Source: Candidatus Thorarchaeota archaeon (GTDB lineage: Archaea > Asgardarchaeota > Thorarchaeia > Thorarchaeales > Thorarchaeaceae). Taken from it: 64,000 nucleotides of DNA. This document shows positions 1 to 64,000 of this stretch, in pieces; within the stretch, counting starts at the first letter, position 1; the number at the start of each line of letters is the position of its first letter. The DNA is taken from positions 124,001 to 188,000 of the forward strand of contig JAIZWL010000004.1 in NCBI GenBank assembly GCA_021498125.1, in the 5' to 3' direction. The position numbers and the translations under genes were made by a program. The notes below the pieces were generated by a model. That model saw only the letters and a list, made by a program, of their open reading frames with translations. It made no database searches and was not told where the DNA came from.

Positions 1-220
1 ATACTGCTAGTGCAGCAACAGCAATTGCTCCAATAAGAACCATGTTCAGACAGCAATCACATTGGAGCGATGCACCCTTCGGCCCAAGGGCGTAATCTTC
101 AGGAGTTGTTCCTGGAGCATAGTTTAGGTAGTAGTTGAAGATGGCCATGAGAATAGTGACTGCACTGATCGATAACAGAAGCATTAGGTCCATCTTCAAC
201 CAAGTCCTCCGTTCACGCAT
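1..220 (-). CDS. Small membrane protein, C-terminus cut off by window edge
   Basis: I do not recognise this gene. The reading frame starts with ATG at 218-220, overlapping the stop of the PIN-domain gene upstream in an ATGA arrangement, so the two are almost certainly translated as one operon. The visible 73 residues begin MRERRTWLKMDLMLLL, followed by a hydrophobic segment (about residues 10-27) that looks like a membrane anchor. A short polar stretch (NYAPGTTPEDY) follows, then a CDCC cysteine cluster and the start of a second hydrophobic segment that leaves the window. The frame has no stop before position 1, so the gene continues outside. Function is unknown; coupling to the PIN gene is the only functional hint. 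Confidence 0.6.
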   Translation of the reverse strand, partial: MRERRTWLKMDLMLLLSISAVTILMAIFNYYLNYAPGTTPEDYALGPKGASLQCDCCLNMVLIGAIAVAALAV

Positions 221-2028
221 CATTCATCTTCTGGACGAGAAACATGCATCCTGCTAAAACCGTACTCGCCCTCACAGGTGATCTCTGCACGCTTCTCGGG
301 ATAGACCAGAAGCATCACACGATACTTGGAGATCACGGAATCGGGAGCGTTTTCAAGCCTGTACTTTCCTGTGACCAGTGCGATCTTGTGACCGGTCTTC
401 AAAGTTGTGAGTTCAGGATGATAAGCAACACTCAATCCGACTCGGGCCTGTAGTTCATTATTCCGGACTACCAAGATCTTTTCACCATTGATCGTCTGGA
501 TTGAGAGGACATCCATCCACCCACGGAGCTCAGCAGGTAGCTTTGAGGCGGCAACAGCAGACTCGGTCGTCATGTCGGGGATCGGATCGGGATTGCCCTG
601 TATCTCGTTCAGTATCGGTGTGATCTGGCTGGTGTTCCAGCCCTTCTTTACAAAGATCTTGAGAGCATGCTCGGCAATACGTTCAAGGTTCTGGTGGTAG
701 CGATCACCGACCGAGGAGGAGATCTTGTAGAGCATGAGGAAGGACTGAAGCGTTCCTTCTTCATTACCGTATGCAACGCCGATCTTGTACGCATTCGCAG
801 AGAGCTGCCATGCACTATCTTGCTCATCAAATTGAACATAGTATTTTGCCAAGTCGTTTAGCATATCGATAGTGACACCCGGATACTTGAGCCGGGCCTT
901 TGCTACCGAGAATCCCCCCATGAATTTTCGGAGGATCTGCATGGTCACATAGAGACCCTCGGAGGTCTCCTTCATGTGATCGAGTCCAGCCCTGTCCAGC
1001 ATTCCTTCATAGAGGGAGAAGAAATAATCAATGTCGTCATAGTCATGGCGCACAAGTCCAAGAATGATCCTGAGGAAAAAGACTGAGGCTTTCAGCTCAT
1101 CATCTTTGACTGTGGCAAACATTAGTAGGCGGTTTGCCTCCTCAGAGATCTGTACAGCATCATGAACACCCTCACGTGTGCCACGATAGAGATGACACAT
1201 CATCTCAAAGTAGTACAGGAACAAGGTCAGATCAGCAGCGTGCTCGACAAGAGCACGATGGGTGTCGGGAGCCTCGGTGAGCGTGGACACGATCAGGAGA
1301 CGCTCTATCTCATTTTGAACAGCCTCGATCTCCTGTGCCAGTGTCTCGTACTTTCCAGCCTTGAAATCTTCAAACATTCCGGGGATACTTGCCTTTATGT
1401 CATCAAGAAAGTCAAGGACAAAAAGACTCTGACCGCGCTGCAATTTTTTATCGTACGTGGTCGATTGCTTGACCGTGCGCAGAACTCGTAGAGCATGCTC
1501 CTCTATGATTCTGATACGAGTCACCGGATCATAAGACTCTCTGCGTGCAATACTATACCGTACTTCTTCGGCATAGATCCTATCACGGATTGGCCTGAGC
1601 TTCTCCTTGATCTTCTCATCATCAACAGACTCGATAAGCTCCAGCATGAAGGCCGAACCTACAATCCCCTCAACCTCGACTTTAAGATCCTGAATCGTGT
1701 TGAGCAACTTGAGATCACTCGATACAATCTTGGAGTTCTTGGCCCGCATGGCTGCAAGTACCAGAGACATATCATTCGGTTGTGGAAGTGAGGACTCAGG
1801 ACGATGAAGACTCTGCATGAATTCTTTGATGTCTTTCTTCAAGGTTTCATCAATATTGATGATATTCTCAACCTCTCGCCGTAGGTACCAACGGAGCTCG
1901 TGAAACACCTGTCGTGTGATCCACAACTCAATTCCAACAATGTCAGCAGCCTCTTTTACAGCATAGACATCTTTCGGTCTGTCACTAAATCCACTAATGA
2001 AAAAATTTGCATCCAAATATGCACGCAT
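220..2028 (-). CDS. PIN-domain protein with long helical C-terminal region
   Basis: The first ~130 residues look like a PIN (VapC-like) nuclease domain. There is an early Asp in AYLDANFF (D6), a conserved-looking acidic position in the middle, and a late SSDLKLL segment matching the usual third acidic site. PIN domains are metal-dependent RNases. The remaining ~470 residues are mostly alpha-helical, TPR-like in texture but without clear repeats, and end in a beta-rich stretch (about 505-590). At 602 aa it is far longer than a toxin VapC, and no antitoxin gene sits beside it, so a toxin-antitoxin role is unlikely. The start is supported by AAGGAG upstream of ATG at 2028. Its stop overlaps the start of the small membrane protein gene. 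PIN assignment is good; substrate unknown. Confidence 0.75.
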   Translation of the reverse strand: MRAYLDANFFISGFSDRPKDVYAVKEAADIVGIELWITRQVFHELRWYLRREVENIINIDETLKKDIKEFMQSLHRPESSLPQPNDMSLVLAAMRAKNSKIVSSDLKLLNTIQDLKVEVEGIVGSAFMLELIESVDDEKIKEKLRPIRDRIYAEEVRYSIARRESYDPVTRIRIIEEHALRVLRTVKQSTTYDKKLQRGQSLFVLDFLDDIKASIPGMFEDFKAGKYETLAQEIEAVQNEIERLLIVSTLTEAPDTHRALVEHAADLTLFLYYFEMMCHLYRGTREGVHDAVQISEEANRLLMFATVKDDELKASVFFLRIILGLVRHDYDDIDYFFSLYEGMLDRAGLDHMKETSEGLYVTMQILRKFMGGFSVAKARLKYPGVTIDMLNDLAKYYVQFDEQDSAWQLSANAYKIGVAYGNEEGTLQSFLMLYKISSSVGDRYHQNLERIAEHALKIFVKKGWNTSQITPILNEIQGNPDPIPDMTTESAVAASKLPAELRGWMDVLSIQTINGEKILVVRNNELQARVGLSVAYHPELTTLKTGHKIALVTGKYRLENAPDSVISKYRVMLLVYPEKRAEITCEGEYGFSRMHVSRPEDE

Positions 2029-2044
2029 TGATCTTTACTCCTTT

Positions 2045-2309
2045 TGACGACTACTCTTTTTTTCCTCAGGTACTGCTGAGCTGACTTAGTATAATGAGCG
2101 CAGGGTCGCAGAATTAAACCCTTTCGATAGGCCAACACTGGACCAGAACCATAGCCATAACGTTTGTACCAATCGCTTCTTGGGTTTAACCGTTGATTGA
2201 AAGTTGGACGATTTTGGACAGTAGGTCCAGAGTCTGCCCACCAACGGCAGTGGACAGCAACTACCTCACCATCATGGGAAAGACATACTGGTAATGTAAT
2301 CGGGTGTAT
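2045..2309 (-). pseudogene. Possible gene remnant in a 409-bp gene-free gap (2029-2437)
   Basis: The gap between the PIN gene and the GT87-like gene has no gene with a start codon. One minus-strand frame stays open from a TAA at 2310-2312 to beyond 2045 and has a protein-like composition, with segments such as LSHDGEVVAVHCRWWADSG and DWYKRYGYGSGPVLAYRKG. It has no ATG; the first alternative start is a GTG near 2138, inside the good-looking part. This could be the tail of a decayed gene or chance. I see no insertion-sequence ends or other element in the gap. Confidence 0.25.
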
Positions 2310-2437
2310 TTAAAATCTTATTCACAACGTCTTCTAATGTCAAGTCTTCTGTGGCCGTCTTCAACCCTAAAATCACGAAGCGTTTGAATTCCTTATCGGA
2401 AGTCGTGGATCACTGAAGAGATTATTCGCAACCCGCA

Positions 2438-3592
2438 TCACAGAAAACGAAAGTTTAGCAGTAAAATCCGAAACGGCTCTGCGAGAAAATATGAGAGATT
2501 GCAGAGGTAACCTAATGCATAGGCGATCCACATAGACGCGATAACCCAACGAAACCGTTCCCTGTCCGAATCGGTCTTCAGGAGAAAGAACAACAGTATA
2601 AACCACATGAGATACCATACCATGGTCCATGCGAAAAGCACCAGAACCATTGGTGTGATGTATGCGTACAATGCTCTCCAATCATGGGTCCGCAGTTGGC
2701 CAGTCGGGATTAGAAGGCCACGCCATTTACGGGTCTCAAAAGTTGCATAGAGAAAAGCTGCCAAGATCACTAATGGAGCAACGATGCCCAATGGATTCGT
2801 GAATGCGAGACCTATATAGTATGGATTAGTAATCATTCCGGAATAGGCGGGGCTACTGGTAAAATGATTAAGGACTGATGTATAAGCCAGATCGTTCATG
2901 AGGTACGGGACCATAGCAACCACCGAGATCCCAATAACCCCCACAAGGACAATAGGGGCTTCAGCGATCATTAGCGGCAGAGCCAGAGTAGGATAGAATT
3001 TTGTCTGGACAGCAAGTCCGAGGGCCAAGCCTGCCTTGTGACCCTGCTTGTTTTTAATAAAAAATATTGAGAGGAGGAGAAATAGATCCGCCAGCGGTTC
3101 TATCTTAGCAAAGACAATTGTGAGAGCCGACTCAAACAGATAGTAGAGCAAGAAGATCTCTTGGAACCAGCGGCGGTCACAATACTCACGTCCAATAGCC
3201 AGAAATAATATAAAATTGAGATGCAGAATGAACAATAATACGACATTGACAATTATATGGCTTGGTTGAAAAGATCCAGGTTCTATCGCCGCAAGGCCCG
3301 CGTAGAAGAGAAGCGCAACCACAGGATATTCGTATGAGACATTGACATTACCCAACAAGAGATGATCCGCAGGAACGTCGTATGTCTGATTCAGATCATT
3401 GTCTGTGAGATCATATACACCAAACCCCTTCTGCCAGAATATTTCACCATAAGCCATGTTTCTGTTCCTATCGCGTTGAATGACTAACGAATCGAAGACG
3501 GGAACCAGCAGCAGACTGATCACAAGCGAGACAATGAACAACCGTTTCTTCTTTTGGGTGTTCAAGACTGTTGTGATTGCTTCAAAAGACAT
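2438..3592 (-). CDS. Polytopic membrane glycosyltransferase-like protein (GT87/DUF2029 type)
   Basis: A membrane protein of about 384 aa with roughly nine to ten hydrophobic segments. A central motif, QTKFYPTLALP after a Lys/Gly-rich loop, resembles the K-x-YP-x-LxLP signature of GT87/DUF2029 polyprenol-phosphate-mannose dependent mannosyltransferases. An early periplasmic-side acidic loop (DLTDNDLNQTYD) fits the GT-C fold. It would act in the cytoplasmic membrane, moving a sugar from a lipid carrier onto a glycan or lipid. I prefer the start at 3592 (MSFEAI) because a GGGGG Shine-Dalgarno-like run lies about six bases upstream; an in-frame ATG at 3637 would add 15 residues. Transcribed alone, divergent from the downstream CoA-ligase gene. 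The donor and acceptor cannot be told from sequence. Confidence 0.6.
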   Translation of the reverse strand: MSFEAITTVLNTQKKKRLFIVSLVISLLLVPVFDSLVIQRDRNRNMAYGEIFWQKGFGVYDLTDNDLNQTYDVPADHLLLGNVNVSYEYPVVALLFYAGLAAIEPGSFQPSHIIVNVVLLFILHLNFILFLAIGREYCDRRWFQEIFLLYYLFESALTIVFAKIEPLADLFLLLSIFFIKNKQGHKAGLALGLAVQTKFYPTLALPLMIAEAPIVLVGVIGISVVAMVPYLMNDLAYTSVLNHFTSSPAYSGMITNPYYIGLAFTNPLGIVAPLVILAAFLYATFETRKWRGLLIPTGQLRTHDWRALYAYITPMVLVLFAWTMVWYLMWFILLFFLLKTDSDRERFRWVIASMWIAYALGYLCNLSYFLAEPFRILLLNFRFL

Positions 3593-3794
3593 AATGGTCC
3601 CCCTTGCGGTGGTATAGTGGTGCAACAGGTCTTTCATTTTAAGGATTATCCAATGGACATATCCGCCATCTCAAATTTGCGGATCATCTACTAGAGGCTG
3701 AAACTCTCATGAACGTGCACAGCCTCCATCAGGAGAGGCATGTCGGTTGTGTCGCTATTCTTAAATCCGGCGTATACTGACTTTTAGCTTACCG

Positions 3795-5246
3795 ATGACA
3801 ACCGTTCAGAGACACCCGATTCGAGATGTGCTAAATATCAAATCTGTAGCGATTGTAGGTGTATCTGCCAAGATGGGATACTATTGGGTACACTCAATGC
3901 TTCAGTGGCCTCACAATCTCAAGGTGTGGTTGGTCTCTAAAAACGAAGGCGAAGTCCTTGGTCATAAGATCTATTCGAACATCGATCATATACCTGAACC
4001 TATTGATTATGTGATCATTGCCGTCCCTAACAAGTACGTCCCAATGATCCTTCGACAGGCTGTAGAAAAGGGAGCAAAGGGCGCAACAATCTTTACAAGT
4101 GGCTATTCGGAACTGGGAACACAGGAAGGTCGAGAGCGAGAGAGAGAACTTCATGAACTAATTCATTCACTTCCGGTCAGGGTGCTTGGCCCTAATTGTA
4201 TGGGTCTCACCTATCCAAAGATCGGATTTGCGTTTATGCCAACAGCACAGCGAAGTGTCGGGCCAGTTGGATTCCTGTCACAGTCTGGGGGGATTGCCAT
4301 CGCAGTCTACACGGCGGGAGCCGAATCAGGAATCGGCTTTAGCAAACTATTCAGCTTTGGAAATCAAATCGACATCACTCAGCCAGAACTGATGCGCTAT
4401 TTCGCGGAAGATACGGAAACCACCGTGGTCGGAGCTTACATTGAGGGGACGAAAGACGGAAGAGAATTTCTCGATGCCATGCTACAACTTGCTGGCAAAA
4501 AACCACTTGTGGTCTTGAAGGGGGGCCGTTCCGATGAAGGCTCGCGGGCAGCCTCGTCTCATACAGGAGCACTTGCGGGATCTAATGAGATTTGGCAGGC
4601 AGCATTCAAACAGGCCAATGTTCCAACCGTGACAACGCTGGAAGATATGGTAGCCACCCTCAGCGTGTTCTCTCAGTGCCCAAGACCAAGGTCTAATTCT
4701 GTCGGCATCGTCGCAATAAGTGGGGGGACGAGTGTGGTCTATACCGATCTCTGCATAGAGAACGGTCTCAAGGTTCCACGCACCTCAGAAGATACCATCA
4801 AGAAACTGGACCCATTGATCGCGGATGTCGGGACTGGATTGGGGAATCCTATTGACCTCGCAGCAGATTACTATCAGGACCAGACCATTTCAGAGGTCAT
4901 CAGGATCGTCGGTGATGATCCTCAATTCGATTCGATCATCATTGAGGCGGATGTTCATAATATCTATCAAGTAGCCTCAATCATGGATGCACTTGACGTC
5001 ACAGATTATTTCTGGCAGGCAATGGCTGAGGCTGGCTCCGATATCATGAAAAAGCATGACAAACCAGTACTTGTTGCAATACCAGATGTTGCGTTCCCCG
5101 AGGCACGCGCCAAGACTTGGAAGATCTTTGTAGAGGCAGGTCTCCCCGTTTTCAGGAATATGCCAGAGGCAATCGAAGCACTGTCCCGTGTCTGGTCATA
5201 CTATGAAAGATCTGAGCACAGAAATCAATCACAACAGCAGCGATAG
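3795..5246 (+). CDS. ADP-forming acetyl-CoA synthetase alpha-subunit-type protein (acyl-CoA synthetase, NDP-forming)
   Basis: Domains follow the alpha part of NDP-forming acyl-CoA synthetases. There is an N-terminal CoA-binding Rossmann domain (about 12-145, with VAIVGVSAKMGYYW), then two succinyl-CoA-ligase-like flavodoxin domains (about 150-300 and 300-475). SSHTGALAG contains the conserved His (H256) that is phosphorylated during acyl-CoA to ATP conversion. Archaeal ADP-forming synthetases make ATP from acyl-CoA and ADP plus phosphate, an energy step in amino-acid and sugar fermentation. The beta (ATP-grasp) subunit is not fused and is not in this window, so it must be encoded elsewhere. 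The gene stands alone, and a run of T follows the stop (5264-5270). Family assignment is strong; the acyl substrate is unknown. Confidence 0.85.
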   Translation: MTTVQRHPIRDVLNIKSVAIVGVSAKMGYYWVHSMLQWPHNLKVWLVSKNEGEVLGHKIYSNIDHIPEPIDYVIIAVPNKYVPMILRQAVEKGAKGATIFTSGYSELGTQEGRERERELHELIHSLPVRVLGPNCMGLTYPKIGFAFMPTAQRSVGPVGFLSQSGGIAIAVYTAGAESGIGFSKLFSFGNQIDITQPELMRYFAEDTETTVVGAYIEGTKDGREFLDAMLQLAGKKPLVVLKGGRSDEGSRAASSHTGALAGSNEIWQAAFKQANVPTVTTLEDMVATLSVFSQCPRPRSNSVGIVAISGGTSVVYTDLCIENGLKVPRTSEDTIKKLDPLIADVGTGLGNPIDLAADYYQDQTISEVIRIVGDDPQFDSIIIEADVHNIYQVASIMDALDVTDYFWQAMAEAGSDIMKKHDKPVLVAIPDVAFPEARAKTWKIFVEAGLPVFRNMPEAIEALSRVWSYYERSEHRNQSQQQR

Positions 5247-5342
5247 CTGCGTGTTATCACATATTTTTTTAATGGCCGATCATTTTTGGATGAATCCGGC
5301 CTTTGTGAATAGGCGGTAATAGATAATGTTATATCCTAATGT

Positions 5343-5350
5343 TTTATAAG
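5343..5350 (+). promoter_or_regulatory. TATA-like box upstream of the PAS kinase gene
   Basis: TTTATAAG in an A+T-rich stretch is the best TATA candidate in the 275-bp gap before the kinase at 5522. It would put transcription start near 5375, giving a leader of about 145 bases, unusually long for an archaeon. Confidence 0.3.
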
Positions 5351-5521
5351 TAGATATGCCGCGACTTGATATACGTTCGACGATACCACCAGATTGTGTT
5401 GAGAAAGCATGGATACGCCTAAACTCGTCAATCATCAAACAATTGCTTTCCGGTAGTGAATATGAGAGTCCGAACCGTAAAGAGCGGTACCGAATGAATA
5501 TTAAAAAAAGAGTGCGAGAAC

Positions 5522-6544
5522 ATGCAAAAGATTACTGACATCCTTCTCATGATCACTCAAGCACTGCCAGAGGGCATCATATTCAGTGATTCTGAGGACA
5601 TGGTGATCTTTGCAAATGATGCATTTTGTAGAATTATAAATATGGAGAACAAGGACATTCAAGGAAAGATGTTCAGGGACTTCATTGCAGGCAATAGACA
5701 AGTAAGACGAGTCATGGAAGCGGAGAAAAATAATAACGACTGCTGTGCAATATACGATACATTCCTTCAGAGTTCCACAAACGAGAAGATCTCCGTGCGG
5801 GTCAATACGACATGGCTCACTGACAGCAATGGGAGCCAAGTGGGGATATTAAGGACTGTCATCAACGTCACAGAAGAGAAGAGAAGAGAATATCTCTCTG
5901 AACAACATCAGAACCTTATCCAAGTCTTCACAAATCTACTGCAACACGATCTGCTCAATGACATTCAAGTAATTATTGGATATATTGAATCAGTACTCAT
6001 GCTCAGTACAGATCTTCCCCCCGCATCGAAGAGCATGCTAGTTGCGGCCCGAAGCACAGTGCTTCGGATGGCGGGAATATTATCAGCATTTAATCAAGCG
6101 GATCAGTTTATCGAACTTGACTTGGTCGCTCTACTCCAACGTGTGATACAAGAATCAACAGCAACGCACATGGAACTTGACATCAATATGCAAATTGATG
6201 AAGAGTCCGGGACGATGACGGTCATTGGAACTCCACTCTTAGCAAGCGCATTCCATAATCTGTTTCGGAATGCAGCAAAACATGCCGGTGGGCCTTCTGT
6301 TCAGGTCAGTGTCACTCTCCGACGGGAAAAGGGAAAAGCTTTGATCACAATTCAAGATGATGGGGCGGGAATTCCTGCTGAGAAAATAAAGACGATATTC
6401 AAGAAGCATACTCACTCAAAGACCAACGGTATAGGACTGTATCTAACACGAAACATCATTCGTGCGTGTGGCGGTTCAATCAGAGCAATCTCCGAACCGG
6501 GAACAGGAGCGAAATTTGAGATAGAGCTCCCACTCCTAGAGTGA
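5522..6544 (+). CDS. PAS-domain sensor histidine kinase
   Basis: A soluble 340-aa sensor kinase. It has a PAS domain (about 5-115), then a phospho-acceptor helix with LLQHDLLNDIQ (H142 the likely phosphorylated His), then an HATPase_c domain. That domain shows an N-box (FHNLFRNAAKH, about 244-254), G1 (DDGAGIPAEK) and G2 (TNGIGLYL) motifs. The HD-x-x-ND-x-Q box is the variant common in archaeal kinases rather than the classic SHELRTPL. No membrane segment is present, so the signal is sensed in the cytoplasm or comes from a partner. No receiver gene is next to it. It converges on the PLP-enzyme gene with only 12 bases between stops. Confidence 0.9.
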   Translation: MQKITDILLMITQALPEGIIFSDSEDMVIFANDAFCRIINMENKDIQGKMFRDFIAGNRQVRRVMEAEKNNNDCCAIYDTFLQSSTNEKISVRVNTTWLTDSNGSQVGILRTVINVTEEKRREYLSEQHQNLIQVFTNLLQHDLLNDIQVIIGYIESVLMLSTDLPPASKSMLVAARSTVLRMAGILSAFNQADQFIELDLVALLQRVIQESTATHMELDINMQIDEESGTMTVIGTPLLASAFHNLFRNAAKHAGGPSVQVSVTLRREKGKALITIQDDGAGIPAEKIKTIFKKHTHSKTNGIGLYLTRNIIRACGGSIRAISEPGTGAKFEIELPLLE

Positions 6545-6556
6545 TGAGCTACGCGG

Positions 6557-8020
6557 CTATATCAATCCGACACGCTCATTGAATTGCGTGATCAGTGTAT
6601 CGATCTTTGGAACAAGTCCTTGGATATTGGACCAGTATTCTTTATGCTCATACCATTGCCGATTCAATTCGTCAAGTGGAAAATGTTGCTGCTCGATCCA
6701 TGTGAAATACTTGAGATGATGAATTCTCTTGCGTTCGTAAAAGGTCAGTTCCTGCATGGCGTCTGTCTTTTGCCCCAAGAGATGTGCATGATAATCACGA
6801 ATCGCATGATCACGAGTATATTCGCCACGAGCGGTACGAGCTTCTCGAAGACGTGAATTGTACATCTCCATGGAGTCAGTGAACACAGTCATGACAACAT
6901 CCTTGTGCCCAAGCTCGTAATATTTAGCAAATTTAATTGCCATGAGAATGTTAGCCACTGAAGAGATGCCCAAGAGATCAAGGTGCGAGACGAGGTCTTC
7001 AGAGACCCCCACATCTTTGATGAGATACTCTCTGCCAGATGGCTCGTTAAAGAGCCGGATTAGATCCATGGTGTCATTATCGTCGATTGCAATCACCATG
7101 TCGGTATTCCGAACATTATGAATCCAAGGAACATGTTTGTCACCAATACCCTCGATTCGATGTGCACCATACCCATTAAGAAGCAGTGTCGGACATTGTA
7201 GAGCCTCACCTGCCACGATCTTAGATGCTGGATACACTTGTTTAAGATAGTCGCCACAGGCAATCGTTCCAGCAGAACCTGTCGTAAGGGTGACTCCCTG
7301 AAAATGGCCGCCCTCTTTTTTGAGAACTTCCTCCATTGCGTGACCAGTAACATCATAGTGAAAGAGATAGTTCCCAAACTCACTGAACTGATTGAAGACA
7401 AAAATATCGTCACGTGTACGACGCAGATCCCAGACCTTATCATAAATCTCTTTCACATTGCTCTCCGATCCGGGAGTGGCAATGATTTCACCAGCGACTG
7501 TTCGTAGCCAATCGAAGCGTTCTTTGGACATCTCCTCGGGGAGGATGGCTATGCTCTCGCACGCCAATAGTGTAGCATCATATGCACCACCGCGACAATA
7601 GTTCCCAGTGCTTGGCCAGACCGCTTTATGATGTGTGGGATCGAATTGACCAGTGACAAGTGGGGGAACAAGACAACCGAATGTGGCTCCAACTTTATGA
7701 GCGCCAGTAGGAAACCATTTTCCGACAAGGCCGATGATACGAGCCTCTACACCTGAGAGCTCGGGAGGAATCTCAATGTAATTGGCAAGTGAGCGGTACA
7801 ACCCGCCAGTCTCAACAGGCTCATTCTTCCACGTGATCCTGAAGAGGTTCTGTGGGACCACATCCCAGAGCCCAATACTCTTGAGCTGCTCTTTAATCGT
7901 GTCAGGGACCAACTCGGTGGGATTCTTCATCTGAGCAAAAGTGGGGATCACAATATTGCGCTCGCGACACCTCTGGACAGTACGTTCCAATTGTTCTGGG
8001 TGGATAGTAAGATCGATCAC
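6557..8020 (-). CDS. TrpB-like PLP-dependent enzyme (fold type II), stand-alone
   Basis: A 487-aa member of the tryptophan-synthase-beta / threonine-synthase superfamily. FPTGAHKVGATFG carries the expected PLP lysine (K109), and TLTTGSAGTIACGD is a plausible phosphate-binding glycine/serine loop. It is longer than TrpB (about 400 aa), has an extended C-terminal helical tail rich in aromatic and basic residues, and has no trpA or other trp gene nearby. So a tryptophan role is not supported; related families include cysteine/threonine synthase-like lyases and thiolases. GTG at 8018-8020 is the start: the next upstream in-frame codons include a TGA. Superfamily certain, reaction unknown. Confidence 0.75.
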   Translation of the reverse strand: MIDLTIHPEQLERTVQRCRERNIVIPTFAQMKNPTELVPDTIKEQLKSIGLWDVVPQNLFRITWKNEPVETGGLYRSLANYIEIPPELSGVEARIIGLVGKWFPTGAHKVGATFGCLVPPLVTGQFDPTHHKAVWPSTGNYCRGGAYDATLLACESIAILPEEMSKERFDWLRTVAGEIIATPGSESNVKEIYDKVWDLRRTRDDIFVFNQFSEFGNYLFHYDVTGHAMEEVLKKEGGHFQGVTLTTGSAGTIACGDYLKQVYPASKIVAGEALQCPTLLLNGYGAHRIEGIGDKHVPWIHNVRNTDMVIAIDDNDTMDLIRLFNEPSGREYLIKDVGVSEDLVSHLDLLGISSVANILMAIKFAKYYELGHKDVVMTVFTDSMEMYNSRLREARTARGEYTRDHAIRDYHAHLLGQKTDAMQELTFYERKRIHHLKYFTWIEQQHFPLDELNRQWYEHKEYWSNIQGLVPKIDTLITQFNERVGLI

Positions 8021-8309
8021 TGGTCATACCACTGTAAGCTTAAGGACTTGGATGAGATACTGAGTTCCACAAAAGGCTTCTGTTTGTGTGGTATGAACGT
8101 TCTCAAGAGGGGAGCCTGTGACTGCGAACGAGGTGATGCGATCGGTCAGAGCTTCACAAGTCACTGCCCGAAGGGACATATTTTAAACGAAGATGCATGA
8201 GTTTTGAGGGGCGACGTTCGAAGATAGTCGATTTAAGACTAGGCAATTACAAAATTCGGACGGTTCTCACAATGAATCAAGTCCTGAATAATTAGGGTAG
8301 GCGCATTAT

Positions 8310-11033
8310 ATGACAGCAAAAAAATATGTATACAAATTTGGCGCAGGAAAAGCAGATGGCACAGGCGAAATGAAGGACATCTTGGGAGGCAAGGGAGCCT
8401 CGCTCGCCAGTGCGACTCTACTGGGCTTACCTGTTCCACCAGGTTTCACGATCTCCACAGAGGTCTGTAACATCTACATGAAGACGGGTGAACTTCCAGA
8501 TGATATCAAGGAACAGATCATCGAATCACTCCATTTCTTGGAAAAGACCATGGAGAAACAATTTGGAGATCCAACAAATCCATTGCTTGTCTCGTGTCGT
8601 TCCGGTGCACGGCAGAGCATGCCGGGTATGATGGAAACCGTTCTCAATGTAGGTCTGACCACAAAGACACTCCCGGGCCTGATCGAGTCCACAAAGAATG
8701 AGCGCTTTGCATATGACACATATCGAAGACTCATCATGATGTATAGTGATGTCGTGATGGAAAAGGCCGAAGGTCTGGAACCTGAAGAGGGGAAAGGCAT
8801 CCGCCAACAGCTAGAGTGGATTATGGCGCATAAGAAAGAATCTGTGGGTGCTAAGAGCGACACGGATCTCACGACCGAGGACCTCAAAGATCTCGTCAAG
8901 TCATTTAAGGAGCGCGTGAAAGAAGTTCTTGGAAAGGAGTTCCCAGATGATCCGATGGAACAACTATGGGGTGCCATTACTGCGGTCTTCAAGAGCTGGA
9001 ATGGCGCGCGAGCGATCGCTTATCGACGCATTGAAAACATTCCAGATGAATGGGGAACTGCATGCACTGTACAGACAATGGTCTTTGGTAATAGGGGAGA
9101 TAACAGCGCCACAGGTGTCGCATTCACACGGAACCCTGCAACTGGTGACAATCACTTCTATGGCGAGTGCCTCTTCAACGCCCAAGGTGAGGATGTCGTA
9201 GCAGGGATCAGAACACCAAATCCTTTGAATGAGGTCTCAAAGAACGAGCAGAACAAAGATCTCCCGACTCTTGAGGAGAAGATGCCAACACTCTATCAAG
9301 AACTCGTAAATATCCGCTCAGTCCTTGAAGACTATGCCCGTGACATGGTGGACTTGGAATTCACCATTGAAGAAGGCAAACTCTTTCTTGTACAGCATCG
9401 TGTGGGGAAACGGACTGCTACTGCTGCTCTGAACATTGCTCTTGATATGCTTGAAGACAAATTCATCGACGAAAAACTGACAGTCATGCGAATCACTCCT
9501 GATCAACTCGGCCAACTCTTGTTCCCAATACTTGATCCCCAAGAGGAGAAGAAACACAAGCCCATTGCTCGTGGACTTCCTGCAGGTCCAGGTGGCGCAT
9601 CTGGCGCAATCGTGTTTACATCAGAGGACGCAATCGCATGGGCAAAGAAAGGAAAGAATGTCATCCTGATCCGTGAAGAGACCAGTCCCGAAGATATCGA
9701 GGGGATGCGCGCAGCAACCGCGTTACTCACTGCACGAGGAGGAATGACAAGCCATGCAGCACTGGTGACCAGAGGCTGGGGGAAGTGTTGTATAGTTGGC
9801 GCAGCGGACATTCAAGTTGACCCATACCAAAAGCGAGTGACGATCAAAGGCAAGGTGTACCATGAGGGCGATATGCTGACGCTCAACGGTACTCAGGGCC
9901 TTGTCTACGAGGGGCAACTCCCCATGATCGATTCAACGCACAACCCACGACTTCAACGGTTCATGGGACTGGTTGACAAGTATCGACGACTTGGAGTACG
10001 AGCCAATGCAGATACCCCCGAAGACGCCAAAAAGGCCCTTGAATTTGGTGCCGAAGGGATCGGACTCTTTCGAACAGAGCATATGTTCTATGGAACAGGA
10101 AGCGATGAGCCACTGTTCTTGCTCAGAAAGATGATCCTCAGTCAGACCAAGACCGAACGCCTCGATGCCCTTGATGAACTCGCACCACACATCAAGAAGG
10201 ATGTAAAGGCCACACTTGAGGTCATGGACGGACTACCCGTCACCATACGACTCCTTGATCCACCACTTCACGAGTTTGTTCCTCAGAGTAGAATCGGTCA
10301 GGAGCGACTCGCACACGCACTTGGAATCGAACTCGAAGAAGTGCGTAAACGTGGAGAGGCTCTGCACGAGAACAATCCAATGATGGGCCACAGAGGTGTA
10401 CGTCTGGGCATCACATATCCAGAGATCTACGAAACCCAAGTCCGTGCGATCTTCGAGGCGGCCATCGAACTGATGCAGGAAGGAAAGAGCATCAAGCTAG
10501 AGATCATGATCCCAGTGACCGTTGGCGCAGCCGAACTCAAGGCCATGAAGATGGTCGTAGACAGAGTCTATGAAAAGGTCAAGGCCGAGAAGGGTGTTGA
10601 CTTTGAGTTTCTCTACGGGACCATGATCGAACTGCCACGTGCCTGCATGCGCGCAGGAGACATGGCCGACACGGCTCAGTTCTTCTCATTCGGGACGAAC
10701 GACCTGACCCAGATGGGCTTTGGATTTAGCCGAGATGACATAGATAGTTTCCTACCTGAATATCTTGATCGCCACCTGCTGAGAAACGATCCGTTCCAGA
10801 GTATCGACAAACGTGGAATTGGTGGACTCATTCAGATAGCGATCGAGCGAGGAAGAAAGACTCGGCCAGATATCAAACTGGGAGTCTGTGGTGAGCATGG
10901 AGGCGATCCACGGTCTGTTGAGTTCTTCCATCAGATAGGACTCGATTACGTCTCGTGTTCTCCATTTAGACTGCCCATTGCACGCCTTGCTGCGGCTCAG
11001 GCTGCAATCAAAGAAGAGATCGCAAAGAAATAG
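8310..11033 (+). CDS. ppdK: Pyruvate, phosphate dikinase
   Basis: A full-length (907 aa) pyruvate phosphate dikinase, which interconverts pyruvate + ATP + Pi and PEP + AMP + PPi. The N-terminal ATP-grasp part spans about 1-360. The swivelling phosphohistidine domain has GGMTSHAALVTRGWGK (H482), and the C-terminal PEP/pyruvate TIM barrel has GVCGEHGGD with the catalytic Cys (C860). The start at 8310 gives the expected N-terminus (KYVYKFGAGKADG). In amino-acid-degrading or fermentative archaea this enzyme can run either way; with the GTP-type PEP carboxykinase at 20.0-21.9 kb it suggests PEP supply for gluconeogenesis. The 289-bp gap before it holds only A+T-rich TATA-like patches. A strong hairpin follows the stop. 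Confidence 0.97.
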   Translation: MTAKKYVYKFGAGKADGTGEMKDILGGKGASLASATLLGLPVPPGFTISTEVCNIYMKTGELPDDIKEQIIESLHFLEKTMEKQFGDPTNPLLVSCRSGARQSMPGMMETVLNVGLTTKTLPGLIESTKNERFAYDTYRRLIMMYSDVVMEKAEGLEPEEGKGIRQQLEWIMAHKKESVGAKSDTDLTTEDLKDLVKSFKERVKEVLGKEFPDDPMEQLWGAITAVFKSWNGARAIAYRRIENIPDEWGTACTVQTMVFGNRGDNSATGVAFTRNPATGDNHFYGECLFNAQGEDVVAGIRTPNPLNEVSKNEQNKDLPTLEEKMPTLYQELVNIRSVLEDYARDMVDLEFTIEEGKLFLVQHRVGKRTATAALNIALDMLEDKFIDEKLTVMRITPDQLGQLLFPILDPQEEKKHKPIARGLPAGPGGASGAIVFTSEDAIAWAKKGKNVILIREETSPEDIEGMRAATALLTARGGMTSHAALVTRGWGKCCIVGAADIQVDPYQKRVTIKGKVYHEGDMLTLNGTQGLVYEGQLPMIDSTHNPRLQRFMGLVDKYRRLGVRANADTPEDAKKALEFGAEGIGLFRTEHMFYGTGSDEPLFLLRKMILSQTKTERLDALDELAPHIKKDVKATLEVMDGLPVTIRLLDPPLHEFVPQSRIGQERLAHALGIELEEVRKRGEALHENNPMMGHRGVRLGITYPEIYETQVRAIFEAAIELMQEGKSIKLEIMIPVTVGAAELKAMKMVVDRVYEKVKAEKGVDFEFLYGTMIELPRACMRAGDMADTAQFFSFGTNDLTQMGFGFSRDDIDSFLPEYLDRHLLRNDPFQSIDKRGIGGLIQIAIERGRKTRPDIKLGVCGEHGGDPRSVEFFHQIGLDYVSCSPFRLPIARLAAAQAAIKEEIAKK

Positions 11034-11069
11034 TAGGAAGAGATGGCCAGTTCTCCGGCATCTCCCCAC

Positions 11070-11115
11070 AGGCTCCTTAGGTAGTTTCTAGACTTCTAAG
11101 GAGCCTACGTTTTTT
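11070..11115. terminator. Terminator between convergent genes (ppdK and zinc-ribbon gene)
   Basis: A perfect 11-bp inverted repeat (AGGCTCCTTAG at 11070-11080 with CTAAGGAGCCT at 11096-11106) is followed on the plus strand by ACG and six T. The second arm overlaps the stop codon of the minus-strand gene, so one hairpin may serve both. Confidence 0.75.
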
Positions 11116-11905
11116 CCCACGTTGCATGAAACAGCCCACCGCAGTATGCACAACGGGCCTCAAGAGGCGCGACCCACTCGATCTCTTTAGGATCCACGTC
11201 GGCTCCACACCAAGGACATTTTAGCGGAAGGCGCAGGACTCGGCCACTATAGACTTGTGTGGACCAGCCACCGTGAGAGCTAAATGAAGGTGAATCAACC
11301 AGTTGATGATCAGGAAGCTTGGGAGTCCTAGTAGTCGTGGACTGACTCGCGAAAAATAGAAGCAGTATCACTGAAACAATAACTGCACCCCCACCAAAAA
11401 TCAAGTCGGTTGTTAAATTCGGCATCACGGGAGGCGCATGATAAATCACCGTTGAAGGAATAAATTCCCAGACAGTAGTCTCAGCTTGCGTGGGTTGTGC
11501 CTGTTCGAATACGCCAATGTAATATTGACCTGTCGTATTATGATCCACCAAGTTGGAGACCTTAATGTAAACAAGTTGAGCGGATGAGAGTATGAACGAT
11601 AGAGAAATATTTCCTGAATAGGAACTCCCCTGAGCAATATTATTATTAAAAGATTCGTTCGTAGAAACTTTGACATAAGGTACAATAGAAATCCCATGGA
11701 CGGTCACAACTACTTTCCAATACCCAGAGGTCAAGTTGGCAGTATAATAATGATCAGTATAGTTTTCCGATGTATTACCATACATGACCTCGGACAAGAT
11801 TGTTGTACCCGGAGTGAGTGTGGTATCCGCAGATACTGGAGGGATCATACAAAAGACTGCCACAAGAGTTAGCAGTACCATAATCTTCTGCAACCTGACC
11901 ACCAT
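11105..11905 (-). CDS. Secreted-domain / TM / cytoplasmic zinc-ribbon protein (paralog A)
   Basis: A 266-aa protein of unknown function. A cleavable-looking signal peptide (about 1-26) leads an outside beta-sandwich domain (about 30-150) rich in N-x-S/T sites. It resembles bacterial pre-peptidase C-terminal (PPC) domains, with GYWKVVVTV and GQYYIGVFE. One transmembrane segment (about 168-190) follows, then a C-terminal zinc ribbon with CPWCG and CAYCG pairs separated by IEWVAPLEAR. The predicted topology puts the sensor-like domain outside and the ribbon inside. The next gene upstream encodes a paralog with the same order and the same ribbon spacing. A GGAAG Shine-Dalgarno sequence supports the ATG at 11905. 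What it binds is not visible. Confidence 0.7.
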   Translation of the reverse strand: MVVRLQKIMVLLTLVAVFCMIPPVSADTTLTPGTTILSEVMYGNTSENYTDHYYTANLTSGYWKVVVTVHGISIVPYVKVSTNESFNNNIAQGSSYSGNISLSFILSSAQLVYIKVSNLVDHNTTGQYYIGVFEQAQPTQAETTVWEFIPSTVIYHAPPVMPNLTTDLIFGGGAVIVSVILLLFFASQSTTTRTPKLPDHQLVDSPSFSSHGGWSTQVYSGRVLRLPLKCPWCGADVDPKEIEWVAPLEARCAYCGGLFHATWEKT

Positions 11906-11967
11906 AACTTCCTCATGCTACTAGTCGAGACCAACACAAATAGATTTTTTGCTAGAACCGATGAGGA

Positions 11968-12753
11968 TTACGTTTGCCCTGTAGCCGTGTGAAAGACGGA
12001 ACCACAAGACACACAACGCACCTCATGTACACCCACCCATTCAATATCCGCGGGGCCTATCAGATGCCCACAAGAGGGACAATGATCAGGGAGTTCGAGT
12101 ATCGCATCAGGGGCGGTCTCCGGATCGTGCTTTTCGATAATATGGATCGGGACAAATTGGGAATCCGAGATGCGCCGTACCGAATTGAACACATAGAATC
12201 CGAAAGCAAGGATCACCACAAGGCCAGCAGACAGTATGAACGCCTTTGCCAGTGGGGATTGCGGAGGAAGAGGAGGAAGAGAAGTAGATGTTGTCAGGGT
12301 GGCAAGATGCTCCGAGTCTAAGACCCCGATATTGAATGCGCCTGATGTTGTCCCGTTCTCGGAATTCTCCTCGACACGGATCCGAAGCACACTTGTTTCG
12401 GTTATGTCAAATGTGACATTTGGAAAATTACCACGACCAGTACCACTCATTGCAATAATATCAGTAAAATTATCATCATTAGCAACTATGATCTTAATTT
12501 GAAGGTCATGTGAGATCTCTGTGACCACGACGTGCCATTTACCGGACTCCAGATCCACTACATAATCAAGTGGCACATAGCTCGGGTCGCTACGGCTAAA
12601 GATATACTGGGTCATCAGAAACTCGTTTGGGGTGAGTGTGTTTTGAGCAGCAACGGGTTGAATTCCTCCAATGCATAAGATAAACAGGGTGAAAATGACA
12701 AGAATCCGAGAGAAACCTGAAACAGATGAGGAATTGGTAACTGCTGCTAACGT
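11968..12753 (-). CDS. Secreted-domain / TM / zinc-ribbon protein (paralog B), no ordinary start codon
   Basis: Paralog of the neighbouring zinc-ribbon protein: PPC-like outside domain, one TM segment, then a ribbon with CPSCG and CVSCG around IEWVGVHEVR. The first ATG in frame (12615) lies inside the outside domain and would remove the signal peptide. The frame is open upstream to a TGA at 12799-12801 and encodes a clear signal peptide (SRILVIFTLFILCIGG, then VAAQN). That extension has no ATG, GTG or TTG. A GAGGT motif at about 12760-12764 points to an ACG at 12751-12753, which I use as the provisional start. Alternatives are a sequencing error in the AAAACG run, another non-canonical start, or a recently broken gene. 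Confidence 0.6.
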   Translation of the reverse strand, partial: TLAAVTNSSSVSGFSRILVIFTLFILCIGGIQPVAAQNTLTPNEFLMTQYIFSRSDPSYVPLDYVVDLESGKWHVVVTEISHDLQIKIIVANDDNFTDIIAMSGTGRGNFPNVTFDITETSVLRIRVEENSENGTTSGAFNIGVLDSEHLATLTTSTSLPPLPPQSPLAKAFILSAGLVVILAFGFYVFNSVRRISDSQFVPIHIIEKHDPETAPDAILELPDHCPSCGHLIGPADIEWVGVHEVRCVSCGSVFHTATGQT

Positions 12754-12806
12754 TTTGACTACCTCGATTCGAAATTCATGAATTGCATCTTCGTTTTGTC
12801 ACAGCT

Positions 12807-12815
12807 CTATATATG
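12807..12815 (-). promoter_or_regulatory. TATA-like box for paralog B
   Basis: On the minus strand CATATATAG lies about 55 bases upstream of the ACG/GAGGT region, predicting transcription start near 12785. That places all plausible start codons between 12785 and about 12740 and supports the extended reading frame. Confidence 0.4.
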
Positions 12816-12962
12816 TTATGTACCGCGTTCGGAAACAGATTAGTCTAATGCGTGGCAAGACCGCTCTGACAGAGCATACTGAGATTGATAATAACGCAAA
12901 TATCATAACAAGAAATGGTATATTATGACATGAGGTGGAGCACTCTCTTCGAGGCGAGTGAT

Positions 12963-13274
12963 ATGGTCACATGTGATTACTGTGGTTCTGAACTTCGCGA
13001 CGACGAAGGTGTCCTGTGTCCAGCATGTGGGGCCGCGGTACACAAGTCGTGCTATGCCATGCATTGGGCATCGGACCATCCTAATCAGGAGATGCGGGAA
13101 CCGTTGAAATGGCCCCCAGTTATGAGATCGACCAGAGTGGACTATGGGGCCATGATAGCGGGAGGAATTCTCTTAGGCGCAATCGGAATGATGATCTCAA
13201 ATGTGTTCGTAGTCATTTTGGGAGTCACTCTGCTCTGTATTGGAGCATGTAACTCTCAAAGAGGATTATTGTAA
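12963..13274 (+). CDS. RING-like zinc-finger protein with C-terminal membrane anchor
   Basis: A small protein (103 aa from this start) whose N-terminus has the pattern C-x2-C-x10-C-x2-C-x4-H-x2-C followed by two further His (VTCDYCGSEL, VLCPACGAAVHKSCYAMHW). This matches a treble-clef/RING-type finger and resembles the prokaryotic RING family described in bacteria. Two hydrophobic segments (about 58-95) make a C-terminal membrane hairpin. I choose ATG 12963 because GAGGCGAG ends about seven bases before it; ATGs at 12915 and 12930 would add a 16-residue leader with no Shine-Dalgarno. Beside it, but divergent, are two other zinc-ribbon membrane proteins. Whether it has ubiquitin-ligase-like activity or simply binds protein is unknown. 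Confidence 0.6.
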   Translation: MVTCDYCGSELRDDEGVLCPACGAAVHKSCYAMHWASDHPNQEMREPLKWPPVMRSTRVDYGAMIAGGILLGAIGMMISNVFVVILGVTLLCIGACNSQRGLL

Positions 13275-13363
13275 TTGCCAAGATAGAACGAAGCAACTAA
13301 TGAATGAGCACCTTATAGATAGCACAATGAGAGTGGCGGACGGCCTCACTACCAGCTCGTAGC

Positions 13364-13372
13364 CTTTAAATG
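13364..13372 (+). promoter_or_regulatory. TATA-like box for threonine dehydrogenase
   Basis: CTTTAAATG lies about 80 bases upstream of the ATG at 13448 and predicts transcription start near 13395, just upstream of the AGGTGA ribosome-binding site. Confidence 0.4.
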
Positions 13373-13447
13373 CCACCGACTTAGCGCTGCGCACAGCATC
13401 GTACGATTATGCTGCACATGCGCGGCGATGGTAAAAAGGTGAAAGAT

Positions 13448-14404
13448 ATGACCAAGCGCATTCTTGTGACTGGGAGCTACGGGCAGATTGGAACCGAGCT
13501 CATTGTAACAATGAGAAAAAAATATGGTGGTGACAATGTTGTTGCCACTGGAAGAAAGAAACCTCCAGCGATCCTAAAAAAGGACGGCCCATACTACCAG
13601 CTTGATGTCCTGAACACAGGGCAACTACATCAGCTACTTGTGGATCTTGATATCGACATCATTGTTCATAATGCATCGGTCCTCTCAGCCGTGGGTGAGA
13701 AAAATCCACAGCTCGCGTACAGGACCAATGTTGAGGGATCATACAATGTTCTAGAGGCAGCCAGAATTCTCAAGCTTGATCAGGTCATGATTCCTAGCTC
13801 CATAGCTGCGTTCGGTCCATCTACTCCCAAAGAGAATACCCCGAACGATGTGATCATGAGACCCACAACCATGTATGGTGTGACAAAGGTCTTCATTGAA
13901 CTTTTGGGCGAGTACTATACACAGCGGTTCGGCGTGGACTTTCGATCTCTGCGCTATCCCGGGATCATCAGCTCAGAGGCACTGCCGGGTGGTGGCACAA
14001 CAGACTATGCAGTCGAGATCTTCTATGAGGCACTGAAGAACAAACGGTACACTTCCTTCCTTGCAGAGGATGCGGCACTGCCAATGATGTACATGCCAGA
14101 CTGTATCAAGGCAACCATCGATCTCATTGAGGCGGATGCTAGAAAACTAAAGCATCGCAGCTTCAACGTCACTGCAATGAGCTTCACTCCAGCAGATATT
14201 GCAGCCGAGATCAAGAAGCACATCCCCGAGTTTGCGATCGACTACGAACCGGACTTTAGACAGCAGATCGCCGAGTCATGGCCACGATCAATTGACGATA
14301 GTGTCGCACGTGAAGAGTGGGGTTGGAAACCAGACTATGACCTATCGGCAATGGTCAAAGACATGTTAGAGAAACTATCTAAACGTCTTGGAATCAAATA
14401 CTAA
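13448..14404 (+). CDS. tdh: SDR-type L-threonine 3-dehydrogenase
   Basis: An extended short-chain dehydrogenase of 318 aa. The N-terminal Rossmann motif is VTGSYGQIG, and the active-site YxxxK is MYGVTKVFIE. The long central and C-terminal blocks (SSIAAFGPSTPKEN, LRYPGIISSEALPGGGTTDY, SFTPADIAAEIKKH, SWPRSIDDS) match SDR-family threonine dehydrogenases closely. The reaction is L-threonine + NAD+ to 2-amino-3-oxobutyrate. AGGTGA six bases before ATG 13448 fixes the start; an upstream ATG at 13409 is less likely. A threonine ammonia-lyase lies 4 kb downstream, so two threonine-breakdown routes sit in the same region. No KBL (2-amino-3-ketobutyrate ligase) gene is beside it. A hairpin terminator follows. 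Confidence 0.88.
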   Translation: MTKRILVTGSYGQIGTELIVTMRKKYGGDNVVATGRKKPPAILKKDGPYYQLDVLNTGQLHQLLVDLDIDIIVHNASVLSAVGEKNPQLAYRTNVEGSYNVLEAARILKLDQVMIPSSIAAFGPSTPKENTPNDVIMRPTTMYGVTKVFIELLGEYYTQRFGVDFRSLRYPGIISSEALPGGGTTDYAVEIFYEALKNKRYTSFLAEDAALPMMYMPDCIKATIDLIEADARKLKHRSFNVTAMSFTPADIAAEIKKHIPEFAIDYEPDFRQQIAESWPRSIDDSVAREEWGWKPDYDLSAMVKDMLEKLSKRLGIKY

Positions 14405-14420
14405 GAAGACAAGCAGGTAT

Positions 14421-14448
14421 GGGACCGTTCGGTCCCGCTGCTTTCTCT
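14421..14448 (+). terminator. Terminator after tdh
   Basis: A GGGACC/GGTCCC stem with a GTTC loop (14421-14436) is followed by a pyrimidine-rich stretch (GCTGCTTTCTCT). Confidence 0.5.
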
Positions 14449-14519
14449 ATCGGTTATCACTATATTACTCCAGATACTGTAAGCCAAGGGATTGAGTACG
14501 TCCATAGGAGAGCCCAAAG

Positions 14520-15947
14520 TTAGTGAGCATGTTCGTGATCCTCGTTGAGTGGACGCATCCTGCCAAAGGCCCGCTGAACAAGTTCGGGAAGAGCAGGATG
14601 GATGTGGATGGCCTTGAACATTGGGACGTAGGTCCCATCGCCACAGTTCATCAGATTGACGATCTCCTGGATCAAGATCGGTGCATGTGGCCCGATAATG
14701 GTTGAACCAAGGATTCGGCGACTCTTAGCATCACATATCACCCTGAGAAAACCGGGAGGGACACCCATGGCCATACCTTTTGCAGAACCGGAATAATCAA
14801 TCTCCCCAACAAGGAGTTCGCGTCCGGATTCTTTAGCCTCTGAGAGAGTCATACCCACTGTTGCAATTTGAGGATATGAAAAGACCGCACGGGGAATGGC
14901 ATGATAGTCCATCGAGAGAAGCTTGGGTTCTTTCCCAGTACGCTCGGCCTCTAGCGTGTAAGCAAAATTATACCAGACGATCTCGGACTCCTCATTTGCG
15001 GTATGTCTGAACATGTACCTGCCAATCGCGTCACCAAAGGCCCAGATATGTTTCTTTGTCGTCTGGAAATGATCATCCACTATAACATACCCTCGCTTGT
15101 CGGTTTCGACTCCCGTCTTCTCAGGTTTGAAGAGATCCGCATTGGACCGCCGACCAGCAGCGATCAAGAGGGTCTCGGCTGACAATTCCACCAGCTCACC
15201 AGTGTCGCGGTTCTTTGCAACTATTGCCTTGAGACCGTTCTTTTCACTCGCCTCAGTAACCTCGTGATTCGTCAAGACGACCATCCGTTTGGAGAGCTCT
15301 TCTTTCAACAGCTCAGAAACATCATGGTCCTCATTCTTAACGAGATACTGATTTCGACCGACTATGGTCACCTCAGTCCCTATTGCTGAGAAGAAATGAC
15401 CGAACTCGGCAGCAACATAGCCACCACCAACAATGATCATCGACTTTGGTTGCTCGGTCAATTCTAAGACCGTCTTGTTTGTCAGATAACCAACATCATC
15501 AAGTCCCTTGATCGGAGGGATGACTGGACGCGATCCGGCAGCAATGAAAATGTAGGGTGCACGAATGGTCTCATCACCCACTTTCATTGTATAGTCTTCT
15601 ACAAATTCACCAGTCACATGATACCAATCGAGACCTTCTACTGATTGGACAGAACGACCCATCTGCTCGGACTCGCCCACTGTCTCATGGCGCATTCGTT
15701 CCATAAGACCCTTGAAATCGACCTCTTCTACACGAGCCTTGAGATTAACGGCCTCTGCGTGTTGCATCTCCATGATCACATCAGCAACATACGTGAGCAT
15801 CTTTGTGGGAATGCAACCCCGATTCAGACAAGTCCCCCCAAGAGGACCGTTTTCTACAACTGCAACCTTTAGCCCTTGCTCAAAAGCCGTGGATGCCAGA
15901 TTCATTCCAGCACCAGAACCAAGCACAATAAGATCGTATTCTTTCAT
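14520..15947 (-). CDS. Pyridine nucleotide-disulfide oxidoreductase (dihydrolipoamide dehydrogenase-like)
   Basis: A class I flavoprotein disulfide reductase of 475 aa. It has an N-terminal FAD Rossmann motif (VLGSGAG), the redox pair GGTCLNRGCIPTK (C40/C45) and the second nucleotide-binding motif IIVGGGYVAAEFGHFF. ALLIAAGRRSN-type FAD contacts follow, with the dimer-domain HIHPALPELV active-site His-Glu near the C-terminus. The sequence ends in a His/Asp/Glu-rich tail (EDHEHAH). Lipoamide, mycothione-like thiols or mercuric ion are all possible substrates, and no 2-oxoacid dehydrogenase genes are adjacent. It is divergent from the saccharopine-dehydrogenase-like gene. Family certain, substrate not. 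Confidence 0.85.
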   Translation of the reverse strand: MKEYDLIVLGSGAGMNLASTAFEQGLKVAVVENGPLGGTCLNRGCIPTKMLTYVADVIMEMQHAEAVNLKARVEEVDFKGLMERMRHETVGESEQMGRSVQSVEGLDWYHVTGEFVEDYTMKVGDETIRAPYIFIAAGSRPVIPPIKGLDDVGYLTNKTVLELTEQPKSMIIVGGGYVAAEFGHFFSAIGTEVTIVGRNQYLVKNEDHDVSELLKEELSKRMVVLTNHEVTEASEKNGLKAIVAKNRDTGELVELSAETLLIAAGRRSNADLFKPEKTGVETDKRGYVIVDDHFQTTKKHIWAFGDAIGRYMFRHTANEESEIVWYNFAYTLEAERTGKEPKLLSMDYHAIPRAVFSYPQIATVGMTLSEAKESGRELLVGEIDYSGSAKGMAMGVPPGFLRVICDAKSRRILGSTIIGPHAPILIQEIVNLMNCGDGTYVPMFKAIHIHPALPELVQRAFGRMRPLNEDHEHAH

Positions 15948-16124
15948 ACCAGTTCCATAAGCAATACGGCTGATAAGATATTGGTTAAAGCACTAAAGGC
16001 CACGGAACGTGATCCGTGCATACTGTATCGAATACACATTTGAGAGAGACCTCACGGACTCCAATTCCTAAAACACCTATCTGCATCTCACAGCGCTGGT
16101 CGGAACTATTAATATTCGCGTTTT

Positions 16125-16132
16125 GCATATAT
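16125..16132 (+). promoter_or_regulatory. TATA-like box for saccharopine dehydrogenase-like gene
   Basis: GCATATAT centred about 33 bases before GTG 16162 predicts transcription start within roughly ten bases of the start codon. The mRNA may therefore be nearly leaderless. Confidence 0.4.
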
Positions 16133-16161
16133 GTCTTGAAGGTTAGCATGGGGTTGCTCAC

Positions 16162-17304
16162 GTGAAGATACTCGTAGTCGGAGCCGGAAAGATGGGTCGT
16201 GGCGCCGCCTTTGATCTTGCACGAAATGATGCCGTGGAACAGGTCATTGTTGGCGATATCGACGAGAAGCAAGCGAAAAAATTAGCAGACGATATGGGAC
16301 CAAAAGTAATTGGTCGCCAATTGGATGCCTCTAATCGTGCAAGTCTAGAAAAGGCATTTTCAGAAGTAGATGCGGTGATTAGCTGTGTCAGTTACAAGGT
16401 CAATATCCTACATACGGAGGTGGCCATTGCCACTGGGACTCACATGTGCGATCTTGGAGGCAACTTGGATATTGTCAAGAAACAATTAGAACTTCATGAC
16501 AAGGCACGTGATGCCGGAATCACGGTCATTCCAGATTGCGGTCTTGCACCGGGTATGGTCAGTGTCATTGCCCGTGCAGGTATTGATTATCTCGACAGTG
16601 TAGAGTCTGTGAAGATCCGTGTAGGGGGTCTCCAACAAAAACCACATCCGCCATTGAATTATGCACTCATCTTCAGTGTCGAGGGTCTCATCAACGAGTA
16701 TGTGGAGCCCTGCATGGTTCTGCGCGATGGGAAGATCACCTACGAAGAACCATTAATTGGTTTCGAACAGATCGAGTTCCCTGAACCCTTTGGCAAACTT
16801 GAGGCATTCAATACAAGCGGTGGAACATCCACGCTTCCGCTCACATACGAGGGCAAGGTCAAGAACCTAGATTACAAGACCATCCGATATCCCGGTCATG
16901 GTCACAAGATGTGGACGTTGATGAAGCTCGGTCTCATGAATCAGGAGGAGCAAGAGTTTGATGGGGTCAAAATAGCCCCTCGAACCGTACTGGAACGACT
17001 GCTTGAAAGAAATCTCCCGCCCTCCGGAAAGGATGTCACGCTGATGCGTACTATTATTGAAGGCTGGAAGGGCACCGAGTCGCGGACCATCGAGTATGAG
17101 ATGATAGACTATTATGATGACGCGACAGGGCTTACCTCGATGATGAGAACAACGTCATTCCCAGCAGCACTGGCAGCAGTCATGATGGTTGATGGAACAA
17201 TCTCCGAGAAAGGGGTATTACCACCGGAGAGATCGATACCGCCGGAACCGTTCATTCTCGGTCTCGAACAACGAGGCATTGACATCAGCAAGCGTGTCTA
17301 CTGA
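16162..17304 (+). CDS. Saccharopine dehydrogenase-family oxidoreductase
   Basis: A 380-aa NAD(P)-binding protein with GAGKMGRGAAFDLAR at the N-terminus and the family layout seen in saccharopine dehydrogenases and lysine 6-dehydrogenases. VISCVSYKVN, GTHMCDLGGN and DCGLAPGMVSVIA mark the catalytic core, followed by a mixed alpha/beta C-terminal domain. The likely chemistry is oxidative deamination or reductive condensation at an amino-acid side-chain nitrogen. The start is GTG, since the nearby ATG at 16148 is out of frame. Threonine ammonia-lyase begins 61 bases downstream on the same strand, so the two are probably co-transcribed and act in amino-acid catabolism. The substrate is unknown. 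Confidence 0.8.
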   Translation: MKILVVGAGKMGRGAAFDLARNDAVEQVIVGDIDEKQAKKLADDMGPKVIGRQLDASNRASLEKAFSEVDAVISCVSYKVNILHTEVAIATGTHMCDLGGNLDIVKKQLELHDKARDAGITVIPDCGLAPGMVSVIARAGIDYLDSVESVKIRVGGLQQKPHPPLNYALIFSVEGLINEYVEPCMVLRDGKITYEEPLIGFEQIEFPEPFGKLEAFNTSGGTSTLPLTYEGKVKNLDYKTIRYPGHGHKMWTLMKLGLMNQEEQEFDGVKIAPRTVLERLLERNLPPSGKDVTLMRTIIEGWKGTESRTIEYEMIDYYDDATGLTSMMRTTSFPAALAAVMMVDGTISEKGVLPPERSIPPEPFILGLEQRGIDISKRVY

Positions 17305-17365
17305 TCGATTGATGAGGCAAAGGCATAAACGTCAATGGTGCCTCGTGTCAAGACAGGCGGCAATA

Positions 17366-18589
17366 ATGGTAGACTATGAAAAGATGTATGAGAAGATAGA
17401 GGACGCACGAAGAGTCCTCAAGGGAATCGCACGCATCACACCTCTGGACAGATCAACCACCTTCAGTAAGATGACCGGTGGCGAGATCTATCTGAAGCTA
17501 GAGAACCTACAGAAGACGGGTTCCTTCAAGGTCAGAGGCGCGGCTTATGCTATGTCCCAGTTAGACGACGATGAGAAAAAAGCAGGAGTGATCGCAGCCT
17601 CGGCAGGGAACCATGCACAGGGCGTGGCCTATGCGGCAACTAGACTTGGAATCAAGTCGACGATTGTCATGCCGATATTCTCTCCAATCGCAAAGATCCA
17701 TGCGACAAAAGGTTACGGTGCAAACGTGGTTCTTCATGGTGTAGCTTTTGATGACGCATTGGCAAGGGCTAAAGAACTCGCCGAAGAAACCGGCGCAACG
17801 TTCCTCCACCCATTCAACAATGAAGATGTGATTGCAGGACAGGGCACAATCGGGCTTGAGATCATGGATGCGCTCCCGGATGTTGAGGTCATTGCAGTTC
17901 CTGTAGGTGGTGGAGGTCTCTCAACAGGTATCGCCATTGCTGCCAAACACATCAATCCCGAAGTCGAAGTGTATGGGGTAGAAGCTGCAAGCGCAGATGC
18001 AATGCGAAGTTCTCTCGCTGCAGGACATCTCGTAAAGGCAGAACGCTTGGATACGGTCTGCGATGGAATTGCTGTGAAACAACCCGGCAAACTGACCTAC
18101 GCTATTGCCAAGGACAAACTGACGGGTGTCGTGACTGTTGAGGAACTCGAAGTGACAAGAACGCTCTTTCTCTTGCTTGAACGTGCAAAGAGCGTTGTTG
18201 AGCCTGCTGGAACCGTAGGGCTCTGTGCCTACCAGTACGGCAAAATCGATGCCAAGGGTAAGAAGGCTGTTGCAGTCTTGTCGGGTGGTAACATCGACAT
18301 GAGCTTCCTCACGCGAGTAATCAACAAGGAGCTGTTCAGACTCGGTCGTTCAGTCAGAATCCGTGGTACCATTCTCGACAGGGTGGGTGTACTCAACCAG
18401 ATCATTGAGGTGGTCTCAGGTTCGGGTGTCAGCGTCATAGAGATCGTTCATGATAGAGCCGACCCAGATATTGCACCGAACAAGGCCGAGCTTATTATGG
18501 TGCTTGAGATTCCCGAACCAGCAACATTGAAGAAGTTACTTGCTGCACTTCAGGAGAAAGGATTTCACTTTGAAGTGTATGAGGACTAA
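17366..18589 (+). CDS. ilvA: Threonine ammonia-lyase (threonine dehydratase) with ACT domain
   Basis: A PLP-dependent lyase converting L-threonine to 2-oxobutyrate and ammonia. From ATG 17366 it is 407 aa, the usual length for the catabolic/ACT-type enzyme. The PLP lysine is K55 in KTGSFKVRGA, the phosphate loop is PVGGGGLSTG, and SGGNIDM closes the catalytic domain. An ACT regulatory domain fills the last ~80 residues (RGTILDRVGVLNQ onward). AGGCGG upstream supports the start; the same frame remains open 59 codons further up into the preceding gene, but that part is a shadow of it. 2-Oxobutyrate could feed propionyl-CoA and ATP through an ADP-forming acyl-CoA synthetase. Confidence 0.93.
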   Translation: MVDYEKMYEKIEDARRVLKGIARITPLDRSTTFSKMTGGEIYLKLENLQKTGSFKVRGAAYAMSQLDDDEKKAGVIAASAGNHAQGVAYAATRLGIKSTIVMPIFSPIAKIHATKGYGANVVLHGVAFDDALARAKELAEETGATFLHPFNNEDVIAGQGTIGLEIMDALPDVEVIAVPVGGGGLSTGIAIAAKHINPEVEVYGVEAASADAMRSSLAAGHLVKAERLDTVCDGIAVKQPGKLTYAIAKDKLTGVVTVEELEVTRTLFLLLERAKSVVEPAGTVGLCAYQYGKIDAKGKKAVAVLSGGNIDMSFLTRVINKELFRLGRSVRIRGTILDRVGVLNQIIEVVSGSGVSVIEIVHDRADPDIAPNKAELIMVLEIPEPATLKKLLAALQEKGFHFEVYED

Positions 18590-18596
18590 GACCGTA

Positions 18597-18635
18597 TAAA
18601 AATAAAAAACAGGCGGCCTGGATCATCACCAGGCC
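18597..18635 (-). terminator. Terminator for the YiiX-like gene
   Basis: GGCCTGG (18615-18621) pairs with CCAGGCC (18629-18635). Read on the minus strand the hairpin is followed by a T-rich tract (complement of 18597-18610). The loop contains the stop codon of the minus-strand gene. Confidence 0.75.
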
Positions 18636-19810
18636 ACCGAATCGATACGAAAGTAGACAGTGTATCGACAATCTCCCAAATCTACTCGGTAACCAGACCA
18701 ATACCAACCATGGTTGAGATACTGATGCCATGTTGAGGGGCTCCAGTACCATTGCCAGACTGGATACTGATCATCCGAGTCCACGCTATCTTGCTCCCAT
18801 GCCTCTATTCGGATCTTCGTATATCGGTTGTAGTTAATAACAGTGTAGAAGTACTTGTTCCAATCGAGAGCACCACTTCCACTGCGATGCCAATAGCCAT
18901 CAGGTGAGTCACCGATCTTCCCATTACCGGGATAGCCTTGTGCAGTTGGATACACACCATCTCCACTGAAACTCTTGATGTATTCTTCACCTGCGCCTTT
19001 CGGCCACGGATCATAGTCGTTGTCATAATAGATCTCGTCAACAAACACGGTGAGCTTGTAGAGCCCAGCCGAGGCTGACCACGTCGTAGTCCCCACTTCA
19101 CCTGCAATCACAGAAGTGTATTGACTGTGCCACAGGTCATCAGGTGACACACCAAGACCAAGCGTGCTTGTATCGCTATCAAGATCAATTCCTAGGACGT
19201 GATAGTAGGCAGCCCAGACAGCCTCTGAGCAATAGTATCCCTTGACGCCCGAGAGAGGGTTAGTCTCACTTGCGTAGACCTGTTTTGAGGTCCAGCCCCA
19301 ATCATACGCTGGTCCTACGGGATAACCGTCAGTCCCACCTGAGAGCTGCGACTTTAGAAAGTTAACAACTGCTTCCCGCTCGGATGAAGAGAGTGGAACA
19401 CCGTTTCCTTTCAGTACTCGCAACACAAGCACATTCTCAGCATGTTCATTGACCGCAGTCGCCCAAGTATCATAGCCAAGTCCATTCCCTTGTTCAGCAC
19501 TCTTTGTCGAATGAATGACGTAGGGTGTGTTCACTGGCATGTAGTTCTTGTGCGTTCGATCCCAGATTAACTCGCCGGGTTTGACCAGACCACAATACAT
19601 CTCGGAGTGAGAGAAGTCGCCAGGAATCAGATAGTCAGTCAAGGAACCAGGAGTTCCAAGTATGATTATGTCCCCAGGAAGGAGCCCGAGATTGCTTACT
19701 TGGTTGGTACCGCCAGACGAAAATGCAACAACTGGTTGGACGGGTGAGGAGAACGCGAAGATCACGAACAGCAAAATGATAGAGAGTACGAGTCGTTTTT
19801 GCCTTCTCAA
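18626..19810 (-). CDS. Secreted permuted papain-like (YiiX/NlpC-P60 type) protein
   Basis: A 394-aa exported protein. A signal peptide (about 1-29) precedes a permuted NlpC/P60-like cysteine-hydrolase domain. LLPGDIIILG opens it, FSHSEMYCG supplies the catalytic His (H68) and YYCSEAVWAAYY the Cys (C194), in the His-before-Cys order typical of YiiX/YycO-type enzymes. These cleave amide bonds in peptides or lipids. The last ~180 residues form an aromatic-rich beta domain (many Trp/Tyr, DSVDSDDQYPVWQWYW) of unknown type, perhaps for binding a polymer or surface. It acts outside the cell. Two inverted repeats lie upstream of the start. Confidence 0.75.
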   Translation of the reverse strand: MRRQKRLVLSIILLFVIFAFSSPVQPVVAFSSGGTNQVSNLGLLPGDIIILGTPGSLTDYLIPGDFSHSEMYCGLVKPGELIWDRTHKNYMPVNTPYVIHSTKSAEQGNGLGYDTWATAVNEHAENVLVLRVLKGNGVPLSSSEREAVVNFLKSQLSGGTDGYPVGPAYDWGWTSKQVYASETNPLSGVKGYYCSEAVWAAYYHVLGIDLDSDTSTLGLGVSPDDLWHSQYTSVIAGEVGTTTWSASAGLYKLTVFVDEIYYDNDYDPWPKGAGEEYIKSFSGDGVYPTAQGYPGNGKIGDSPDGYWHRSGSGALDWNKYFYTVINYNRYTKIRIEAWEQDSVDSDDQYPVWQWYWSPSTWHQYLNHGWYWSGYRVDLGDCRYTVYFRIDSVAW

Positions 19811-19927
19811 CCGCTACACCAGTATGATATGGAAACAAACTACCATATAGGTATTTTGACCAAGTTACCACAGCATAATTGGATGAACAATACCTTAAAC
19901 TCACTACAGGAATCATCAGCGGGTCTC

Positions 19928-19970
19928 GGCCGTAGTATCAGATGCGACCAACAATCATCATACTACGGCC
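19928..19970. repeat. Inverted repeat between PEP carboxykinase and YiiX-like gene
   Basis: GGCCGTAGTAT (19928-19938) and ATACTACGGCC (19960-19970) form a perfect 11-bp stem with a 21-base loop and no T-tract on either side. It lies about 120 bases upstream of the YiiX-like start and 60 bases past the pckG stop. It could be an operator or a processing/termination structure. Confidence 0.5.
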
Positions 19971-19975
19971 AGTCA

Positions 19976-19992
19976 CGATACGCACTGTATCG
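19976..19992. repeat. Second short inverted repeat
   Basis: CGATAC-GCACT-GTATCG is a 6-bp inverted repeat with a 5-base spacer, six bases from the larger repeat. This is a size and symmetry typical of a dimeric regulator site. Confidence 0.35.
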
Positions 19993-20029
19993 CAATGCGG
20001 TTCTATCTGTAGACTATCCCAGCGATAGA

Positions 20030-21904
20030 TCAAATGGAGAACTGATCAGGCGCGACCCGATCCCCATAGCGCTTACGAGTTTCTTTGAGATGGTAGAGCT
20101 GATCCTCCAGAATATCAAGGAGGTGCTGAGGGGTCTCTTCGGCCTCCTCCCGATAGATCTTTAGAATCCGCTCGTACTTTGGAATAAGCTTCTCAATTCG
20201 AATTGTGAACTGCTCCATGTAGTCGTCCAGCGTATACTCTCGATCAAGGACCTCGCGGAACAATGCCCTTAGATCCTCATACCGTGGAATAAGGCCTAGA
20301 GGTGTACGCAATGCTTCCACGTCACCATTGATTCTCCGTTCGATCCACTTCAACCAGACCCGCTTTGCCTGCTTACTGTTCAGATACTCTCCGTCATCGC
20401 CTCTCAGGAAATAATTAACCCCGAAGATCTTTGGAGGGTTAGAGAGGTCCTTGACGAAATCAAAGTGGTTCTGGATATACTTGCCAAGAGGAATTGAGAT
20501 AAAGTCGAGATTGGAAAATGCTTGGAACTTGAGAACCCCCTCTTGACCAAGAGTGGCCGCAGTGGTCTCGGACTCGAGACTTGCACCTATAGTCGCAACT
20601 CCGTGATCCCAATTAAATGACTCCCAGACGGGGACTGAGGTATCAGGATCACGTCCGCCATAGATAATGCCGCCAAGTGGCACGCCAGAGGGATCATCAG
20701 CGGCAGTGTCAAGGTTATTGATCGATGACAACCGAAGCGTATATCGGGCGTTTCTATGGGACTCGGGGACTTCCTTTCCATCAGGACCGAGCATGCCCTT
20801 GTGCCACTCGCCAGCGTGATTGATACCATGACGGGGATGCTCGCGCTCGTCACCTAGCCAGTACGGGATTCCATAGCTGACGAGAACGTTTGAAAAGATG
20901 ACCTCACCCGGGGTCGTGAGGCACTTGAAGATGACAGGATCGTCTTTCTCATTGACACCACGAATGATGCCAAATATCCCGGACTCAACATTCGCCGTGC
21001 GTACCTCGTCACCAAATCTCTTCAGATATGCCAGGTCATCACCGACAATGGTCTCACCAGTCACCATTGCAGTACTCGTCTTTCCACAGCCAGACGGAAA
21101 GGCACCCGCAAGGTAGGTCTTTCGATTATTCGGCCCATGAACAGCCATGATGAACATGTGCTCAGCAAGCCAACCTTCACGATCAGCCTTTCTGATGGCC
21201 AGCCTGAAGGCCAGTTTTTTGAGGCCCACCGTGTTCCCTGCATAGGTCGTGTTGGCACTATACACAGTGTTCCGAGTATAGTCGATGTAGATTCTCCGTT
21301 TGTCTATATCTACGGGGATCATATTCTCAGTGCGACCAGCAGAGTGCAGAATCAAGAAACAATCATCAACATCATTTTGCTCAACAAATTGCTTGTATGC
21401 TGAACGATACAATAAATCCAGACTGTGAGCCACATAATACGAGTCTGTGATCTGCATAGTAAGGATAGAGAACGGAGAATTTGTCGGCCCCAGAGAAAAG
21501 AACCGCACGATCATCTCTTTTCCGTGCATACTCCCCTTGAGGATCTCACGGATTTCAGCAATACCCTCCTCACGGTTCAGTTGTCGGAGGTTCCGATCAA
21601 GAGATTCACCGCTTGGAACAAGATAACGAGTATGCTCAACATCGCGTGCCTGATCATAGTATCCGTCAAAATGAACAGTGTGGCCGTCGAGCTTCAGGGG
21701 GATTTCCTCACCTGTCTCAATAGCCCGTTGACGAACTCGTTCAATATCAACAGGATCATCGGTCACAACAAAGACCGAGTCAGGCTCGCAAAGCCTAATT
21801 GCGTCAATCAAGAACTCATGTGCCTTAGGATGTCTAATCCGACGAATCTTGTCGAGATTCTCATCATCTAAGAGCGAGGTCAGTTGGGAGAGTGCTCCAC
21901 TCAA
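20030..21904 (-). CDS. pckG: Phosphoenolpyruvate carboxykinase (GTP type)
   Basis: A 624-aa enzyme interconverting oxaloacetate + GTP and PEP + GDP + CO2. The kinase P-loop AGAFPSGCGKTST lies near residue 270. GETIVGDDLAYL supplies the metal-binding Asp pair, and PVWESFNWDHGV and the C-terminal LFREVLDREYTLDDYMEQF region match the GTP-dependent family found in Thermococcales and many archaea. Length is normal. It is monocistronic on the minus strand. Together with pyruvate phosphate dikinase it controls carbon flow at the PEP/pyruvate/oxaloacetate node and supports gluconeogenesis from amino acids. Confidence 0.95.
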   Translation of the reverse strand: MSGALSQLTSLLDDENLDKIRRIRHPKAHEFLIDAIRLCEPDSVFVVTDDPVDIERVRQRAIETGEEIPLKLDGHTVHFDGYYDQARDVEHTRYLVPSGESLDRNLRQLNREEGIAEIREILKGSMHGKEMIVRFFSLGPTNSPFSILTMQITDSYYVAHSLDLLYRSAYKQFVEQNDVDDCFLILHSAGRTENMIPVDIDKRRIYIDYTRNTVYSANTTYAGNTVGLKKLAFRLAIRKADREGWLAEHMFIMAVHGPNNRKTYLAGAFPSGCGKTSTAMVTGETIVGDDLAYLKRFGDEVRTANVESGIFGIIRGVNEKDDPVIFKCLTTPGEVIFSNVLVSYGIPYWLGDEREHPRHGINHAGEWHKGMLGPDGKEVPESHRNARYTLRLSSINNLDTAADDPSGVPLGGIIYGGRDPDTSVPVWESFNWDHGVATIGASLESETTAATLGQEGVLKFQAFSNLDFISIPLGKYIQNHFDFVKDLSNPPKIFGVNYFLRGDDGEYLNSKQAKRVWLKWIERRINGDVEALRTPLGLIPRYEDLRALFREVLDREYTLDDYMEQFTIRIEKLIPKYERILKIYREEAEETPQHLLDILEDQLYHLKETRKRYGDRVAPDQFSI

Positions 21905-22028
21905 TTTTATGCCTCACACATTGGTACTCCGGTGAGCCGTGCCGGAGGGTGTCCCAATATGTTATTTGTGGTATGGACTTTTTGCCTTATTTGTAATTCG
22001 GACGCCCAAAATGGGCAATTCGACGGAC

Positions 22029-22484
22029 CTACGAGCGATCCTCTTGCGCGATGATATAGACCGGCCCATCATAGGAGGCTAGAGTGCGCTGTGAAATATC
22101 GCTCCCGTGTTCATCAACAAGAAGCCATTCCGAATCCACCGGGCGGTCTGCAAATGGCCAACCACGTTCCAGTGTGTCGTGATAGGTCAATTCCGGGGAT
22201 CCACGGACTATGCGTTGCTCGCCTGAATTTTGGTCAAATATCGCACGAACAGATATCGCAGGATTGTGGAATCTGAAAGCGCGATCGGGGCCATATACCT
22301 TCCCATGTAGAGGACCACGCTCAAGCAACACAAACAGGGAGATCGTAGCAGCCAATACGACAGGGTAAAACAGCATTGCCGCAATGGAGCTAACGAAAAA
22401 CTCTGGAATGAAGAAAAGGATAGAGAATATACTAAAAATAATACCTAAGAGAGAAACACCGACAAGTGATTGTAATTTACGCAT
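22029..22484 (-). CDS. Two-TM protein with beta-grasp-like C-terminal domain (family member 1)
   Basis: A 151-aa protein of a family I do not know. Two hydrophobic helices (about 8-29 and 33-54) anchor it in the membrane. The C-terminal domain (about 77-147) reads as strand (VRAIFDQ), turn, strand (QRIVRG), helix (ELTYHDTLERGW), loop, strand (WLLVDEHG), strand (DISQRTLASY), strand (GPVYIIA). That strand-strand-helix-strand-strand order and spacing is that of ubiquitin-like beta-grasp folds such as YukD/EsaB. Three further paralogs lie within 4 kb on the same strand. No diglycine tail is present. It stands alone between pckG and the divergent M29 aminopeptidase. Function unknown; the fold is my inference. 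Confidence 0.6.
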   Translation of the reverse strand: MRKLQSLVGVSLLGIIFSIFSILFFIPEFFVSSIAAMLFYPVVLAATISLFVLLERGPLHGKVYGPDRAFRFHNPAISVRAIFDQNSGEQRIVRGSPELTYHDTLERGWPFADRPVDSEWLLVDEHGSDISQRTLASYDGPVYIIAQEDRS

Positions 22485-22725
22485 TTGATAAATCTTCTAT
22501 GAAAACAGTAGTATTCTAGTGTTATAGACTATAGGACGGAGGCAAAATCGGATCATTTCATCAAAAATAGCGAAACTGGAGCCGTATTGGCCAGCCAGCA
22601 TAACAGCTGCTGCTTCAATAGTTCAGCAAGTTGACTCTATCACCTTATTCCTCTGAACCATATTATACCGAAGCGATGAATTATTAGGTGGAAGCATTTG
22701 TGTCCATTTGAGGCGAATTTTGAAA

Positions 22726-23790
22726 ATGGACCCACGAGTTGCCGAACATGCAAGGATAATTGTTGAGTGGAGCGCTGAGATCAAGAAAGGCGATAAGGTC
22801 ATCATCCGAGCCACTCCTGAAACTCAAGAACTGGTTGTCGCACTGAACCGTGAGCTCGCACGGGTAGGAGCGCATCCTGTAACATTAATGGAGTTGGAAG
22901 AGGCATCAAGAGCATATATTGATGCAGCAAGTGAAGAGACCCTTCAAGAAATACCAGACCATGTAAAGGCTCTATACGAGAATAGCGATGCGATTGTCAT
23001 GATCCGATCCCCGGCCAATACAAGAGCGATGGCTGGAGCAGATCAGAGAAAATTGGTCACTCTCAGTAAAGCGATGCGACCGATGTCCAACGTCATTCTC
23101 TCTAAACGATGGACCGTGACTGTCCACCCATGCAACTCTCTTGCACAACAGGCCAACATGAGCCTTGAAGAATACAGGGACTTCGTATACGGTGCCACTC
23201 TCCTTGATTGGAAAGAAGAGAGCAAATTGATGTATGTCCTCAAGGAACATTTGGAGCGCCACAGCGATGTCAGATTCGTCGGCCCTGAAACCGATCTCTA
23301 TGCAAAGACCGAAGGCAGGATTTGGATCGCGTCTGACGGCAAACACAACCTTCCAAGTGGTGAGGTCTTCACCGCACCTATAGAGGACACCGTGGAAGGC
23401 AAGATCTTTTTCGATATCCCATTCATGCAGAGGGGCAAGGTCATTCAGGGAGTCCGCCTGACATTTGAGAAGGGAGAGGTTGTCGATTTCTCAGCAGAAA
23501 AAGAAGAGGCCACCTTGAAATCGATCATCGAGACCGATGAGGGATCCCGTAGACTCGGTGAGATGGCAATAGGGACTAACCGAGGAATCCAGAAGTACAC
23601 CCTTAACATGCTCTTTGATGAGAAGATCGGTGACACTATTCATTGTGCACTCGGCAATGCATACAAAGAATGCAACGGCCGTAATGAGAGTGCCGTACAT
23701 GTTGACATGATAAAGAGCATGAAAGAAGGCGAGGTCATCGCTGGCGACGAAGTGATCTACTCCAAAGGCAAGTACCTCTGGGAAATGTAA
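22726..23790 (+). CDS. M29-family metallo-aminopeptidase (leucyl aminopeptidase, AmpS/AmpT type)
   Basis: A 354-aa cytoplasmic peptidase that removes N-terminal residues from peptides using two metal ions. The M29 signature acidic and His residues are visible in order: NLPSGEVFTAP, then RRLGEMAIG, then GDTIHCALG and SAVHVDM. The start at ATG 22726 (MDPRVAEHARIIVEWSAEI) matches the family N-terminus; an upstream TTG at 22708 is unlikely. A TATA-like ATATTATACC lies about 60 bases upstream. It sits between the first and second members of the two-TM beta-grasp family but on the other strand, so a functional link is uncertain. It fits peptide use as carbon source. Confidence 0.88.
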   Translation: MDPRVAEHARIIVEWSAEIKKGDKVIIRATPETQELVVALNRELARVGAHPVTLMELEEASRAYIDAASEETLQEIPDHVKALYENSDAIVMIRSPANTRAMAGADQRKLVTLSKAMRPMSNVILSKRWTVTVHPCNSLAQQANMSLEEYRDFVYGATLLDWKEESKLMYVLKEHLERHSDVRFVGPETDLYAKTEGRIWIASDGKHNLPSGEVFTAPIEDTVEGKIFFDIPFMQRGKVIQGVRLTFEKGEVVDFSAEKEEATLKSIIETDEGSRRLGEMAIGTNRGIQKYTLNMLFDEKIGDTIHCALGNAYKECNGRNESAVHVDMIKSMKEGEVIAGDEVIYSKGKYLWEM

Positions 23791-23811
23791 GGCAAGTAGT
23801 TTCTCTACTGT

Positions 23812-23835
23812 GACGGGGAGACTTGTCTTCCCGTC
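23812..23835 (+). terminator. Hairpin after the M29 aminopeptidase
   Basis: GACGGGGAGAC and GTCTTCCCGTC form an 11-bp stem with one G-T pair and a two-base loop. There is no strong T-tract. Confidence 0.4.
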
Positions 23836-23914
23836 CCCACTCCACTGACCAATCTACTAAGCAGTATCATCACATATGATCAGAGTTGCCGAACTTGATC
23901 AGACTGCCCGATAT

Positions 23915-24418
23915 TTATATTAAAGTAATATATGCGGGACCATCATATGATGCCAATGGCGCATTTGTGATATTCTCACCATGAGCATCATAGACGTTCC
24001 AATGTGCATGACGAGCAATTCTGGAAAAAGTCCAATACTCCAAGAGCGCCTCACGAAAAGTCGTCTCGGGTGAACCGTGGATAAGAATCTCATCCCCAGA
24101 GACTTTGTCAATAACAAAACGGTGCAGAACTGACATGTCCATTTCTGGGAACTTGAGAAACTCATGGACATATTCCCGATCCACATCCACTTCTATCGGT
24201 GGCGTGGATGTAATATATCGAGAATCTACGTCGTAAAAAAACTCCAGAAACAATTCAAGAACTGTAAAATAACCAATAACAAGCGCGATTAAGATGCCCA
24301 GGTTAATATTCGAACCACTAACTATGAATGCCAAAGCTATCAGAATAACAAGTGGGGAAAGCATCATAGCAATGCAAGTCGCATCATACTCGAAGGTTTC
24401 CGACAACGATTGCACCAC
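23915..24418 (-). CDS. Two-TM protein with beta-grasp-like C-terminal domain (family member 2)
   Basis: A 167-aa paralog of the 22.0-22.5 kb protein. Two hydrophobic helices lie at about 14-34 and 38-58. An acidic linker leads to the conserved domain (97-167): HRFVIDKVSGDEILIHG (two strands), SPETTFREALLEYW (helix), WNVYDAHGENIT and LASYDGPAYIT (last strands). The protein ends exactly at the last predicted strand, so the domain is the true C-terminus. Compared with member 1 the motifs G-S-P-E-x-T and L-A-S-Y-D-G-P are identical. No partner gene is in an operon with it. Function unknown. Confidence 0.6.
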   Translation of the reverse strand: MVQSLSETFEYDATCIAMMLSPLVILIALAFIVSGSNINLGILIALVIGYFTVLELFLEFFYDVDSRYITSTPPIEVDVDREYVHEFLKFPEMDMSVLHRFVIDKVSGDEILIHGSPETTFREALLEYWTFSRIARHAHWNVYDAHGENITNAPLASYDGPAYITLI

Positions 24419-24477
24419 CGTATACGATACTACTCGTAATCAGCCAAGGTTTTACCAAGTTCTTGATCACTAGGCAT

Positions 24478-24512
24478 TAGAAAAAAAACCGTGCCGGGAA
24501 CTGCTTCCCGGC
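24478..24512 (-). terminator. Terminator after family member 3
   Basis: GCCGGGAA (24493-24500) and TTCCCGGC (24505-24512) form a perfect 8-bp stem with a four-base loop. On the minus strand it is followed by GG and eight T. Confidence 0.85.
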
Positions 24513-25105
24513 TAATCATAGTACTCGACACTTGAATCAAGACTGGAATAGTCCGCTTCACTCGACTCCGGTGTATCAACAGGTAGATCGCCTACTATAC
24601 GAATTTTCGCAATCCCGTCAAAGAGCGAGAGTGATGAATCGGAGATGTCATTCCCACGTTCATCTGTGATGATCCAGTTTGATCCTCGGTCAATCTGAGA
24701 GAAACCCCAATACTTTCGAACCGCATCCCGAAATGTTGTATTATCACGTCCATGAACCACTATCTCCTCTTTCGTTGCGGGATCGACAATCACACGATGG
24801 ATTGTAGAAGTGTCAACACTGTGATAAGCTCCCTCCGGAGATTTGTCCATTTGCTCGTCCAGAGCTTCATCAACATCAAAGTGACCTAATCTACTATATC
24901 GGTAATACACCGTTTGCCGAATGCGAACCGCATTGGTCAGATGATCAGAGGTTGCATTAACGCAGATCAGCATGGACGAAAAAATCAATAATCCAACACT
25001 TAGATATCCAAGTGGACTATTTTTCAAGACGCCTGCTATAATTATTGTGACAAAACCAAGTATGCACAATAGTGATCCTATTCCATAGATGAAGTTCTTC
25101 CCCAA
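24512..25105 (-). CDS. Two-TM protein with beta-grasp-like C-terminal domain (family member 3)
   Basis: A 197-aa paralog. Two membrane helices (about 6-27 and 31-49) are followed by a charged linker and the conserved domain (100-171): IHRVIVDPATKEEIVVHG, NTTFRDAVRKYWGF, WIITDERGNDIS, SLFDGIAKIRIV. It then carries a 26-residue acidic tail ending in SSVEYYD, a tail that resembles the VECYD end of member 4. Its own promoter gap and a perfect terminator show it is monocistronic. The fold call rests on the strand/helix pattern shared by the family. No catalytic residues stand out, so it is more likely a binding or adaptor domain. Confidence 0.6.
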   Translation of the reverse strand: MGKNFIYGIGSLLCILGFVTIIIAGVLKNSPLGYLSVGLLIFSSMLICVNATSDHLTNAVRIRQTVYYRYSRLGHFDVDEALDEQMDKSPEGAYHSVDTSTIHRVIVDPATKEEIVVHGRDNTTFRDAVRKYWGFSQIDRGSNWIITDERGNDISDSSLSLFDGIAKIRIVGDLPVDTPESSEADYSSLDSSVEYYD

Positions 25106-25330
25106 AGTACTCTTTCTCCTTTCTTACATTATCTCAAATCAATACCTCTTTTATGAAAGTTCAACCAGAAAAATAATGTGGTGTTGTGGAGAGCAAATGG
25201 GTCAATGTAAACGATTGGAGAAAATCGCTGTGCATCTATGCGTAGAGGTGAATGGTTGATAATCGGGCTTCGGTCCAACCTCTGCCAAGTGTGTTTAACA
25301 TCAAGTCCAAAGACAAAATCCTTCTGCCAT

Positions 25331-25368
25331 AAAATAGTAAAAAAGGGCGGGGAAAATAGGCCCCGCCC
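25331..25368 (-). terminator. Terminator after family member 4
   Basis: GGGCGGGG (25345-25352) and CCCCGCCC (25361-25368) form a perfect 8-bp stem. On the minus strand it is followed by six T and a further T-rich stretch. Confidence 0.85.
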
Positions 25369-25384
25369 ACGACTGCCTCCCATA

Positions 25385-25957
25385 TTAGTCATAGCACTCT
25401 ACCTCTTGGCTACGACCAGAATAGACGGTCTCAAATGGTCCTACAAACAAGTCCGGCCATATCTCCTCCTCTGAACCAATTGATGCGTTCCCCAAGGGTG
25501 ATGAGAGTAGAGAATTGGTGGTGACCTTCTCTCGCCCATCGGTAATTCTCCAAATAGACCTGCGGACATTCTCTTGAGAGATCGTGTTTTCATTATCATT
25601 GACAGAAGACTCGTCGTTGATCAGATGATAAGCAATAGTACGGTGCAACATTGAAAGACATTCATCACGATAAACACTCAGAGGGCCTTTCTCTGTGGTG
25701 GGTATTAGATTACAAGATGTATAGGAGGTCTCAGTCAACTGGCGTGCAAAAATAGGGACCGAAAATATGCGAGATTCTACAATGGTTTTGGACACTGCCA
25801 GCAAGGATGTGATAAGAACGAGACCGACTCCTAAATAGAAAAACAGAAGCGCCTCTGAAAGTGTAATAACGATCAGAGAGAGGAACACCAATAGCACTGT
25901 GTCTATGGTAATCCCGTGAAGCGCGGCGTTTCCCACAATGTTGCACCAGTTTTTCAT
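25385..25957 (-). CDS. Two-TM protein, divergent member 4 of the beta-grasp-like family
   Basis: A 190-aa protein starting at MKNWCNIVGN (25957); the frame is open further upstream into the opposite-strand flavin protein gene, but that part is not coding. Two hydrophobic helices lie at about 17-36 and 38-57. The C-terminal region keeps only part of the family pattern: MLHRTIAY, SQENVRRSIWRITDGREKV and TNSLLSS align with the helix and third strand of the others. It lacks the conserved G-S-P-E-x-T block and the D-G before the last strand. It ends SQEVECYD, like the tail of member 3. It is either a fast-evolving or degenerating paralog. Divergent from the 26.08-29.6 kb operon. Confidence 0.5.
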   Translation of the reverse strand: MKNWCNIVGNAALHGITIDTVLLVFLSLIVITLSEALLFFYLGVGLVLITSLLAVSKTIVESRIFSVPIFARQLTETSYTSCNLIPTTEKGPLSVYRDECLSMLHRTIAYHLINDESSVNDNENTISQENVRRSIWRITDGREKVTTNSLLSSPLGNASIGSEEEIWPDLFVGPFETVYSGRSQEVECYD

Positions 25958-26054
25958 ACGTAACGAATCTTTATAACTTTTGTGAGAAAGTGAAAAGTCA
26001 TTTCTGTGTTTGGTTAGACGCTCTTTTGGACAATAGAGATAAGGCCTGTCGCAC

Positions 26055-26062
26055 TTATAAAT
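26055..26062 (+). promoter_or_regulatory. TATA box of the 26.1-29.6 kb operon
   Basis: TTATAAAT lies 24 bases before ATG 26079, and AAGGAGAT sits between them as a ribosome-binding site. The leader must be very short. Confidence 0.5.
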
Positions 26063-26078
26063 AAGGCAAGGAGATCGT

Positions 26079-26582
26079 ATGACACGGGACTTCAAGTACA
26101 TAGAGAAACAAATTCGGAAGAAGACATTTGGGATCATTGGCACTGTCGATGAAAAAAATAGACCTCATACAACAGGAGTACTCTATGGCGTATCACATCC
26201 GAGTGAGCCGTTTGCTATCTACGTTGCGACGGGAGCCGCATACAAGAAGACAAGGAACATTCGACAAAATCATAATGTGTCGTTTGCAATACCGTTCCCA
26301 CATCACGCACTCTGGTTTGTGCCAGCATCAATGATCTTTTTTCAGGGAATTGCGGAGATCTTGCCTCCGAATGATGAGGCTGCAAGAAGAGCGTTCTCAA
26401 CAAAATGGATTCTGCGAGGTAACATCAAGATGGGCGAGGAAAACGAGATGAATGCGGTCTTTATCAGGGTCAGGCCAATCGAGAAAATCCATGTGTTCGG
26501 TGTGGGAATCAGTATGATGAGGATGATGAGAAACGCAGAAGAGGGAGTTTATTCAGTTCGTGTCCCCAAGGACAGGACGTAA
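26079..26582 (+). CDS. Pyridoxamine-5'-phosphate-oxidase-like flavin split-barrel protein
   Basis: A 167-aa protein with the FMN/F420-binding split-barrel pattern: FGIIGTVDEKNRPHTTGV then FAIYVATGAAYKKTRNIRQN, where the Lys/Arg near KKTRNI usually contacts the flavin phosphate, then SFAIPFPHH. These proteins bind FMN, F420, biliverdin or haem and many have unknown substrates. AAGGAGAT precedes the ATG. It is the first gene of a probable operon running through cobalamin adenosyltransferase, a diaminopentanoate dehydrogenase-like gene and a class III aminotransferase, so a redox role in cofactor or amino-acid metabolism is plausible but not shown. Confidence 0.75.
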   Translation: MTRDFKYIEKQIRKKTFGIIGTVDEKNRPHTTGVLYGVSHPSEPFAIYVATGAAYKKTRNIRQNHNVSFAIPFPHHALWFVPASMIFFQGIAEILPPNDEAARRAFSTKWILRGNIKMGEENEMNAVFIRVRPIEKIHVFGVGISMMRMMRNAEEGVYSVRVPKDRT

Positions 26583-26619
26583 ATCATTAAGGGATACATC
26601 AACAGAACTAGTACGGACG

Positions 26620-27162
26620 ATGAAAACTATGGCAAGGCGAATTTACACACGCAATGGTGATGACGGGACTACAAGACTTCTCTCGGGAGAAGAGATCGCA
26701 AAGGATAGTGTCCACGTTGAAGCATACGGAACCGTGGATGAACTCATGGCGGTCCTTGGTGTCGCAAAAGTATTTGCACAGAAACGGCTTGCGGACTATA
26801 TTCAGTCTATCCAAGCAAGTCTCTCAAACATAGCAGCCGAACTGGCAGTGGATCCAACAACTGGAACGGACATCCTCTCAAAGATCCCCAGAATCTCGGC
26901 AGAAGATGTTGAGGAACTGGAACATATTGCTGATGAACTGTCCGAGGAATTACCGCCACTCTCCAAGTTCATCATCCCCGGTGGGACCAAAGCTGCGTCA
27001 TTTCTCCATCAAGCAAGGACTGTTTGCAGAAGAGCAGAACGTCGAGTAGTTGCCATGAGGAAAGACTACAAGATCAATCAAGAGATCATCAAATACCTGA
27101 ACAGACTCTCGGATCTTCTGTTTGTGATGAGCAGACATGCAAATCTTGGCCATGAAGAATGA
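26620..27162 (+). CDS. Cob(I)alamin adenosyltransferase (PduO type)
   Basis: A 180-aa enzyme that transfers the adenosyl group of ATP to cob(I)alamin to give coenzyme B12. The family N-terminal ATP-binding motif RRIYTRNGDDGTTRLL is present, as are AYGTVDELMAVLG and the C-terminal CRRAERRVVAM and YLNRLSDLLFVMSR blocks. Start is ATG 26620 or 26629 (MARRIYTR); upstream in-frame sequence overlaps the previous gene and is not needed. Its place directly before an enzyme related to 2,4-diaminopentanoate dehydrogenase suggests the coenzyme serves a B12-dependent aminomutase encoded elsewhere. Confidence 0.92.
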   Translation: MKTMARRIYTRNGDDGTTRLLSGEEIAKDSVHVEAYGTVDELMAVLGVAKVFAQKRLADYIQSIQASLSNIAAELAVDPTTGTDILSKIPRISAEDVEELEHIADELSEELPPLSKFIIPGGTKAASFLHQARTVCRRAERRVVAMRKDYKINQEIIKYLNRLSDLLFVMSRHANLGHEE

Positions 27163-27241
27163 GAGCATATTGCGTGCATCCCATTGATTCAAGTAGGAGA
27201 TACATAGTCTTAACGGCATATAGAATTTAGAGGTCACACTC

Positions 27242-28270
27242 ATGGGAGAACCATTTAGAGTCTTGCAGGTTGGTCTTGGCTCAATAGGTGTCAAGATCGC
27301 GGAGAACATCATTAGAAGAGAGAATCTAGAACTCAAGGCAGTAGTCGATATAAGTCCGGATCTGAGAGGACAGACCGTTGAAGGCCTACTCTCGATCCAA
27401 GAGGACACAAGGACACCCATCTATGGAGACCTCCAAGAGGCGATCGATGCCATTGGCCCTGTTGATGCAGCATTAGTTGCGACTTCATCATCATTGAAGA
27501 CTGTGGCCCCCACGATTAAGACCTGCCTCGAGGCCGGAATGGATGTTGTATCGATCTGCGAACAGCTCTCATTCCCACATACGCGATACCCTGAGATCTC
27601 AAAGGACTTGGACGAGACCGCAAAGAAAACAGAGAGATCGGTCCTTGGGACCGGAATCAATCCCGGATTTCTCATGGACACGCTTCCAATTCTACTATCT
27701 GCACCTATCAAGCATGTCGATTCAATTAGAGTGACACGAGTCATCAACTCTAGCAAGAGAAGAAAATCATTCCAGCTGAAGATCGGCACGGGTATGACGG
27801 TCGAACAGTTTCGTGATGCCATTAGCACCGGGAAGATAACGGGACATGTAGGTCTCAGTGAATCGCTCTGGATGGTAAATGCGGCATTGAATCTTGGACT
27901 TGATGAGATCGTGGAGATCCCACCAGAGCCCGTGCTCACGGAGAAAGAGGTCACCACGCCAATCGTGTCGGTCAAGAAGGGAGATGTCATTGGACTCAAG
28001 AGTGTTGGTCTTGGAAAGAGAAATGGTGAGACCATTGTGACTCTCGATTTTACTGCGCATGCAGGGGCTGAACCCGAGTATGACGCTGTTGAGATCAACG
28101 GGGAACCAAGCATCACTCAACGGATCGAGGGCGGAGTCCACGGGGATAACGGTACGATAGCAATGGCACTGAACATGATCCCGCTGGTCATCAGAGCCGC
28201 ACCCGGTCTCTACACCATGAAGGATCTCCCGTGTCCCAGAAACACCGAACGACTCTGGCGCGATGAGTGA
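27242..28270 (+). CDS. 2,4-diaminopentanoate dehydrogenase-like (dihydrodipicolinate reductase fold) oxidoreductase
   Basis: A 342-aa NAD(P)-binding protein with FRVLQVGLGSIGVKIAENI at the N-terminus and ALVATSSSLKTVAP as the second dinucleotide contact. TGINPGFLMDTLPILL and the HGDNGTIAMALNMIP block near the C-terminus are typical of the amine dehydrogenase family that includes 2,4-diaminopentanoate dehydrogenase of ornithine fermentation. It would oxidatively deaminate a diamino acid in the cytoplasm. It is 79 bases after the B12 adenosyltransferase and 19 bases before a class III aminotransferase. No ornithine aminomutase (OraS/OraE) or thiolase (OrtA/OrtB) is in the window, so the exact substrate is open. 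Confidence 0.7.
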   Translation: MGEPFRVLQVGLGSIGVKIAENIIRRENLELKAVVDISPDLRGQTVEGLLSIQEDTRTPIYGDLQEAIDAIGPVDAALVATSSSLKTVAPTIKTCLEAGMDVVSICEQLSFPHTRYPEISKDLDETAKKTERSVLGTGINPGFLMDTLPILLSAPIKHVDSIRVTRVINSSKRRKSFQLKIGTGMTVEQFRDAISTGKITGHVGLSESLWMVNAALNLGLDEIVEIPPEPVLTEKEVTTPIVSVKKGDVIGLKSVGLGKRNGETIVTLDFTAHAGAEPEYDAVEINGEPSITQRIEGGVHGDNGTIAMALNMIPLVIRAAPGLYTMKDLPCPRNTERLWRDE

Positions 28271-28289
28271 GAGGTAGGAGATAGAGAAT

Positions 28290-29585
28290 ATGTTTGAGAA
28301 ATTCAAGAAGAAGACGCCCAAGTCCAAGGAACTCTTTGAGCGTGCTAAACGAGTGTTTCCGGGTGGCGTGAACCATAATATCCGCACCTTTGGACTTGAT
28401 CGGGTTGGGATCTACCCACCCTTCATGGCTGCCGGAGATGGGGCCTATGTCTGGGATGTTGATGGTAACAGGTATGTCGACTGGTGGATGACTCATTTTT
28501 CGAAGATCCTTGGACATCGCAGACCCGGTGTGATAAACGCTGTCGGCGAGCAGCTTTCAAGAGGCATCCATCTCGGCACCCTTAACGAGGCCCAAGTGCT
28601 CTTTGCAGAGAGGATACAGGCTGCGATCCCGTTCATGAAAAAGATGAGATTTTGCACAACTGGCAGCGAAGCGACCATGTACTCATCACGTCTAGCAAGA
28701 CTCTTCACGGGGAGGCGGCTGATAGCAAAGGCGAGAGGCGGCTGGCATGGCGGCAATGATGCATTAGGGTTTCATGTGCAGTATCCCTATAGCGATGATC
28801 CGTTCTATAATGGGGTCTCATTCGATTACAATGACAGAGAGAGCGTCGATAAGGTTCTAAGAGAGCATGGGAAAGAGATCGCCGCGCTAATCATCGAACC
28901 AGTGCTTGGAGCAGGAGGCGGTCTCGCGCCGGAACCGGACTATCTCCCCTACCTGAGAGAAGAGACCGAGGCACGGGACATTCTCTTGATCTTTGACGAG
29001 ATCATAACCGGCTTTCGACTCTGTTATGGCTCGGCGGGCAAAGGGGTCTTTGGAGTAGAACCGGATCTCATCACTCTTGGAAAGATCGCAGCCGGAGGCA
29101 TGCCTCTTGGTGCCTACGGTGGGCGTGAAGACATCATGGACTTGGCCCGTCCCGGAGCCAAAGGCGGCCGCTGGGTCGGAGGCGGTACATTTTCCAGCCA
29201 CCCTCTCACCATGGTCGCAGGGGCTGCCGTCATGGATGCCTTACGAGACCTCATGTATTCGGGTCTGAATGATGCAGGTAATGCTCTCCGTGAGCGCATC
29301 AACAAGATCTTCGAAGACGCAAAAGCACCAGCACTGGCAACTGGTACGGGGTCAATCATCTTCATCACGTGGCTCAAGCACACGATCGAGAAACCATTCA
29401 CAAGCTTCAAACTCAATGAGGCCACCGACCATCAGAAACAGAATCTGTTCCAAGCTCTCCTGATGGAACAGGGAGTCTTCGGATATCATGGTCTCGGTGC
29501 GTTGTCTTTTGCTCACTCCAAGCAGGACATTGAACAAACGGCACTGGCGATCGAACAGGTCACGGAAACTCTCACCAAGGAATGA
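28290..29585 (+). CDS. Class III aminotransferase, glutamate-1-semialdehyde aminomutase-like
   Basis: A 431-aa PLP enzyme. PGGVNHNIRTFG and GDGAYVWDVDGN open it as in glutamate-1-semialdehyde aminomutases. FCTTGSEATMYSSRLAR binds the cofactor, LLIFDEIITGFR carries the PLP Asp, and LITLGKIAAGGMPLGA has the Schiff-base lysine (K265). Archaea use the aminomutase for haem synthesis, but no haem gene is near. The operon context points instead to an aminotransferase acting on a beta- or gamma-amino acyl compound, for example like 3-aminobutyryl-CoA aminotransferase. That reading is inference. Its stop overlaps an ATG (ATGA) of a short downstream frame. Confidence 0.8.
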   Translation: MFEKFKKKTPKSKELFERAKRVFPGGVNHNIRTFGLDRVGIYPPFMAAGDGAYVWDVDGNRYVDWWMTHFSKILGHRRPGVINAVGEQLSRGIHLGTLNEAQVLFAERIQAAIPFMKKMRFCTTGSEATMYSSRLARLFTGRRLIAKARGGWHGGNDALGFHVQYPYSDDPFYNGVSFDYNDRESVDKVLREHGKEIAALIIEPVLGAGGGLAPEPDYLPYLREETEARDILLIFDEIITGFRLCYGSAGKGVFGVEPDLITLGKIAAGGMPLGAYGGREDIMDLARPGAKGGRWVGGGTFSSHPLTMVAGAAVMDALRDLMYSGLNDAGNALRERINKIFEDAKAPALATGTGSIIFITWLKHTIEKPFTSFKLNEATDHQKQNLFQALLMEQGVFGYHGLGALSFAHSKQDIEQTALAIEQVTETLTKE

Positions 29586-29601
29586 TTGATTCGCTAGGCT
29601 T

Positions 29602-29620
29602 AAGGGCACTTTTTGCCCTT
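29602..29620 (+). terminator. Short hairpin after the aminotransferase
   Basis: AAGGGCA and TGCCCTT form a 7-bp stem with a CTTTT loop 17 bases after the stop. There is no T-tract, so it may attenuate or process rather than terminate. Confidence 0.35.
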
Positions 29621-29716
29621 GAAACACGGCGATTGCTCTTAAATGAGATTCAAGAGAAGTTGAAATAACTAATCGGTATCAAGAAGATCAGTGCAATTCA
29701 ATTATCGAGTGAAGAT

Positions 29717-30070
29717 ATGAGTCTGCCTGAGGAAGAGGTCACCCAGATCATCCAAGAGATGATACAAGAAGGCATTCTCAAAGGCCATATCTCTGATGAT
29801 GGAACACGTTTCTTCAGGCAGATAGACAGTCTCATCTCGTCGATACATCACGAGGAGATACCACTCGAGTTCATGGAATACGACTCACGTCCGGGAATCG
29901 CGGCTGCTCTTGTTGGTTTCGTCGCTATCATTGTTGTAAGTATCTTGCGTCCATTTCTTCTAGGAAGTGGACGGTATGAGTTGGAATTGGTATTTTATTA
30001 CACTCTACTAATGGGAATGACCACTATCTTATTCGGATGTTACTATGTCGGAAGGAAACCAACACCATAG
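29717..30070 (+). CDS. Winged-helix (PCI-like) N-terminus with two C-terminal TM helices; 5' end probably broken
   Basis: The called frame (117 aa) begins MSLPEEEVTQIIQEMIQEG, the last two helices of a winged-helix domain like those in PCI and related proteins, and ends in two membrane helices (about 62-80 and 88-110). The domain is incomplete from this ATG. Upstream, in the same frame, 16 more codons (IKKISAIQLSSED among them) supply the missing first part, but no start codon. Before those lies a TAA (29666-29668) preceded, still in frame, by 28 codons starting at ATG 29582, which overlaps the aminotransferase stop in an ATGA. The natural reading is one gene of about 162 codons interrupted by a TAA. 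Function unknown. Confidence 0.5.
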   Translation: MSLPEEEVTQIIQEMIQEGILKGHISDDGTRFFRQIDSLISSIHHEEIPLEFMEYDSRPGIAAALVGFVAIIVVSILRPFLLGSGRYELELVFYYTLLMGMTTILFGCYYVGRKPTP

Positions 30071-30170
30071 ATAGTGAGTTGCCAATATAAGGATCAAATA
30101 TTATAAATATACAACAATCCCTGTTCCTAGTAGTGTAAACTTGTACCTCAGTACGAATGAATGGAATAAT

Positions 30171-30809
30171 TTATCGGCCAATCACAGAGTCATCAAGTCC
30201 CATAGGTGCCAAATGTGCGGTTTCGTTCAACTTCCTCAATTCACGAGTTCCCCAATCACTTATTCCTAACCACGAGATACTGGCTGCATGACAGCGATAA
30301 TAGGTCAGAGCAGACTTATCAGGTCGAAACCACCATTCGATGATTGTTGCGTTTATGTTCCCATGTGCGACAATAAGAACAACTTCTTCAGATTTTTTGT
30401 CTAGACGGTCCATCAGCAATGCAGCTCGCTTCCGTAGCATTCGCCAGCTCTCTGCTTCGGGATATGGAATATAATCAAGTAAAGGCTCAGAGGGAGGATT
30501 CCAAAATTTCGCAGCCTCTTCTCGGGTCTTGCCTTGTGAAACGCCCATGTTCATCTCCCTCAGCTGAGGTTCCACGACAAGCGGTACATCGAGTTCGTCA
30601 CGAATAATCTTTGCAGATTCATAGGCCCGTTTCAGATCACTTGTGTAAATGATCTCAATCCTGTCCCCAAGTATCTCTTTGAGCCGTCTGGCGGTGACCT
30701 CGACTTGTTTCCTTCCTCGATCTGTTAATGGTAGGTCGGTCCATCCACCAATAATACCTTTCGTGAGGTGTTCCGCTTCTCCATGCCGCACAAGAACTAG
30801 CTCGTTCAT
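30171..30809 (-). CDS. Histidine phosphatase family protein (phosphoglycerate mutase-like)
   Basis: A 212-aa protein with the LVLVRHGEAEH catalytic motif at the N-terminus (H9 becomes phosphorylated). SDLKRAYESAKII supplies the second Arg, LREMNMG the acid/base Glu, and LIVAHGNI the second His. Members include phosphoglycerate mutases, cobalamin-5-phosphate and sugar phosphatases and signalling phosphatases, so the substrate is not defined. ATG 30809 is the start because it puts the RHG motif at its usual place; the longer open frame upstream is not coding. It converges on the wHTH-TM gene and is divergent from the TauE/SafE exporter. Confidence 0.88.
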   Translation of the reverse strand: MNELVLVRHGEAEHLTKGIIGGWTDLPLTDRGRKQVEVTARRLKEILGDRIEIIYTSDLKRAYESAKIIRDELDVPLVVEPQLREMNMGVSQGKTREEAAKFWNPPSEPLLDYIPYPEAESWRMLRKRAALLMDRLDKKSEEVVLIVAHGNINATIIEWWFRPDKSALTYYRCHAASISWLGISDWGTRELRKLNETAHLAPMGLDDSVIGR

Positions 30810-31022
30810 ATCATCACACCTGAAACAATATAAATTATTAAGAGATGGCCTAAAAATGACACGCCATATAATATAATTATAACCTGCGTAATGGTGATAA
30901 AGATATCGGATCTCACATCTACACATCTTACAGCGTCATCATAAAATGAACTGACACATGGCACAGAGAACACATCTTTTAAGGCCCATGAGGAGAGAGG
31001 AGCGCATCGGCAGGCGAAGACT

Positions 31023-31985
31023 ATGCAATTTGTAATGGACCCCACCCTCGCAATTACAATTATTATTTTCGCACTACTTGTTGGAATCATAGCCTCGATG
31101 CTTGGGATAGGTGGTGGTATCATCAACACACCACTGCTTGTGATTATATTCATGTTTGGACCAAGAGAGGCCTCAGCCACTGCGCTTGTCGCTGCGTTCT
31201 TTGTAGCTATATCCAGCAGCATATCATATTATAGACAAAAACCGCGACCCACTCAATACAAGGCGGGTCTGTTTTTGGCAATGACAACAATTCCGGGATC
31301 TCTCACGGGAGTCTGGTTAAAGGGAGTCATCACGGACGACATGTTGTTACGGTACATCTTCGCTATCCTCCTCTTCCCCATAGCACTCAAGATGCTCAAT
31401 GCCCGTCGCAAAGGAAAAACGGACATGGCCTCACAGATCCTCTCGTTTGACTTTGACTCACTCTCCAGAAGACGATTAGGCGCGGCGCTAGGCGGTGCAT
31501 TTGTAGGAGGAGTAGCTGCAGGATTACTTGGTCTAGGGGGTGGCGTAATCGTCGTACCTGTGTTGAGTGTGATCATGGCACTACCAATGCATGCAGCAGT
31601 TGCAACCTCTATGTTTACAATGATGTTTACCACTACCGCAGGAACCGCACTGAATCTTTACTACGGACAGGTTGACATCCTCTATGGGGTTCTTCTGGGT
31701 ATTGGGATGATTGCTGGTGGTCAGATCGGTTCGAAGGTAGCCTGCCGGATCGATGCGGTGCGTCTCAAACAGATCTTTGGACTTGTACTGGTCTTTCCAC
31801 TGATCAAGATGGCAAAACTCGGACAGATGTGGCTCGATCCATCAGGGACCAGTTTTCTACTGGCAACAGTCGGCGACATCATAATCTGGCTGACTATTGT
31901 GATACCTACAGCAATCATCAGATTTGTTATTCTCAGGAGAAATGGCAAATACATAGTTACACCAACAAAAGCAGCGGATGATTAG
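31023..31985 (+). CDS. TauE/SafE family anion exporter
   Basis: A 320-aa membrane protein with about eight transmembrane segments arranged as two repeats, each opening with a glycine-rich motif (MLGIGGGIINTPLL near 20-35 and LLGLGGGVIVVPVLS near 170-185). That duplicated motif is the signature of the TauE/SafE (DUF81) family, which moves sulfite, sulfoacetate or other small organic anions out of the cell. The first residues MQFVMDPTLA fit the family start. It is transcribed alone and converges on the caspase gene. No sulfur genes are adjacent to narrow the substrate. Confidence 0.85.
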   Translation: MQFVMDPTLAITIIIFALLVGIIASMLGIGGGIINTPLLVIIFMFGPREASATALVAAFFVAISSSISYYRQKPRPTQYKAGLFLAMTTIPGSLTGVWLKGVITDDMLLRYIFAILLFPIALKMLNARRKGKTDMASQILSFDFDSLSRRRLGAALGGAFVGGVAAGLLGLGGGVIVVPVLSVIMALPMHAAVATSMFTMMFTTTAGTALNLYYGQVDILYGVLLGIGMIAGGQIGSKVACRIDAVRLKQIFGLVLVFPLIKMAKLGQMWLDPSGTSFLLATVGDIIIWLTIVIPTAIIRFVILRRNGKYIVTPTKAADD

Positions 31986-31999
31986 ACTGTAGAGATTCC

Positions 32000-32043
32000 A
32001 GAAAAATAATAATTGCCGCGTGGGTGCGGGCCCGAAGGCCCGC
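32000..32043 (-). terminator. Terminator after the caspase-like gene
   Basis: GCGGGCC (32026-32032) and GGCCCGC (32037-32043) form a perfect 7-bp stem with a four-base loop. On the minus strand it is followed by a T-rich tract (complement of 32000-32015). Confidence 0.65.
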
Positions 32044-32064
32044 TGGAAGAAACGGGAAAAAACC

Positions 32065-33582
32065 TTACAGTGTGAATCCAACACTGGTATTGCCATCGAA
32101 CTCTTGCGGAGTGTCACCACCACTGTGTGGATATGCCGCTACCGCATAGTCGAAGCAGTCCTCCATGAGTGTGCTTGTGCTGCTGCCGTAATGATTGATG
32201 AGACCGTACTCCAAGAAGTAGTAGGTCCATGCTCCATTCTGATGAGTGGAGTCATCATATCCGTAGCCGTTGTCAGTGCATGTCGTCGTCATGTAGACGT
32301 GAGCTGCATTTGACAATGCCTGGATTTCAGGAATCAGACCACCACTGTAACAATGATCCACAAAGATGAAGATCTTGTCAGCAGCCCAAGTGCCAACAAT
32401 CGCAGCAAGTTCTGTATCATACAGATTGCCGTCCTCATTGTCCTCACCACTGCTGCAGTCCCACATGCACAGGTAAGAAGAGCCTTGGCCATCACCTGAA
32501 CCATGACCAGATGTGATGAAGGCAACTTGATCGTCGGCATCAGCACCACCAAGCCAGTTCAAGGCGGCCTTGACGTTTGATTCCTTAGCCAATGCATAGT
32601 ATGACGGGTAATTCGATGAATGGGTATCACCGAGCACACGGACATAGTCGTAGCCCATGACATTTGTCAGGTAGTTGTACCAGTCAGTCGCGTCCTCATC
32701 ACAATAGGAGAGATCGCTAATCGACTTGTAATCACTAATACCAACAATGACTGCCCATCTGTGAACAACCCCATCACCGCTGCCGCCACCACCGCCACCG
32801 CCACCACCATAGGTGATCGTGACTGTGAGCTCATAAGAACCAGAGCCACTGTAGTCGCGGACCATGATGTACCACGTTCCGGCACCAGGATTGTCATAAG
32901 TGACATCCTCGCCACCAGACGTGTACCCACGCCAGTCATACGTGCTAGTAGTTGGTTCAGCACCGAGTCTTCCATAGAGATCGAAGTCAGCAGAACCACA
33001 GGTGAGCACGGAATGCATGCTCTCAGCGTTCGCTTCAACCTCGATTGTCCACATCTCGGTCTCTCCAGCAGCGGAAAGGCTTCCAGTTGCGGTCTCACCA
33101 CTAGTGAGCACATGATCACCAGTGCCACCGCCACCGCCACCGCCGCTTTCATATTCAATCTGGTCGATTGCAAAACCCCATTTGGTCACAGAGTAATCCG
33201 TGTCCAAGCGGACTTTGATCGTGTCGCCGTTGCTCCACGAAGACCATCCACCATCTGAATAGAGACCAGTGAGTTTGTGGAGTTGACTCCCAGCATAGTC
33301 ATACACGTAGACAAAATCGTAGTTGTTTTCAACATCAATCTTTGAAAAGTGCACGCGTATCTGAGAGGCTCCTGTCTTGGTGATCGTCCAAGTATAATCA
33401 AAATTGTTCGAGTAAGGATGTTCTGACTCGACCACATATGATTCCACTGTTCGCGTTACTTGATATGTCACTGTCTTTTGACCGACAGAATTTGTCGGAA
33501 CTGCAGTCACAACATTAGGTAACAGAGCAGTGGCGAACATCACCAAAAAACAGGCCGATAGTAGGACCAATTTACGGTTCAT
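32065..33582 (-). CDS. Secreted caspase-like (C14) protease with CUB-like and PPC domains
   Basis: A 505-aa exported modular protease. The order is: signal peptide (about 1-27); a CUB-like beta-sandwich (about 45-150, with DFVYVYDYAGSQLHKLTG); a polyglycine linker; a PPC domain (about 158-255, with GTWYIMVRDYSGSGSYEL); a second polyglycine linker; and a caspase-type domain (about 272-505). The catalytic pair is visible as FITSGHGSG (H360) and FVDHCYSGG (C411). Caspase-fold proteases cut after acidic or basic residues; this one would act outside the cell or at its surface. CUB domains are mostly known from animal extracellular proteases. No prodomain cleavage site is obvious. Confidence 0.85.
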   Translation of the reverse strand: MNRKLVLLSACFLVMFATALLPNVVTAVPTNSVGQKTVTYQVTRTVESYVVESEHPYSNNFDYTWTITKTGASQIRVHFSKIDVENNYDFVYVYDYAGSQLHKLTGLYSDGGWSSWSNGDTIKVRLDTDYSVTKWGFAIDQIEYESGGGGGGGTGDHVLTSGETATGSLSAAGETEMWTIEVEANAESMHSVLTCGSADFDLYGRLGAEPTTSTYDWRGYTSGGEDVTYDNPGAGTWYIMVRDYSGSGSYELTVTITYGGGGGGGGGSGDGVVHRWAVIVGISDYKSISDLSYCDEDATDWYNYLTNVMGYDYVRVLGDTHSSNYPSYYALAKESNVKAALNWLGGADADDQVAFITSGHGSGDGQGSSYLCMWDCSSGEDNEDGNLYDTELAAIVGTWAADKIFIFVDHCYSGGLIPEIQALSNAAHVYMTTTCTDNGYGYDDSTHQNGAWTYYFLEYGLINHYGSSTSTLMEDCFDYAVAAYPHSGGDTPQEFDGNTSVGFTL

Positions 33583-33782
33583 TGGAAGTTACACCACGCG
33601 GACTGACCACAAGGTCAGTACGATACCTCCTTGGTCTGCAAACTAAGATAAAAATCACACGGATGATTTAACGAAAATATTACCAATGATAAGAGGATTA
33701 TTTCGTAATTGATTCGGTGGGCCCTAGACCAATCGTCCGATCATACGTGCAAATGCATGCTGTGCCGAAAATCACATGTGTG

Positions 33783-35219
33783 TTATAAAGAACCTGAGCT
33801 GATCTTGGGCAACCAGATACGGAAAGCACACCCCTGAGTATAGTCACCTTGTACCCGATCAAGGACCTCAATTCGCCCACCATATTTCTCAATGATCTGA
33901 ACAGCCTGATGAATACCGACACCACTAGACCGCGCAGAGGGATCAAATATGAGATTCTTCTGCTCATCGGGAATTCCAGAACCGTTATCAGAGATCGTTA
34001 CTTCAAACCCATCACGGAGTTCGCGCAACGAAACCCACACTCGCGGATTATCCTTTGGATTATGCCGAACTGCATTATCAATGATATTCATGAAGGCGGT
34101 CTTGATAAAAGAGTCAGCCTGAATACGAGCATGAGATACAAGAATATGGCTCTCGATTATCACATTTTCATTTGTTGTGGCAATCTGTTCCATGCATTCG
34201 ACAAGAATCGGATTGATCTCGATTTCTTGCAGAGGGGCCTCAAGAAGTGTTTCAGAGGATTGAACACTGTCAATGAGTTCGGTACATTTGTTGATCGAGT
34301 CACGAATCCCTTTCACAACATCAAGGACCTTAGGGTCGTGAAAATCATCTTCGAGTAATTCTGCATTGATGAGGATAGCCTGAAGATGATTCCGAATATC
34401 ATGACTGAGAAGATCAAGATACAGAGAGGCACTTCGATCAGCAGCACGCTTCTGGGCTTCGATCTTTCGCAGCTCTGTCATATCTCGAAGAAATACAACG
34501 ATATGCTTTTCGTCCTCATAGGGGATTCCTATCGCCAAGATCCACCGGGGACTGCGCTGGACCGAAGTGACAAATTCTATGGAGACGTCAGAACGATTCT
34601 TCTGAACTTGGTCGACTAGGGATTGTAGATTGTCATAGAGGTCTGCGGAAAAAAGGTCAGAGAGGTGGGTATCAGCAGGACCTTCGGTCTGAGGTATGAT
34701 AGTCCCCTTGGAATAAATCTCTTTAACGTGTCCGGTATCATCAAGAATGAGAACAGTATCAGTTATTGAATGAACGAGAAGACGATACCGCTGCTCACTC
34801 TCCTTCAACGCCGCTTCGGCCTGTCGTTTTCGTAATCGTTCCTGTGCCTCATCGATCTCACGAATGATGGCTGGTGGGAGCCGCGCGAGATTTTCTTTCA
34901 GGATATAGTCATGAACACCCCGACGCATCAATTTCACTGCGACCTCGTCAGGAATAGTTCCGGACACTAAGATGAAGGGGATATCCAGACCGTGGGACTT
35001 GATTATTTCAAAAGCATAGTCCGCTGAAAAACCGGGCATCATATAATCACAGAGGATCACATCCCATGAACCATCATCAAGAGCAGCGGATAACGCATCT
35101 GCATCTGCGACTCGGAATATCTCTGGATCTAGACCCCCCTTTTTCAGATTGCGCTCAATAAGTAAAGCATCATCTTCCGAGTCCTCGATAAGCAAGACAC
35201 GTATCGAACGCACTCTCAT
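33783..35219 (-). CDS. Hybrid protein: receiver - PAS - histidine kinase
   Basis: A 478-aa cytoplasmic signalling protein. The N-terminal receiver domain (about 5-120) has IEDSEDD and the phospho-acceptor D58 in VILCDYMMPG. A PAS domain (about 140-260) follows, then a kinase core with SHDIRNHLQAI (H273), an N-box (FMNIIDNAVRHNP), SDNGSGIP and SGVGIHQ. The start at ATG 35219 overlaps the stop of the upstream receiver gene (ATGA), so the two are translationally coupled. With the receiver at the N-terminus, the kinase is itself controlled by phosphorylation, forming one link in a relay with the stand-alone receiver and the 1196-aa kinase upstream. Confidence 0.9.
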   Translation of the reverse strand: MRVRSIRVLLIEDSEDDALLIERNLKKGGLDPEIFRVADADALSAALDDGSWDVILCDYMMPGFSADYAFEIIKSHGLDIPFILVSGTIPDEVAVKLMRRGVHDYILKENLARLPPAIIREIDEAQERLRKRQAEAALKESEQRYRLLVHSITDTVLILDDTGHVKEIYSKGTIIPQTEGPADTHLSDLFSADLYDNLQSLVDQVQKNRSDVSIEFVTSVQRSPRWILAIGIPYEDEKHIVVFLRDMTELRKIEAQKRAADRSASLYLDLLSHDIRNHLQAILINAELLEDDFHDPKVLDVVKGIRDSINKCTELIDSVQSSETLLEAPLQEIEINPILVECMEQIATTNENVIIESHILVSHARIQADSFIKTAFMNIIDNAVRHNPKDNPRVWVSLRELRDGFEVTISDNGSGIPDEQKNLIFDPSARSSGVGIHQAVQIIEKYGGRIEVLDRVQGDYTQGCAFRIWLPKISSGSL

Positions 35220-35662
35220 GTCCCTCCAGTGGGGGCAATGTTCAGTAATACCCAAAAGAGCCCCAAAGTTCTGACACTGTCAACAAATTGATTGAAATCA
35301 ACTGGTTTTCTCACAAAACTGTTGGCGCCCAAGTCGTAGCTCTTGAGAACATCCTGCTCCTCAGCAGAAGAAGTGAGCATTACAACAGGAAGAAGTCGCA
35401 GGGCCTCGTCGGATCGCAATTCGCGCAAGAATTCGAGTCCGTTCATCCTAGGCATATTGAGATCGAGAAGTATCACTACAGGGAGTGCGTTAGAATCCCG
35501 ATCCTTAAACGGACCCTCACATCGAAGATACTGTAATGCTTCGATCCCATCGCCCACTACAACAATATCATTTAGGATATTTGCCTTCTTCAGTGCACGC
35601 TGTGTCAAAATGACATCATCTTCATTGTCCTCAACAAGTAGAATCACCTTTGTTTTATCCAC
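35216..35662 (-). CDS. Single-domain response regulator (CheY-like receiver)
   Basis: A 148-aa receiver protein. ILLVEDNEDD holds the metal-binding acids, ILLDLNMPRMNG the phosphorylated Asp (D67), VVMLTSS the conserved Thr/Ser and FVRKPVD the switch Lys. No output domain follows. GTG 35662 is the best start: AAGGGGGCG lies about nine bases upstream and the start overlaps the end of the large kinase gene by eight bases. The Asp-Asn-Glu-Asp-Asp and Lys-Pro-Val-Asp features resemble the Rcp1-type receivers that partner phytochrome- or PAS-type kinases. It probably takes phosphate from the 1196-aa kinase and passes it to, or is read by, the hybrid protein. Confidence 0.9.
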   Translation of the reverse strand: MDKTKVILLVEDNEDDVILTQRALKKANILNDIVVVGDGIEALQYLRCEGPFKDRDSNALPVVILLDLNMPRMNGLEFLRELRSDEALRLLPVVMLTSSAEEQDVLKSYDLGANSFVRKPVDFNQFVDSVRTLGLFWVLLNIAPTGGT

Positions 35663-38600
35663 TTTGGCTCGCCCCCTTTGGAATTGTGAAATAGAAAGTT
35701 GCGCCTTTACCAATTTCGGCTTCAGCCCATATCCTACCACCGTGCTTTTCAATCAATCGTTTTACTGTGGCTAGACCGATACCATACCCCTCGAAGTCCT
35801 CCGAACGGTGTAATCGTTGAAATGGTTGGAATAATTTTGCGGAGAGATGCATATCAAACCCTGCACCATTATCACGGACTAAAAATACTTGTTCGTTGTC
35901 AATAATCTGCGAAGAGAATTCAATTCGCGCATTGGATGTCTTGCTAGTAAACTTCCAAGCATTTGACAAAAGATTTTGAAGAACAATTCTGAATGCCCGT
36001 TCATCACACCATGCAAGCAGGTTCTTCTGGATAGTGAAACGAACTTTCCGTTTAGGCTCCTGCGCTCTTAAATCGTCAATAATTTCTGTTGCAATAGCAC
36101 TCAAATCAATAACCTTACGATCCAAGGTCCGCCGAGTTATTCGTGATAGCTTGAGCAGGTCATCAATCAGTCGCGCCATTCGATTAGACGCCTTGACAAT
36201 TCGGGCCAAAAAATCAGTGCCCTCATCATCAAGAGACTCTCGATGGTCTTCAAGAAGAGCCTGACTGAATCCGATAATACTTCGAAGTGGCGCCCGCAGA
36301 TCATGAGACACAGAATAGACAAAGGCCTCCAATTCCTTATTTGTGGCCTGAAGCTCTGCTGTTCGAGCATCGACTAAACGCGAGAGGTCCTCGTTCAGAC
36401 GCCTGACTTCATCCTCCGCACGTTTGATGTCAGTAACGTCCGTACTAATCATCAGAATCTCCTTAGGCGTTGTCCCATGAAAAATTGGTGCTGCTGTGAT
36501 ACGATACCATTTTGTTGAACCATCGCTCGCATCAGTGTAGGAACTAAGAAAGACCAAGGTCGCACCCGTCTGTTCGATCTCGGTGATCACAGTAATGATC
36601 GTATCCGCAATGTCTGAGGGAAGCGTGTCTGTGACCTTTTTGCTAATGAGTTCTGCTGGCTCAAGACCCATAAATCGTCGATTGACAAATTGGAACCGGC
36701 CTTCGAAGTCGAGAGTTGCAATCACATTTGGTGCATTCTCTACAAGGGAGCGCCACGTCTCTTCAGAGGCACGTAGATTATCTTGGACCTTGATCTGCTC
36801 AGTGACATCAACAAGAACCGCAATGGTGCCATCAATCTTCCCAGATTGATCACGAGAAGGAATTGCTGATACTCGAATAACTCGATAACTACCGTCCTTA
36901 TGACGCAGTCTAAGAAGATAAGTTGAAGTCTTACCCTGCCTCCGCTTTTTAGACTCCATAGTGACAAGTTCGAGATCGTCAGGTTTCACGTAATCAAAGA
37001 CACTAGTCCCAATCATTTCCTCAGGAGTGTAACCTAGCATGTCGGCAAATGCTTTATTCACCAATACAAAATGATTGTCAAAATCAGTAGAACCAATTCC
37101 CTCAGGCATCTCAAGAATGAGAGATCGGAATTTTTGCTCAGAACGTTGTAGTGCCTCTAATGACTTAGCCCGCTCGATAACGGTCGCAATCATTCCTGAG
37201 AGAGTCTTAAAGAACAGAAAGTCCTCTTCAAGATGACGGATGGGTTTTGATGAAGTGAAGGAGATCACTCCAAGAAGCAAGCCTGTACTATCAACTATTG
37301 GAAGGATAACCATAGCACGCAAATCGAGATTGCCGATTTTGCTCCGATACTTGGAATAAGGCTCGCAGGAGCGAATATCTGAACACACTATAGGTTCGCG
37401 GGTGAGAGCCGCACGGGCTACAAGATAGTGACGAGCTGTTTCAGGGGTCAGATGAAGAGTTAGGGGGAAATCTTGTGGATCGACTCCTACAAGAGCAGTA
37501 TAGCTCAGAACATTATCTTCTGGATTGTACAGACCTATGACCCCCACAGAAAATCCTAGTGCATGTGAGAGTGTATCTAGTAGTTTCTTTGTGATTGACG
37601 CAGGTGTGAGCTTCTCTTCGATGGCCACCTCGGCCACTGTACGAAAAGCGGAGCGCTCACGTTTGAGCACCATTTCGATCCTAAGTTGCTCTGTTACATC
37701 TACACCGGAACTGAGGATGCCATTGATATTCCCTTCCGCATCAAAGGTCACCGTCGTTCGCCAGCGAATTATCCGTTCTTCGCCATCTGTTGTGATAACG
37801 GGGCGGAGAACTCCATCAATTTTTTTTATCTCGCCACGAACCAGTTTCTGAAATCGTTCACGCACAATTTTACGCTCTCGTTCAGGTACGAATTCAAACC
37901 AAGATGTGCCAACCAGCTCTTCCGGGGTCTTTCCGAGGAGCTCAGAACCCTCACGATTAATCAGTATGATCGTCCCATTTACATCAAGTGCAATCAGAAA
38001 GACCTGTGACAACTCAAAGTACATCTTAATCCGATCACGCTCTGCACGCAGAGCCTCCTGGGAGTTCCGAAGAGTCTTCAATGCCTCCTCTCGCTCACTA
38101 ACATCCAAAGCACTGAACAGAATTCCATCGGCCTTGCCCTCTTCAGTGACTAGCTTGACATAGGTCACAAGAGCTGGAAAAGTGGAACCATCTTTTCTTC
38201 GCAGCAGAAGATCAATATTCCGAAGCATGCCTTCTCGACCCAGCAATTGCGCCCTTGCATCCACCTCTTCTCGAGATGTGTTTCGTGCAAAAAGACTGTA
38301 TAATGGTAATCCTTTCAATTCACCCTCAGTGTATCCAAGAGCCTCAATGGCAGCACGATTGCATCTCTGAATTTCCATTTGTTCATCGGCTATCAAGATC
38401 ATGGACGGTATGGTATTGATTATGCGATCAAGATATGAAGCAATGCGTTTGTATTCCGCCTCTACATGTTTTAGGTCATCAATGTCCAGAAGTAGACCGA
38501 CCAATTTCAGCGGACGACCATCGGAGTCACGCTCAAGTATCTGAGCATTTCCCCTGACCCATCGCCACTCATTCCCACCCGTCAGAAGCCTGAACTCTAC

Positions 38601-39245
38601 CTGAAATTCGGATGTCTTACCAGAGAGATATTCATTCATCGCCTGCTCAATGCGAGTCACATCTTCAACATGAATTATTTGAATTAATCGCCCAAACTCG
38701 GTGACACGCTCTTGCATATCAATATTAAATATATCACTGAATCGCGAATCGATTTCCAACGAGTTGCTTTGAAGATCCCAACTCCAGAGAGCAGCCTGGG
38801 CGGTCTTGAAGGCGAATGCAAGAGATCCTTCGAACTTGTCAACACTTAGAGAGACACGTTCACTAGTAAATGTGTTGACTTGAACCAAGTATCGAACAGT
38901 AGGAGTATCCGCTATTGCCCGGATCACGACGCTAAACTGTACTGTTGTATCATCCCTCTTATTGACAATAATCGTAGTGCCCACAGATGTCTCAAAATCA
39001 CTGCGATGCAGGCCATCAAAGAGCTCGGTAAGAGGACGACCAATAGCATCCTCCCCCACAATATGCCTGCTGAAAGCATTGGCATAGAGAACATTTAGAT
39101 TCGAGTCTAAGAAGATGATTCCTGTGTCAATTGACTCGAGTGCTGCCTCGAGAGATTTTGTGTCAATTTGCGTCGCATCTCTCATGGAACTAGACAACCA
39201 GAGTGTTAGTAAAACAAAAAGGGCATATATAATATCTTTGAACAT
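35655..39245 (-). CDS. Large multi-PAS/GAF sensor histidine kinase
   Basis: A 1196-aa sensor kinase. A short hydrophobic N-terminus (about 5-19) may be a single membrane anchor, unless translation begins at M21. Then come about four PAS domains (roughly 27-135, 150-265, 275-390, 400-515), a GAF domain (about 530-690) and two more PAS domains (about 700-815 and 825-940). A classic HisKA helix with YSVSHDLRAPLRSIIG (H981) follows, then HATPase_c with LQNLLSNAWKF, VRDNGAGFD and GYGIGLATVK. Unlike the other kinases here it has the bacterial-type SHDLRAPL box, suggesting a different origin. It heads a three-gene relay operon. Ligands of the PAS and GAF domains cannot be told. Confidence 0.92.
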   Translation of the reverse strand: MFKDIIYALFVLLTLWLSSSMRDATQIDTKSLEAALESIDTGIIFLDSNLNVLYANAFSRHIVGEDAIGRPLTELFDGLHRSDFETSVGTTIIVNKRDDTTVQFSVVIRAIADTPTVRYLVQVNTFTSERVSLSVDKFEGSLAFAFKTAQAALWSWDLQSNSLEIDSRFSDIFNIDMQERVTEFGRLIQIIHVEDVTRIEQAMNEYLSGKTSEFQVEFRLLTGGNEWRWVRGNAQILERDSDGRPLKLVGLLLDIDDLKHVEAEYKRIASYLDRIINTIPSMILIADEQMEIQRCNRAAIEALGYTEGELKGLPLYSLFARNTSREEVDARAQLLGREGMLRNIDLLLRRKDGSTFPALVTYVKLVTEEGKADGILFSALDVSEREEALKTLRNSQEALRAERDRIKMYFELSQVFLIALDVNGTIILINREGSELLGKTPEELVGTSWFEFVPERERKIVRERFQKLVRGEIKKIDGVLRPVITTDGEERIIRWRTTVTFDAEGNINGILSSGVDVTEQLRIEMVLKRERSAFRTVAEVAIEEKLTPASITKKLLDTLSHALGFSVGVIGLYNPEDNVLSYTALVGVDPQDFPLTLHLTPETARHYLVARAALTREPIVCSDIRSCEPYSKYRSKIGNLDLRAMVILPIVDSTGLLLGVISFTSSKPIRHLEEDFLFFKTLSGMIATVIERAKSLEALQRSEQKFRSLILEMPEGIGSTDFDNHFVLVNKAFADMLGYTPEEMIGTSVFDYVKPDDLELVTMESKKRRQGKTSTYLLRLRHKDGSYRVIRVSAIPSRDQSGKIDGTIAVLVDVTEQIKVQDNLRASEETWRSLVENAPNVIATLDFEGRFQFVNRRFMGLEPAELISKKVTDTLPSDIADTIITVITEIEQTGATLVFLSSYTDASDGSTKWYRITAAPIFHGTTPKEILMISTDVTDIKRAEDEVRRLNEDLSRLVDARTAELQATNKELEAFVYSVSHDLRAPLRSIIGFSQALLEDHRESLDDEGTDFLARIVKASNRMARLIDDLLKLSRITRRTLDRKVIDLSAIATEIIDDLRAQEPKRKVRFTIQKNLLAWCDERAFRIVLQNLLSNAWKFTSKTSNARIEFSSQIIDNEQVFLVRDNGAGFDMHLSAKLFQPFQRLHRSEDFEGYGIGLATVKRLIEKHGGRIWAEAEIGKGATFYFTIPKGASQSG

Positions 39246-39342
39246 ACACCAAATAAATCACTAATTGTTGTCATAGGAGAAAGGATAAACAACTGTTCTA
39301 CCACTTGCAATTTGTCACAGACTCATTTTACGTCACTTGATG

Positions 39343-39383
39343 AGAAATAAAAATGGACCACACAGCCGAGTGAAGCTGTGTGG
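39343..39383 (-). terminator. Terminator after the GPH-type transporter
   Basis: CCACACAGC (39358-39366) and GCTGTGTGG (39375-39383) form a perfect 9-bp stem with an 8-base loop. On the minus strand it is followed by TCCATTTTTATTT. Confidence 0.8.
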
Positions 39384-39402
39384 CGTGAAGAGTGGTAAGA
39401 AA

Positions 39403-40794
39403 CTACTCATCAGGTTCCTCGGAAGATTGAGGGAGGGGTGGGAGATCGCTGGCAGCCCCGCTTAGAGGTTCGTCCGAGGACGCATGCTCTTTTGCAAGTG
39501 CTTCAAAGTCCGGATCGAGATCCACCTTCACGAGCACCAGTATTGCAAGCAGGATGAATATGGCCGCGACTGGTCCCCAGTACTGATAGCCAATGGTCAC
39601 ATACTTGCCGGGTGTACCGATCACCTCTAGCACTTTAGGTAGATCGAGAATATACCCCATTATCAGTGCAGATAATGCTTGACAGATATTAAGGGGAATT
39701 GCTGGAAATCCTGTATAGACACCTGCACGGCCTTCACCTGTGATCAGTTCATCTTTATGCGCAAAGTCAGCATAGATGATATACGGGAAGAGGAAGTACC
39801 CCGCGATTGCAGCGGCCAAGAGCGCAATCAATATGAATCCCGCAGTCTTGCTAGCCACAAAGAGCGTGAAGGGGAGAACCGCGACTGCCAGACCCATTGC
39901 TGCCTGTAAGGTGTATCGTTTTCCGAAACGCCGGATTCCCCACATCCAGACCAGAAAGAACGAGAACACTACGACCAGCAGCTCGACACCGAAGATGACC
40001 AGATCGGTAAGATTGAAAGCAAGAAAGTCATTTACGTACGGGAATGCCATTGAAGAGACCATGGCAAAGCCAATGGACAATAGGCCCTGTGCGACGAGCC
40101 AGCCAACAAAGTCACGATTACGTAGAACGATACCCAGTTCCTTTCGCATGCTTGGCTGTGGAATGAATTTCCCTTCCTTGTGAAGACCGATGAGTGGAGG
40201 AAGGAAGCCAACGATCTCAATGATCATCATGATAATGATGATGTCGAGAATAATTGGTGGCAATCCCCAACCGATAGAAAGACCGGCAAGCAATGAAGTG
40301 ACAAGAGTTCCTATGATAAAGGCAAGAAAGTTGGCCACATTCTGCCAACTTGATACAGAGGGTCGCTCCTCGGGCTCGGTCAGCTCAGGCATCCACGACT
40401 GGAACGGCGTGGTCACCATGCCATAAAATACCTTGAACATACTTAGAGTGAGCGTGGCATAGATAAAGAGACCAATAGTGTCGCTGGGGTTAATGAACCA
40501 ACTTGGAGTAAACACAAAAAGGAACGAGAGTGCCATCAATGGTGCACCGATAATCACATACGGTTTTCTCCGTCCGAACCGTTCCGTGGGCGTACGATCA
40601 CTTAGATACCCAAATCCAAATTGGATAATTGCGATGACAATGTAACTAATGGCCAGCGAGATCCCAGTATAGATGCCTGGTAGATCATTCAGTGAATAAT
40701 AGAAAAGAGCAGTAGCAAGAGAGATAAAGTCCAGCATCATGCTCGGACCAAGTCGGGCCATTCCGAAGTAGATCTTCTGGAATCGTGTAAGCAT
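39403..40794 (-). CDS. MFS transporter of the GPH (sugar:cation symporter) type
   Basis: A 463-aa, 12-helix transporter. MARLGPSMMLDFISLATALFY in helix 1, GYLSDRTPTERFGRRKPYVIIG after helix 2 and PFQSWMPELTEPEERPSVSSW after helix 4 are typical of the glycoside-pentoside-hexuronide and related MFS_2/sucrose-like families. It sits in the cytoplasmic membrane and would move a sugar or similar solute with a cation. The C-terminal ~35 residues are a Pro/Ser/Glu-rich cytoplasmic tail. ATG 40794 is preferred to the TTG at 40836 because it matches the family N-terminus and a TATA-like TTTAAGATA lies about 45 bases upstream. No sugar-metabolism genes are adjacent. Confidence 0.75.
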   Translation of the reverse strand: MLTRFQKIYFGMARLGPSMMLDFISLATALFYYSLNDLPGIYTGISLAISYIVIAIIQFGFGYLSDRTPTERFGRRKPYVIIGAPLMALSFLFVFTPSWFINPSDTIGLFIYATLTLSMFKVFYGMVTTPFQSWMPELTEPEERPSVSSWQNVANFLAFIIGTLVTSLLAGLSIGWGLPPIILDIIIIMMIIEIVGFLPPLIGLHKEGKFIPQPSMRKELGIVLRNRDFVGWLVAQGLLSIGFAMVSSMAFPYVNDFLAFNLTDLVIFGVELLVVVFSFFLVWMWGIRRFGKRYTLQAAMGLAVAVLPFTLFVASKTAGFILIALLAAAIAGYFLFPYIIYADFAHKDELITGEGRAGVYTGFPAIPLNICQALSALIMGYILDLPKVLEVIGTPGKYVTIGYQYWGPVAAIFILLAILVLVKVDLDPDFEALAKEHASSDEPLSGAASDLPPLPQSSEEPDE

Positions 40795-41054
40795 GAGGTA
40801 TTGCCTTCTTGATAACAGTGGGAAGTCGATTCGCAAACCATATCTTAAATTGTTCTGAAACTAGTAGATTAATAAAATAGTATTATTTTTCTAATTTATC
40901 CAATAGTAATCCGCATGGCGGCCACGGATGCGAACAAATAGAATGTACAATATTCTCCATTAAACAATCATTCGTATAAGTGACTATATAGGCATAATAT
41001 TTATCCGCCGCCCATATCAAATAAAAAGTGAGTTGAATTATTGGAGTGCAATTA

Positions 41055-41591
41055 GTGACCGGTAGCGAAAACAACAACGTACCGTTAAGGAAAGTGATTC
41101 TTGTGGGATCTGGCGCAGTCGGCAAGACGACACTTGCGACACGTCTGATAACTGGGGCGTATGTCGAAACCACAATGACAGTGGGACTTAATGTTGACAC
41201 ATGGACTGTAGAGGATTCTACCAAGAAGACCTCCATTAAGATAGTGTCGTTTGATCTGGGAGGCCAAGAGCAATTCAGATTTTTTCAGCAAGAACTTGTC
41301 AAGGGGGCGCAATTTGCAATAATAGTGTTTGATGTTTCCAGATACGAATCATTTCTTGAGCTCGAAGAGTGGATGGAATTCGTACAAGATATCCCTGAGA
41401 ACTGTAGGGTATTAGTTGCCAACAAGGCGGATATTTCCAGCATTGTTTCTGAAGAGGACATCCAAGAATTTTCAAAAAAATACAACCTCCCCGTAATCCG
41501 GACCAGTTGCGTGACCGGGAAAGGTATTAAGGAACTTGAGAATATCCTTTGGGAATCACTTAAAGGAAACGGTGTCTGTGGCAATACGTAA
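41055..41591 (+). CDS. Rab/Ras-like small GTPase (operon with V4R protein)
   Basis: A 178-aa small GTPase. The five G motifs are all visible: G1 GSGAVGKT (about 18-25), the G2 Thr in MTVGLNVDTW, G3 DLGGQE, G4 NKAD and G5 TSCVTGKG. The DLGGQE form of G3 puts it near the Arf/Gtr/Rab-like archaeal GTPases rather than canonical Ras (DTAGQE). No C-terminal prenylation cysteine box is clear, although the end is GVCGNT. GTG 41055 follows GGAGTG by six bases; GTG 41046 is the alternative. It is the first of three tightly spaced genes, followed by a Cys/winged-helix protein and a V4R protein, which suggests a GTP-switch module. Confidence 0.88.
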   Translation: MTGSENNNVPLRKVILVGSGAVGKTTLATRLITGAYVETTMTVGLNVDTWTVEDSTKKTSIKIVSFDLGGQEQFRFFQQELVKGAQFAIIVFDVSRYESFLELEEWMEFVQDIPENCRVLVANKADISSIVSEEDIQEFSKKYNLPVIRTSCVTGKGIKELENILWESLKGNGVCGNT

Positions 41592-41618
41592 AGGTCTGAT
41601 CATTGGGGTGAATTGCTC

Positions 41619-42062
41619 ATGGTGCTAATTCATGTGGACTGCCCAGTCTGCTCAAAGAATGTGGAAATCAAAATTGACGAGGAGAAGATTCAGAGCTCGA
41701 TTCGCAATCCAGTCCCAATCGTATTCACACACGGAAGCCCTGAACACGCTCTCACCGTGTTTATAGACAAGGAGTACCATGTTCGAGCAGTGAGCGGTGC
41801 AAACATAGTACAAAGAATCGCTGAAACTCGGGCAAAACAAAAGCCTCTCACAAGAAGGTACGTGCCAGTCCCAAAGACGCAAATTCCTAATCTGAAAGGA
41901 CTCGATCCAGTGCAACTGAAAATTCTTGCTCTCGCAGATGGCAGTACAAGCGTCGAGGAGCTAGCGAGCATATTGGGGGTCCCAGCAATGAGAGTGAAGA
42001 TTGTCTGTGAACAACTGGTCAGACTTAAAAAATTAGATAAAATCAAAGTGGTGATGGAATAA
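41619..42062 (+). CDS. CxxC / winged-helix protein in the GTPase-V4R operon
   Basis: An unrecognised 147-aa protein. The N-terminus has one CxxC pair (HVDCPVCSKNVEIKI), then a mixed alpha/beta stretch with PVPIVFTHGSPEHALTVFID that looks like a small globular domain. A Lys/Arg/Pro linker leads to a C-terminal winged-helix (about 95-145: LKILALADGSTSVEELASIL, then MRVKIVCEQLVRLKKL). A single CxxC may be half of a metal site completed by a partner or dimer. ATG 41619 follows GGGGTGA by nine bases. It lies 27 bases after the GTPase, and its stop overlaps the ATG of the V4R gene, so it is translationally coupled to it. A role as linker between GTPase and V4R is inference. Confidence 0.6.
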   Translation: MVLIHVDCPVCSKNVEIKIDEEKIQSSIRNPVPIVFTHGSPEHALTVFIDKEYHVRAVSGANIVQRIAETRAKQKPLTRRYVPVPKTQIPNLKGLDPVQLKILALADGSTSVEELASILGVPAMRVKIVCEQLVRLKKLDKIKVVME

Positions 42063-42676
42063 TGGTGAAGAATTGGTTGATCATCCAAGGATCAAAATTA
42101 AAGAAGTACACATCAGAAAAGGTCCTCTCATTGACGATTACAAAACTCAATGAACTTCTTATTGAAAATTTGACGGAGATGGCTGGAGAAGAAGAAACCA
42201 TCCAGAGAGTGTTTAAAGGTGGAATGAAGCTAGGAAATGAATTCATGATGGAACTCTCAGCACATCTCATTAACGACATTGAAACCGTGCCAGCATATGG
42301 TGAGGCGGCATGGCTCCTGTTTGCCGGGAAGGCACCAACATGGCAAAAGTGGGAGAAGACAGAATTCGATGGTCATAAGGTATGGATCTACCGCTGGGCT
42401 GATGACGACTGTCCGTTCTGCAGAAATATTCAGTTTCCAAAAAAGTTCTGTGCATTTCCAGCAGGAGCGTTTCAAGGAGCGGCCCAGACATGGTCGGCCC
42501 TAATGAACGATGGAGCATATCATGTTCTTAGTAGGGAAGTAAAATGCAAGGCACAAGGCGCCGATGCCTGTGAATACGTCCTCGTGTTGGTAAAAAAAGA
42601 AACCCCACTGGAAGTGCTCAAGGAGCATATGCCTGAACTCTTTGAGGATCTCCAGCTGGGATTTGTAGACTACTAA
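42062..42676 (+). CDS. V4R-domain protein (Bet3/TRAPP-related fold)
   Basis: A 204-aa protein matching the V4R (4-vinyl reductase) small-molecule-binding family. It shows the helical N-terminal half, GEAAWLLFAGKAPTW, and the cysteine pattern CPFC (C117/C120), C130 and KCKAQGADACEYVL (C162/C170), which usually binds zinc. V4R shares its fold with Bet3, the core of the eukaryotic TRAPP complex that activates Rab GTPases. Here it is the last gene of an operon that begins with a Rab-like GTPase, and its ATG overlaps the stop of the middle gene. The 3' end overlaps the convergent geranylgeranyl reductase gene by four bases. The domain call is good; a GEF or scaffold role is inference. Confidence 0.75.
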   Translation: MVKNWLIIQGSKLKKYTSEKVLSLTITKLNELLIENLTEMAGEEETIQRVFKGGMKLGNEFMMELSAHLINDIETVPAYGEAAWLLFAGKAPTWQKWEKTEFDGHKVWIYRWADDDCPFCRNIQFPKKFCAFPAGAFQGAAQTWSALMNDGAYHVLSREVKCKAQGADACEYVLVLVKKETPLEVLKEHMPELFEDLQLGFVDY

Positions 42677-43866
42677 CCACGTAACGATTTGAGAACAGAT
42701 AATGGGGCGCGTCTGAAGATCTTGGATGTTGCAGCCTTGTAGGTTTCAAGACCAAGAATCATCCTTGAGGCGGCATCCCGCGTCTGTTCATCAGCACCCA
42801 TGAGCCGTACCACGAGTTCCATTCTGCGAAGCGATTTGTAGATCATATTGGCAAGTGGGAGACCGTGATTAATCATATCATCACCGAAGATCTCCATCCA
42901 TCGTTGAGTGTAAGAACTGACAATGTCCTGCTCCAGATTGCCATCCATATCATCATGGAACGTCTCGGCAGCCTGTTGCCCTGAGACAATACCGTAGTAA
43001 ATACCCTCACCAGTGACAGGGGAGACAAAACCGCCTGCATCTCCAGCCAGCAAGATATTATCTCGGCCAATCGGGGTGAAGGGCTTTTTGAAAGGTATTG
43101 CAGCAGGCTTTCGTGTTGTGCCATCAAAAGACTCGGGTATAATCTTCCGCTCCTTGAGAGTCTTCACAAAATCATCAAAGATTTCAAACTGGTTTCTATC
43201 CGGATGGGCCTCATTTCCAAACCCAATTCCCACATTGAGATACCCGCGCTTTGGGAACACCCAACCATAACCACGAGGAACAACTCCAAAGAAGATGTGT
43301 ATCTCACGACCGGACCCCAAATATACATCAATGAGATCATCATCCATTGGAACTTCACAGCACACAGTACGTGCCATATGGTCGTAGGGCTGGGTGAAGC
43401 CAAGTTTCTTCTTATAGGATCGTAGACCTGCACCATCTGCAATAACAACATAGCGCGCATCGAAAGAGAGCCCATTTCTTGACTCAACGGTAACATGATC
43501 ACCTCGGGATTCAACCGTAGTGACCATGCTCTCTTCGTGAACTTCTGTACCTGCATCAGCAGCGTCCAAGAGAAACTGGTGATCCCATTTCGTTCGCACG
43601 ACAAGGTTCACACTCTGCGGCGACTCCCAACGAACACTCTTCAATTTAGGGGAATAGACTACGAGACCCTTGCCTTGCGTATTAATGGCCTTCTTAGCCT
43701 TAGGACCAATCAGAGGAAGTGCCTTGTGTGAGAGTGCCCCTCCACAAGACTTGAAGCGTGGGAACTTGGCCTTATCAAGAAGAACAACATCCATTCCTAA
43801 CCGAGAGGCATGAAATGCGGTGGCGCTTCCAGCAGGGCCTCCACCAATGACAATGACATCTTTCAT
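42673..43866 (-). CDS. Geranylgeranyl reductase family flavoprotein
   Basis: A 397-aa FAD-dependent reductase. VIVIGGGPAGSATAFHASRLG binds FAD, PRFKSCGGALSHKAL has the characteristic Cys near the flavin, and LLAGDAGGFVSPVTGEGIYYG is the second FAD motif. The family saturates the isoprenoid chains of archaeal ether lipids, or makes phytyl groups. ATG 43866 gives the standard N-terminus. It ends in four bases of overlap with the V4R gene on the other strand. With the polyprenol/phytol-kinase-like gene at 53.4 kb it is one of two isoprenoid-lipid genes here, and it supports an archaeal host. Confidence 0.9.
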   Translation of the reverse strand: MKDVIVIGGGPAGSATAFHASRLGMDVVLLDKAKFPRFKSCGGALSHKALPLIGPKAKKAINTQGKGLVVYSPKLKSVRWESPQSVNLVVRTKWDHQFLLDAADAGTEVHEESMVTTVESRGDHVTVESRNGLSFDARYVVIADGAGLRSYKKKLGFTQPYDHMARTVCCEVPMDDDLIDVYLGSGREIHIFFGVVPRGYGWVFPKRGYLNVGIGFGNEAHPDRNQFEIFDDFVKTLKERKIIPESFDGTTRKPAAIPFKKPFTPIGRDNILLAGDAGGFVSPVTGEGIYYGIVSGQQAAETFHDDMDGNLEQDIVSSYTQRWMEIFGDDMINHGLPLANMIYKSLRRMELVVRLMGADEQTRDAASRMILGLETYKAATSKIFRRAPLSVLKSLRG

Positions 43867-43911
43867 TGTGATTCGTATAAATTGATGAAGAGCCACTAAT
43901 ATTTCTATAGT

Positions 43912-46551
43912 CTAGGGGGTCGATGCTGAGGGCACATCTCGCACATCTTGGTCTTCATATTTTGCAGGGTCACTATCAAACTGTTCTTTGCAGTACGGAT
44001 TGCAGAAGTAATAGCGCTTCCCCTTATAGTCAGAGTAGAGCCCAGCCGTCGCTATATCAACATCCATCTTGCAAATTGGATCGACTGCAACTGCTCGAAC
44101 GGCAGTCTCAACAGGCACCGCAACATCAATTTTTGTTGGCCTGAATCTGTTGAGAAAGAGAGCATTCGTTACTACGCTCACCGACGAAAGAGCCATTGCA
44201 AGTCCGGCCCATTCAGGTCTCAGCGCCCATCCCGTGAAGGGATAGAGAAGCCCTGCGGCAAATGGAAGCAGAATCATGTTATAGATGAGAGCCCAGAAGA
44301 AACCTTGTTTGATCTTGGACATGGTCTTGCGACCAAGCTCAATAGCAGTGACCACATCACGTATGTCATCACGTACTAATACAATATCACCGGTCTCGAC
44401 CGACACATCTGTTCCGGAGCCCAGAGCGATACCCACATCTGACTGAGCGATTGCTGGTGCATCGTTAACTCCGTCACCCACCATCGCAACTCTGCGCCCT
44501 TGCTCCTGAAGCTCTACAACCTTAGAGGCCTTGTCCGCAGGCATCACTTCTGCAAGCACATTATCAATACCGATACTACGCGCTATGGCCTGTGCGGTGG
44601 TCGCTCGATCACCAGTGATCATCCACACATCGATACCTTCTGATTTCAGAGCATCAACAGCGGCGGCTGACCCGTCCTTCAGTTTATCAGCAATACCCAG
44701 CAGACCCAAGGCACGCCCATCCATGGCTGCATAAATCACAGTCTTACCCTGTAACTCAAGCATCGGACCATGAACTTCGAGTTCGGTCGTATCAATCCCC
44801 TGAGCTCTAAGATAGTCAACCTTCCCGACAAATAGCAAATGGCCCTCTACAAGTCCACGGACGCCCATTCCAGAGACCGAGTCGAACTCAGTGCATGCTC
44901 CAAGTTGAAGATTCAAATCTTCAGCATAGTGGACCACAGCCTCGGCCAGCGGATGCTCACTATTCTTTTCCACAGCCGCAACCATGCGTATCAGTTCATC
45001 ATCAGAGGTCTCGCGCGCAGCGATAACATCTGTGACAGTAGGATGGCCGATGGTCAACGTTCCGGTCTTATCAAAGACGACTGTATCGATCAATGGGACT
45101 GATTCCAGCGCCTCACCATTTTTGATCAGCACACCATATTGTGCACCCTTACCGAGCCCAACCATAATAGCGGTAGGTGTGGCAAGTCCTAACGCGCAGG
45201 GACAGGCTGCTACTAGGACTGCTATCATAAAGCTCAGAGAGTGTGTCCAATGTGCGCTTCCAAAGACCAACCATACAATAAATGTCAGTGCAGCGATAGA
45301 GATCACAAATGGCGTGAAGACCTCAGCAATCGCATCAGCCTTCCGCTGAATTGGTGGCTTGCTGGTCTGGGCTGACTCTACAAGCTTGACGATCTGTGAG
45401 AGAACCGTATCTTGCCCGACCTTCTCGGCACGGACTCTGAGCATTCCATTCTTGTTGATGGTCGCACCTATGACACTATCGCCGGGTCTCTTTTTCACAG
45501 GGAGAGGTTCACCGGTCACCATAGACTCATCAACGGTAGATCGACCATCGATGACAGTACCATCAACTGGAATCTTATCACCGGGTTTTACAAGGACCAC
45601 ATCACCAACTTCCACATCCTCAATGGGGATGACAAGCTCCTCTCCGTCACGCACTACAATTGCAACCTTGGCTTGAAGATCCATCAAGGCCCGGATCGCA
45701 TTGGATGTTCGACCCTTCGCAATCGCTTCCAGTGATCGGCCCAAGAGTATGAACGTGATGAGGAGTGCAGAGGTGTCATAAAAGCTCGCATACTCGGTCA
45801 GAATGAAGGTCGTGGCGACTGAGTAGAAGTATGCTGCGCTGGTGCCGAGCATAATGAGCGTGTCCATGTTCATCTTTCCATGACGCATGACACGAAGACT
45901 GGACCTGTAAAACGGATATGCCGCAATGAACTGAATAGGCGTGGCAAGAAGGAACATGATAACATCAGGCGATACCCCGACAGGGAGCAGCGGGGTCAAG
46001 ACACCAAATGCGATCAATACAATAGGAATCGTCAGAATGGTGGAGAATACAAGAAGACGTGTATAGTATTTTATCTCGCGAGTTCGTGATAACGCCTCAC
46101 GGTCACCCGATTCACTCTCCGTGGTTGCATCAAATCCAAGCTCTCTGAGTCGTCGCCTGAGCATGGTGAAAGTGACAAGATCGTCATCATACTCAACAAT
46201 GAGACGAGAAAGTTCCGTAAAACCTCTCGCAGTAATTACGCCCTTGATCCGCTCCACGTCGGTCTCAATCATTTTCCAATCCGACTCTTTTGGAGAGGGA
46301 GTTACTGTCAGGGCCATCGTCGGCCGCCGAGGCCGATAGCCTGTTGCCTCAACAGCCTCTTCCAGATCTTCACGCTTGACCTTACTCGCATCATACTCTA
46401 CTACTGCCTTACCATCAAGCAGGCTCACTGTCGCATGAATAACGCCATCCTTATCCAGCAGGGATTTTTCAATCGATGCCACACAAGACGCACAATGCAT
46501 CCCCTCAATTCGCAGGGACATCCGCTCGGCTCTTTTCGGATCCTTCGTCAT
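43912..46551 (-). CDS. copA: Copper-translocating P-type ATPase with C-terminal YHS domain
   Basis: An 879-aa P1B-type ATPase. The order is: a heavy-metal-associated domain with [13 protein letters not shown] (C20/C23); a second HMA-like domain without cysteines; membrane helices; the actuator loop (VTGEPLPV); the CPC metal site ([15 protein letters not shown]); the phosphorylation site DKTGTLT (D494); [12 protein letters not shown]; and finally a YHS domain (about 826-872) with DPICKMDVD and YYFCNPYC. It exports Cu(I). A YHS domain at the C-terminus, rather than the N-terminus, is the less usual arrangement. No copper chaperone or regulator gene is adjacent. Confidence 0.95.
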
Positions 46552-46666
46552 TTCTTTCGCTCCTTTAGTTCACAATGGTTAACTTTTGTTATAAAGATGG
46601 CGATGTATCCAGCACGATATATTCAATGAGATATATAGCATATAAGACTAACGATGTGAAAAAGTG

Positions 46667-46700
46667 AAAAAAAGAGGAGGAGGAGGAGGGGCGATCGCCC
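46667..46700 (-). terminator. Terminator after the five-repeat membrane protein
   Basis: The palindrome GGGCGATCGCCC (46689-46700) can form a short stem. On the minus strand it is followed by a CCTCCTCC tract and then seven T. Confidence 0.5.
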
Positions 46701-46707
46701 ACTCCAA

Positions 46708-47865
46708 TTACTCCATTGTTGTATAGACGGGCCATTTGCGCCACAGATACGCGAACACCAGTTCGACCCATAGAAGGACGAGGAGGAAGGGAGTTGGATT
46801 AACAGTGAAAGGACTACTGCCAAGATTGATGAACGGTGCGATGAGATAGAACCCGAAGAAGAAGAGAGTCCCAAGGAAGAGAACGACAAATAGACGAATA
46901 AAGAAGTTCACTCCCTGACTGTGACTCTTCGGCCAATTGTCAAAGAAGAGTGCAACGATAATGACAGCAGCGATCAACCAGTCGGCATAGGCGACATTCC
47001 AGATCCCGACAGCACCGACATAGGCAGAATCCCCTGGATCGGGATAGAACATCAGAAAGATTGGAAGGGTCAGACTAAACCCGACCAGTCCGGCCACAAA
47101 CACCCAGACCAGACCAAGGATCACACAACCGACAAAGGCAATAATTCCGATAAGTGGTTGTCTACCAGCCTTATTCCATGGGGAATACTCAAAGACCATC
47201 AAGGTTAGCAGAGAGAAGAAGATAGTCCACTGTGTCCAAGCCATATTAATCCCGTACATGGGAAGGACCCATGAGAGAGGGTCGCCAAGTGTGGCGGCGG
47301 GATTTCCGTAGGGGTAGAAGAGGAAATACCAAACGATGAATGTGAGAATGATCCCGACCAAGAATACCCGAGCACCACGGCCCGGCTGCTTCTTATCAAA
47401 CCAGGGCCAGTACATAGTCCCAGCCAACCACAATACTGCAAAGGAGAAACATGATGCGGACAGAGCACCAAATATGGCCCATCCGACTGCTGTGGCCGTT
47501 AGTGGATCAGCAATGCCAAGGGACATTCCGTACATCGCACCGAACATAGTGGCGATATAGAACAATAGGAAAGCCACGATCACATTAACCACTGTTGCTG
47601 CTAGGCCCACTTTCCAAGGCGTACGCAGCTTTTGATAGAACGGCCAATTCTCAAACCAGATAGAAAAGAGAACTGACATTAGACCAAAGCCGCCTAATAG
47701 GGAACCTAGAAGATTCATACCAGGGATCAGCCAGACTCCAATTGCAATAATAAAAGTCAAGAGGAGTGACACAACACCTGCTATAGGTTGCTTCCAACGT
47801 GGGAGAACGACTACCGGAGCTTCATCTACTTCCGGTACGCCCACCTTATCTCCTGCTAATGCCAT
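46708..47865 (-). CDS. Ten-TM membrane protein built of five repeats ending in a Trp-Pro motif
   Basis: An unrecognised 385-aa membrane protein. It consists of five units of about 75-80 residues, each with two hydrophobic helices. Each unit ends in an aromatic/acidic Trp-Pro motif: WFENWPFY (70-77), YWPWFD (152-157), FEYSPWN (225-231), FFDNWP (307-312) and WRKWPV (375-380). After several of these, a Gln-Pro or Gly-Arg-Gln-Pro-x-x-Gly start marks the next repeat. ATG 47865 follows GAGGTGA by six bases. No charged residues sit in the helices in a way that suggests an ion pump, so it could be a channel, carrier or scaffold. It is transcribed alone. Confidence 0.6.
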   Translation of the reverse strand: MALAGDKVGVPEVDEAPVVVLPRWKQPIAGVVSLLLTFIIAIGVWLIPGMNLLGSLLGGFGLMSVLFSIWFENWPFYQKLRTPWKVGLAATVVNVIVAFLLFYIATMFGAMYGMSLGIADPLTATAVGWAIFGALSASCFSFAVLWLAGTMYWPWFDKKQPGRGARVFLVGIILTFIVWYFLFYPYGNPAATLGDPLSWVLPMYGINMAWTQWTIFFSLLTLMVFEYSPWNKAGRQPLIGIIAFVGCVILGLVWVFVAGLVGFSLTLPIFLMFYPDPGDSAYVGAVGIWNVAYADWLIAAVIIVALFFDNWPKSHSQGVNFFIRLFVVLFLGTLFFFGFYLIAPFINLGSSPFTVNPTPFLLVLLWVELVFAYLWRKWPVYTTME

Positions 47866-47994
47866 AGTTTTCACCTCAGGCAAATAGATACGAACTACTA
47901 ATACAGACATTCTCCTACTTTAATACATCGAAAAGGCTTGAACGGTCATTCAATTTAAAGGCAGATCTGACAGACTGTGAGATGGTGGTAAATC

Positions 47995-48771
47995 GTGGAG
48001 ATCCTTGAAGAAAACGGGACTCGCATCGCGTACGAGATAACAGGTGTTGAAGAGGGCCCCCGACTGATTCTGATCCACGGCCTCTTTCTCAACGCGGACT
48101 GTTGGAGATATCAACTTGCACATTTTGAGTCCAAGTATCGGATATTGCGATTTGATCTTCATGGCCACGGAAGGTCAATCATTCCCAAAAAGCGGTTCAC
48201 GATCCGCAACTATGTTGATGACATGAAACTCCTGTTGGAGCACCTGAATTGGACCAGTGACCTGAACATCGTAGGCCACTCACTTGGGGGGATGGTCGCA
48301 CTTGTGTACGCACTGGAAAATGCCACGCAAGTAAACAAGTTGGTTGCTGCAAGCTCGTACTGCTTTGTGAGCAACGAGGCCATGACTGATGTGTTGGGAA
48401 GAGTGAAGGGTAATCCGCTTGACAAATTCGCCTTTGGGATCGGAAAGAGAGGACTCTCACCGTATGATGAAGAGGCATCGAAATGGCTTGCAAAAATGGT
48501 GACCGATCACTTGACGACAAAGGATGCACTATATGCAACAGCGGCCTCAGCAGGTTTCAACATCTGTGAGCGGCTACGATCCTTAACAGTACCAACTCTT
48601 CTAATTGTTGGAGAGAAAGACATCACGACCCCTGTGTGGGCCTCGGAGATGCTGCACGAGTGGCTACCAAATTCGGAGATAGTCATTGTAAAGGGAGCAG
48701 GACACCTCGTCATAGTTGACCATCATGAAGAATTCAACGAGCACGTAGACTCGTTCCTGTCAAAACAATAA
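47995..48771 (+). CDS. Alpha/beta hydrolase
   Basis: A 258-aa alpha/beta-hydrolase-fold enzyme. LILIHGLFLNADCW forms the oxyanion region, IVGHSLGGMVAL the nucleophile elbow with the catalytic Ser, IVGEKDITTP the acid and GAGHLVIVDH the catalytic His. Size and motifs match the esterase / lactonase / haloperoxidase-like group, so the substrate is open. The start is GTG 47995, giving EILEENGTRIAYEITG as the usual N-terminus. It converges on the HD-domain gene with ten bases between the stops. The neighbouring acyl-CoA operon makes an acyl ester or thioester a reasonable guess only. Confidence 0.85.
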   Translation: MEILEENGTRIAYEITGVEEGPRLILIHGLFLNADCWRYQLAHFESKYRILRFDLHGHGRSIIPKKRFTIRNYVDDMKLLLEHLNWTSDLNIVGHSLGGMVALVYALENATQVNKLVAASSYCFVSNEAMTDVLGRVKGNPLDKFAFGIGKRGLSPYDEEASKWLAKMVTDHLTTKDALYATAASAGFNICERLRSLTVPTLLIVGEKDITTPVWASEMLHEWLPNSEIVIVKGAGHLVIVDHHEEFNEHVDSFLSKQ

Positions 48772-48781
48772 TAAAAATCTT

Positions 48782-49366
48782 CTATCTCTGGATATCAAGA
48801 AACGATAGGTCGTCCCACTTCTCAATCAACGAGTAGATCGAGTCCATGGAGGCGTTCAGCTCACGCGCAATATCACGAGCAGTCCTCGTTTGAAGAAGAT
48901 CGGTCATCTCTATCTGAAGATCACGGGCCTCGCGGGTGGCCTGTAAGAAATCAATTCCGCGTGTATTGACACGGTATGCCACCTCTCGGATAAGACCAAA
49001 GGGACCTAGTGCCTGAAGCTTGTCAGCATCGAATACCACTCGTGCCTCAAGCGTGTGTGCGCGACCGATCGTAGCTGGTTCGACACATTCGACACAGTGG
49101 ACCAACTGAAACCGCAGAACCTCATCAATATTGAGAGATTTGAGAAAGGCATCAACAAGGGCGACGTTTTCAGGATGATATTGATGCAACAGAGCACCTA
49201 ATCTACAAATCTCGACATCTGCGTCTTCTTGTGTGGCAATATAGACTGCGAGCCGGGCGGTCCGGGTTCCATGTTCGGGACCATGCGTGGAATCAAGCTC
49301 GGCATATCTCTTGTTTGCAAATTCTTCAATGGATTGAACCTGCATCTCTGTCAGTAGCGTCGCCAT
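48782..49366 (-). CDS. HD-domain-like protein with altered HD motif
   Basis: A 194-aa protein with the layout of small HD phosphohydrolases. STHGPEHGTRTARLAVYI (H28/H32) comes first, then GALLHQYHPEN, where the signature His-Asp is His-Gln (H61-Q62), and VVFDADKLQALGPFGLIR with the late Asp. The change removes a metal ligand normally essential for catalysis, so the protein may bind a different metal set, be a weak enzyme, or only bind nucleotide. It is 24 bases downstream of the MaoC-like gene and on the same strand, so it is likely the last gene of the acyl-CoA operon. Confidence 0.65.
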   Translation of the reverse strand: MATLLTEMQVQSIEEFANKRYAELDSTHGPEHGTRTARLAVYIATQEDADVEICRLGALLHQYHPENVALVDAFLKSLNIDEVLRFQLVHCVECVEPATIGRAHTLEARVVFDADKLQALGPFGLIREVAYRVNTRGIDFLQATREARDLQIEMTDLLQTRTARDIARELNASMDSIYSLIEKWDDLSFLDIQR

Positions 49367-49390
49367 AATATCGGCCTCTACATATCGAAG

Positions 49391-49816
49391 CTATTCCATT
49401 AGCATAACAAGGGCCTCTCCATCAAGAACAAGATCCCCATTATGGTTCGTGCAGGTGGTTCCCAAGGTGACACGTCGTTTCTCATCATTCTTTGCAATGA
49501 CCTCAACCCGCGCAGTGATCGTATCGCCGATTCGGACAGGGCCACGGAATTTCATACTTTGGCTCATGTAGATTGTACCCGGCCCAGGAAGCTGCATTCC
49601 AATGACAGCACTGATGTAGGCGGCTGTCAGAATACCATGAGCGATACGGCCACCGAACATTGTTGTCTTTGCCCACTCTTCATTAAAGTGGAGAGGATTA
49701 TAGTCGCCACTGAGGCTTCCAAATGCGGAGATATCGTCCTCGGTCACAGTATGAACAAGCTCGGCCGAGTCACCAACTTTTAGATCAGAATACTTTGTGA
49801 TTTTTACATCGGACAT
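49391..49816 (-). CDS. MaoC-like (R)-enoyl-CoA hydratase
   Basis: A 141-aa hotdog-fold hydratase. GDYNPLHFNEEWAKTTMFGG carries the catalytic Asp/His pair (D38, H43) and IAHGIL the following conserved His/Gly. It adds water to trans-2-enoyl-CoA, or removes it from (R)-3-hydroxyacyl-CoA. It lies six bases after the ketoacyl-synthase-like gene and 24 before the HD-like gene. The order ligase, synthase, hydratase suggests a short acyl-chain elongation or degradation pathway. Confidence 0.88.
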   Translation of the reverse strand: MSDVKITKYSDLKVGDSAELVHTVTEDDISAFGSLSGDYNPLHFNEEWAKTTMFGGRIAHGILTAAYISAVIGMQLPGPGTIYMSQSMKFRGPVRIGDTITARVEVIAKNDEKRRVTLGTTCTNHNGDLVLDGEALVMLME

Positions 49817-49822
49817 AGGAAC

Positions 49823-50857
49823 TCACTCCCAAGACCCCCACTTGATTGTTATGGCGTTCCAAGACCAGCCAATCCCAGCTGCGGTCAACACCACCACATC
49901 GCCATCTTTAATCTTGCCTGCGTCCAGACCCTCCTCCAGAGAAACAATCGCATCATTCTGGCCCATGTGACCGTACTCCTCAAAGTATGTAGACTGCGTG
50001 TAAGGATCGACTCCCACCTCTTTGGCCACATATTCGAACGCGCTCCGCTTCATACGAATGAGACCCAGATAATCGATATCATCACGTGAATACCCACTCT
50101 TAGACAACGAGTCATCAATGACCTGGATAAAGTTCCGCATTGACAGTTTATCGAGGCGCTCCTTCAGACTCGTAGGGTCACGGACATCAAGGTAGTGTAA
50201 TCGTTTCTCGATCGCCTCGCAACTTATGGGCATGACAGTTCCTCCAGCAGGAACATAGACATCATCTGCAAATTGACCGTCAGAGATCACTGCGCCCTCG
50301 AGAACAACATTACGTGGATAGTCAGCACGAAGAATGACCGCAACACCACTGGCTGCAAGGTCGTGCATAAAGCGTGTCCGGATGTTCGTGTAATCGATAA
50401 GATCACAATTACGATAGCCACTGGCAATAAGGACTCGTCTGTAGCCTTGCGTCCACATTAACGCCTTTGCAAGCAACATGGCCACGACAAAGGTTCCGCA
50501 CCGCTGATTCACATCGAAGGCCCAAGCACGTGTAGCCCCAATTTCATGTTGCAGTTTAATTCCATACGTCACCATCGGATGCTCGGCATAGACCTCTCCA
50601 GCCCAAATCACAAGATCGATGTCTTGTGCAGGATCGATTCCAGCACGCGCGATTGCGACCTTAGCGGCCTTAACGCCCATCGCTACAGTATGATCATCAG
50701 AACCAGGGACTGCCTTGCTCTTGAGACCCATCTTAGTCAGGACTACCTCAAGGGGAGTACCCGATTGCTCAGAGATGTATTCAGCTGTGTGACGTTCAGG
50801 AGGGATATATGTGCCGATGGCCTCGATACCAATAGGAACTCGCTCCATGGTACTCAC
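49823..50857 (-). CDS. KAS III / HMG-CoA synthase-like thiolase-fold condensing enzyme
   Basis: A 344-aa thiolase-fold protein with the KAS III arrangement. The nucleophile Cys is C120 in VNQRCGTFVVAML, preceded by a family-typical N-terminal IEAIGTYIPPER. The late Asn is present in GHMGQNDAIVSLEEGL. The active-site His, normally in an H-Q-A-N-like segment after the second repeat, seems to be missing: the equivalent stretch is LIRMKRSAFEYV. That would alter or abolish decarboxylative condensation and favour acyl transfer. Its start overlaps the stop of the acyl-CoA synthetase gene (ATGA). It could instead be an HMG-CoA-synthase relative, but a mevalonate context is absent. Confidence 0.75.
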   Translation of the reverse strand: MSTMERVPIGIEAIGTYIPPERHTAEYISEQSGTPLEVVLTKMGLKSKAVPGSDDHTVAMGVKAAKVAIARAGIDPAQDIDLVIWAGEVYAEHPMVTYGIKLQHEIGATRAWAFDVNQRCGTFVVAMLLAKALMWTQGYRRVLIASGYRNCDLIDYTNIRTRFMHDLAASGVAVILRADYPRNVVLEGAVISDGQFADDVYVPAGGTVMPISCEAIEKRLHYLDVRDPTSLKERLDKLSMRNFIQVIDDSLSKSGYSRDDIDYLGLIRMKRSAFEYVAKEVGVDPYTQSTYFEEYGHMGQNDAIVSLEEGLDAGKIKDGDVVVLTAAGIGWSWNAITIKWGSWE

Positions 50858-52380
50858 CTCAACTCTCTCTTGAGAATCTTCCCTGCTGCGCTCTTAGGAA
50901 GATCGTCACGGAACTCGTATATTTTTGGGATTTTGTAACGTGCCAGCTTGTCTTCGAGATACGAACGAATCTCATCAGCAGTAGCATTCGCTCCAGACTT
51001 CAATACGATAATGGCCTTTCCAACCTCCCCCCATTTTTCATCAGGCACACCAATGACAGCCGCCTCAAGAATTGCCGGATGCTTGTAGAGTAGTTCTTCT
51101 ATCTCAGTGGGATAGACATTTTCACCACCACTGATGAACATGTCTTTGCTGCGGCCAACAATATAGTAGAAGCCTTCCTTGTCCATTCGGGCAAGGTCAC
51201 CAGTATGAACCCAGCCATCCGGCTCGATCGTCTTTGCGGTCTCTTCAGGCTCGTCCCAATAGCCGGAAAAGATGTGAGGTCCACGAAGCATCAGTTCACC
51301 AATCTCTCCAGTCAGAACAGGAGCACCGTCTTCATCTACGATCTTCATGTCACAGTGGAGTACAGGAAAGCCTACAGAGGTCGGTCTCCGACGAATCTCG
51401 CTCTCGGGGAGATAGAAATTGTTGGGTCCCACTTCAGTGAGTCCATAACCCATTTTGAAATCCTTACCACGTGCCCAGTAATGTTCCATAATTGCTACGG
51501 GACAAGGAGCACCCCCTGAGATGAACACCCGCACCGAACTCAAATCCGTCTTGGAAAATTTGTCGTGCTCTGCAATCATCTGGAACATTGTTGGGACTCC
51601 AATCACAATCGAACAGCGTTCTTGTTCAATGATCTTCAATGTCGTGGCCGGATCGAAATCGCCCATAAGAACGGTCCTTGCACCCAAATGATAGAATGGA
51701 ACAAGTAGCACATTCCAACCGCCAGTATGAAAGAGGGGAAAGAGCAGTGGTTGAACGTCATCAGGTCTAAGACCCCAAGACGTGATAGTGTTCACTGAGT
51801 TCCAAAAGACCAGTCGATGGGACAGAATGGCACCTTTTGGAAGACCAGTCGTACCACCTGTAAAGACAATGAGGGCTGGATCATCAAGCTCAATGGTCGG
51901 ACGCTCAACCTCATCGGATGAGACCTTGGCCATCAGATCTCGAACTGCAGGATTACTACCCAGAGAAGTGCCACCCATAACAAAGAACGTGCGGTCACCC
52001 AGACTGTCACGCATCGCATTGAACTGGTCCTCAAGACGTGGGTCATACATGAAGACGAGAGGGTCAGTCTTGTTTGTGAGAAATTCTATCTCACGTGGAG
52101 CGAGACGGACATTAAATGGGACCATAATTGCCCCGATCTTGCCGCAGGCCAAGAAGAGGTCTATGTAGTCCATACGATTCTTTGCAAGACCCGCAACACG
52201 ATCGCCCTTACGAACTCCTGCATCAAGCAATACCCGCGCAAGCTGGTTGGCACGTTGACCCAACTCACCAAAGGTGTATCGTACATCTTCTATTGCATCA
52301 TATATGGCCTCACGGCGGGGAGTAAGTAGTGCACGCCGGCCAGCCCAGTCACCGATCCAAGTCCAATCTTCATGATCCAT
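50854..52380 (-). CDS. AMP-forming acyl-CoA synthetase
   Basis: A 508-aa ANL-superfamily ligase that activates a fatty or aromatic acid to its CoA thioester through an acyl-AMP. The P-loop-like A3 motif is IVFTGGTTGLPKGAILSH. GYGLTEVGPNN is A5, DGWVHTGDLARMDKEGFYYIVGR covers A7 and A8, and PKSAAGKILKREL carries the A10 lysine. It is the first gene of an operon with the condensing enzyme, the MaoC-like hydratase and the HD-like gene. ATG 52380 gives the normal N-terminus. Chain length or aromatic preference cannot be read from the sequence. Confidence 0.92.
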   Translation of the reverse strand: MDHEDWTWIGDWAGRRALLTPRREAIYDAIEDVRYTFGELGQRANQLARVLLDAGVRKGDRVAGLAKNRMDYIDLFLACGKIGAIMVPFNVRLAPREIEFLTNKTDPLVFMYDPRLEDQFNAMRDSLGDRTFFVMGGTSLGSNPAVRDLMAKVSSDEVERPTIELDDPALIVFTGGTTGLPKGAILSHRLVFWNSVNTITSWGLRPDDVQPLLFPLFHTGGWNVLLVPFYHLGARTVLMGDFDPATTLKIIEQERCSIVIGVPTMFQMIAEHDKFSKTDLSSVRVFISGGAPCPVAIMEHYWARGKDFKMGYGLTEVGPNNFYLPESEIRRRPTSVGFPVLHCDMKIVDEDGAPVLTGEIGELMLRGPHIFSGYWDEPEETAKTIEPDGWVHTGDLARMDKEGFYYIVGRSKDMFISGGENVYPTEIEELLYKHPAILEAAVIGVPDEKWGEVGKAIIVLKSGANATADEIRSYLEDKLARYKIPKIYEFRDDLPKSAAGKILKRELR

Positions 52381-52465
52381 GTCAATGGCCTCATGTATTT
52401 CTTAGAGGTTAATAATATCGACCACACGGATGAATCTTACTCTTGAAGATAATGTGTATTGGGAA

Positions 52466-53050
52466 TTAACCGATGAAGATCTCGCTCTTGTCATCTTCAG
52501 CGTCGGCCATCATCTGCAAGATCTTCTCGAAGGCCTCATGAATATTCTCACCAGTCTTTGCAGAGGTCTCGATGAACACCGCAGGAATCTCCAATTTTTT
52601 AATGAAATAATCGGCGAATTGCTGCCCTTCTTTAGAACTCACCTGTTGATCAGGGGGCACAGTTCCACGGAGATCAATCTTGTTTCCGATAATAATTGTG
52701 GGCGGTAGCCGACCCATATTTCGATAAGCTTCTACAAGCCACTTTGACGCATTATCGAATGTCTCTCGATCGATGACCGAATATACGAGGAGGATACCAT
52801 TTGACCCGTGATAGTAATGGCCTCTCACTTTTTCAAAAGTGGGTTGGCCAGCAAGATCCCAGATGACAAATTTGATAATCTCGTCACGAAAGAGAACTTT
52901 CTTTGTAGCCAGATCAACTCCAATTGTGGCAAGATGGCCCTCGATAAAATCTTCACCTAGATAGTTACGTCGGATGCTTGTCTTCCCTACTGCCCCATCC
53001 CCAATCAATACTGCCTTCAAGACCTTACTGCCATCATCTTGATCTCTCAT
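52466..53050 (-). CDS. Rab-like small GTPase
   Basis: A 194-aa Ras-superfamily GTPase close to Rab proteins in pattern. G1 is GDGAVGKT (17-24), the G2 Thr sits in ATIGVDLATKK, and G3 is WDLAGQPTFEKVRGHYYHGS. LLVYSVIDRETFDNASKW is the classic Rab alpha-3 approach, G4 is NKID and G5 is ETSAKTG. The C-terminus is acidic and has no prenylation cysteine, so membrane attachment, if any, is by another route. ATG 53050 is the start; the longer open frame upstream is in the promoter gap. It is divergent from a polyprenol/phytol-kinase-like membrane gene. No GAP or GEF gene is adjacent here. Confidence 0.92.
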   Translation of the reverse strand: MRDQDDGSKVLKAVLIGDGAVGKTSIRRNYLGEDFIEGHLATIGVDLATKKVLFRDEIIKFVIWDLAGQPTFEKVRGHYYHGSNGILLVYSVIDRETFDNASKWLVEAYRNMGRLPPTIIIGNKIDLRGTVPPDQQVSSKEGQQFADYFIKKLEIPAVFIETSAKTGENIHEAFEKILQMMADAEDDKSEIFIG

Positions 53051-53371
53051 CTGACCAGTCACTCCCAAGAGGCCACTTCCAAATTGAAGCCCAATTTCAA
53101 TTGGAGCAGGTATCTTAAATAGATAGACTCTAGATAAGGTTACCGAATTAAAGCGGTTTAACTTTATCGCTAGAGTGCAGGGAGTTATCGGTAGGTTCTG
53201 ATAGACATTTCCCAATAAATAATAAGAATAATACCACTGCACTATCAATTGTACAACAGGATTACGCCAACAAAGATAAAGAAATTAATTTTTCACCCGC
53301 ATTATACCGTCAGATGTGACCATCACAACAAACCAAAAAAGGAACCATGTGAGAGCAGCCAGTGGTATAAC
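53051..53371. other. 321-bp divergent promoter region
   Basis: There is no gene in this gap between the Rab-like GTPase and the kinase-like membrane protein. It holds a minus-strand TATA-like box (53111-53120) and a plus-strand candidate (CATTATACC near 53302-53310). An imperfect inverted repeat around CCAAATTGAA ... TTCAATTGG (53078-53104) lies between the minus-strand TATA box and the GTPase start. Confidence 0.4.
53111..53120 (-). promoter_or_regulatory. TATA-like box for the Rab-like GTPase
   Basis: On the minus strand ATTTAAGATA lies about 60 bases before ATG 53050, predicting transcription start near 53088. Confidence 0.45.
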
Positions 53372-54109
53372 ATGGTCGATCTCATCTTCGGAGACCTAAC
53401 AGCCACAGATGCAATAATGGCCATCCTGACTGGGATCTTGGGGGGCATCATGCTTGGAGTCGCCTACAAGATGGCGGAGAAGGGAATGCCACACTGGAAA
53501 CCCAGAAAGCTAGTCCATGTGTCAATGGGGAGCATCATTGGCCTGACCATTGTTGCATATTCAAATCTGAGCGGTCCCACCTTTGCCATTGGAACGTTTC
53601 TCACATTCATTCTCTATGCGTGGGCCCACAAGAGCACGCTTGTGTCAGAACTATTAGCGGCAGGAAGCAGGGAGGGAGAAAGTAGAGCCAATACCTTCGT
53701 GTCAGGGTTCATGGGGATGATCGCGTTTGCCCTTGCATTCTTGATGTTTCTCTCACAGCCAGCCATATTTGTCGCAGCGATCCTTGGAGTCGCCTGGGCG
53801 GACGCAGCAGGAGAGATAGTAGGAAGAATATGGGGTGGACGATTTGTCTCAAGAATCGGAGTAAAATCATTCGAGGGGAGCTGTGGTGTCTTTGTGCTAT
53901 CAGTACTGGCACAAGTGACGGCTCTATCTCTGTATTCATCAATCTTCATTTTTGGTATCATTCCACAAATCCTAATAATTGCGGGATTAATGACGCTAAC
54001 GGAGTTCGTGAGTAAGAGGTGGCTTGACAATTTTCTGATACCTCTAGTCACTGCATTTGCGATGTGGCTTCTGCTATTCCCAACCATGCCGCTGTTCTTT
54101 GCAACTTAG
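53372..54109 (+). CDS. Polyprenol / phytol kinase-like membrane protein (SEC59/VTE5/DGK1 family)
   Basis: A 245-aa membrane protein with about seven hydrophobic helices. KPRKLVHVSMGSIIG and GVAWADAAGEIVGRIWG followed by KSFEGSCGVF are the conserved blocks of the CTP-dependent dolichol, phytol and diacylglycerol kinase family. It would phosphorylate an isoprenoid alcohol or a lipid at the membrane. ATG 53372 gives a reasonable N-terminus; the open frame upstream lies in the promoter gap. The stop overlaps that of the AHSA1 gene on the other strand. Divergence from a Rab-like GTPase and presence of a geranylgeranyl reductase in the window fit lipid metabolism. Substrate unknown. Confidence 0.75.
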   Translation: MVDLIFGDLTATDAIMAILTGILGGIMLGVAYKMAEKGMPHWKPRKLVHVSMGSIIGLTIVAYSNLSGPTFAIGTFLTFILYAWAHKSTLVSELLAAGSREGESRANTFVSGFMGMIAFALAFLMFLSQPAIFVAAILGVAWADAAGEIVGRIWGGRFVSRIGVKSFEGSCGVFVLSVLAQVTALSLYSSIFIFGIIPQILIIAGLMTLTEFVSKRWLDNFLIPLVTAFAMWLLLFPTMPLFFAT

Positions 54110-55023
54110 AGGCGAACTTCCTCCCAGAGACTTGCACGTTCGATTCCAGAATCACCAAGTTCACACACAAGCTTGAGCTCACTAAGTATCGAGGCCCAAC
54201 CAATATTGTAACCAATTACACTCTCAGGGCTCTTGAAACCGAAATGATGAAGCATGACCAAGGTCTTGTCTTCAACTGGTTCAAAACGGATATTTACGCG
54301 GGTCTCCAACTCATCGCCGTAGACCCATGAGAACTCAAGTTCTTTATCAGGATCTATTTTTGTGAAGACAACAGGTCCCTTACCCTCCGCCCACCATGTG
54401 TAAATCCCTCCATACCTGGTATCAACGACTGGCCGTTCAACACCTATGAAATGACTGAGTTTCTCGGGATTTGTCCAGACATCGAACGGGAGGGAGGGTG
54501 GAGCATTAATCACAACACTCTGTCGGACCTCCAATGGATCGTACATAGTGACCCGCATAGGATGATACTTGGAATAGTCGAACCGCAAAGCGGGAACTCC
54601 AAGCTCGACGACTGATCTGAAATTCGCCAAGAGCAATGTCCAGTGCTCAGGAAGATGGAGATTCCGTGCCGATGTGGGAATTGCACCATGCTTGACCTCA
54701 ATGAGAGTACCAGGAGGGATCTTGGAAAAACGGATCACGACCAAGGTGTCAACGCCCATGATAGACCATGAGAGAAGCATCGAATTGTCTTCTCGAAGTC
54801 GTCGGATAGTCCAGTTGCCTTCGATTTCAGCACAGACGGGGGCATTTGGCCCCTGAAAGGTGATCTCTCCACCTTCACGGATGTCTGCGGATATCTCATT
54901 TCCCAGCCATTGGAGCATCATAACAGGATCAAGAAAACTCTTCCACACCTCTTCGAGTGGTTTGTATACACGAACTGTCATGCGGATCAGTGGAAGTACT
55001 TCGACCTGTCTCTTAGGGTCCAT
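54106..55023 (-). CDS. Tandem SRPBCC / AHSA1-domain protein
   Basis: A 305-aa cytoplasmic protein with two copies of the AHSA1 fold. Copy one (about 10-145) has VYKPLEEVWKSFLDPVMMLQW and a SWSIMGVDTL strand. Copy two (about 160-300) has VINAPPSLPFDVWTNPEKLSHF and GDELETRVNIRFEPVEDKTLV. The SRPBCC fold forms a deep hydrophobic pocket for lipids or other small molecules; eukaryotic AHSA1 stimulates Hsp90, but archaeal and bacterial members are mostly uncharacterised. Two fused copies probably arose by duplication. Its stop overlaps the kinase-like gene by four bases in a convergent pair. Confidence 0.82.
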   Translation of the reverse strand: MDPKRQVEVLPLIRMTVRVYKPLEEVWKSFLDPVMMLQWLGNEISADIREGGEITFQGPNAPVCAEIEGNWTIRRLREDNSMLLSWSIMGVDTLVVIRFSKIPPGTLIEVKHGAIPTSARNLHLPEHWTLLLANFRSVVELGVPALRFDYSKYHPMRVTMYDPLEVRQSVVINAPPSLPFDVWTNPEKLSHFIGVERPVVDTRYGGIYTWWAEGKGPVVFTKIDPDKELEFSWVYGDELETRVNIRFEPVEDKTLVMLHHFGFKSPESVIGYNIGWASILSELKLVCELGDSGIERASLWEEVRL

Positions 55024-55164
55024 TTATCGGCCTCCCAGCATTAGATAAGAGCCGTTCTTACTTATCAGCATGCCGGATAGGCGGCATTTGAACAGATACG
55101 AATAGAAGTAATAAAGCGAATTGAGTCACTAATTACCTACAAATATATCATTAATCTACTTGAG

Positions 55165-57363
55165 ATGCCCCTAATGAGTGAGCAGGACACCTGTACTATA
55201 TCCAATTACATAGACATGGCCCGGTACGTAATGGATCTGGTAGACATCGGATTTATGCTATTTAGGGATTCAAAATGCCTGTACGCTAATAAGACAGCAT
55301 TGGAATTTATTAAAAAAGACGACTTCAAAAACAATAATATAAGAACTCTATTTGATGCCCTTCTAAAAGAAGATGTCAATAAAATAATAAATGCCCTGCA
55401 CGAAAAAAATGGAAACAAAGTGTTTATCCGCGCCCCAAAAGCATCACGTGACAACGTGCTAAGTATTGGATTCAGAATAATAGAGTGTAAAGATGGATTA
55501 CTTGATGAACTCACGATTGAAGAGGTTATCCCAAATAAGATACTAGAGAATTTTCCTTCAGAGGGTCTCACACCATGGCAAATAATGATGGATTTCATTC
55601 ATCAGCCAGCAGTACTCTTAGGAATGGATATGAAACTGATTGCAGTCAACCGAACAAGTGCCCAATTTCTGGGAGCGGCAGATCCACAAGAGATCATAGG
55701 TGCGGATATTCAAGACATTATCATCAAAGATGATATAGAGAAACTCAAGAGAAGAGCAGAGGAACTAAGTAAAGACGTAATTGGATCCGGCGTTGGCCGA
55801 TACCATGCAATACGAAAAGATGGAACAATCATACCAGTTGAAATTGCAACATCAGTAATACGAGACAAGGAGAATCGGCCTGTTGCGTTTTTGGCACTGG
55901 CACGAGATGTAACAGAAGATGAAAAGGCACGTATCGAATTAGTCAAGAGAGAACAACAACTTAGAAATATTTTCAATACATATCCGCAGCCAGCATATAT
56001 GTTAGAAAAACAAGGTGATAGAATAATTCTCGTCACAACCAACAATAAGATCCGTGAACTAACAGAGGGGGATATTACAAAATATATCGGACGCCCATTA
56101 GAGGAGCTCTTCCCAGAGGATTCGGGAATTCCCAGTTTAGTTCAGAGTGTCATGGAAACGGGAATCCAACAACAAAAAGAATCTCTTTTTATCCATAGAG
56201 ATTCCGGGCGACACATTAACATCATCGCAAGCTGTGCTAAAGCCGATAAGGACCTGGTCATTCTTATTACAACAGACATCTCAGCGATTAGAAAAAGTCA
56301 AGAGCAAGTCAGAAAGAGCGAACGAGAAAAAACAATCATACTTGGTTCTCTTTCCGAACAAGTGATCTATTTCACAGGACCTGACCTAAAGATTGCCTGG
56401 GCAAACAGGGCCGCTGCGGAAGACGTCGGCCTATCGGAAGAGGAGGTCATCGGCGAGCGTTGTTATGAGCTCTGGACCAATAGGGATGAACCATGTGTAG
56501 GGTGCCCGGTGTTAGAGGTATATCGGACCAAACAGAGGTACAAAGGGGAGATGACAGGTTCACGTAATCGCATATTCCAGGTAATAGTAAGTCCAATCTT
56601 AGACGAGAAGGAGAATATCACTGGTGTAGTAGAAGTGGCACGTGATGTAACGGAAGAACGAGTGGCGCTTCGCCTCTTGGAGGAGGCCAGACAGAATTTA
56701 CAGTTGCTCAATGATCTCCTCACTCATGATCTTAATAATATATACCAGGGCGTGCTCATCGGCTTAGAGTTGTTAAGAGAGTCAACAGAGCAAAGTCCCA
56801 CAGCATCAGAACAGCTTGAAATAATCATGTCACAGATTGAGAGAAGCATCGAACTCATACGTAAAGTCCAGAAACTCAACCAGATAGATCGAGTTCCTAA
56901 AGATCTTCGGAGTGTCCACGTAATTGCAATCATTGACAAAGTGGTTGAGGCAATAAAGCAAGATTTTCCAGACAGGACTGTCAAATTGGATGTGAAAAGA
57001 CCAAGGGTATGCCCGACCGTAAAGGGAGACGAGTTTCTTTTTGATGCAATTTTCAATCTTGTACATAATGCGGTAAAATTCTCCGATGATGAACCAGTTC
57101 GTGTCGACATTAAAATTACACATATGACATCACAACAACAAGTTGAGATCATAATAGATGACTTCGGACCAGGCATAGACGAGGCCACTAAAGCGATACT
57201 GTTCAAAGAGCGAGTATTGGGGGCCAAAGGCGGAAGTGGTATCGGACTGACCTTAGTCAAACGGATTATAGAGCGATATGGTGGACATGTCTCGGTAGGG
57301 GATCGTATAGAGGGAAAATGGGAAAAGGGATCGCGTTTCAAATTAGTCCTACCGACTGCGTGA
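55165..57363 (+). CDS. Multi-PAS sensor histidine kinase with a Cys-rich PAS domain
   Basis: A 732-aa cytoplasmic kinase. It has about four PAS domains (roughly 20-120, 145-260, 270-375, 385-500) and then the phospho-acceptor LLTHDLNNIYQG (H521). The HATPase_c domain shows FNLVHNAVKFSDD, DDFGPGIDEA and GGSGIGLTLVKRI. The fourth PAS domain has a cysteine cluster, CYELWTNRDEPCVGCPV, which could hold a metal centre or haem. The N-terminal third is richer in A+T and in AAA/ATA/AGA codons than its neighbours, suggesting a different history. It is followed 163 bases later by a second large kinase on the same strand. Confidence 0.9.
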   Translation: MPLMSEQDTCTISNYIDMARYVMDLVDIGFMLFRDSKCLYANKTALEFIKKDDFKNNNIRTLFDALLKEDVNKIINALHEKNGNKVFIRAPKASRDNVLSIGFRIIECKDGLLDELTIEEVIPNKILENFPSEGLTPWQIMMDFIHQPAVLLGMDMKLIAVNRTSAQFLGAADPQEIIGADIQDIIIKDDIEKLKRRAEELSKDVIGSGVGRYHAIRKDGTIIPVEIATSVIRDKENRPVAFLALARDVTEDEKARIELVKREQQLRNIFNTYPQPAYMLEKQGDRIILVTTNNKIRELTEGDITKYIGRPLEELFPEDSGIPSLVQSVMETGIQQQKESLFIHRDSGRHINIIASCAKADKDLVILITTDISAIRKSQEQVRKSEREKTIILGSLSEQVIYFTGPDLKIAWANRAAAEDVGLSEEEVIGERCYELWTNRDEPCVGCPVLEVYRTKQRYKGEMTGSRNRIFQVIVSPILDEKENITGVVEVARDVTEERVALRLLEEARQNLQLLNDLLTHDLNNIYQGVLIGLELLRESTEQSPTASEQLEIIMSQIERSIELIRKVQKLNQIDRVPKDLRSVHVIAIIDKVVEAIKQDFPDRTVKLDVKRPRVCPTVKGDEFLFDAIFNLVHNAVKFSDDEPVRVDIKITHMTSQQQVEIIIDDFGPGIDEATKAILFKERVLGAKGGSGIGLTLVKRIIERYGGHVSVGDRIEGKWEKGSRFKLVLPTA

Positions 57364-57526
57364 GCCTATCGATACGTCATGTGTTCGTGTCAATTGCAGA
57401 TTGCACGGGATGATATTTTAGACGAATAGCATACTATATAGGTTAACACTAAAATTGCATATTAGACATAGGAGTATATTGTTACACAGAAGCCTACATT
57501 CGACCCTCACGGAGGTCACTTGATAG

Positions 57527-60487
57527 ATGAGTGAAGATGGCCATCGACAATCTTTAGGAAACACCGGTATTCCGTATCAGGCAATTGTCGATACAATGAA
57601 TGATGCATTGATAGTACTCGATGAGAACGATGTGATCACCTATGCCAATCATAGTTTTATGGAACTTATAGGGTATAGACTCTCAGAGATCGTAGGACAT
57701 CATATTACCGATTTTGTGAGCGAGAAGGAAGCAGAAAAAGTACAGAAAAACAACGTGCTTCGACGGAAGGGGCTATCTTCACAGTATCAGCTGGACTGGA
57801 CTCATTGGACGGGCGATCGAGTTCATACTATAATATCCGCGACCCCCATACTTGATGCGGAGGGGAATTACAGCGGATCTTTTGCTGTTGTCACCGATAT
57901 CACATCATATCGGATAGAACAAGAGAAACGAATCCGAAATGAGCGCAGATTTAGACTCTTGTTAGAGAGCATGAACGAGGCAGTGGCCTTCATTTCTACG
58001 AAATTCATACTTGAATATGGAAACCAGCGATTATTCGATCTCCTTGGATATCCACGAGAAGAGGCATTAGGCAAGTCGATATATGAGTTCATTGACTCCA
58101 CCGAATACGATGGCGCACGAAACTTCTTGGAAAATCCTGAGAGAGAATTACGAAGCTATGAGCTTTTAATAATAACTAAAAACAAGGAGCGGATTCATAC
58201 TCTAGTGACACCAAGACCCATAATAAATGAACAAGGGGAACAGGTCGGATTTTTAGGCGTACTGTTAGACGTAAGTGAACTCAAATTAAAATCACAACAA
58301 CTCGAAGAAACAGAAGCAAGGTATGAAATATTGTTTGAAGAGATGCCCGTAGGGCTGATCTCGATTGACCAGGAGGGAGGCGTCATCAATGCAAACAGAC
58401 GAGCTGTTGACATTTTAGGTGCGCCATCATTAGAGGAACTAAAGAGTGTAAACTTTCTCACTGGAAAGACCCCCAAAGAATTAGGAGTTGCCGAGGCACT
58501 CATAGAGTGCCAGAGAAAAAAAGAACCAGTCACACGTGAGATTGAGTATCATACACGCTGGGGGCAAAAAGGGTATGGCCGATACCGCCTTCACCCCAGA
58601 CTCGACAATGAGGGAAAAATCATCGAGATCCTTGGCGTCTTTGACGACATAACAGAACGACGAGAGATGGAAGAGGCACTTAGGGAATCTGAGGCGAATT
58701 ATAGAAACCTAGCAGAAAACTCGCTTCAGGGAATATCAATTATTCAGGATCAGAAATATGTGTTTGTCAATCAGGCATTTGCGGATATTGTTGGAAGATC
58801 ATGTAAAGAGATCTACAAGCTAGGGCCGAAGGCATGGGAGTTTGTGCACCCTGATGATAGAGAGTATCTTATGGAACTCGCAGACAAAAGACGACAGGGC
58901 GATGATATTTCTCTTACCTATAAATACAGATTTGTGAGACCAGATGGAGAAGTGCGATGGGTCGAGGCATTTGCAAAGTATATTGACTACAATGGGAAAC
59001 TGGCCCTTCAGATAGTAGTTATTGACATTACCGACAGAGAAAAGGCTCAGGCAGAATTACGCGAATCACAAGAGATGCTTCAATTAGTTCTTAAGACAAT
59101 CCCTCAGAGCGTGTTCTGGAAGGACACAAATTCCGTCTATCTGGGCTGTAATGACGCATTCGCCAGACTCGCAGGATTATCATCCCCAGAAGAAGTAGTA
59201 GGGAAGACAGATTATGATCTACCTTGGTTAAAAGAAGAGTCCGAGAGTTATATCGCACTCGATAAGCAGGTCATAGAAACTGGAGAGAGCATCTTTGGGC
59301 TTGTGGAGCAACTACACACAGCAGATGGGCAAGTGGTCTGGTCCGAGACCACAAAAGTGCCATTATACGATACACAGGGAAACATCATCGGAGTTCTTGG
59401 CACTCTGCATGATGTGACTGAACGCCAAGAGAAAGAGGAGGCAATTCAGCACTCCGAGCAGAAATATCGTACACTGGCCGAGAGTAGCCTGCAGGGTCTT
59501 GCAATTATCACAAGAGAAGGAGTGCGGTATGCAAACACAGCCCTATGGAAATTACTAGGGATTCCCGAAGACAGTGCAGAGATACCGCTCATTCGTCCTG
59601 AGAGGTTTGTTCATCCAGAGGACAGAGAGAGAGTGGCAAATATCATTATAGCAAAAATCGAGCGACGGCCTGCTGCGAATAACCTTGAGTTCAGAATTAT
59701 TGACCAGAGTGGAAACATTCGCTGGGTCGAGGGATTTGCAAGCTCCATGGAGTTTGAGAGCGAACCCGCAGCGCAACTTGTTCTCATAGATATTACAGAT
59801 CGGATGGCCGCAGAGCGAGAGGTCAAGTCTGCAAAGGACAGAGCAGAATTATATATAGATATAATGAGCCATGATATCAGAAACCATCTGCAAGTAATCG
59901 TCAATAGTGCCACACTGATGAGAACAGCAGCGGACGAGTCCACGAAGGACTCTTTCCTGAATATAATCAATGAGTCAATAATGCGTGTATCGCGGCTCAT
60001 AGACGAGGTCCGAGCAACGGAAGAACTGGTCAATGCACCCATGAGAAAGCGAGACCTTCGAGAAGCATTGGATCTCTGCATCAAGGCATTATCTCAAAGC
60101 AGTAGTACAATCCGATTTCACGAGAATACTGAGGTCACAAAAGCTGAAATCGAAGCGGATAGTTTTCTTGAGCTGCTTATCACAAACATCCTCGTTAATG
60201 CAGTCGAACATAATCCCAATGCCCCAAAGAGCGTCTGGGTCCGCCTCTACGAAGAAGGCAATGGGTACGTGATCACGATCGCTGACAATGGCCCAGGAGT
60301 ATCGGACACCATGAAGGCGAATCTGTTTGATAGATCGCGGCGATTCGGTGGTCTTGGACTTCATCAATCTCAACAGATCGTTGAGAAGTATGGCGGCAAG
60401 ATAGTAGTGATGGACAGAGTTCCGGGAGACTATACGCAGGGAGCCATGTTCAAAATCTGGATCCCAAAACCCACTGACCTTCAATAG
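57527..60487 (+). CDS. Large multi-PAS sensor histidine kinase
   Basis: A 986-aa cytoplasmic kinase with about six PAS domains (roughly 15-125, 135-250, 265-385, 395-510, 515-635, 645-765). The histidine box is IMSHDIRNHLQVI (H782), and the HATPase_c domain has LLITNILVNAVEHNP, IADNGPGVS and GLGLHQSQQIV. Several PAS repeats are closely alike (for example NSLQGISIIQDQ and SSLQGLAIITRE), so they arose by internal duplication. The kinase core is very similar in motif to the hybrid kinase at 33.8 kb. GGAGGT lies about ten bases before the ATG. A hairpin terminator follows. Confidence 0.92.
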   Translation: MSEDGHRQSLGNTGIPYQAIVDTMNDALIVLDENDVITYANHSFMELIGYRLSEIVGHHITDFVSEKEAEKVQKNNVLRRKGLSSQYQLDWTHWTGDRVHTIISATPILDAEGNYSGSFAVVTDITSYRIEQEKRIRNERRFRLLLESMNEAVAFISTKFILEYGNQRLFDLLGYPREEALGKSIYEFIDSTEYDGARNFLENPERELRSYELLIITKNKERIHTLVTPRPIINEQGEQVGFLGVLLDVSELKLKSQQLEETEARYEILFEEMPVGLISIDQEGGVINANRRAVDILGAPSLEELKSVNFLTGKTPKELGVAEALIECQRKKEPVTREIEYHTRWGQKGYGRYRLHPRLDNEGKIIEILGVFDDITERREMEEALRESEANYRNLAENSLQGISIIQDQKYVFVNQAFADIVGRSCKEIYKLGPKAWEFVHPDDREYLMELADKRRQGDDISLTYKYRFVRPDGEVRWVEAFAKYIDYNGKLALQIVVIDITDREKAQAELRESQEMLQLVLKTIPQSVFWKDTNSVYLGCNDAFARLAGLSSPEEVVGKTDYDLPWLKEESESYIALDKQVIETGESIFGLVEQLHTADGQVVWSETTKVPLYDTQGNIIGVLGTLHDVTERQEKEEAIQHSEQKYRTLAESSLQGLAIITREGVRYANTALWKLLGIPEDSAEIPLIRPERFVHPEDRERVANIIIAKIERRPAANNLEFRIIDQSGNIRWVEGFASSMEFESEPAAQLVLIDITDRMAAEREVKSAKDRAELYIDIMSHDIRNHLQVIVNSATLMRTAADESTKDSFLNIINESIMRVSRLIDEVRATEELVNAPMRKRDLREALDLCIKALSQSSSTIRFHENTEVTKAEIEADSFLELLITNILVNAVEHNPNAPKSVWVRLYEEGNGYVITIADNGPGVSDTMKANLFDRSRRFGGLGLHQSQQIVEKYGGKIVVMDRVPGDYTQGAMFKIWIPKPTDLQ

Positions 60488-60512
60488 TCAGCACATCACA
60501 AAAAAGAAATAG

Positions 60513-60549
60513 AGACCAGAGTCAAACTCTCAACTCCGGTCTTTTTTTG
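60513..60549. terminator. Terminator between convergent kinase and membrane-protein genes
   Basis: AGACCAGAGT (60513-60522) and ACTCCGGTCT (60533-60542) pair with one mismatch. Seven T follow on the plus strand, and an A-tract on the left gives T on the minus strand, so it probably works both ways. Confidence 0.65.
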
Positions 60550-60571
60550 TTCTTTTTTATAATTATTCCCT

Positions 60572-61966
60572 TCATGGAGGTTCGGATCCATCAGCCATGT
60601 CAGTGTCTAAATAACCGGACACGGGCCCATCGTCGTCGTCTTCTTCCTCTGAAGCGTCGCTAGCATCATCGGACGTAGTCTCTTCAGGAACACCGGTCGC
60701 GGAATCTGTGGTCTCGTATGATTCATCTGAAACCTCAGGGACTGATTCGTCACTGAATGGTTCTGGTTCCTCGGTCGGGGTTGAAGCAATTGGCGCTTCC
60801 TCTTCAGGAGGCGTAGGACTGACAGGTTCTTCCGAAGGGGTAGGAGCAACAGGTTCGGCCTCTCCCTCAGGAGGCACCTCACTCGGAGCAGGCACGGCCT
60901 CTTGCGCCTTGCCAATACGATGAAGGTATAGAGCCTCCATAATCATGGCAATAAATGGAAAGACCATCAACTTGATGATATCAGACAGTGAGGCACCAAA
61001 AGCCGGATCTGGTAAAATGATGGGGAAGAGGACATCAGCAAAGTAATAGCCTGACGCCAAAAAGAATGTGAACACCGCAGCAAGATCTGCCGACACTCGT
61101 AAGAAGGACTCTGAAGAGCGGCCAGATAATGTGGAACCCACTGAGCTCATTGTATAGATCACAAAGAAGATGGAGATTGCAATACTCACGAGATCGGGAG
61201 TAGTATCGACAGGCTTCCCGGCATTATATATGAAATACGCCGAGTAGAAGGAGATGAAAAGTCCAATGAGGGCAAGATTACCGACCGTTACTTTGTTTCT
61301 GTGCCGCGCCATGATAAGAGAGTTGATAAAATTAAATAGCGCTGCGAAACCCGCTCCAATGATGATGAGAACGAGGCGGATAGGTGCGGTAAGGAGCTCA
61401 GTCAAGTTGGTGACGATAATGAATATCAGAGCGCCAAAGATAACGACATAACAGAGAATATTGCTGAACCCAGCAAGAATCGTGCGCCCCTTTGGAATCT
61501 TTGTGGTGTCAACCGTACCGCCATATTTGAGAGCCGTCCGTGTTGAAAAATAGGCCTGAAACATGATCCAGCCTACAAACGCAACCCCAAAGATCAACAT
61601 CTGGAAAAAGGGCATGAACATCGTTGCCATCATGAAGAGCATAATGATGCTTATTGCAAACCAAGGTATGAACATGATCGCGGAGAGTTTGTAAGAGCCA
61701 TCACTGGCAACAAAACGCTGCAATCGAATGAGAGTCATGAACGTGGCCAACATAAAAAAGACGGGCCAGACACCACCAGTGATTGCAACGAGAACTACGA
61801 TCCCAAGTGCATTTCCACCCTGCTGTGAAACATATAATCCAGCTGCACCCACGATGGACGTGATAACGAGACCTATGAAAAAGACAATTGTAAACCAACG
61901 AAGTCGTTTGTTCTCAAAAAACAACTTGAGTCCGTTGATAAATGAAGTAAGGATAGGAATCTCCAT
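60572..61966 (-). CDS. Ten-TM membrane protein with acidic, Pro/Thr/Glu-rich tail
   Basis: An unrecognised 464-aa membrane protein. About ten hydrophobic segments occupy the first ~350 residues, with a short ARHRNK loop midway. The last ~115 residues are a low-complexity acidic tail built of imperfect repeats such as PTPSEEPVSPTPPEEEAP and ending SGYLDTDMADGSEPP. Such tails are flexible and may be cytoplasmic interaction regions. The hydrophobic part has no visible transporter signature. It is transcribed alone. Confidence 0.6.
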   Translation of the reverse strand: MEIPILTSFINGLKLFFENKRLRWFTIVFFIGLVITSIVGAAGLYVSQQGGNALGIVVLVAITGGVWPVFFMLATFMTLIRLQRFVASDGSYKLSAIMFIPWFAISIIMLFMMATMFMPFFQMLIFGVAFVGWIMFQAYFSTRTALKYGGTVDTTKIPKGRTILAGFSNILCYVVIFGALIFIIVTNLTELLTAPIRLVLIIIGAGFAALFNFINSLIMARHRNKVTVGNLALIGLFISFYSAYFIYNAGKPVDTTPDLVSIAISIFFVIYTMSSVGSTLSGRSSESFLRVSADLAAVFTFFLASGYYFADVLFPIILPDPAFGASLSDIIKLMVFPFIAMIMEALYLHRIGKAQEAVPAPSEVPPEGEAEPVAPTPSEEPVSPTPPEEEAPIASTPTEEPEPFSDESVPEVSDESYETTDSATGVPEETTSDDASDASEEEDDDDGPVSGYLDTDMADGSEPP

Positions 61967-62131
61967 TGTTACTCCTCCGATTAAGGAACACCATTACAGT
62001 GTACTCGTAGGTTATCTATCTTTTGAGAGAGGAAACTGGCTGTAAAAAGGTGATTCAGGAGAAGATTAGAGGGGTGATTAACGAGTGGCTATGCATCTCA
62101 CCAATCAGCCCCAGGTTAGTTGACAAGTAGA

Positions 62132-62614
62132 TTAGTTGTTGGACTCGAGATGGTAGAGTATCTCAGCCTCGAGTGTGTCCTTCACGTGGGGCTTCTCGAT
62201 GATCGTTCCAATCTCGTTTCCGTTCTTGTCGAAAATCACTATCCACGGAATGGCATTGGCGTCCCATTCGTTAATCTCGGGAGGGGAGGGGGGAGAAGCC
62301 CACTTTTTATCGGGGTTCAAAGGATCGGTCTTTACACTACCAAAGACAATAAACTCCATACCGAGTTGTTCTTCAAGATGACGAAAGACAGGGAGTGCAT
62401 TCTTACAATCAATGCACCAAGCAGCACTAAAGACGACACAGGCGATATCAGGGTACTCCTTCAATTTCTCAAGAACAGAACCATCCAGTCGGTATGCCTC
62501 ATATTTCTCAACTATCTCATCTTTAGCCTTACCTGACAGCGTGTCAAAGTATTCACGTACAGACATGCTGCGTGTACGTAGGTCATCAAGGTCAATATTG
62601 GTCAGTTTAGTCAT
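62132..62614 (-). CDS. Thioredoxin-like protein
   Basis: A 160-aa cytoplasmic protein. The C-terminal two thirds carries a thioredoxin fold with the active-site motif AAWCIDCKNA (C67/C70) and the cis-proline in NAIPWIVIF. A helical ~50-residue N-terminal extension precedes the fold. The CIDC centre is unlike the CGPC of thioredoxin, so the redox potential and partner may differ; it might act as a reductase or chaperone. GGGTGA five bases before ATG 62614 supports that start over the GTG at 62623. It is divergent from the M48 protease gene. Confidence 0.8.
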   Translation of the reverse strand: MTKLTNIDLDDLRTRSMSVREYFDTLSGKAKDEIVEKYEAYRLDGSVLEKLKEYPDIACVVFSAAWCIDCKNALPVFRHLEEQLGMEFIVFGSVKTDPLNPDKKWASPPSPPEINEWDANAIPWIVIFDKNGNEIGTIIEKPHVKDTLEAEILYHLESNN

Positions 62615-62736
62615 AGCAATCACCCATCAGATTGGAAACGCAAGCGTCATAGCATATAATAGCCTTAGCATCAGAGCGATGGGGAGAGAGACCCAATAGA
62701 TGAAGTCATAAGTGGTTACGAAACATCATAGGTTGG

Positions 62737-64000
62737 ATGTGTGCAGATGTGAGCGTTCCACAATTAGTCACACAGGTCGAACAGGATAAGTGGCGAGCCC
62801 TCCTTGCATTTGCAATTGTTGACTTGCTACAAATCGTCTTTGTCTCATTTCTCTATCTTGACACGACATCACTGTTCATTGTTGGATTTGATTTTACACG
62901 GACCAATACGTTTGTGTCCGTGACCTTGTTCATTGCGATATCACTTGTACAGGTCATTCTACTGTACTATACTGCGCTGGGGACTCTTGCGAAAGAGAGC
63001 ATGATGGAACTCTTCCCCCACGCGACTGAAAAGACCAAGTGGTCCTGCAAATATTCGAGAGAGCAGATAGTAAAATGGACGAGGGAGATTGCTCAGCAGA
63101 GCCAAATAGAGGTCAAAAAAATATATCTCCTGCAATCACCGATCCCGAACGCCTTCACGTTTAGTCTTCCATTGATAGGTTCAATTGTCGTCATCCATAG
63201 TAATCTAATCAACCTCTTGAACCCCGATGAGGTCAAGGCCATAATCTCGCACGAGATCGCACATATTCGCAACAAAGATTCGATTGTTCAGATTCTTGCA
63301 CGCACACCTGATTTCTTCATCCACATCATCTATCTCTATGTCTACATCAGAATTGGACTCGGGATCATCGATGCACTTCTGGTCACATTTGACCCCATCG
63401 CAGTTGCGGCCCGTCTTGTTGCACTAATCATCTTCATCATCATGTCAAGGATATTCATTTCGATTGGAACACGATTTATCCAGAGAGCCAGCCGAGCGGC
63501 TGAGCACCTCGCAGACTATCATGCAGCCACTCTTGTTGGGGCAACAGTCACGGTAAATGCGCTGCTCCGACTAGGACAACGTATGGAAGCAATCACAGCC
63601 TTGGCAAACGAGATCAAGTGGCTGGCATCACTCAACGACTCCAACATCATGCCGCTGACAGAAACCGAGATGAATAGAACAATACACGCTCTGTCCCAAT
63701 TAGAACTCGATGATAAGACAGCCCGACGCGAAGCGCCCCGTATCTTTCTTGAAAACCGCTTACGATTACTCAGGGATGTATATGGCCTTAATCTGAGTGA
63801 TGAACAGATCGAGGATGCTATAGCACCCGCTGTCAAGAAACTAGTTGAACAGCATAGCAAAGCAGAACTGGCAAGTCAGGGTACAACAGTTGATTGGAGA
63901 AGAGCCGATCTTGATGGGAATGAACGGCTTGACACAGATGAACTTACACAGCTCGTTGCATTACTCAGAAAAAATCCTTCCAAGCTGATGTTTGACAATG
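62737..64000 (+). CDS. M48-family (HtpX-like) metalloprotease with EF-hand-like C-terminal loop, 3' end outside window
   Basis: The frame runs from ATG 62737 to the window end (421 codons) without a stop. The N-terminal two TM helices (about 20-45 and 55-80) and the zinc site SHEIAHIRNKDS (HExxH at 172-176), then a further hydrophobic region, match HtpX-type integral membrane proteases. RAAEHLADYHAATLVGA supplies the third ligand (normally Glu). The unusual part is near the C-terminus: residues 391-402, DLDGNERLDTDE, form a full 12-residue EF-hand-like loop with acidic ligands at positions 1, 3, 9 and 12. That suggests calcium control of a quality-control protease. The start could also be slightly downstream. 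Confidence 0.85.
   Translation, partial: MCADVSVPQLVTQVEQDKWRALLAFAIVDLLQIVFVSFLYLDTTSLFIVGFDFTRTNTFVSVTLFIAISLVQVILLYYTALGTLAKESMMELFPHATEKTKWSCKYSREQIVKWTREIAQQSQIEVKKIYLLQSPIPNAFTFSLPLIGSIVVIHSNLINLLNPDEVKAIISHEIAHIRNKDSIVQILARTPDFFIHIIYLYVYIRIGLGIIDALLVTFDPIAVAARLVALIIFIIMSRIFISIGTRFIQRASRAAEHLADYHAATLVGATVTVNALLRLGQRMEAITALANEIKWLASLNDSNIMPLTETEMNRTIHALSQLELDDKTARREAPRIFLENRLRLLRDVYGLNLSDEQIEDAIAPAVKKLVEQHSKAELASQGTTVDWRRADLDGNERLDTDELTQLVALLRKNPSKLMFDN

Follow-up and report, generated by a model that had tools for sequence, protein, structure and literature searches.

A previously unnamed ubiquitin-fold family with predicted membrane anchors, confined to Thorarchaeota

Asgard archaea are studied to learn how the eukaryotic ubiquitin, ESCRT and proteasome systems arose, and Thorarchaeota are an odd group among them, in which ESCRT and the proteasome are retained and true ubiquitin is reported missing. 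What, then, are the four small, apparently related membrane proteins with a ubiquitin-like domain that are encoded close together in one Thorarchaeal window (the whole stretch of 64,000 nucleotides analysed here), and what might they do? The genes concerned are the following:

22029..22484, minus strand: P1, 151 aa, two transmembrane (TM) helices and a C-terminal ubiquitin-fold domain, without a tail
22708..23790, plus strand: M29 aminopeptidase-family gene, within the array between P1 and P2 (Pfam M29, E 3.5e-75)
23915..24418, minus strand: P2, 167 aa, two TM helices and a ubiquitin-fold domain, stopping right after the last strand
24512..25105, minus strand: P3, 197 aa, two TM helices, a ubiquitin-fold domain, an acidic linker and a conserved C-terminal tail
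25385..25957, minus strand: P4, 190 aa, degenerate paralog of P3 that retains the TM helices and the tail, with a 10-residue deletion in the domain core

The positions and lengths of the four minus-strand reading frames were verified. P1 to P4 start with ATG, GTG, TTG and ATG, respectively, and the TTG of P3 has a GGAG ribosome-binding-like sequence upstream. The array is interrupted, since the M29 peptidase gene lies between P1 and P2 on the plus strand.

Local alignment against shuffled sequences relates P1, P2 and P3 to one another, with z-scores of 25.6 (P1–P2), 18.4 (P1–P3) and 32.8 (P2–P3) and 0/1000 shuffles. With P3 as the query, a search of the whole genome recovers P2 at 1.9e-16 and P1 at 3.4e-8. 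P4 aligns with P3 (z 10.2) and P2 (z 6.1), each with 0/1000 shuffles, and its similarity to P1 finds no support in the same comparison. It matches the family profile weakly, and no convincing relative of it was found in other genomes. The paralogy proposed in the earlier note thus exceeds chance for P1–P3 mutually and for P4 against P3 and P2, but not against P1. The motifs that were said to be common to all four proteins are not, because P4 has neither the WxF segment nor the G-x-D-I-S motif. Judged from these alignments, P1, P2 and P3 are clear paralogs and P4 is a degenerate copy of its neighbor P3.

The C-terminal domains of P1 and P3 were modeled with AlphaFold2 at pLDDT values above 90, and P2 was assigned through the family profile:

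22044..22259, minus strand: P1, residues about 76-147, predicted ubiquitin-fold domain (most of it at pLDDT 92-97; Foldseek and VIA matches)
23918..24142, minus strand: P2, residues about 93-167, predicted ubiquitin-fold domain (homology only, family profile E 6e-27)
24590..24814, minus strand: P3, residues about 98-172, predicted ubiquitin-fold domain (pLDDT 94-97; Foldseek and VIA matches)

Foldseek searches of the PDB with both models return almost exclusively ubiquitin-fold proteins at the top, including ubiquitin, a bacterial ubiquitin-like protein (Ubl), SUMO, RAF Ras-binding domains, the EccD Ubl and PI3K adaptor-binding domains; almost every one of the top 50 matches is to a Ubl fold with a probability of 0.99-1.00. 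VIA-align gives Z-scores up to 8, with UFM1, the RAF Ras-binding domain and TINCR near the top. On these models, the P1–P3 family has the beta-beta-alpha-beta-beta order together with a ubiquitin-like three-dimensional fold. A beta-grasp fold had been read from the sequence alone, with a structural check proposed on at least three paralogs; the models of P1 and P3 bear the reading out, and P2 follows through homology only. No relation to a known Ubl family is recognizable at the sequence level: Pfam (15 members searched) and NCBIfam (four members) gave no match above cut-off, and a profile search of PDB sequences found no Ubl chain. We also found no paper on such a family, in agreement with the earlier note, which knew of none described.

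The family comprises 57 distinct members and occurs in 35 of the 47 genomes of the GTDB family to which this genome belongs. A profile search of 180 other Asgard genomes gave no convincing member, and neither the IMG/VR viral contigs scanned nor the phage and plasmid records searched contain a relative. It is therefore a previously unnamed ubiquitin-fold family confined to Thorarchaeota. Three Asgard genomes outside Thorarchaeota gave profile matches (E 6e-5 to 8e-3); these are incomplete, in some cases with internal stops, and were taken as chance.

Membrane anchoring by two N-terminal helices, also suggested earlier, agrees with a simple hydropathy scan of P1–P3, with two TM helices in 43/57 family members and, for P4, with helices read by eye. 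Among family members the loop between the helices carries 0.13 K+R per 15 residues, compared to 2.26 past helix 2. Given this strong positive charge, the ubiquitin-fold domain probably lies inside the cell, held at the cytosolic side of its membrane.

Is the domain a modifier? Modifiers of the ubiquitin, UFM1 and SAMP types are conjugated through a C-terminal glycine or diglycine. As had been noted, there is no diglycine end here: none of the listed members has Gly-Gly past the domain. E2 enzymes of the PF00179 family, as distinct from the UFC1 type, were found in 0/47 Thorarchaeota genomes against 168/180 other Asgards (227 Asgard genomes searched). SAMP-type modifiers require no E2. Because the diglycine end is absent and no E2 is detectable in the lineage, the domain would act as a fixed docking surface and not as a tag. 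Thorarchaeota are the one Asgard group reported to be without true ubiquitin (PMC9192718), and the missing E2 in the 47 genomes agrees with that published absence.

Nearly half of the family ends in a conserved peptide, Y-[ST]-[ST]-I-x-x-[GS]-V-[ET]-[YF]-Y-D-COOH, which in the array is found twice:

24515..24550, minus strand: C-terminal tail of P3, YSSLDSSVEYYD-COOH, with the HbYX-like end Y-Y-D (tail alignment of 22 members)
25388..25423, minus strand: C-terminal tail of P4, YSGRSQEVECYD-COOH, aligning with the P3 tail

In the 22 aligned tails, the residue at -3 is always aromatic (22/22), and Tyr at -2, Asp at -1 and Val at -5 are each present in 20/22, downstream of a variable linker. Clade I has no tail, nor do many members of clade II, P1 and P2 among them, and these two lack an HbYX end. 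Among the gene-sized reading frames checked in the 47 genomes the pattern terminates only family members; of five places listed without a locus, the check covered only one, a known member. The readable matches outside the family were open frames of fewer than 100 residues or TGG codons and were rejected.

The HbYX motif requires a hydrophobic residue at peptide position P3, Tyr at position P2, any residue at position P1 and a free carboxylate (PMC8907193, PMC11475706). An aromatic-Tyr-X end of this kind closes 20/22 tails. The two that depart from the rule end in F-G-E and F-F-D, and protein P4, ending C-Y-D, has Cys at peptide position P3. The same genome carries two alpha and two beta proteasome genes and a PAN whose C-terminus is L-Y-S. 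In an alignment by eye, Lys occupies the pocket-lysine position of both alpha subunits (TTLKKILLID, DSIEKISQID), so that a 20S proteasome with this lysine is encoded alongside the tails. PAN, Rpt2/3/5, PA200/Blm10, PAC1-PAC2 and the archaeal PbaA/B share with them a C-terminal aromatic or hydrophobic residue, Tyr, any residue and a free carboxylate, although the family's tail is conserved over about 12 residues and ends in Asp. None of these HbYX dockers is known to be a small Ubl protein of the membrane. An HbYX end is found in about 0.93% of archaeal proteins (PMC11475706), and against this background the match could be a single coincidence, as the tailed members share one ancestry. Moreover, HbYX demands neither the fixed Asp at position P1 nor the conservation of residues 5-12 counted from the C-terminus, and both may point to another receptor. 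The 20S proteasome as the tail's partner is offered as a tentative hypothesis only, more likely wrong than right.

On balance, we favor the reading that these are membrane-tethered, non-conjugated ubiquitin-fold adaptors specific to Thorarchaeota, some of them with a tail that would bind a second partner. The two-helix hairpin would anchor each protein in the cell membrane and present the ubiquitin-fold domain to the cytosol as a fixed docking surface; in nearly half of the family a flexible acidic linker would then lead to the conserved peptide that binds the second partner. The likeliest such partner would be the 20S alpha ring, because the peptide, with an aromatic residue and then tyrosine before a free C-terminal residue, fits the HbYX rule; tailed proteins would thereby retain proteasomes at the membrane or activate them there. 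If true, this would connect an archaeal proteasome to the membrane in a new way. The adaptor role itself we infer. TMUB1 and HERP in eukaryotes are likewise TM-anchored cytosolic Ubl proteins that are not conjugated, but their TM arrangement is different, they show no sequence match and they have no HbYX-like tail. The family is a concrete, testable candidate for the way in which such cells might tie membrane proteins to sorting or degradation in the absence of conjugation.

A broader and quite doubtful proposal is that Thorarchaeota dropped conjugated ubiquitin and that tethered ubiquitin-fold proteins, some of them docking the proteasome, mark membrane sites for proteasome or ESCRT without E1-E2-E3. 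More doubtful still is a built-in membrane ubiquitin, in which Thorarchaeal ESCRT would read the tethered domain, instead of conjugated ubiquitin, as its mark for sorting or recruitment. The family does occur only in the Asgard group without ubiquitin (PMC9192718) and without E2, the charge pattern puts the domain on the cytosolic face, and Thorarchaeota retain ESCRT genes (PMC9192718). However, a single lineage underlies this presence/absence pattern, which makes it one event and not a correlation. UEV-domain proteins were reported in all analyzed Asgard genomes except Thorarchaeota (PMC9192718), so the known receptor is missing as well; no ESCRT gene was identified among annotated neighbors, and the ubiquitin-likeness of the exposed face is an assumption.

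Less probable again is a Ras-binding-domain-like site that recruits an Asgard small GTPase to the membrane. RAF-type Ras-binding domains engage GTP-loaded small GTPases by way of strand 2 and helix 1. Ras-family GTPases are present in Asgards (PMC12993045), and RAF Ras-binding domains rank with UFM1 among the closest structural neighbors (E 5.0e-4 for P3; Z 7.8-8.0 for both models). The RAF match ties with ubiquitin, UFM1 and SUMO and so mirrors the fold only, basic Ras-contact residues are not evident, and there is no GTPase among the annotated recurrent neighbors. In an alignment by eye, a second-strand glutamate presumably occupies the place of the RAF basic residues.

A type VII-like secretion component is very improbable. 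YukD/EsaB and the EccD Ubl share with the family a prokaryotic ubiquitin fold tied to a membrane system, and the EccD5 Ubl is among the Foldseek matches (E 1.0e-3 for P3, 3.3e-3 for P1), but as one among many equal matches, so that the particular YukD/EsaB link drawn earlier has no support beyond the common fold. YukD/EsaB is a small soluble protein, and the EccD Ubl precedes its TM helices whereas the family's domain follows them, the inverse order. The Ubl of a type VII system is encoded together with an EccC/EssC ATPase and WXG100 proteins. No Pfam model matches, and the annotated recurrent neighbors include no secretion genes, neither an FtsK/EccC-type ATPase nor a WXG100 gene.

An E2-binding and E2-controlling protein of the eukaryotic MUB/UBL3 type is the most improbable reading: the concept of a non-conjugated ubiquitin fold tethered on the cytosolic side of the membrane is the same (PMC4996978) and the P3 Foldseek list contains At2g32350 (2kan), a ubiquitin-like structure from Arabidopsis, but MUB/UBL3 has a C-terminal prenylation anchor and binds E2, whereas the family has two N-terminal TM helices, an extra C-terminal tail, no PF00179 E2 in its lineage, and no CaaX box or Cys near the C-terminus of listed members except in P4, in a non-CaaX context.

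The separate terminators ascribed to the four genes were recovered in part, at sites that are no commoner than in shuffles:

24493..24512, minus strand: terminator-like hairpin past P3 (terminator scan)
25345..25368, minus strand: terminator-like hairpin past P4 (terminator scan)

The scan found nothing past P1 or P2. Across 40 regions the annotated recurrent neighbors, which are part of all neighbors, are metabolic, protease and transport genes. The mostly metabolic neighborhood and the many tailless members were counted against the proteasome and adaptor model. The M29 gene is a recurrent neighbor of the relatives, at 18 loci.

The four minus-strand genes belong to a family of membrane-tethered, non-conjugated ubiquitin-fold proteins of Thorarchaeota. 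An earlier note had proposed from sequence that they encode beta-grasp paralogs, and all four ORFs are real, with correct coordinates:

22029-22484, minus strand: P1, verified ORF
22708-23790, plus strand: M29 peptidase gene, between P1 and P2
23915-24418, minus strand: P2, verified ORF
24512-25105, minus strand: P3, verified ORF
25385-25957, minus strand: P4, verified ORF

Kinship was assessed by pairwise local alignment of the C-terminal halves, with 1000 shuffles per pair. P2 and P3 are closest (z 32.8), followed by P1 and P2 (25.6), P1 and P3 (18.4), P3 and P4 (10.2) and P2 and P4 (6.1), and the similarity of P1 to P4 does not rise above the shuffles (z -0.4). This pattern marks P4 as a diverged P3 copy. 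Ten residues holding the invariant W-x-F are gone from it, as is the G-x-D-I-S motif, so that the motifs said to be common to all four proteins are shared by three. P4 matches the family profile weakly, with a score reached by 1-10 of 2000 shuffles, and a search of other genomes gave no convincing relatives of it. Separate terminators, claimed for each gene, hold for P3 and P4 only and not for P1 and P2.

With P3 as the query, relatives turned up in 28 of 59 related genomes. With a profile, 35 of the 47 genomes in the organism's own GTDB family gave matches, at up to five copies per genome. Named records identify this group as Candidatus Thorarchaeota. Across the phylum (227 genomes), matches beyond that GTDB family came from three genomes only and were partial (E 6e-5 to 8e-3); viral contigs, phages and plasmids yielded no relatives. 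When the searches were iterated over the fetched loci, 57 distinct members were obtained. An alignment of 24 domains shows invariant R, W and F and a strong pattern, W-[IL]-[IV]-x-D-x-x-G-N-D-[IV]-[TS]. A genuine, Thorarchaeota-specific family for which we found no description is well supported. No sequence model recognises it, so that assignment to a named Ubl family is not possible.

AlphaFold2 was run with 15 family sequences for P3 (domain pLDDT 94-97) and P1 (92-97 across most of the domain); P2 is covered by its match to the family profile (E 6e-27). Both models predict the order strand, strand, helix, strand, strand. The Foldseek matches listed against the PDB include ubiquitin, SUMO, NEDD8, Hub1, a bacterial Ubl (8tyx, E 2.4e-4), RAF Ras-binding domains, PI3K adaptor-binding domains and the EccD5 Ubl. 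VIA-align places UFM1, RAF RBD and TINCR near the top at Z 7-8, values that are not strong taken singly, yet nearly all listed chains have the ubiquitin fold. The predicted structures thus support a ubiquitin fold well. A simple hydropathy scan finds two N-terminal hydrophobic helices in 43 of 57 members and none in 12, partly fragments or short forms. Per 15 residues the loop has 0.13 K+R, against 2.26 after helix 2; the value after helix 2 is the greater one in 41 of the 43 two-helix members. By the positive-inside rule, it is reasonably supported that both protein ends would be cytosolic.

P3, P4 and about twenty relatives share a terminal peptide that the earlier note overlooked; P1 and P2 lack it. 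Of the 22 distinct tails, 20 end in Asp, 20 have Tyr as the penultimate residue and 20 have Val as the fifth from last; the third from last is always Tyr or Phe. A variable acidic linker is followed by a second block, Y-[ST]-[ST]-I, at positions nine to twelve counted from the C-terminus. When 47 genomes were scanned with a DNA pattern covering the five terminal residues, the readable gene-sized ORF matches were all family members (four places had no locus); the remaining readable matches were short frames or TGG codons. The tree has two deep groups, and tails occur in only one of them (21 of 38 rows); the estimate of eight changes indicates that loss or gain was repeated. Two members (L024:307-867 and L027:632-1192) carry a different extension, DHLPEWWD, in place of the common tail.

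The endings Y-Y-D and F-Y-D conform to the general HbYX rule for docking on the 20S proteasome, a hydrophobic residue, then tyrosine, then a C-terminal residue whose free carboxylate contacts an alpha-pocket lysine (PMC8907193, PMC12352868, PMC11475706). The human proteasome prefers Tyr at the P3 position and Phe or Tyr at the P2 position, counted from the C-terminus (PMC8907193). The genome itself has two proteasome alpha and two beta subunit genes and a PAN (L119-L123; contigs C1, C2 and C3). This PAN ends in the canonical HbYX sequence L-Y-S, and both alpha subunits have the pocket-lysine sequence when aligned by eye. However, HbYX ends occur in about 0.93% of archaeal proteins (PMC11475706), all the tails share a common descent, and a fixed Asp and a fixed Val go beyond the HbYX rule. 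Docking of the tail on the proteasome is a hypothesis of low probability.

Thorarchaeota seemingly have no true ubiquitin homologues, and UEV-domain proteins occur in every Asgard genome analysed except theirs (PMC9192718). In agreement with this lack of ubiquitin, the E2 family PF00179 matches 168 of 227 Asgard genomes and none of the 47 Thorarchaeota genomes in the same search. One reading suggested by this apparent absence of ubiquitin and PF00179 is that a tethered ubiquitin fold might substitute for conjugated ubiquitin, but it is speculative and based on one lineage. The PF00179 result makes it unlikely that the family binds E2, as plant MUB does (PMC4996978), or that it is a conjugated modifier. 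We infer instead that the family serves as tethered Ubl adaptors. Such adaptors are already known as a class from eukaryotes; this family, its anchor, tail and setting appear new.

Tail-bearing members mostly adjoin genes for an M29 peptidase, a citrate/arsenite-type permease and a GNAT protein, and a PEP carboxykinase-like gene, named by eye from sequence, likewise adjoins mostly these members. In other subgroups the neighbour is a subtilase gene or a radical SAM gene of the ELP3 type. Among the neighbours that were annotated, none was identified as a secretion, ESCRT or ubiquitin gene. In three genomes (L063, L065, L072) a subtilase-domain gene directly precedes a tailless member; the L063 protein (3999-9074) has 1692 aa. 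A small conserved protein at 29717-30070 (plus strand), with a winged-helix-like start, TM helices and no Pfam match, has relatives in L035, L036, L043, L047, L058, L063, L065 and L072, and proteins of this type adjoin a TauE permease in nine loci. The product of 18626-19810 (minus strand) is predicted to be secreted; close to the N-terminus it has a YiiX/NlpC-like permuted papain pattern, recognised by eye.

Follow-up and report, generated by a model that had tools for sequence, protein, structure and literature searches.

At positions 41055 to 42676 of the window (the whole 64,000-nucleotide stretch of thorarchaeal DNA that was analysed, from a host genome of 3.1 Mb), three genes lie closely packed on the plus strand. 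The first (41055-41591, 178 aa) encodes a small Ras-like GTPase and begins with GTG, an in-frame GTG at 41046 being an alternative possible start. After a spacing of 27 bases follows the middle gene (41619-42062, 147 aa, ATG start), whose product we refer to as ZWH, and the ATG of the third, V4R gene (42062-42676, 204 aa) has one base in common with the stop codon of the middle gene (TAATG). The tight packing, the 27-base gap and the stop/start overlap are thus as a preliminary description of this DNA had given them. GGTGA-like ribosome sites precede the second and third genes, and the three open reading frames are far above chance, the longest frame in 200 shuffles of the region reaching at most 144 aa (mean 70). 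Since both flanking genes, one for an MFS_2 transporter upstream and one for an FAD-dependent oxidoreductase with a geranylgeranyl-reductase-type (GGR) domain downstream (42673-43896, minus strand, convergent to the V4R gene), lie on the other strand, the triplet forms a separate unit. The oxidoreductase gene is found beside the V4R gene in seven of the eight genomes that carry the triplet, with a stop overlap of 4 bases at all seven such loci; we treat it as an association only and do not claim it as a member of the module.

The GTPase has a Ras-superfamily G domain (Pfam Ras, E=1.1e-26, 93.7 bits). All five G motifs had been claimed for it; G1 to G4 are indeed canonical (GSGAVGKT, T, DLGGQ and ANKAD), and G5 is altered in the window copy, where it reads SCV; several orthologs keep SAK and the rest have related triplets of residues. 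By best-hit evidence its nearest solved structures are Rabs, with Rab35 (E=2.2e-18) and the thorarchaeal Thor-Rab (7ezb) among the top matches. A prenylatable C terminus (CC, CXC or CAAX) was found in none of nine orthologs; the cysteine-containing C-terminal extension of Rabs is held to be proto-eukaryotic in origin (PMC10933270). The ortholog of genome G012, as called, is without the first strand of the domain, which may reflect an assembly or start-codon problem.

No part of ZWH scores above any curated domain cut-off. The first ~62 residues (41619-41804, plus strand) carry the pattern C8-x2-C11...H38-x4-H43, invariant in all four residues across nine orthologs, and this arrangement suggests a putative zinc site; in the wider family of such domains C8, C11 and H43 likewise never vary, and either H or C stands at position 38. 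Earlier naming of the protein as CxxC/winged-helix was therefore too narrow in its first half and right in its second. Searches of Pfam and NCBIfam gave no model that covers the zinc-type domain, only weak zinc-ribbon matches. The C-terminal third (41880-42059, plus strand) is a winged helix that resembles HTH_47 (E=1.3e-4, 21.9 bits versus a cut-off of 27.1) and DUF742 (E=0.0027, 18 bits versus a cut-off of 27), and among solved chains its best matches are archaeal transcription regulators (PH0140, E=1.6e-4). Foldseek matches of this winged helix to chains of the GATOR1/SEA complexes, with E values of 0.05 to 1.5, were set aside because winged helices are common and none of these matches passes 0.001. 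A phage protein search with ZWH returned no match.

The third protein matches Pfam V4R (PF02830) over residues 115-174 (42404-42583, plus strand) with E=7e-7 and a score about at the family cut-off of 31, namely 29.7 bits by itself and 33.2 bits with frame neighbours. Pfam TRAPP (PF04051) gave no match to it at E<=0.1 and matches two other proteins of the host genome. An AlphaFold2 model built from eight sequences is of modest confidence (pLDDT 67.8, pTM 0.67), and Foldseek placed it closest to thorarchaeal TRAPPC3 (7yh2, E=1.3e-4), followed by Naegleria TRAPPC3, mouse Bet3 and the phenol sensor MopR; the TRAPPC3/Bet3 matches have a probability of 1.00 and TM scores of 0.36-0.45 on this model of pLDDT 67.8. 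A sequence profile of the protein returned the same top two matches (7yh2 and Naegleria TRAPPC3) at scores that are not significant. The Bet3 fold predicted at the outset is accordingly upheld. Thor-TRAPPC3 (PDB 7YH2, 7YH3; Tran et al. 2024, PMC10933270), close relatives of which are encoded in the host genome, has this V4R/Bet3 fold in common with the triplet protein but is shorter (~157 aa versus ~200 aa), and the triplet protein matches Pfam V4R rather than TRAPP. Four cysteines (C120, C130, C162 and C170) are invariant among the triplet V4R orthologs, and most of them are shared with the TRAPP-family proteins of the host genome. In the solved Thor-TRAPPC3, four cysteines hold a zinc and hydrophobic cavities are present (PMC10933270), and hydrophobic ligands are the presumed binding partners of V4R domains (PMC2253512); by analogy with these two precedents we favour a ligand-binding role for the V4R protein of the triplet.

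A neighbourhood survey of Asgard genomes recovered the triplet as a colinear unit at nine loci in eight genomes, so that the operon is conserved and the triplet is not peculiar to this genome. The order GTPase-ZWH-V4R on one strand is kept at 9/9 complete loci, where the genes are spaced by -4 to +36 bases; full-length ZWH orthologs come from seven further genomes of the same family, and in a ninth genome the contig ends right behind the GTPase gene and the first part of the gene for ZWH. Identity among the ZWH and V4R orthologs is about 38-66%, the loci span at least seven genera, and the named genomes carrying the operon are metagenome-assembled. The distribution is narrow: when all 228 genomes of the phylum were scanned with a profile of the V4R protein, orthologs turned up nine times in eight genomes, all of one family and 9/9 inside the triplet. 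Among 17 sampled genomes of this family at 90% completeness the triplet is present in seven, and it is thus patchy, gained or lost as a unit. The whole unit is tandemly duplicated in genome G020 (L043:7364-11983), with an oxidoreductase gene between the copies and a second copy that is more divergent. Distance correlations, which within the triplet come to r about 0.74-0.78 with this divergent copy omitted, were rejected as a test of coevolution: those with the neighbouring oxidoreductase (0.79-0.89) are no lower than those within the triplet, and the distances therefore reflect shared descent rather than specific coevolution.

The two halves of ZWH recur separately, and they do so in different company. 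A profile of the zinc-type domain (C-x2-C ... H/C-x4-H ... D ... R) detects it in 50/59 sampled Asgard genomes, with up to 15 copies per genome. It makes up single-domain proteins by itself (~75-110 aa) and is also part of proteins of ~150-330 and ~730 aa (for example at L052:8136-8639, L053:7159-7425, L020:1471-2292, L036:1435-1707 and L099:565-2754). At 17 of 89 sampled zinc-domain loci outside triplets (14 of 41 in the family), the gene immediately upstream, in the same orientation and no more than 150 bases away, encodes a Ras-like GTPase; at none of the same 89 does a GTPase gene lie directly downstream. As the host genome has 28 Ras matches, a pairing frequency of ~1% would be expected; even at a 2% expectation the binomial tail is <1e-11, a figure to be read with the loci being the best-scoring ones rather than a random draw and their members being related. 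The pairing is present in families f1, f5, f10 and f16, and in the large family f2 it was found at 0/32 sampled loci. The GTPases so linked fall into two separate clades (support 100/99 and 98/99), one of which takes in the GTPases of the triplets and extends over four families; the other is confined to f1, and its partner proteins consist of the single domain, at ~85 aa.

The winged helix keeps company with the V4R and TRAPP genes. A model built from the triplet orthologs matches the gene immediately upstream of TRAPP in 24/30 TRAPP loci. In genomes G052 and G044, both of another family, a V4R/TRAPP-like gene is immediately preceded by one for a protein with both the zinc-type domain and the winged helix, and there is no GTPase gene near; HMG-CoA reductase adjoins this pair in G052. 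The apparent operon of the pair in another Asgard family (L218:4480-10017 and L220:1-4455) has no GTPase and also includes HMG-CoA reductase, an FGGY kinase and a gene resembling lactate racemase.

By contrast, V4R and TRAPP genes rarely neighbour GTPases. Only 2 of 29 sampled V4R loci have a neighbouring Ras-like GTPase, and 1 of 30 TRAPP-family (PF04051) loci lies beside one, at a contig edge, a scarcity that agrees with a published remark on strain MK-D1 (PMC10933270). It is the zinc-type domain rather than V4R that recurs beside the GTPase, and elsewhere the pair of ZWH and V4R does without a GTPase. The TRAPP genes form a conserved cluster with no GTPase near, present in 17/17 sampled genomes of the family, and in the host genome this cluster (L048:3351-8336, C1:405350-410335) comprises two PF04051 genes and a V4R gene, each PF04051 gene directly following one for a ~300-350 aa protein with winged helices. 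The triplet V4R gene shares an operon with a GTPase gene; the TRAPP genes proper reside apart from it, in their cluster with winged-helix genes. The N-terminal domain of the ~300 aa proteins encoded upstream of TRAPP was suspected by eye to be a roadblock domain, an identity that neither profile comparison nor PDB and Pfam profiles supported. A second V4R-GTPase operon of the host genome (L050:5399-8449, C1:1060398-1063448) encodes a V4R/XylR_N protein, a roadblock protein, an Arf-like GTPase, two small proteins and another roadblock protein; it is kept in G001, G002 and G003 and partly in G015 and G013. Like the triplet it joins a V4R protein with a GTPase, but its GTPase is Arf-like, its partners are roadblock proteins and it has no zinc-type/winged-helix protein.

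Because the N-terminal half of ZWH associates with GTPases and the C-terminal half with V4R/TRAPP, and both meet in the triplet, we call ZWH an adaptor. On this guilt by association it looks like a candidate link between the GTPase and the V4R protein, and it is ZWH rather than V4R, the TRAPP relative, that looks like the main partner of the GTPase. The model is limited by the winged helix being a common fold and by the HTH_47 and DUF742 matches lying below the Pfam cut-offs.

Among known systems, the best precedent for the function of the triplet is the bacterial conservon. Actinobacterial conservons (CvnA-D; MfpB/C/D) likewise place a small Ras-like GTPase in one operon with two regulatory proteins, one of them small and of winged-helix type, and CvnD9 binds CvnB9 and CvnC9 (PMC8510531); the winged-helix (DUF742) protein MfpC has been reported as the GEF of the mycobacterial GTPase (PMC13343842, PMC13015309). 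The triplet differs in that its winged helix bears a zinc-type domain and scores far under the DUF742 cut-off, and in that no kinase or roadblock gene is present, so that the full conservon/AGPS set (CvnA histidine kinase, CvnB roadblock, CvnC DUF742, CvnD GTPase) is not encoded there; nor does the triplet contain a gene for a roadblock partner of the MglB type, as in MglA-MglB. The eukaryotic TRAPP core with Rab1/Rab11 resembles the triplet in joining a Bet3-fold subunit to a Rab-like GTPase. However, the triplet is without the longin pair, which makes the Rab contact in eukaryotic TRAPP (PMC10933270), and without the C-terminal cysteines of Rabs, and its middle subunit is unrelated.

We propose, giving it an even chance, that the triplet is a dedicated GTPase switch of some Thorarchaeota in which ZWH bridges the GTPase and a ligand-sensing V4R protein, likely by way of exchange-factor control. 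The GTPase would be the switch of the module and ZWH its cognate partner and physical bridge, the zinc-type N-domain docking onto the GTPase and the winged helix either docking on the V4R protein or falling under its control. The V4R protein would form a dimer of Bet3 fold that holds a structural zinc and whose hydrophobic cavity senses a lipid-like ligand or a membrane, and its ligand state would be relayed through ZWH to the nucleotide state of the GTPase, most likely as exchange-factor control of the kind reported for MfpC in bacterial conservons. The conservon precedent, the missing longin pair and the rarity of GTPases beside V4R and TRAPP genes together lead us to favour this division of labour, in which ZWH would handle the GTPase and V4R would give the signal.

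As the main alternative, the triplet could serve ligand-responsive transcription control, with V4R sensing a hydrophobic molecule, ZWH binding DNA through its winged helix and the GTPase tuning the response; the genes so regulated might be those of the operon or lipid genes close by. The likeness of V4R to the sensor domains of PoxR and MopR is consistent with such a role, as are the closeness of the winged helix to archaeal transcription regulators, the neighbouring genes (the GGR-type oxidoreductase in the window and HMG-CoA reductase beside the G052 pair) and the earlier proposal that CvnC binds DNA together with its GTPase (PMC8510531). On the other hand, the N-domain repeatedly follows GTPase genes as a ~85 aa single-domain protein that has no winged helix, which argues that the partnership with the GTPase is independent of DNA binding, and we regard transcription control as possible at well under an even chance. 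The preliminary description had instead seen in the locus a candidate prokaryotic counterpart of the Rab-TRAPP pair; on such a reading V4R itself would bind and activate the GTPase as its exchange factor and ZWH would be an accessory. This idea is partly supported: the operon is conserved, TRAPPC3 is the top structural match of the V4R protein with its Bet3-like fold, and the solved structures nearest to the GTPase are Rabs. It nevertheless strikes us as unlikely: the operon has neither a longin nor a roadblock subunit, the Rab-contacting element in TRAPP, the window V4R protein is unmatched by Pfam TRAPP, V4R and TRAPP loci are mostly unlinked to GTPases, ZWH and V4R are also found together without one, and the triplet is confined to eight of the 228 genomes.

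Inherited gene order does contribute to what is seen, since the oxidoreductase gene is kept in seven of eight genomes, with its constant 4-base overlap, and since the distance correlations are not specific to the triplet. That gene order is all there is, the three proteins having no joint function, is nevertheless very improbable given that the triplet is present or absent as a unit across the 228 genomes, that the whole unit was duplicated in tandem in G020, and that each pairing recurs independently in other contexts.

Beyond the bridging role proposed for ZWH, the zinc-type domain may serve two archaeal small-GTPase subfamilies generally as a module for docking or exchange, to which, in Thorarchaeota, a winged helix has linked a ligand sensor of Bet3 fold. 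The result would be a GTPase activator that unites a subunit of TRAPP type with an exchange element other than a longin, as an independent or ancestral coupling of Bet3-fold proteins to Rab-like switches. We advance this broader reading as a doubtful conjecture. Thorarchaeota are Asgard archaea, relatives of eukaryotic cells, and Asgard genomes encode dozens of small GTPases without known regulators, which genome layout seldom helps to match to their partners according to a structural study of Asgard Rab and TRAPPC3 (PMC10933270). Here gene order is helpful in that it names a concrete, cognate GTPase-partner set. It also brings out a recurrent GTPase-linked domain without a curated family and ties an archaeal Bet3-fold protein to a Rab-like GTPase, and because the three proteins are small and probably soluble, binding and exchange assays would be direct.

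The window holds a second Ras-family GTPase gene (52469-53248, minus strand, 146 bits). A close ortholog of it (88% identity) lies directly upstream of the G002 triplet (L040:5818-6429), and another is found ~5 kb from the G020 triplet.
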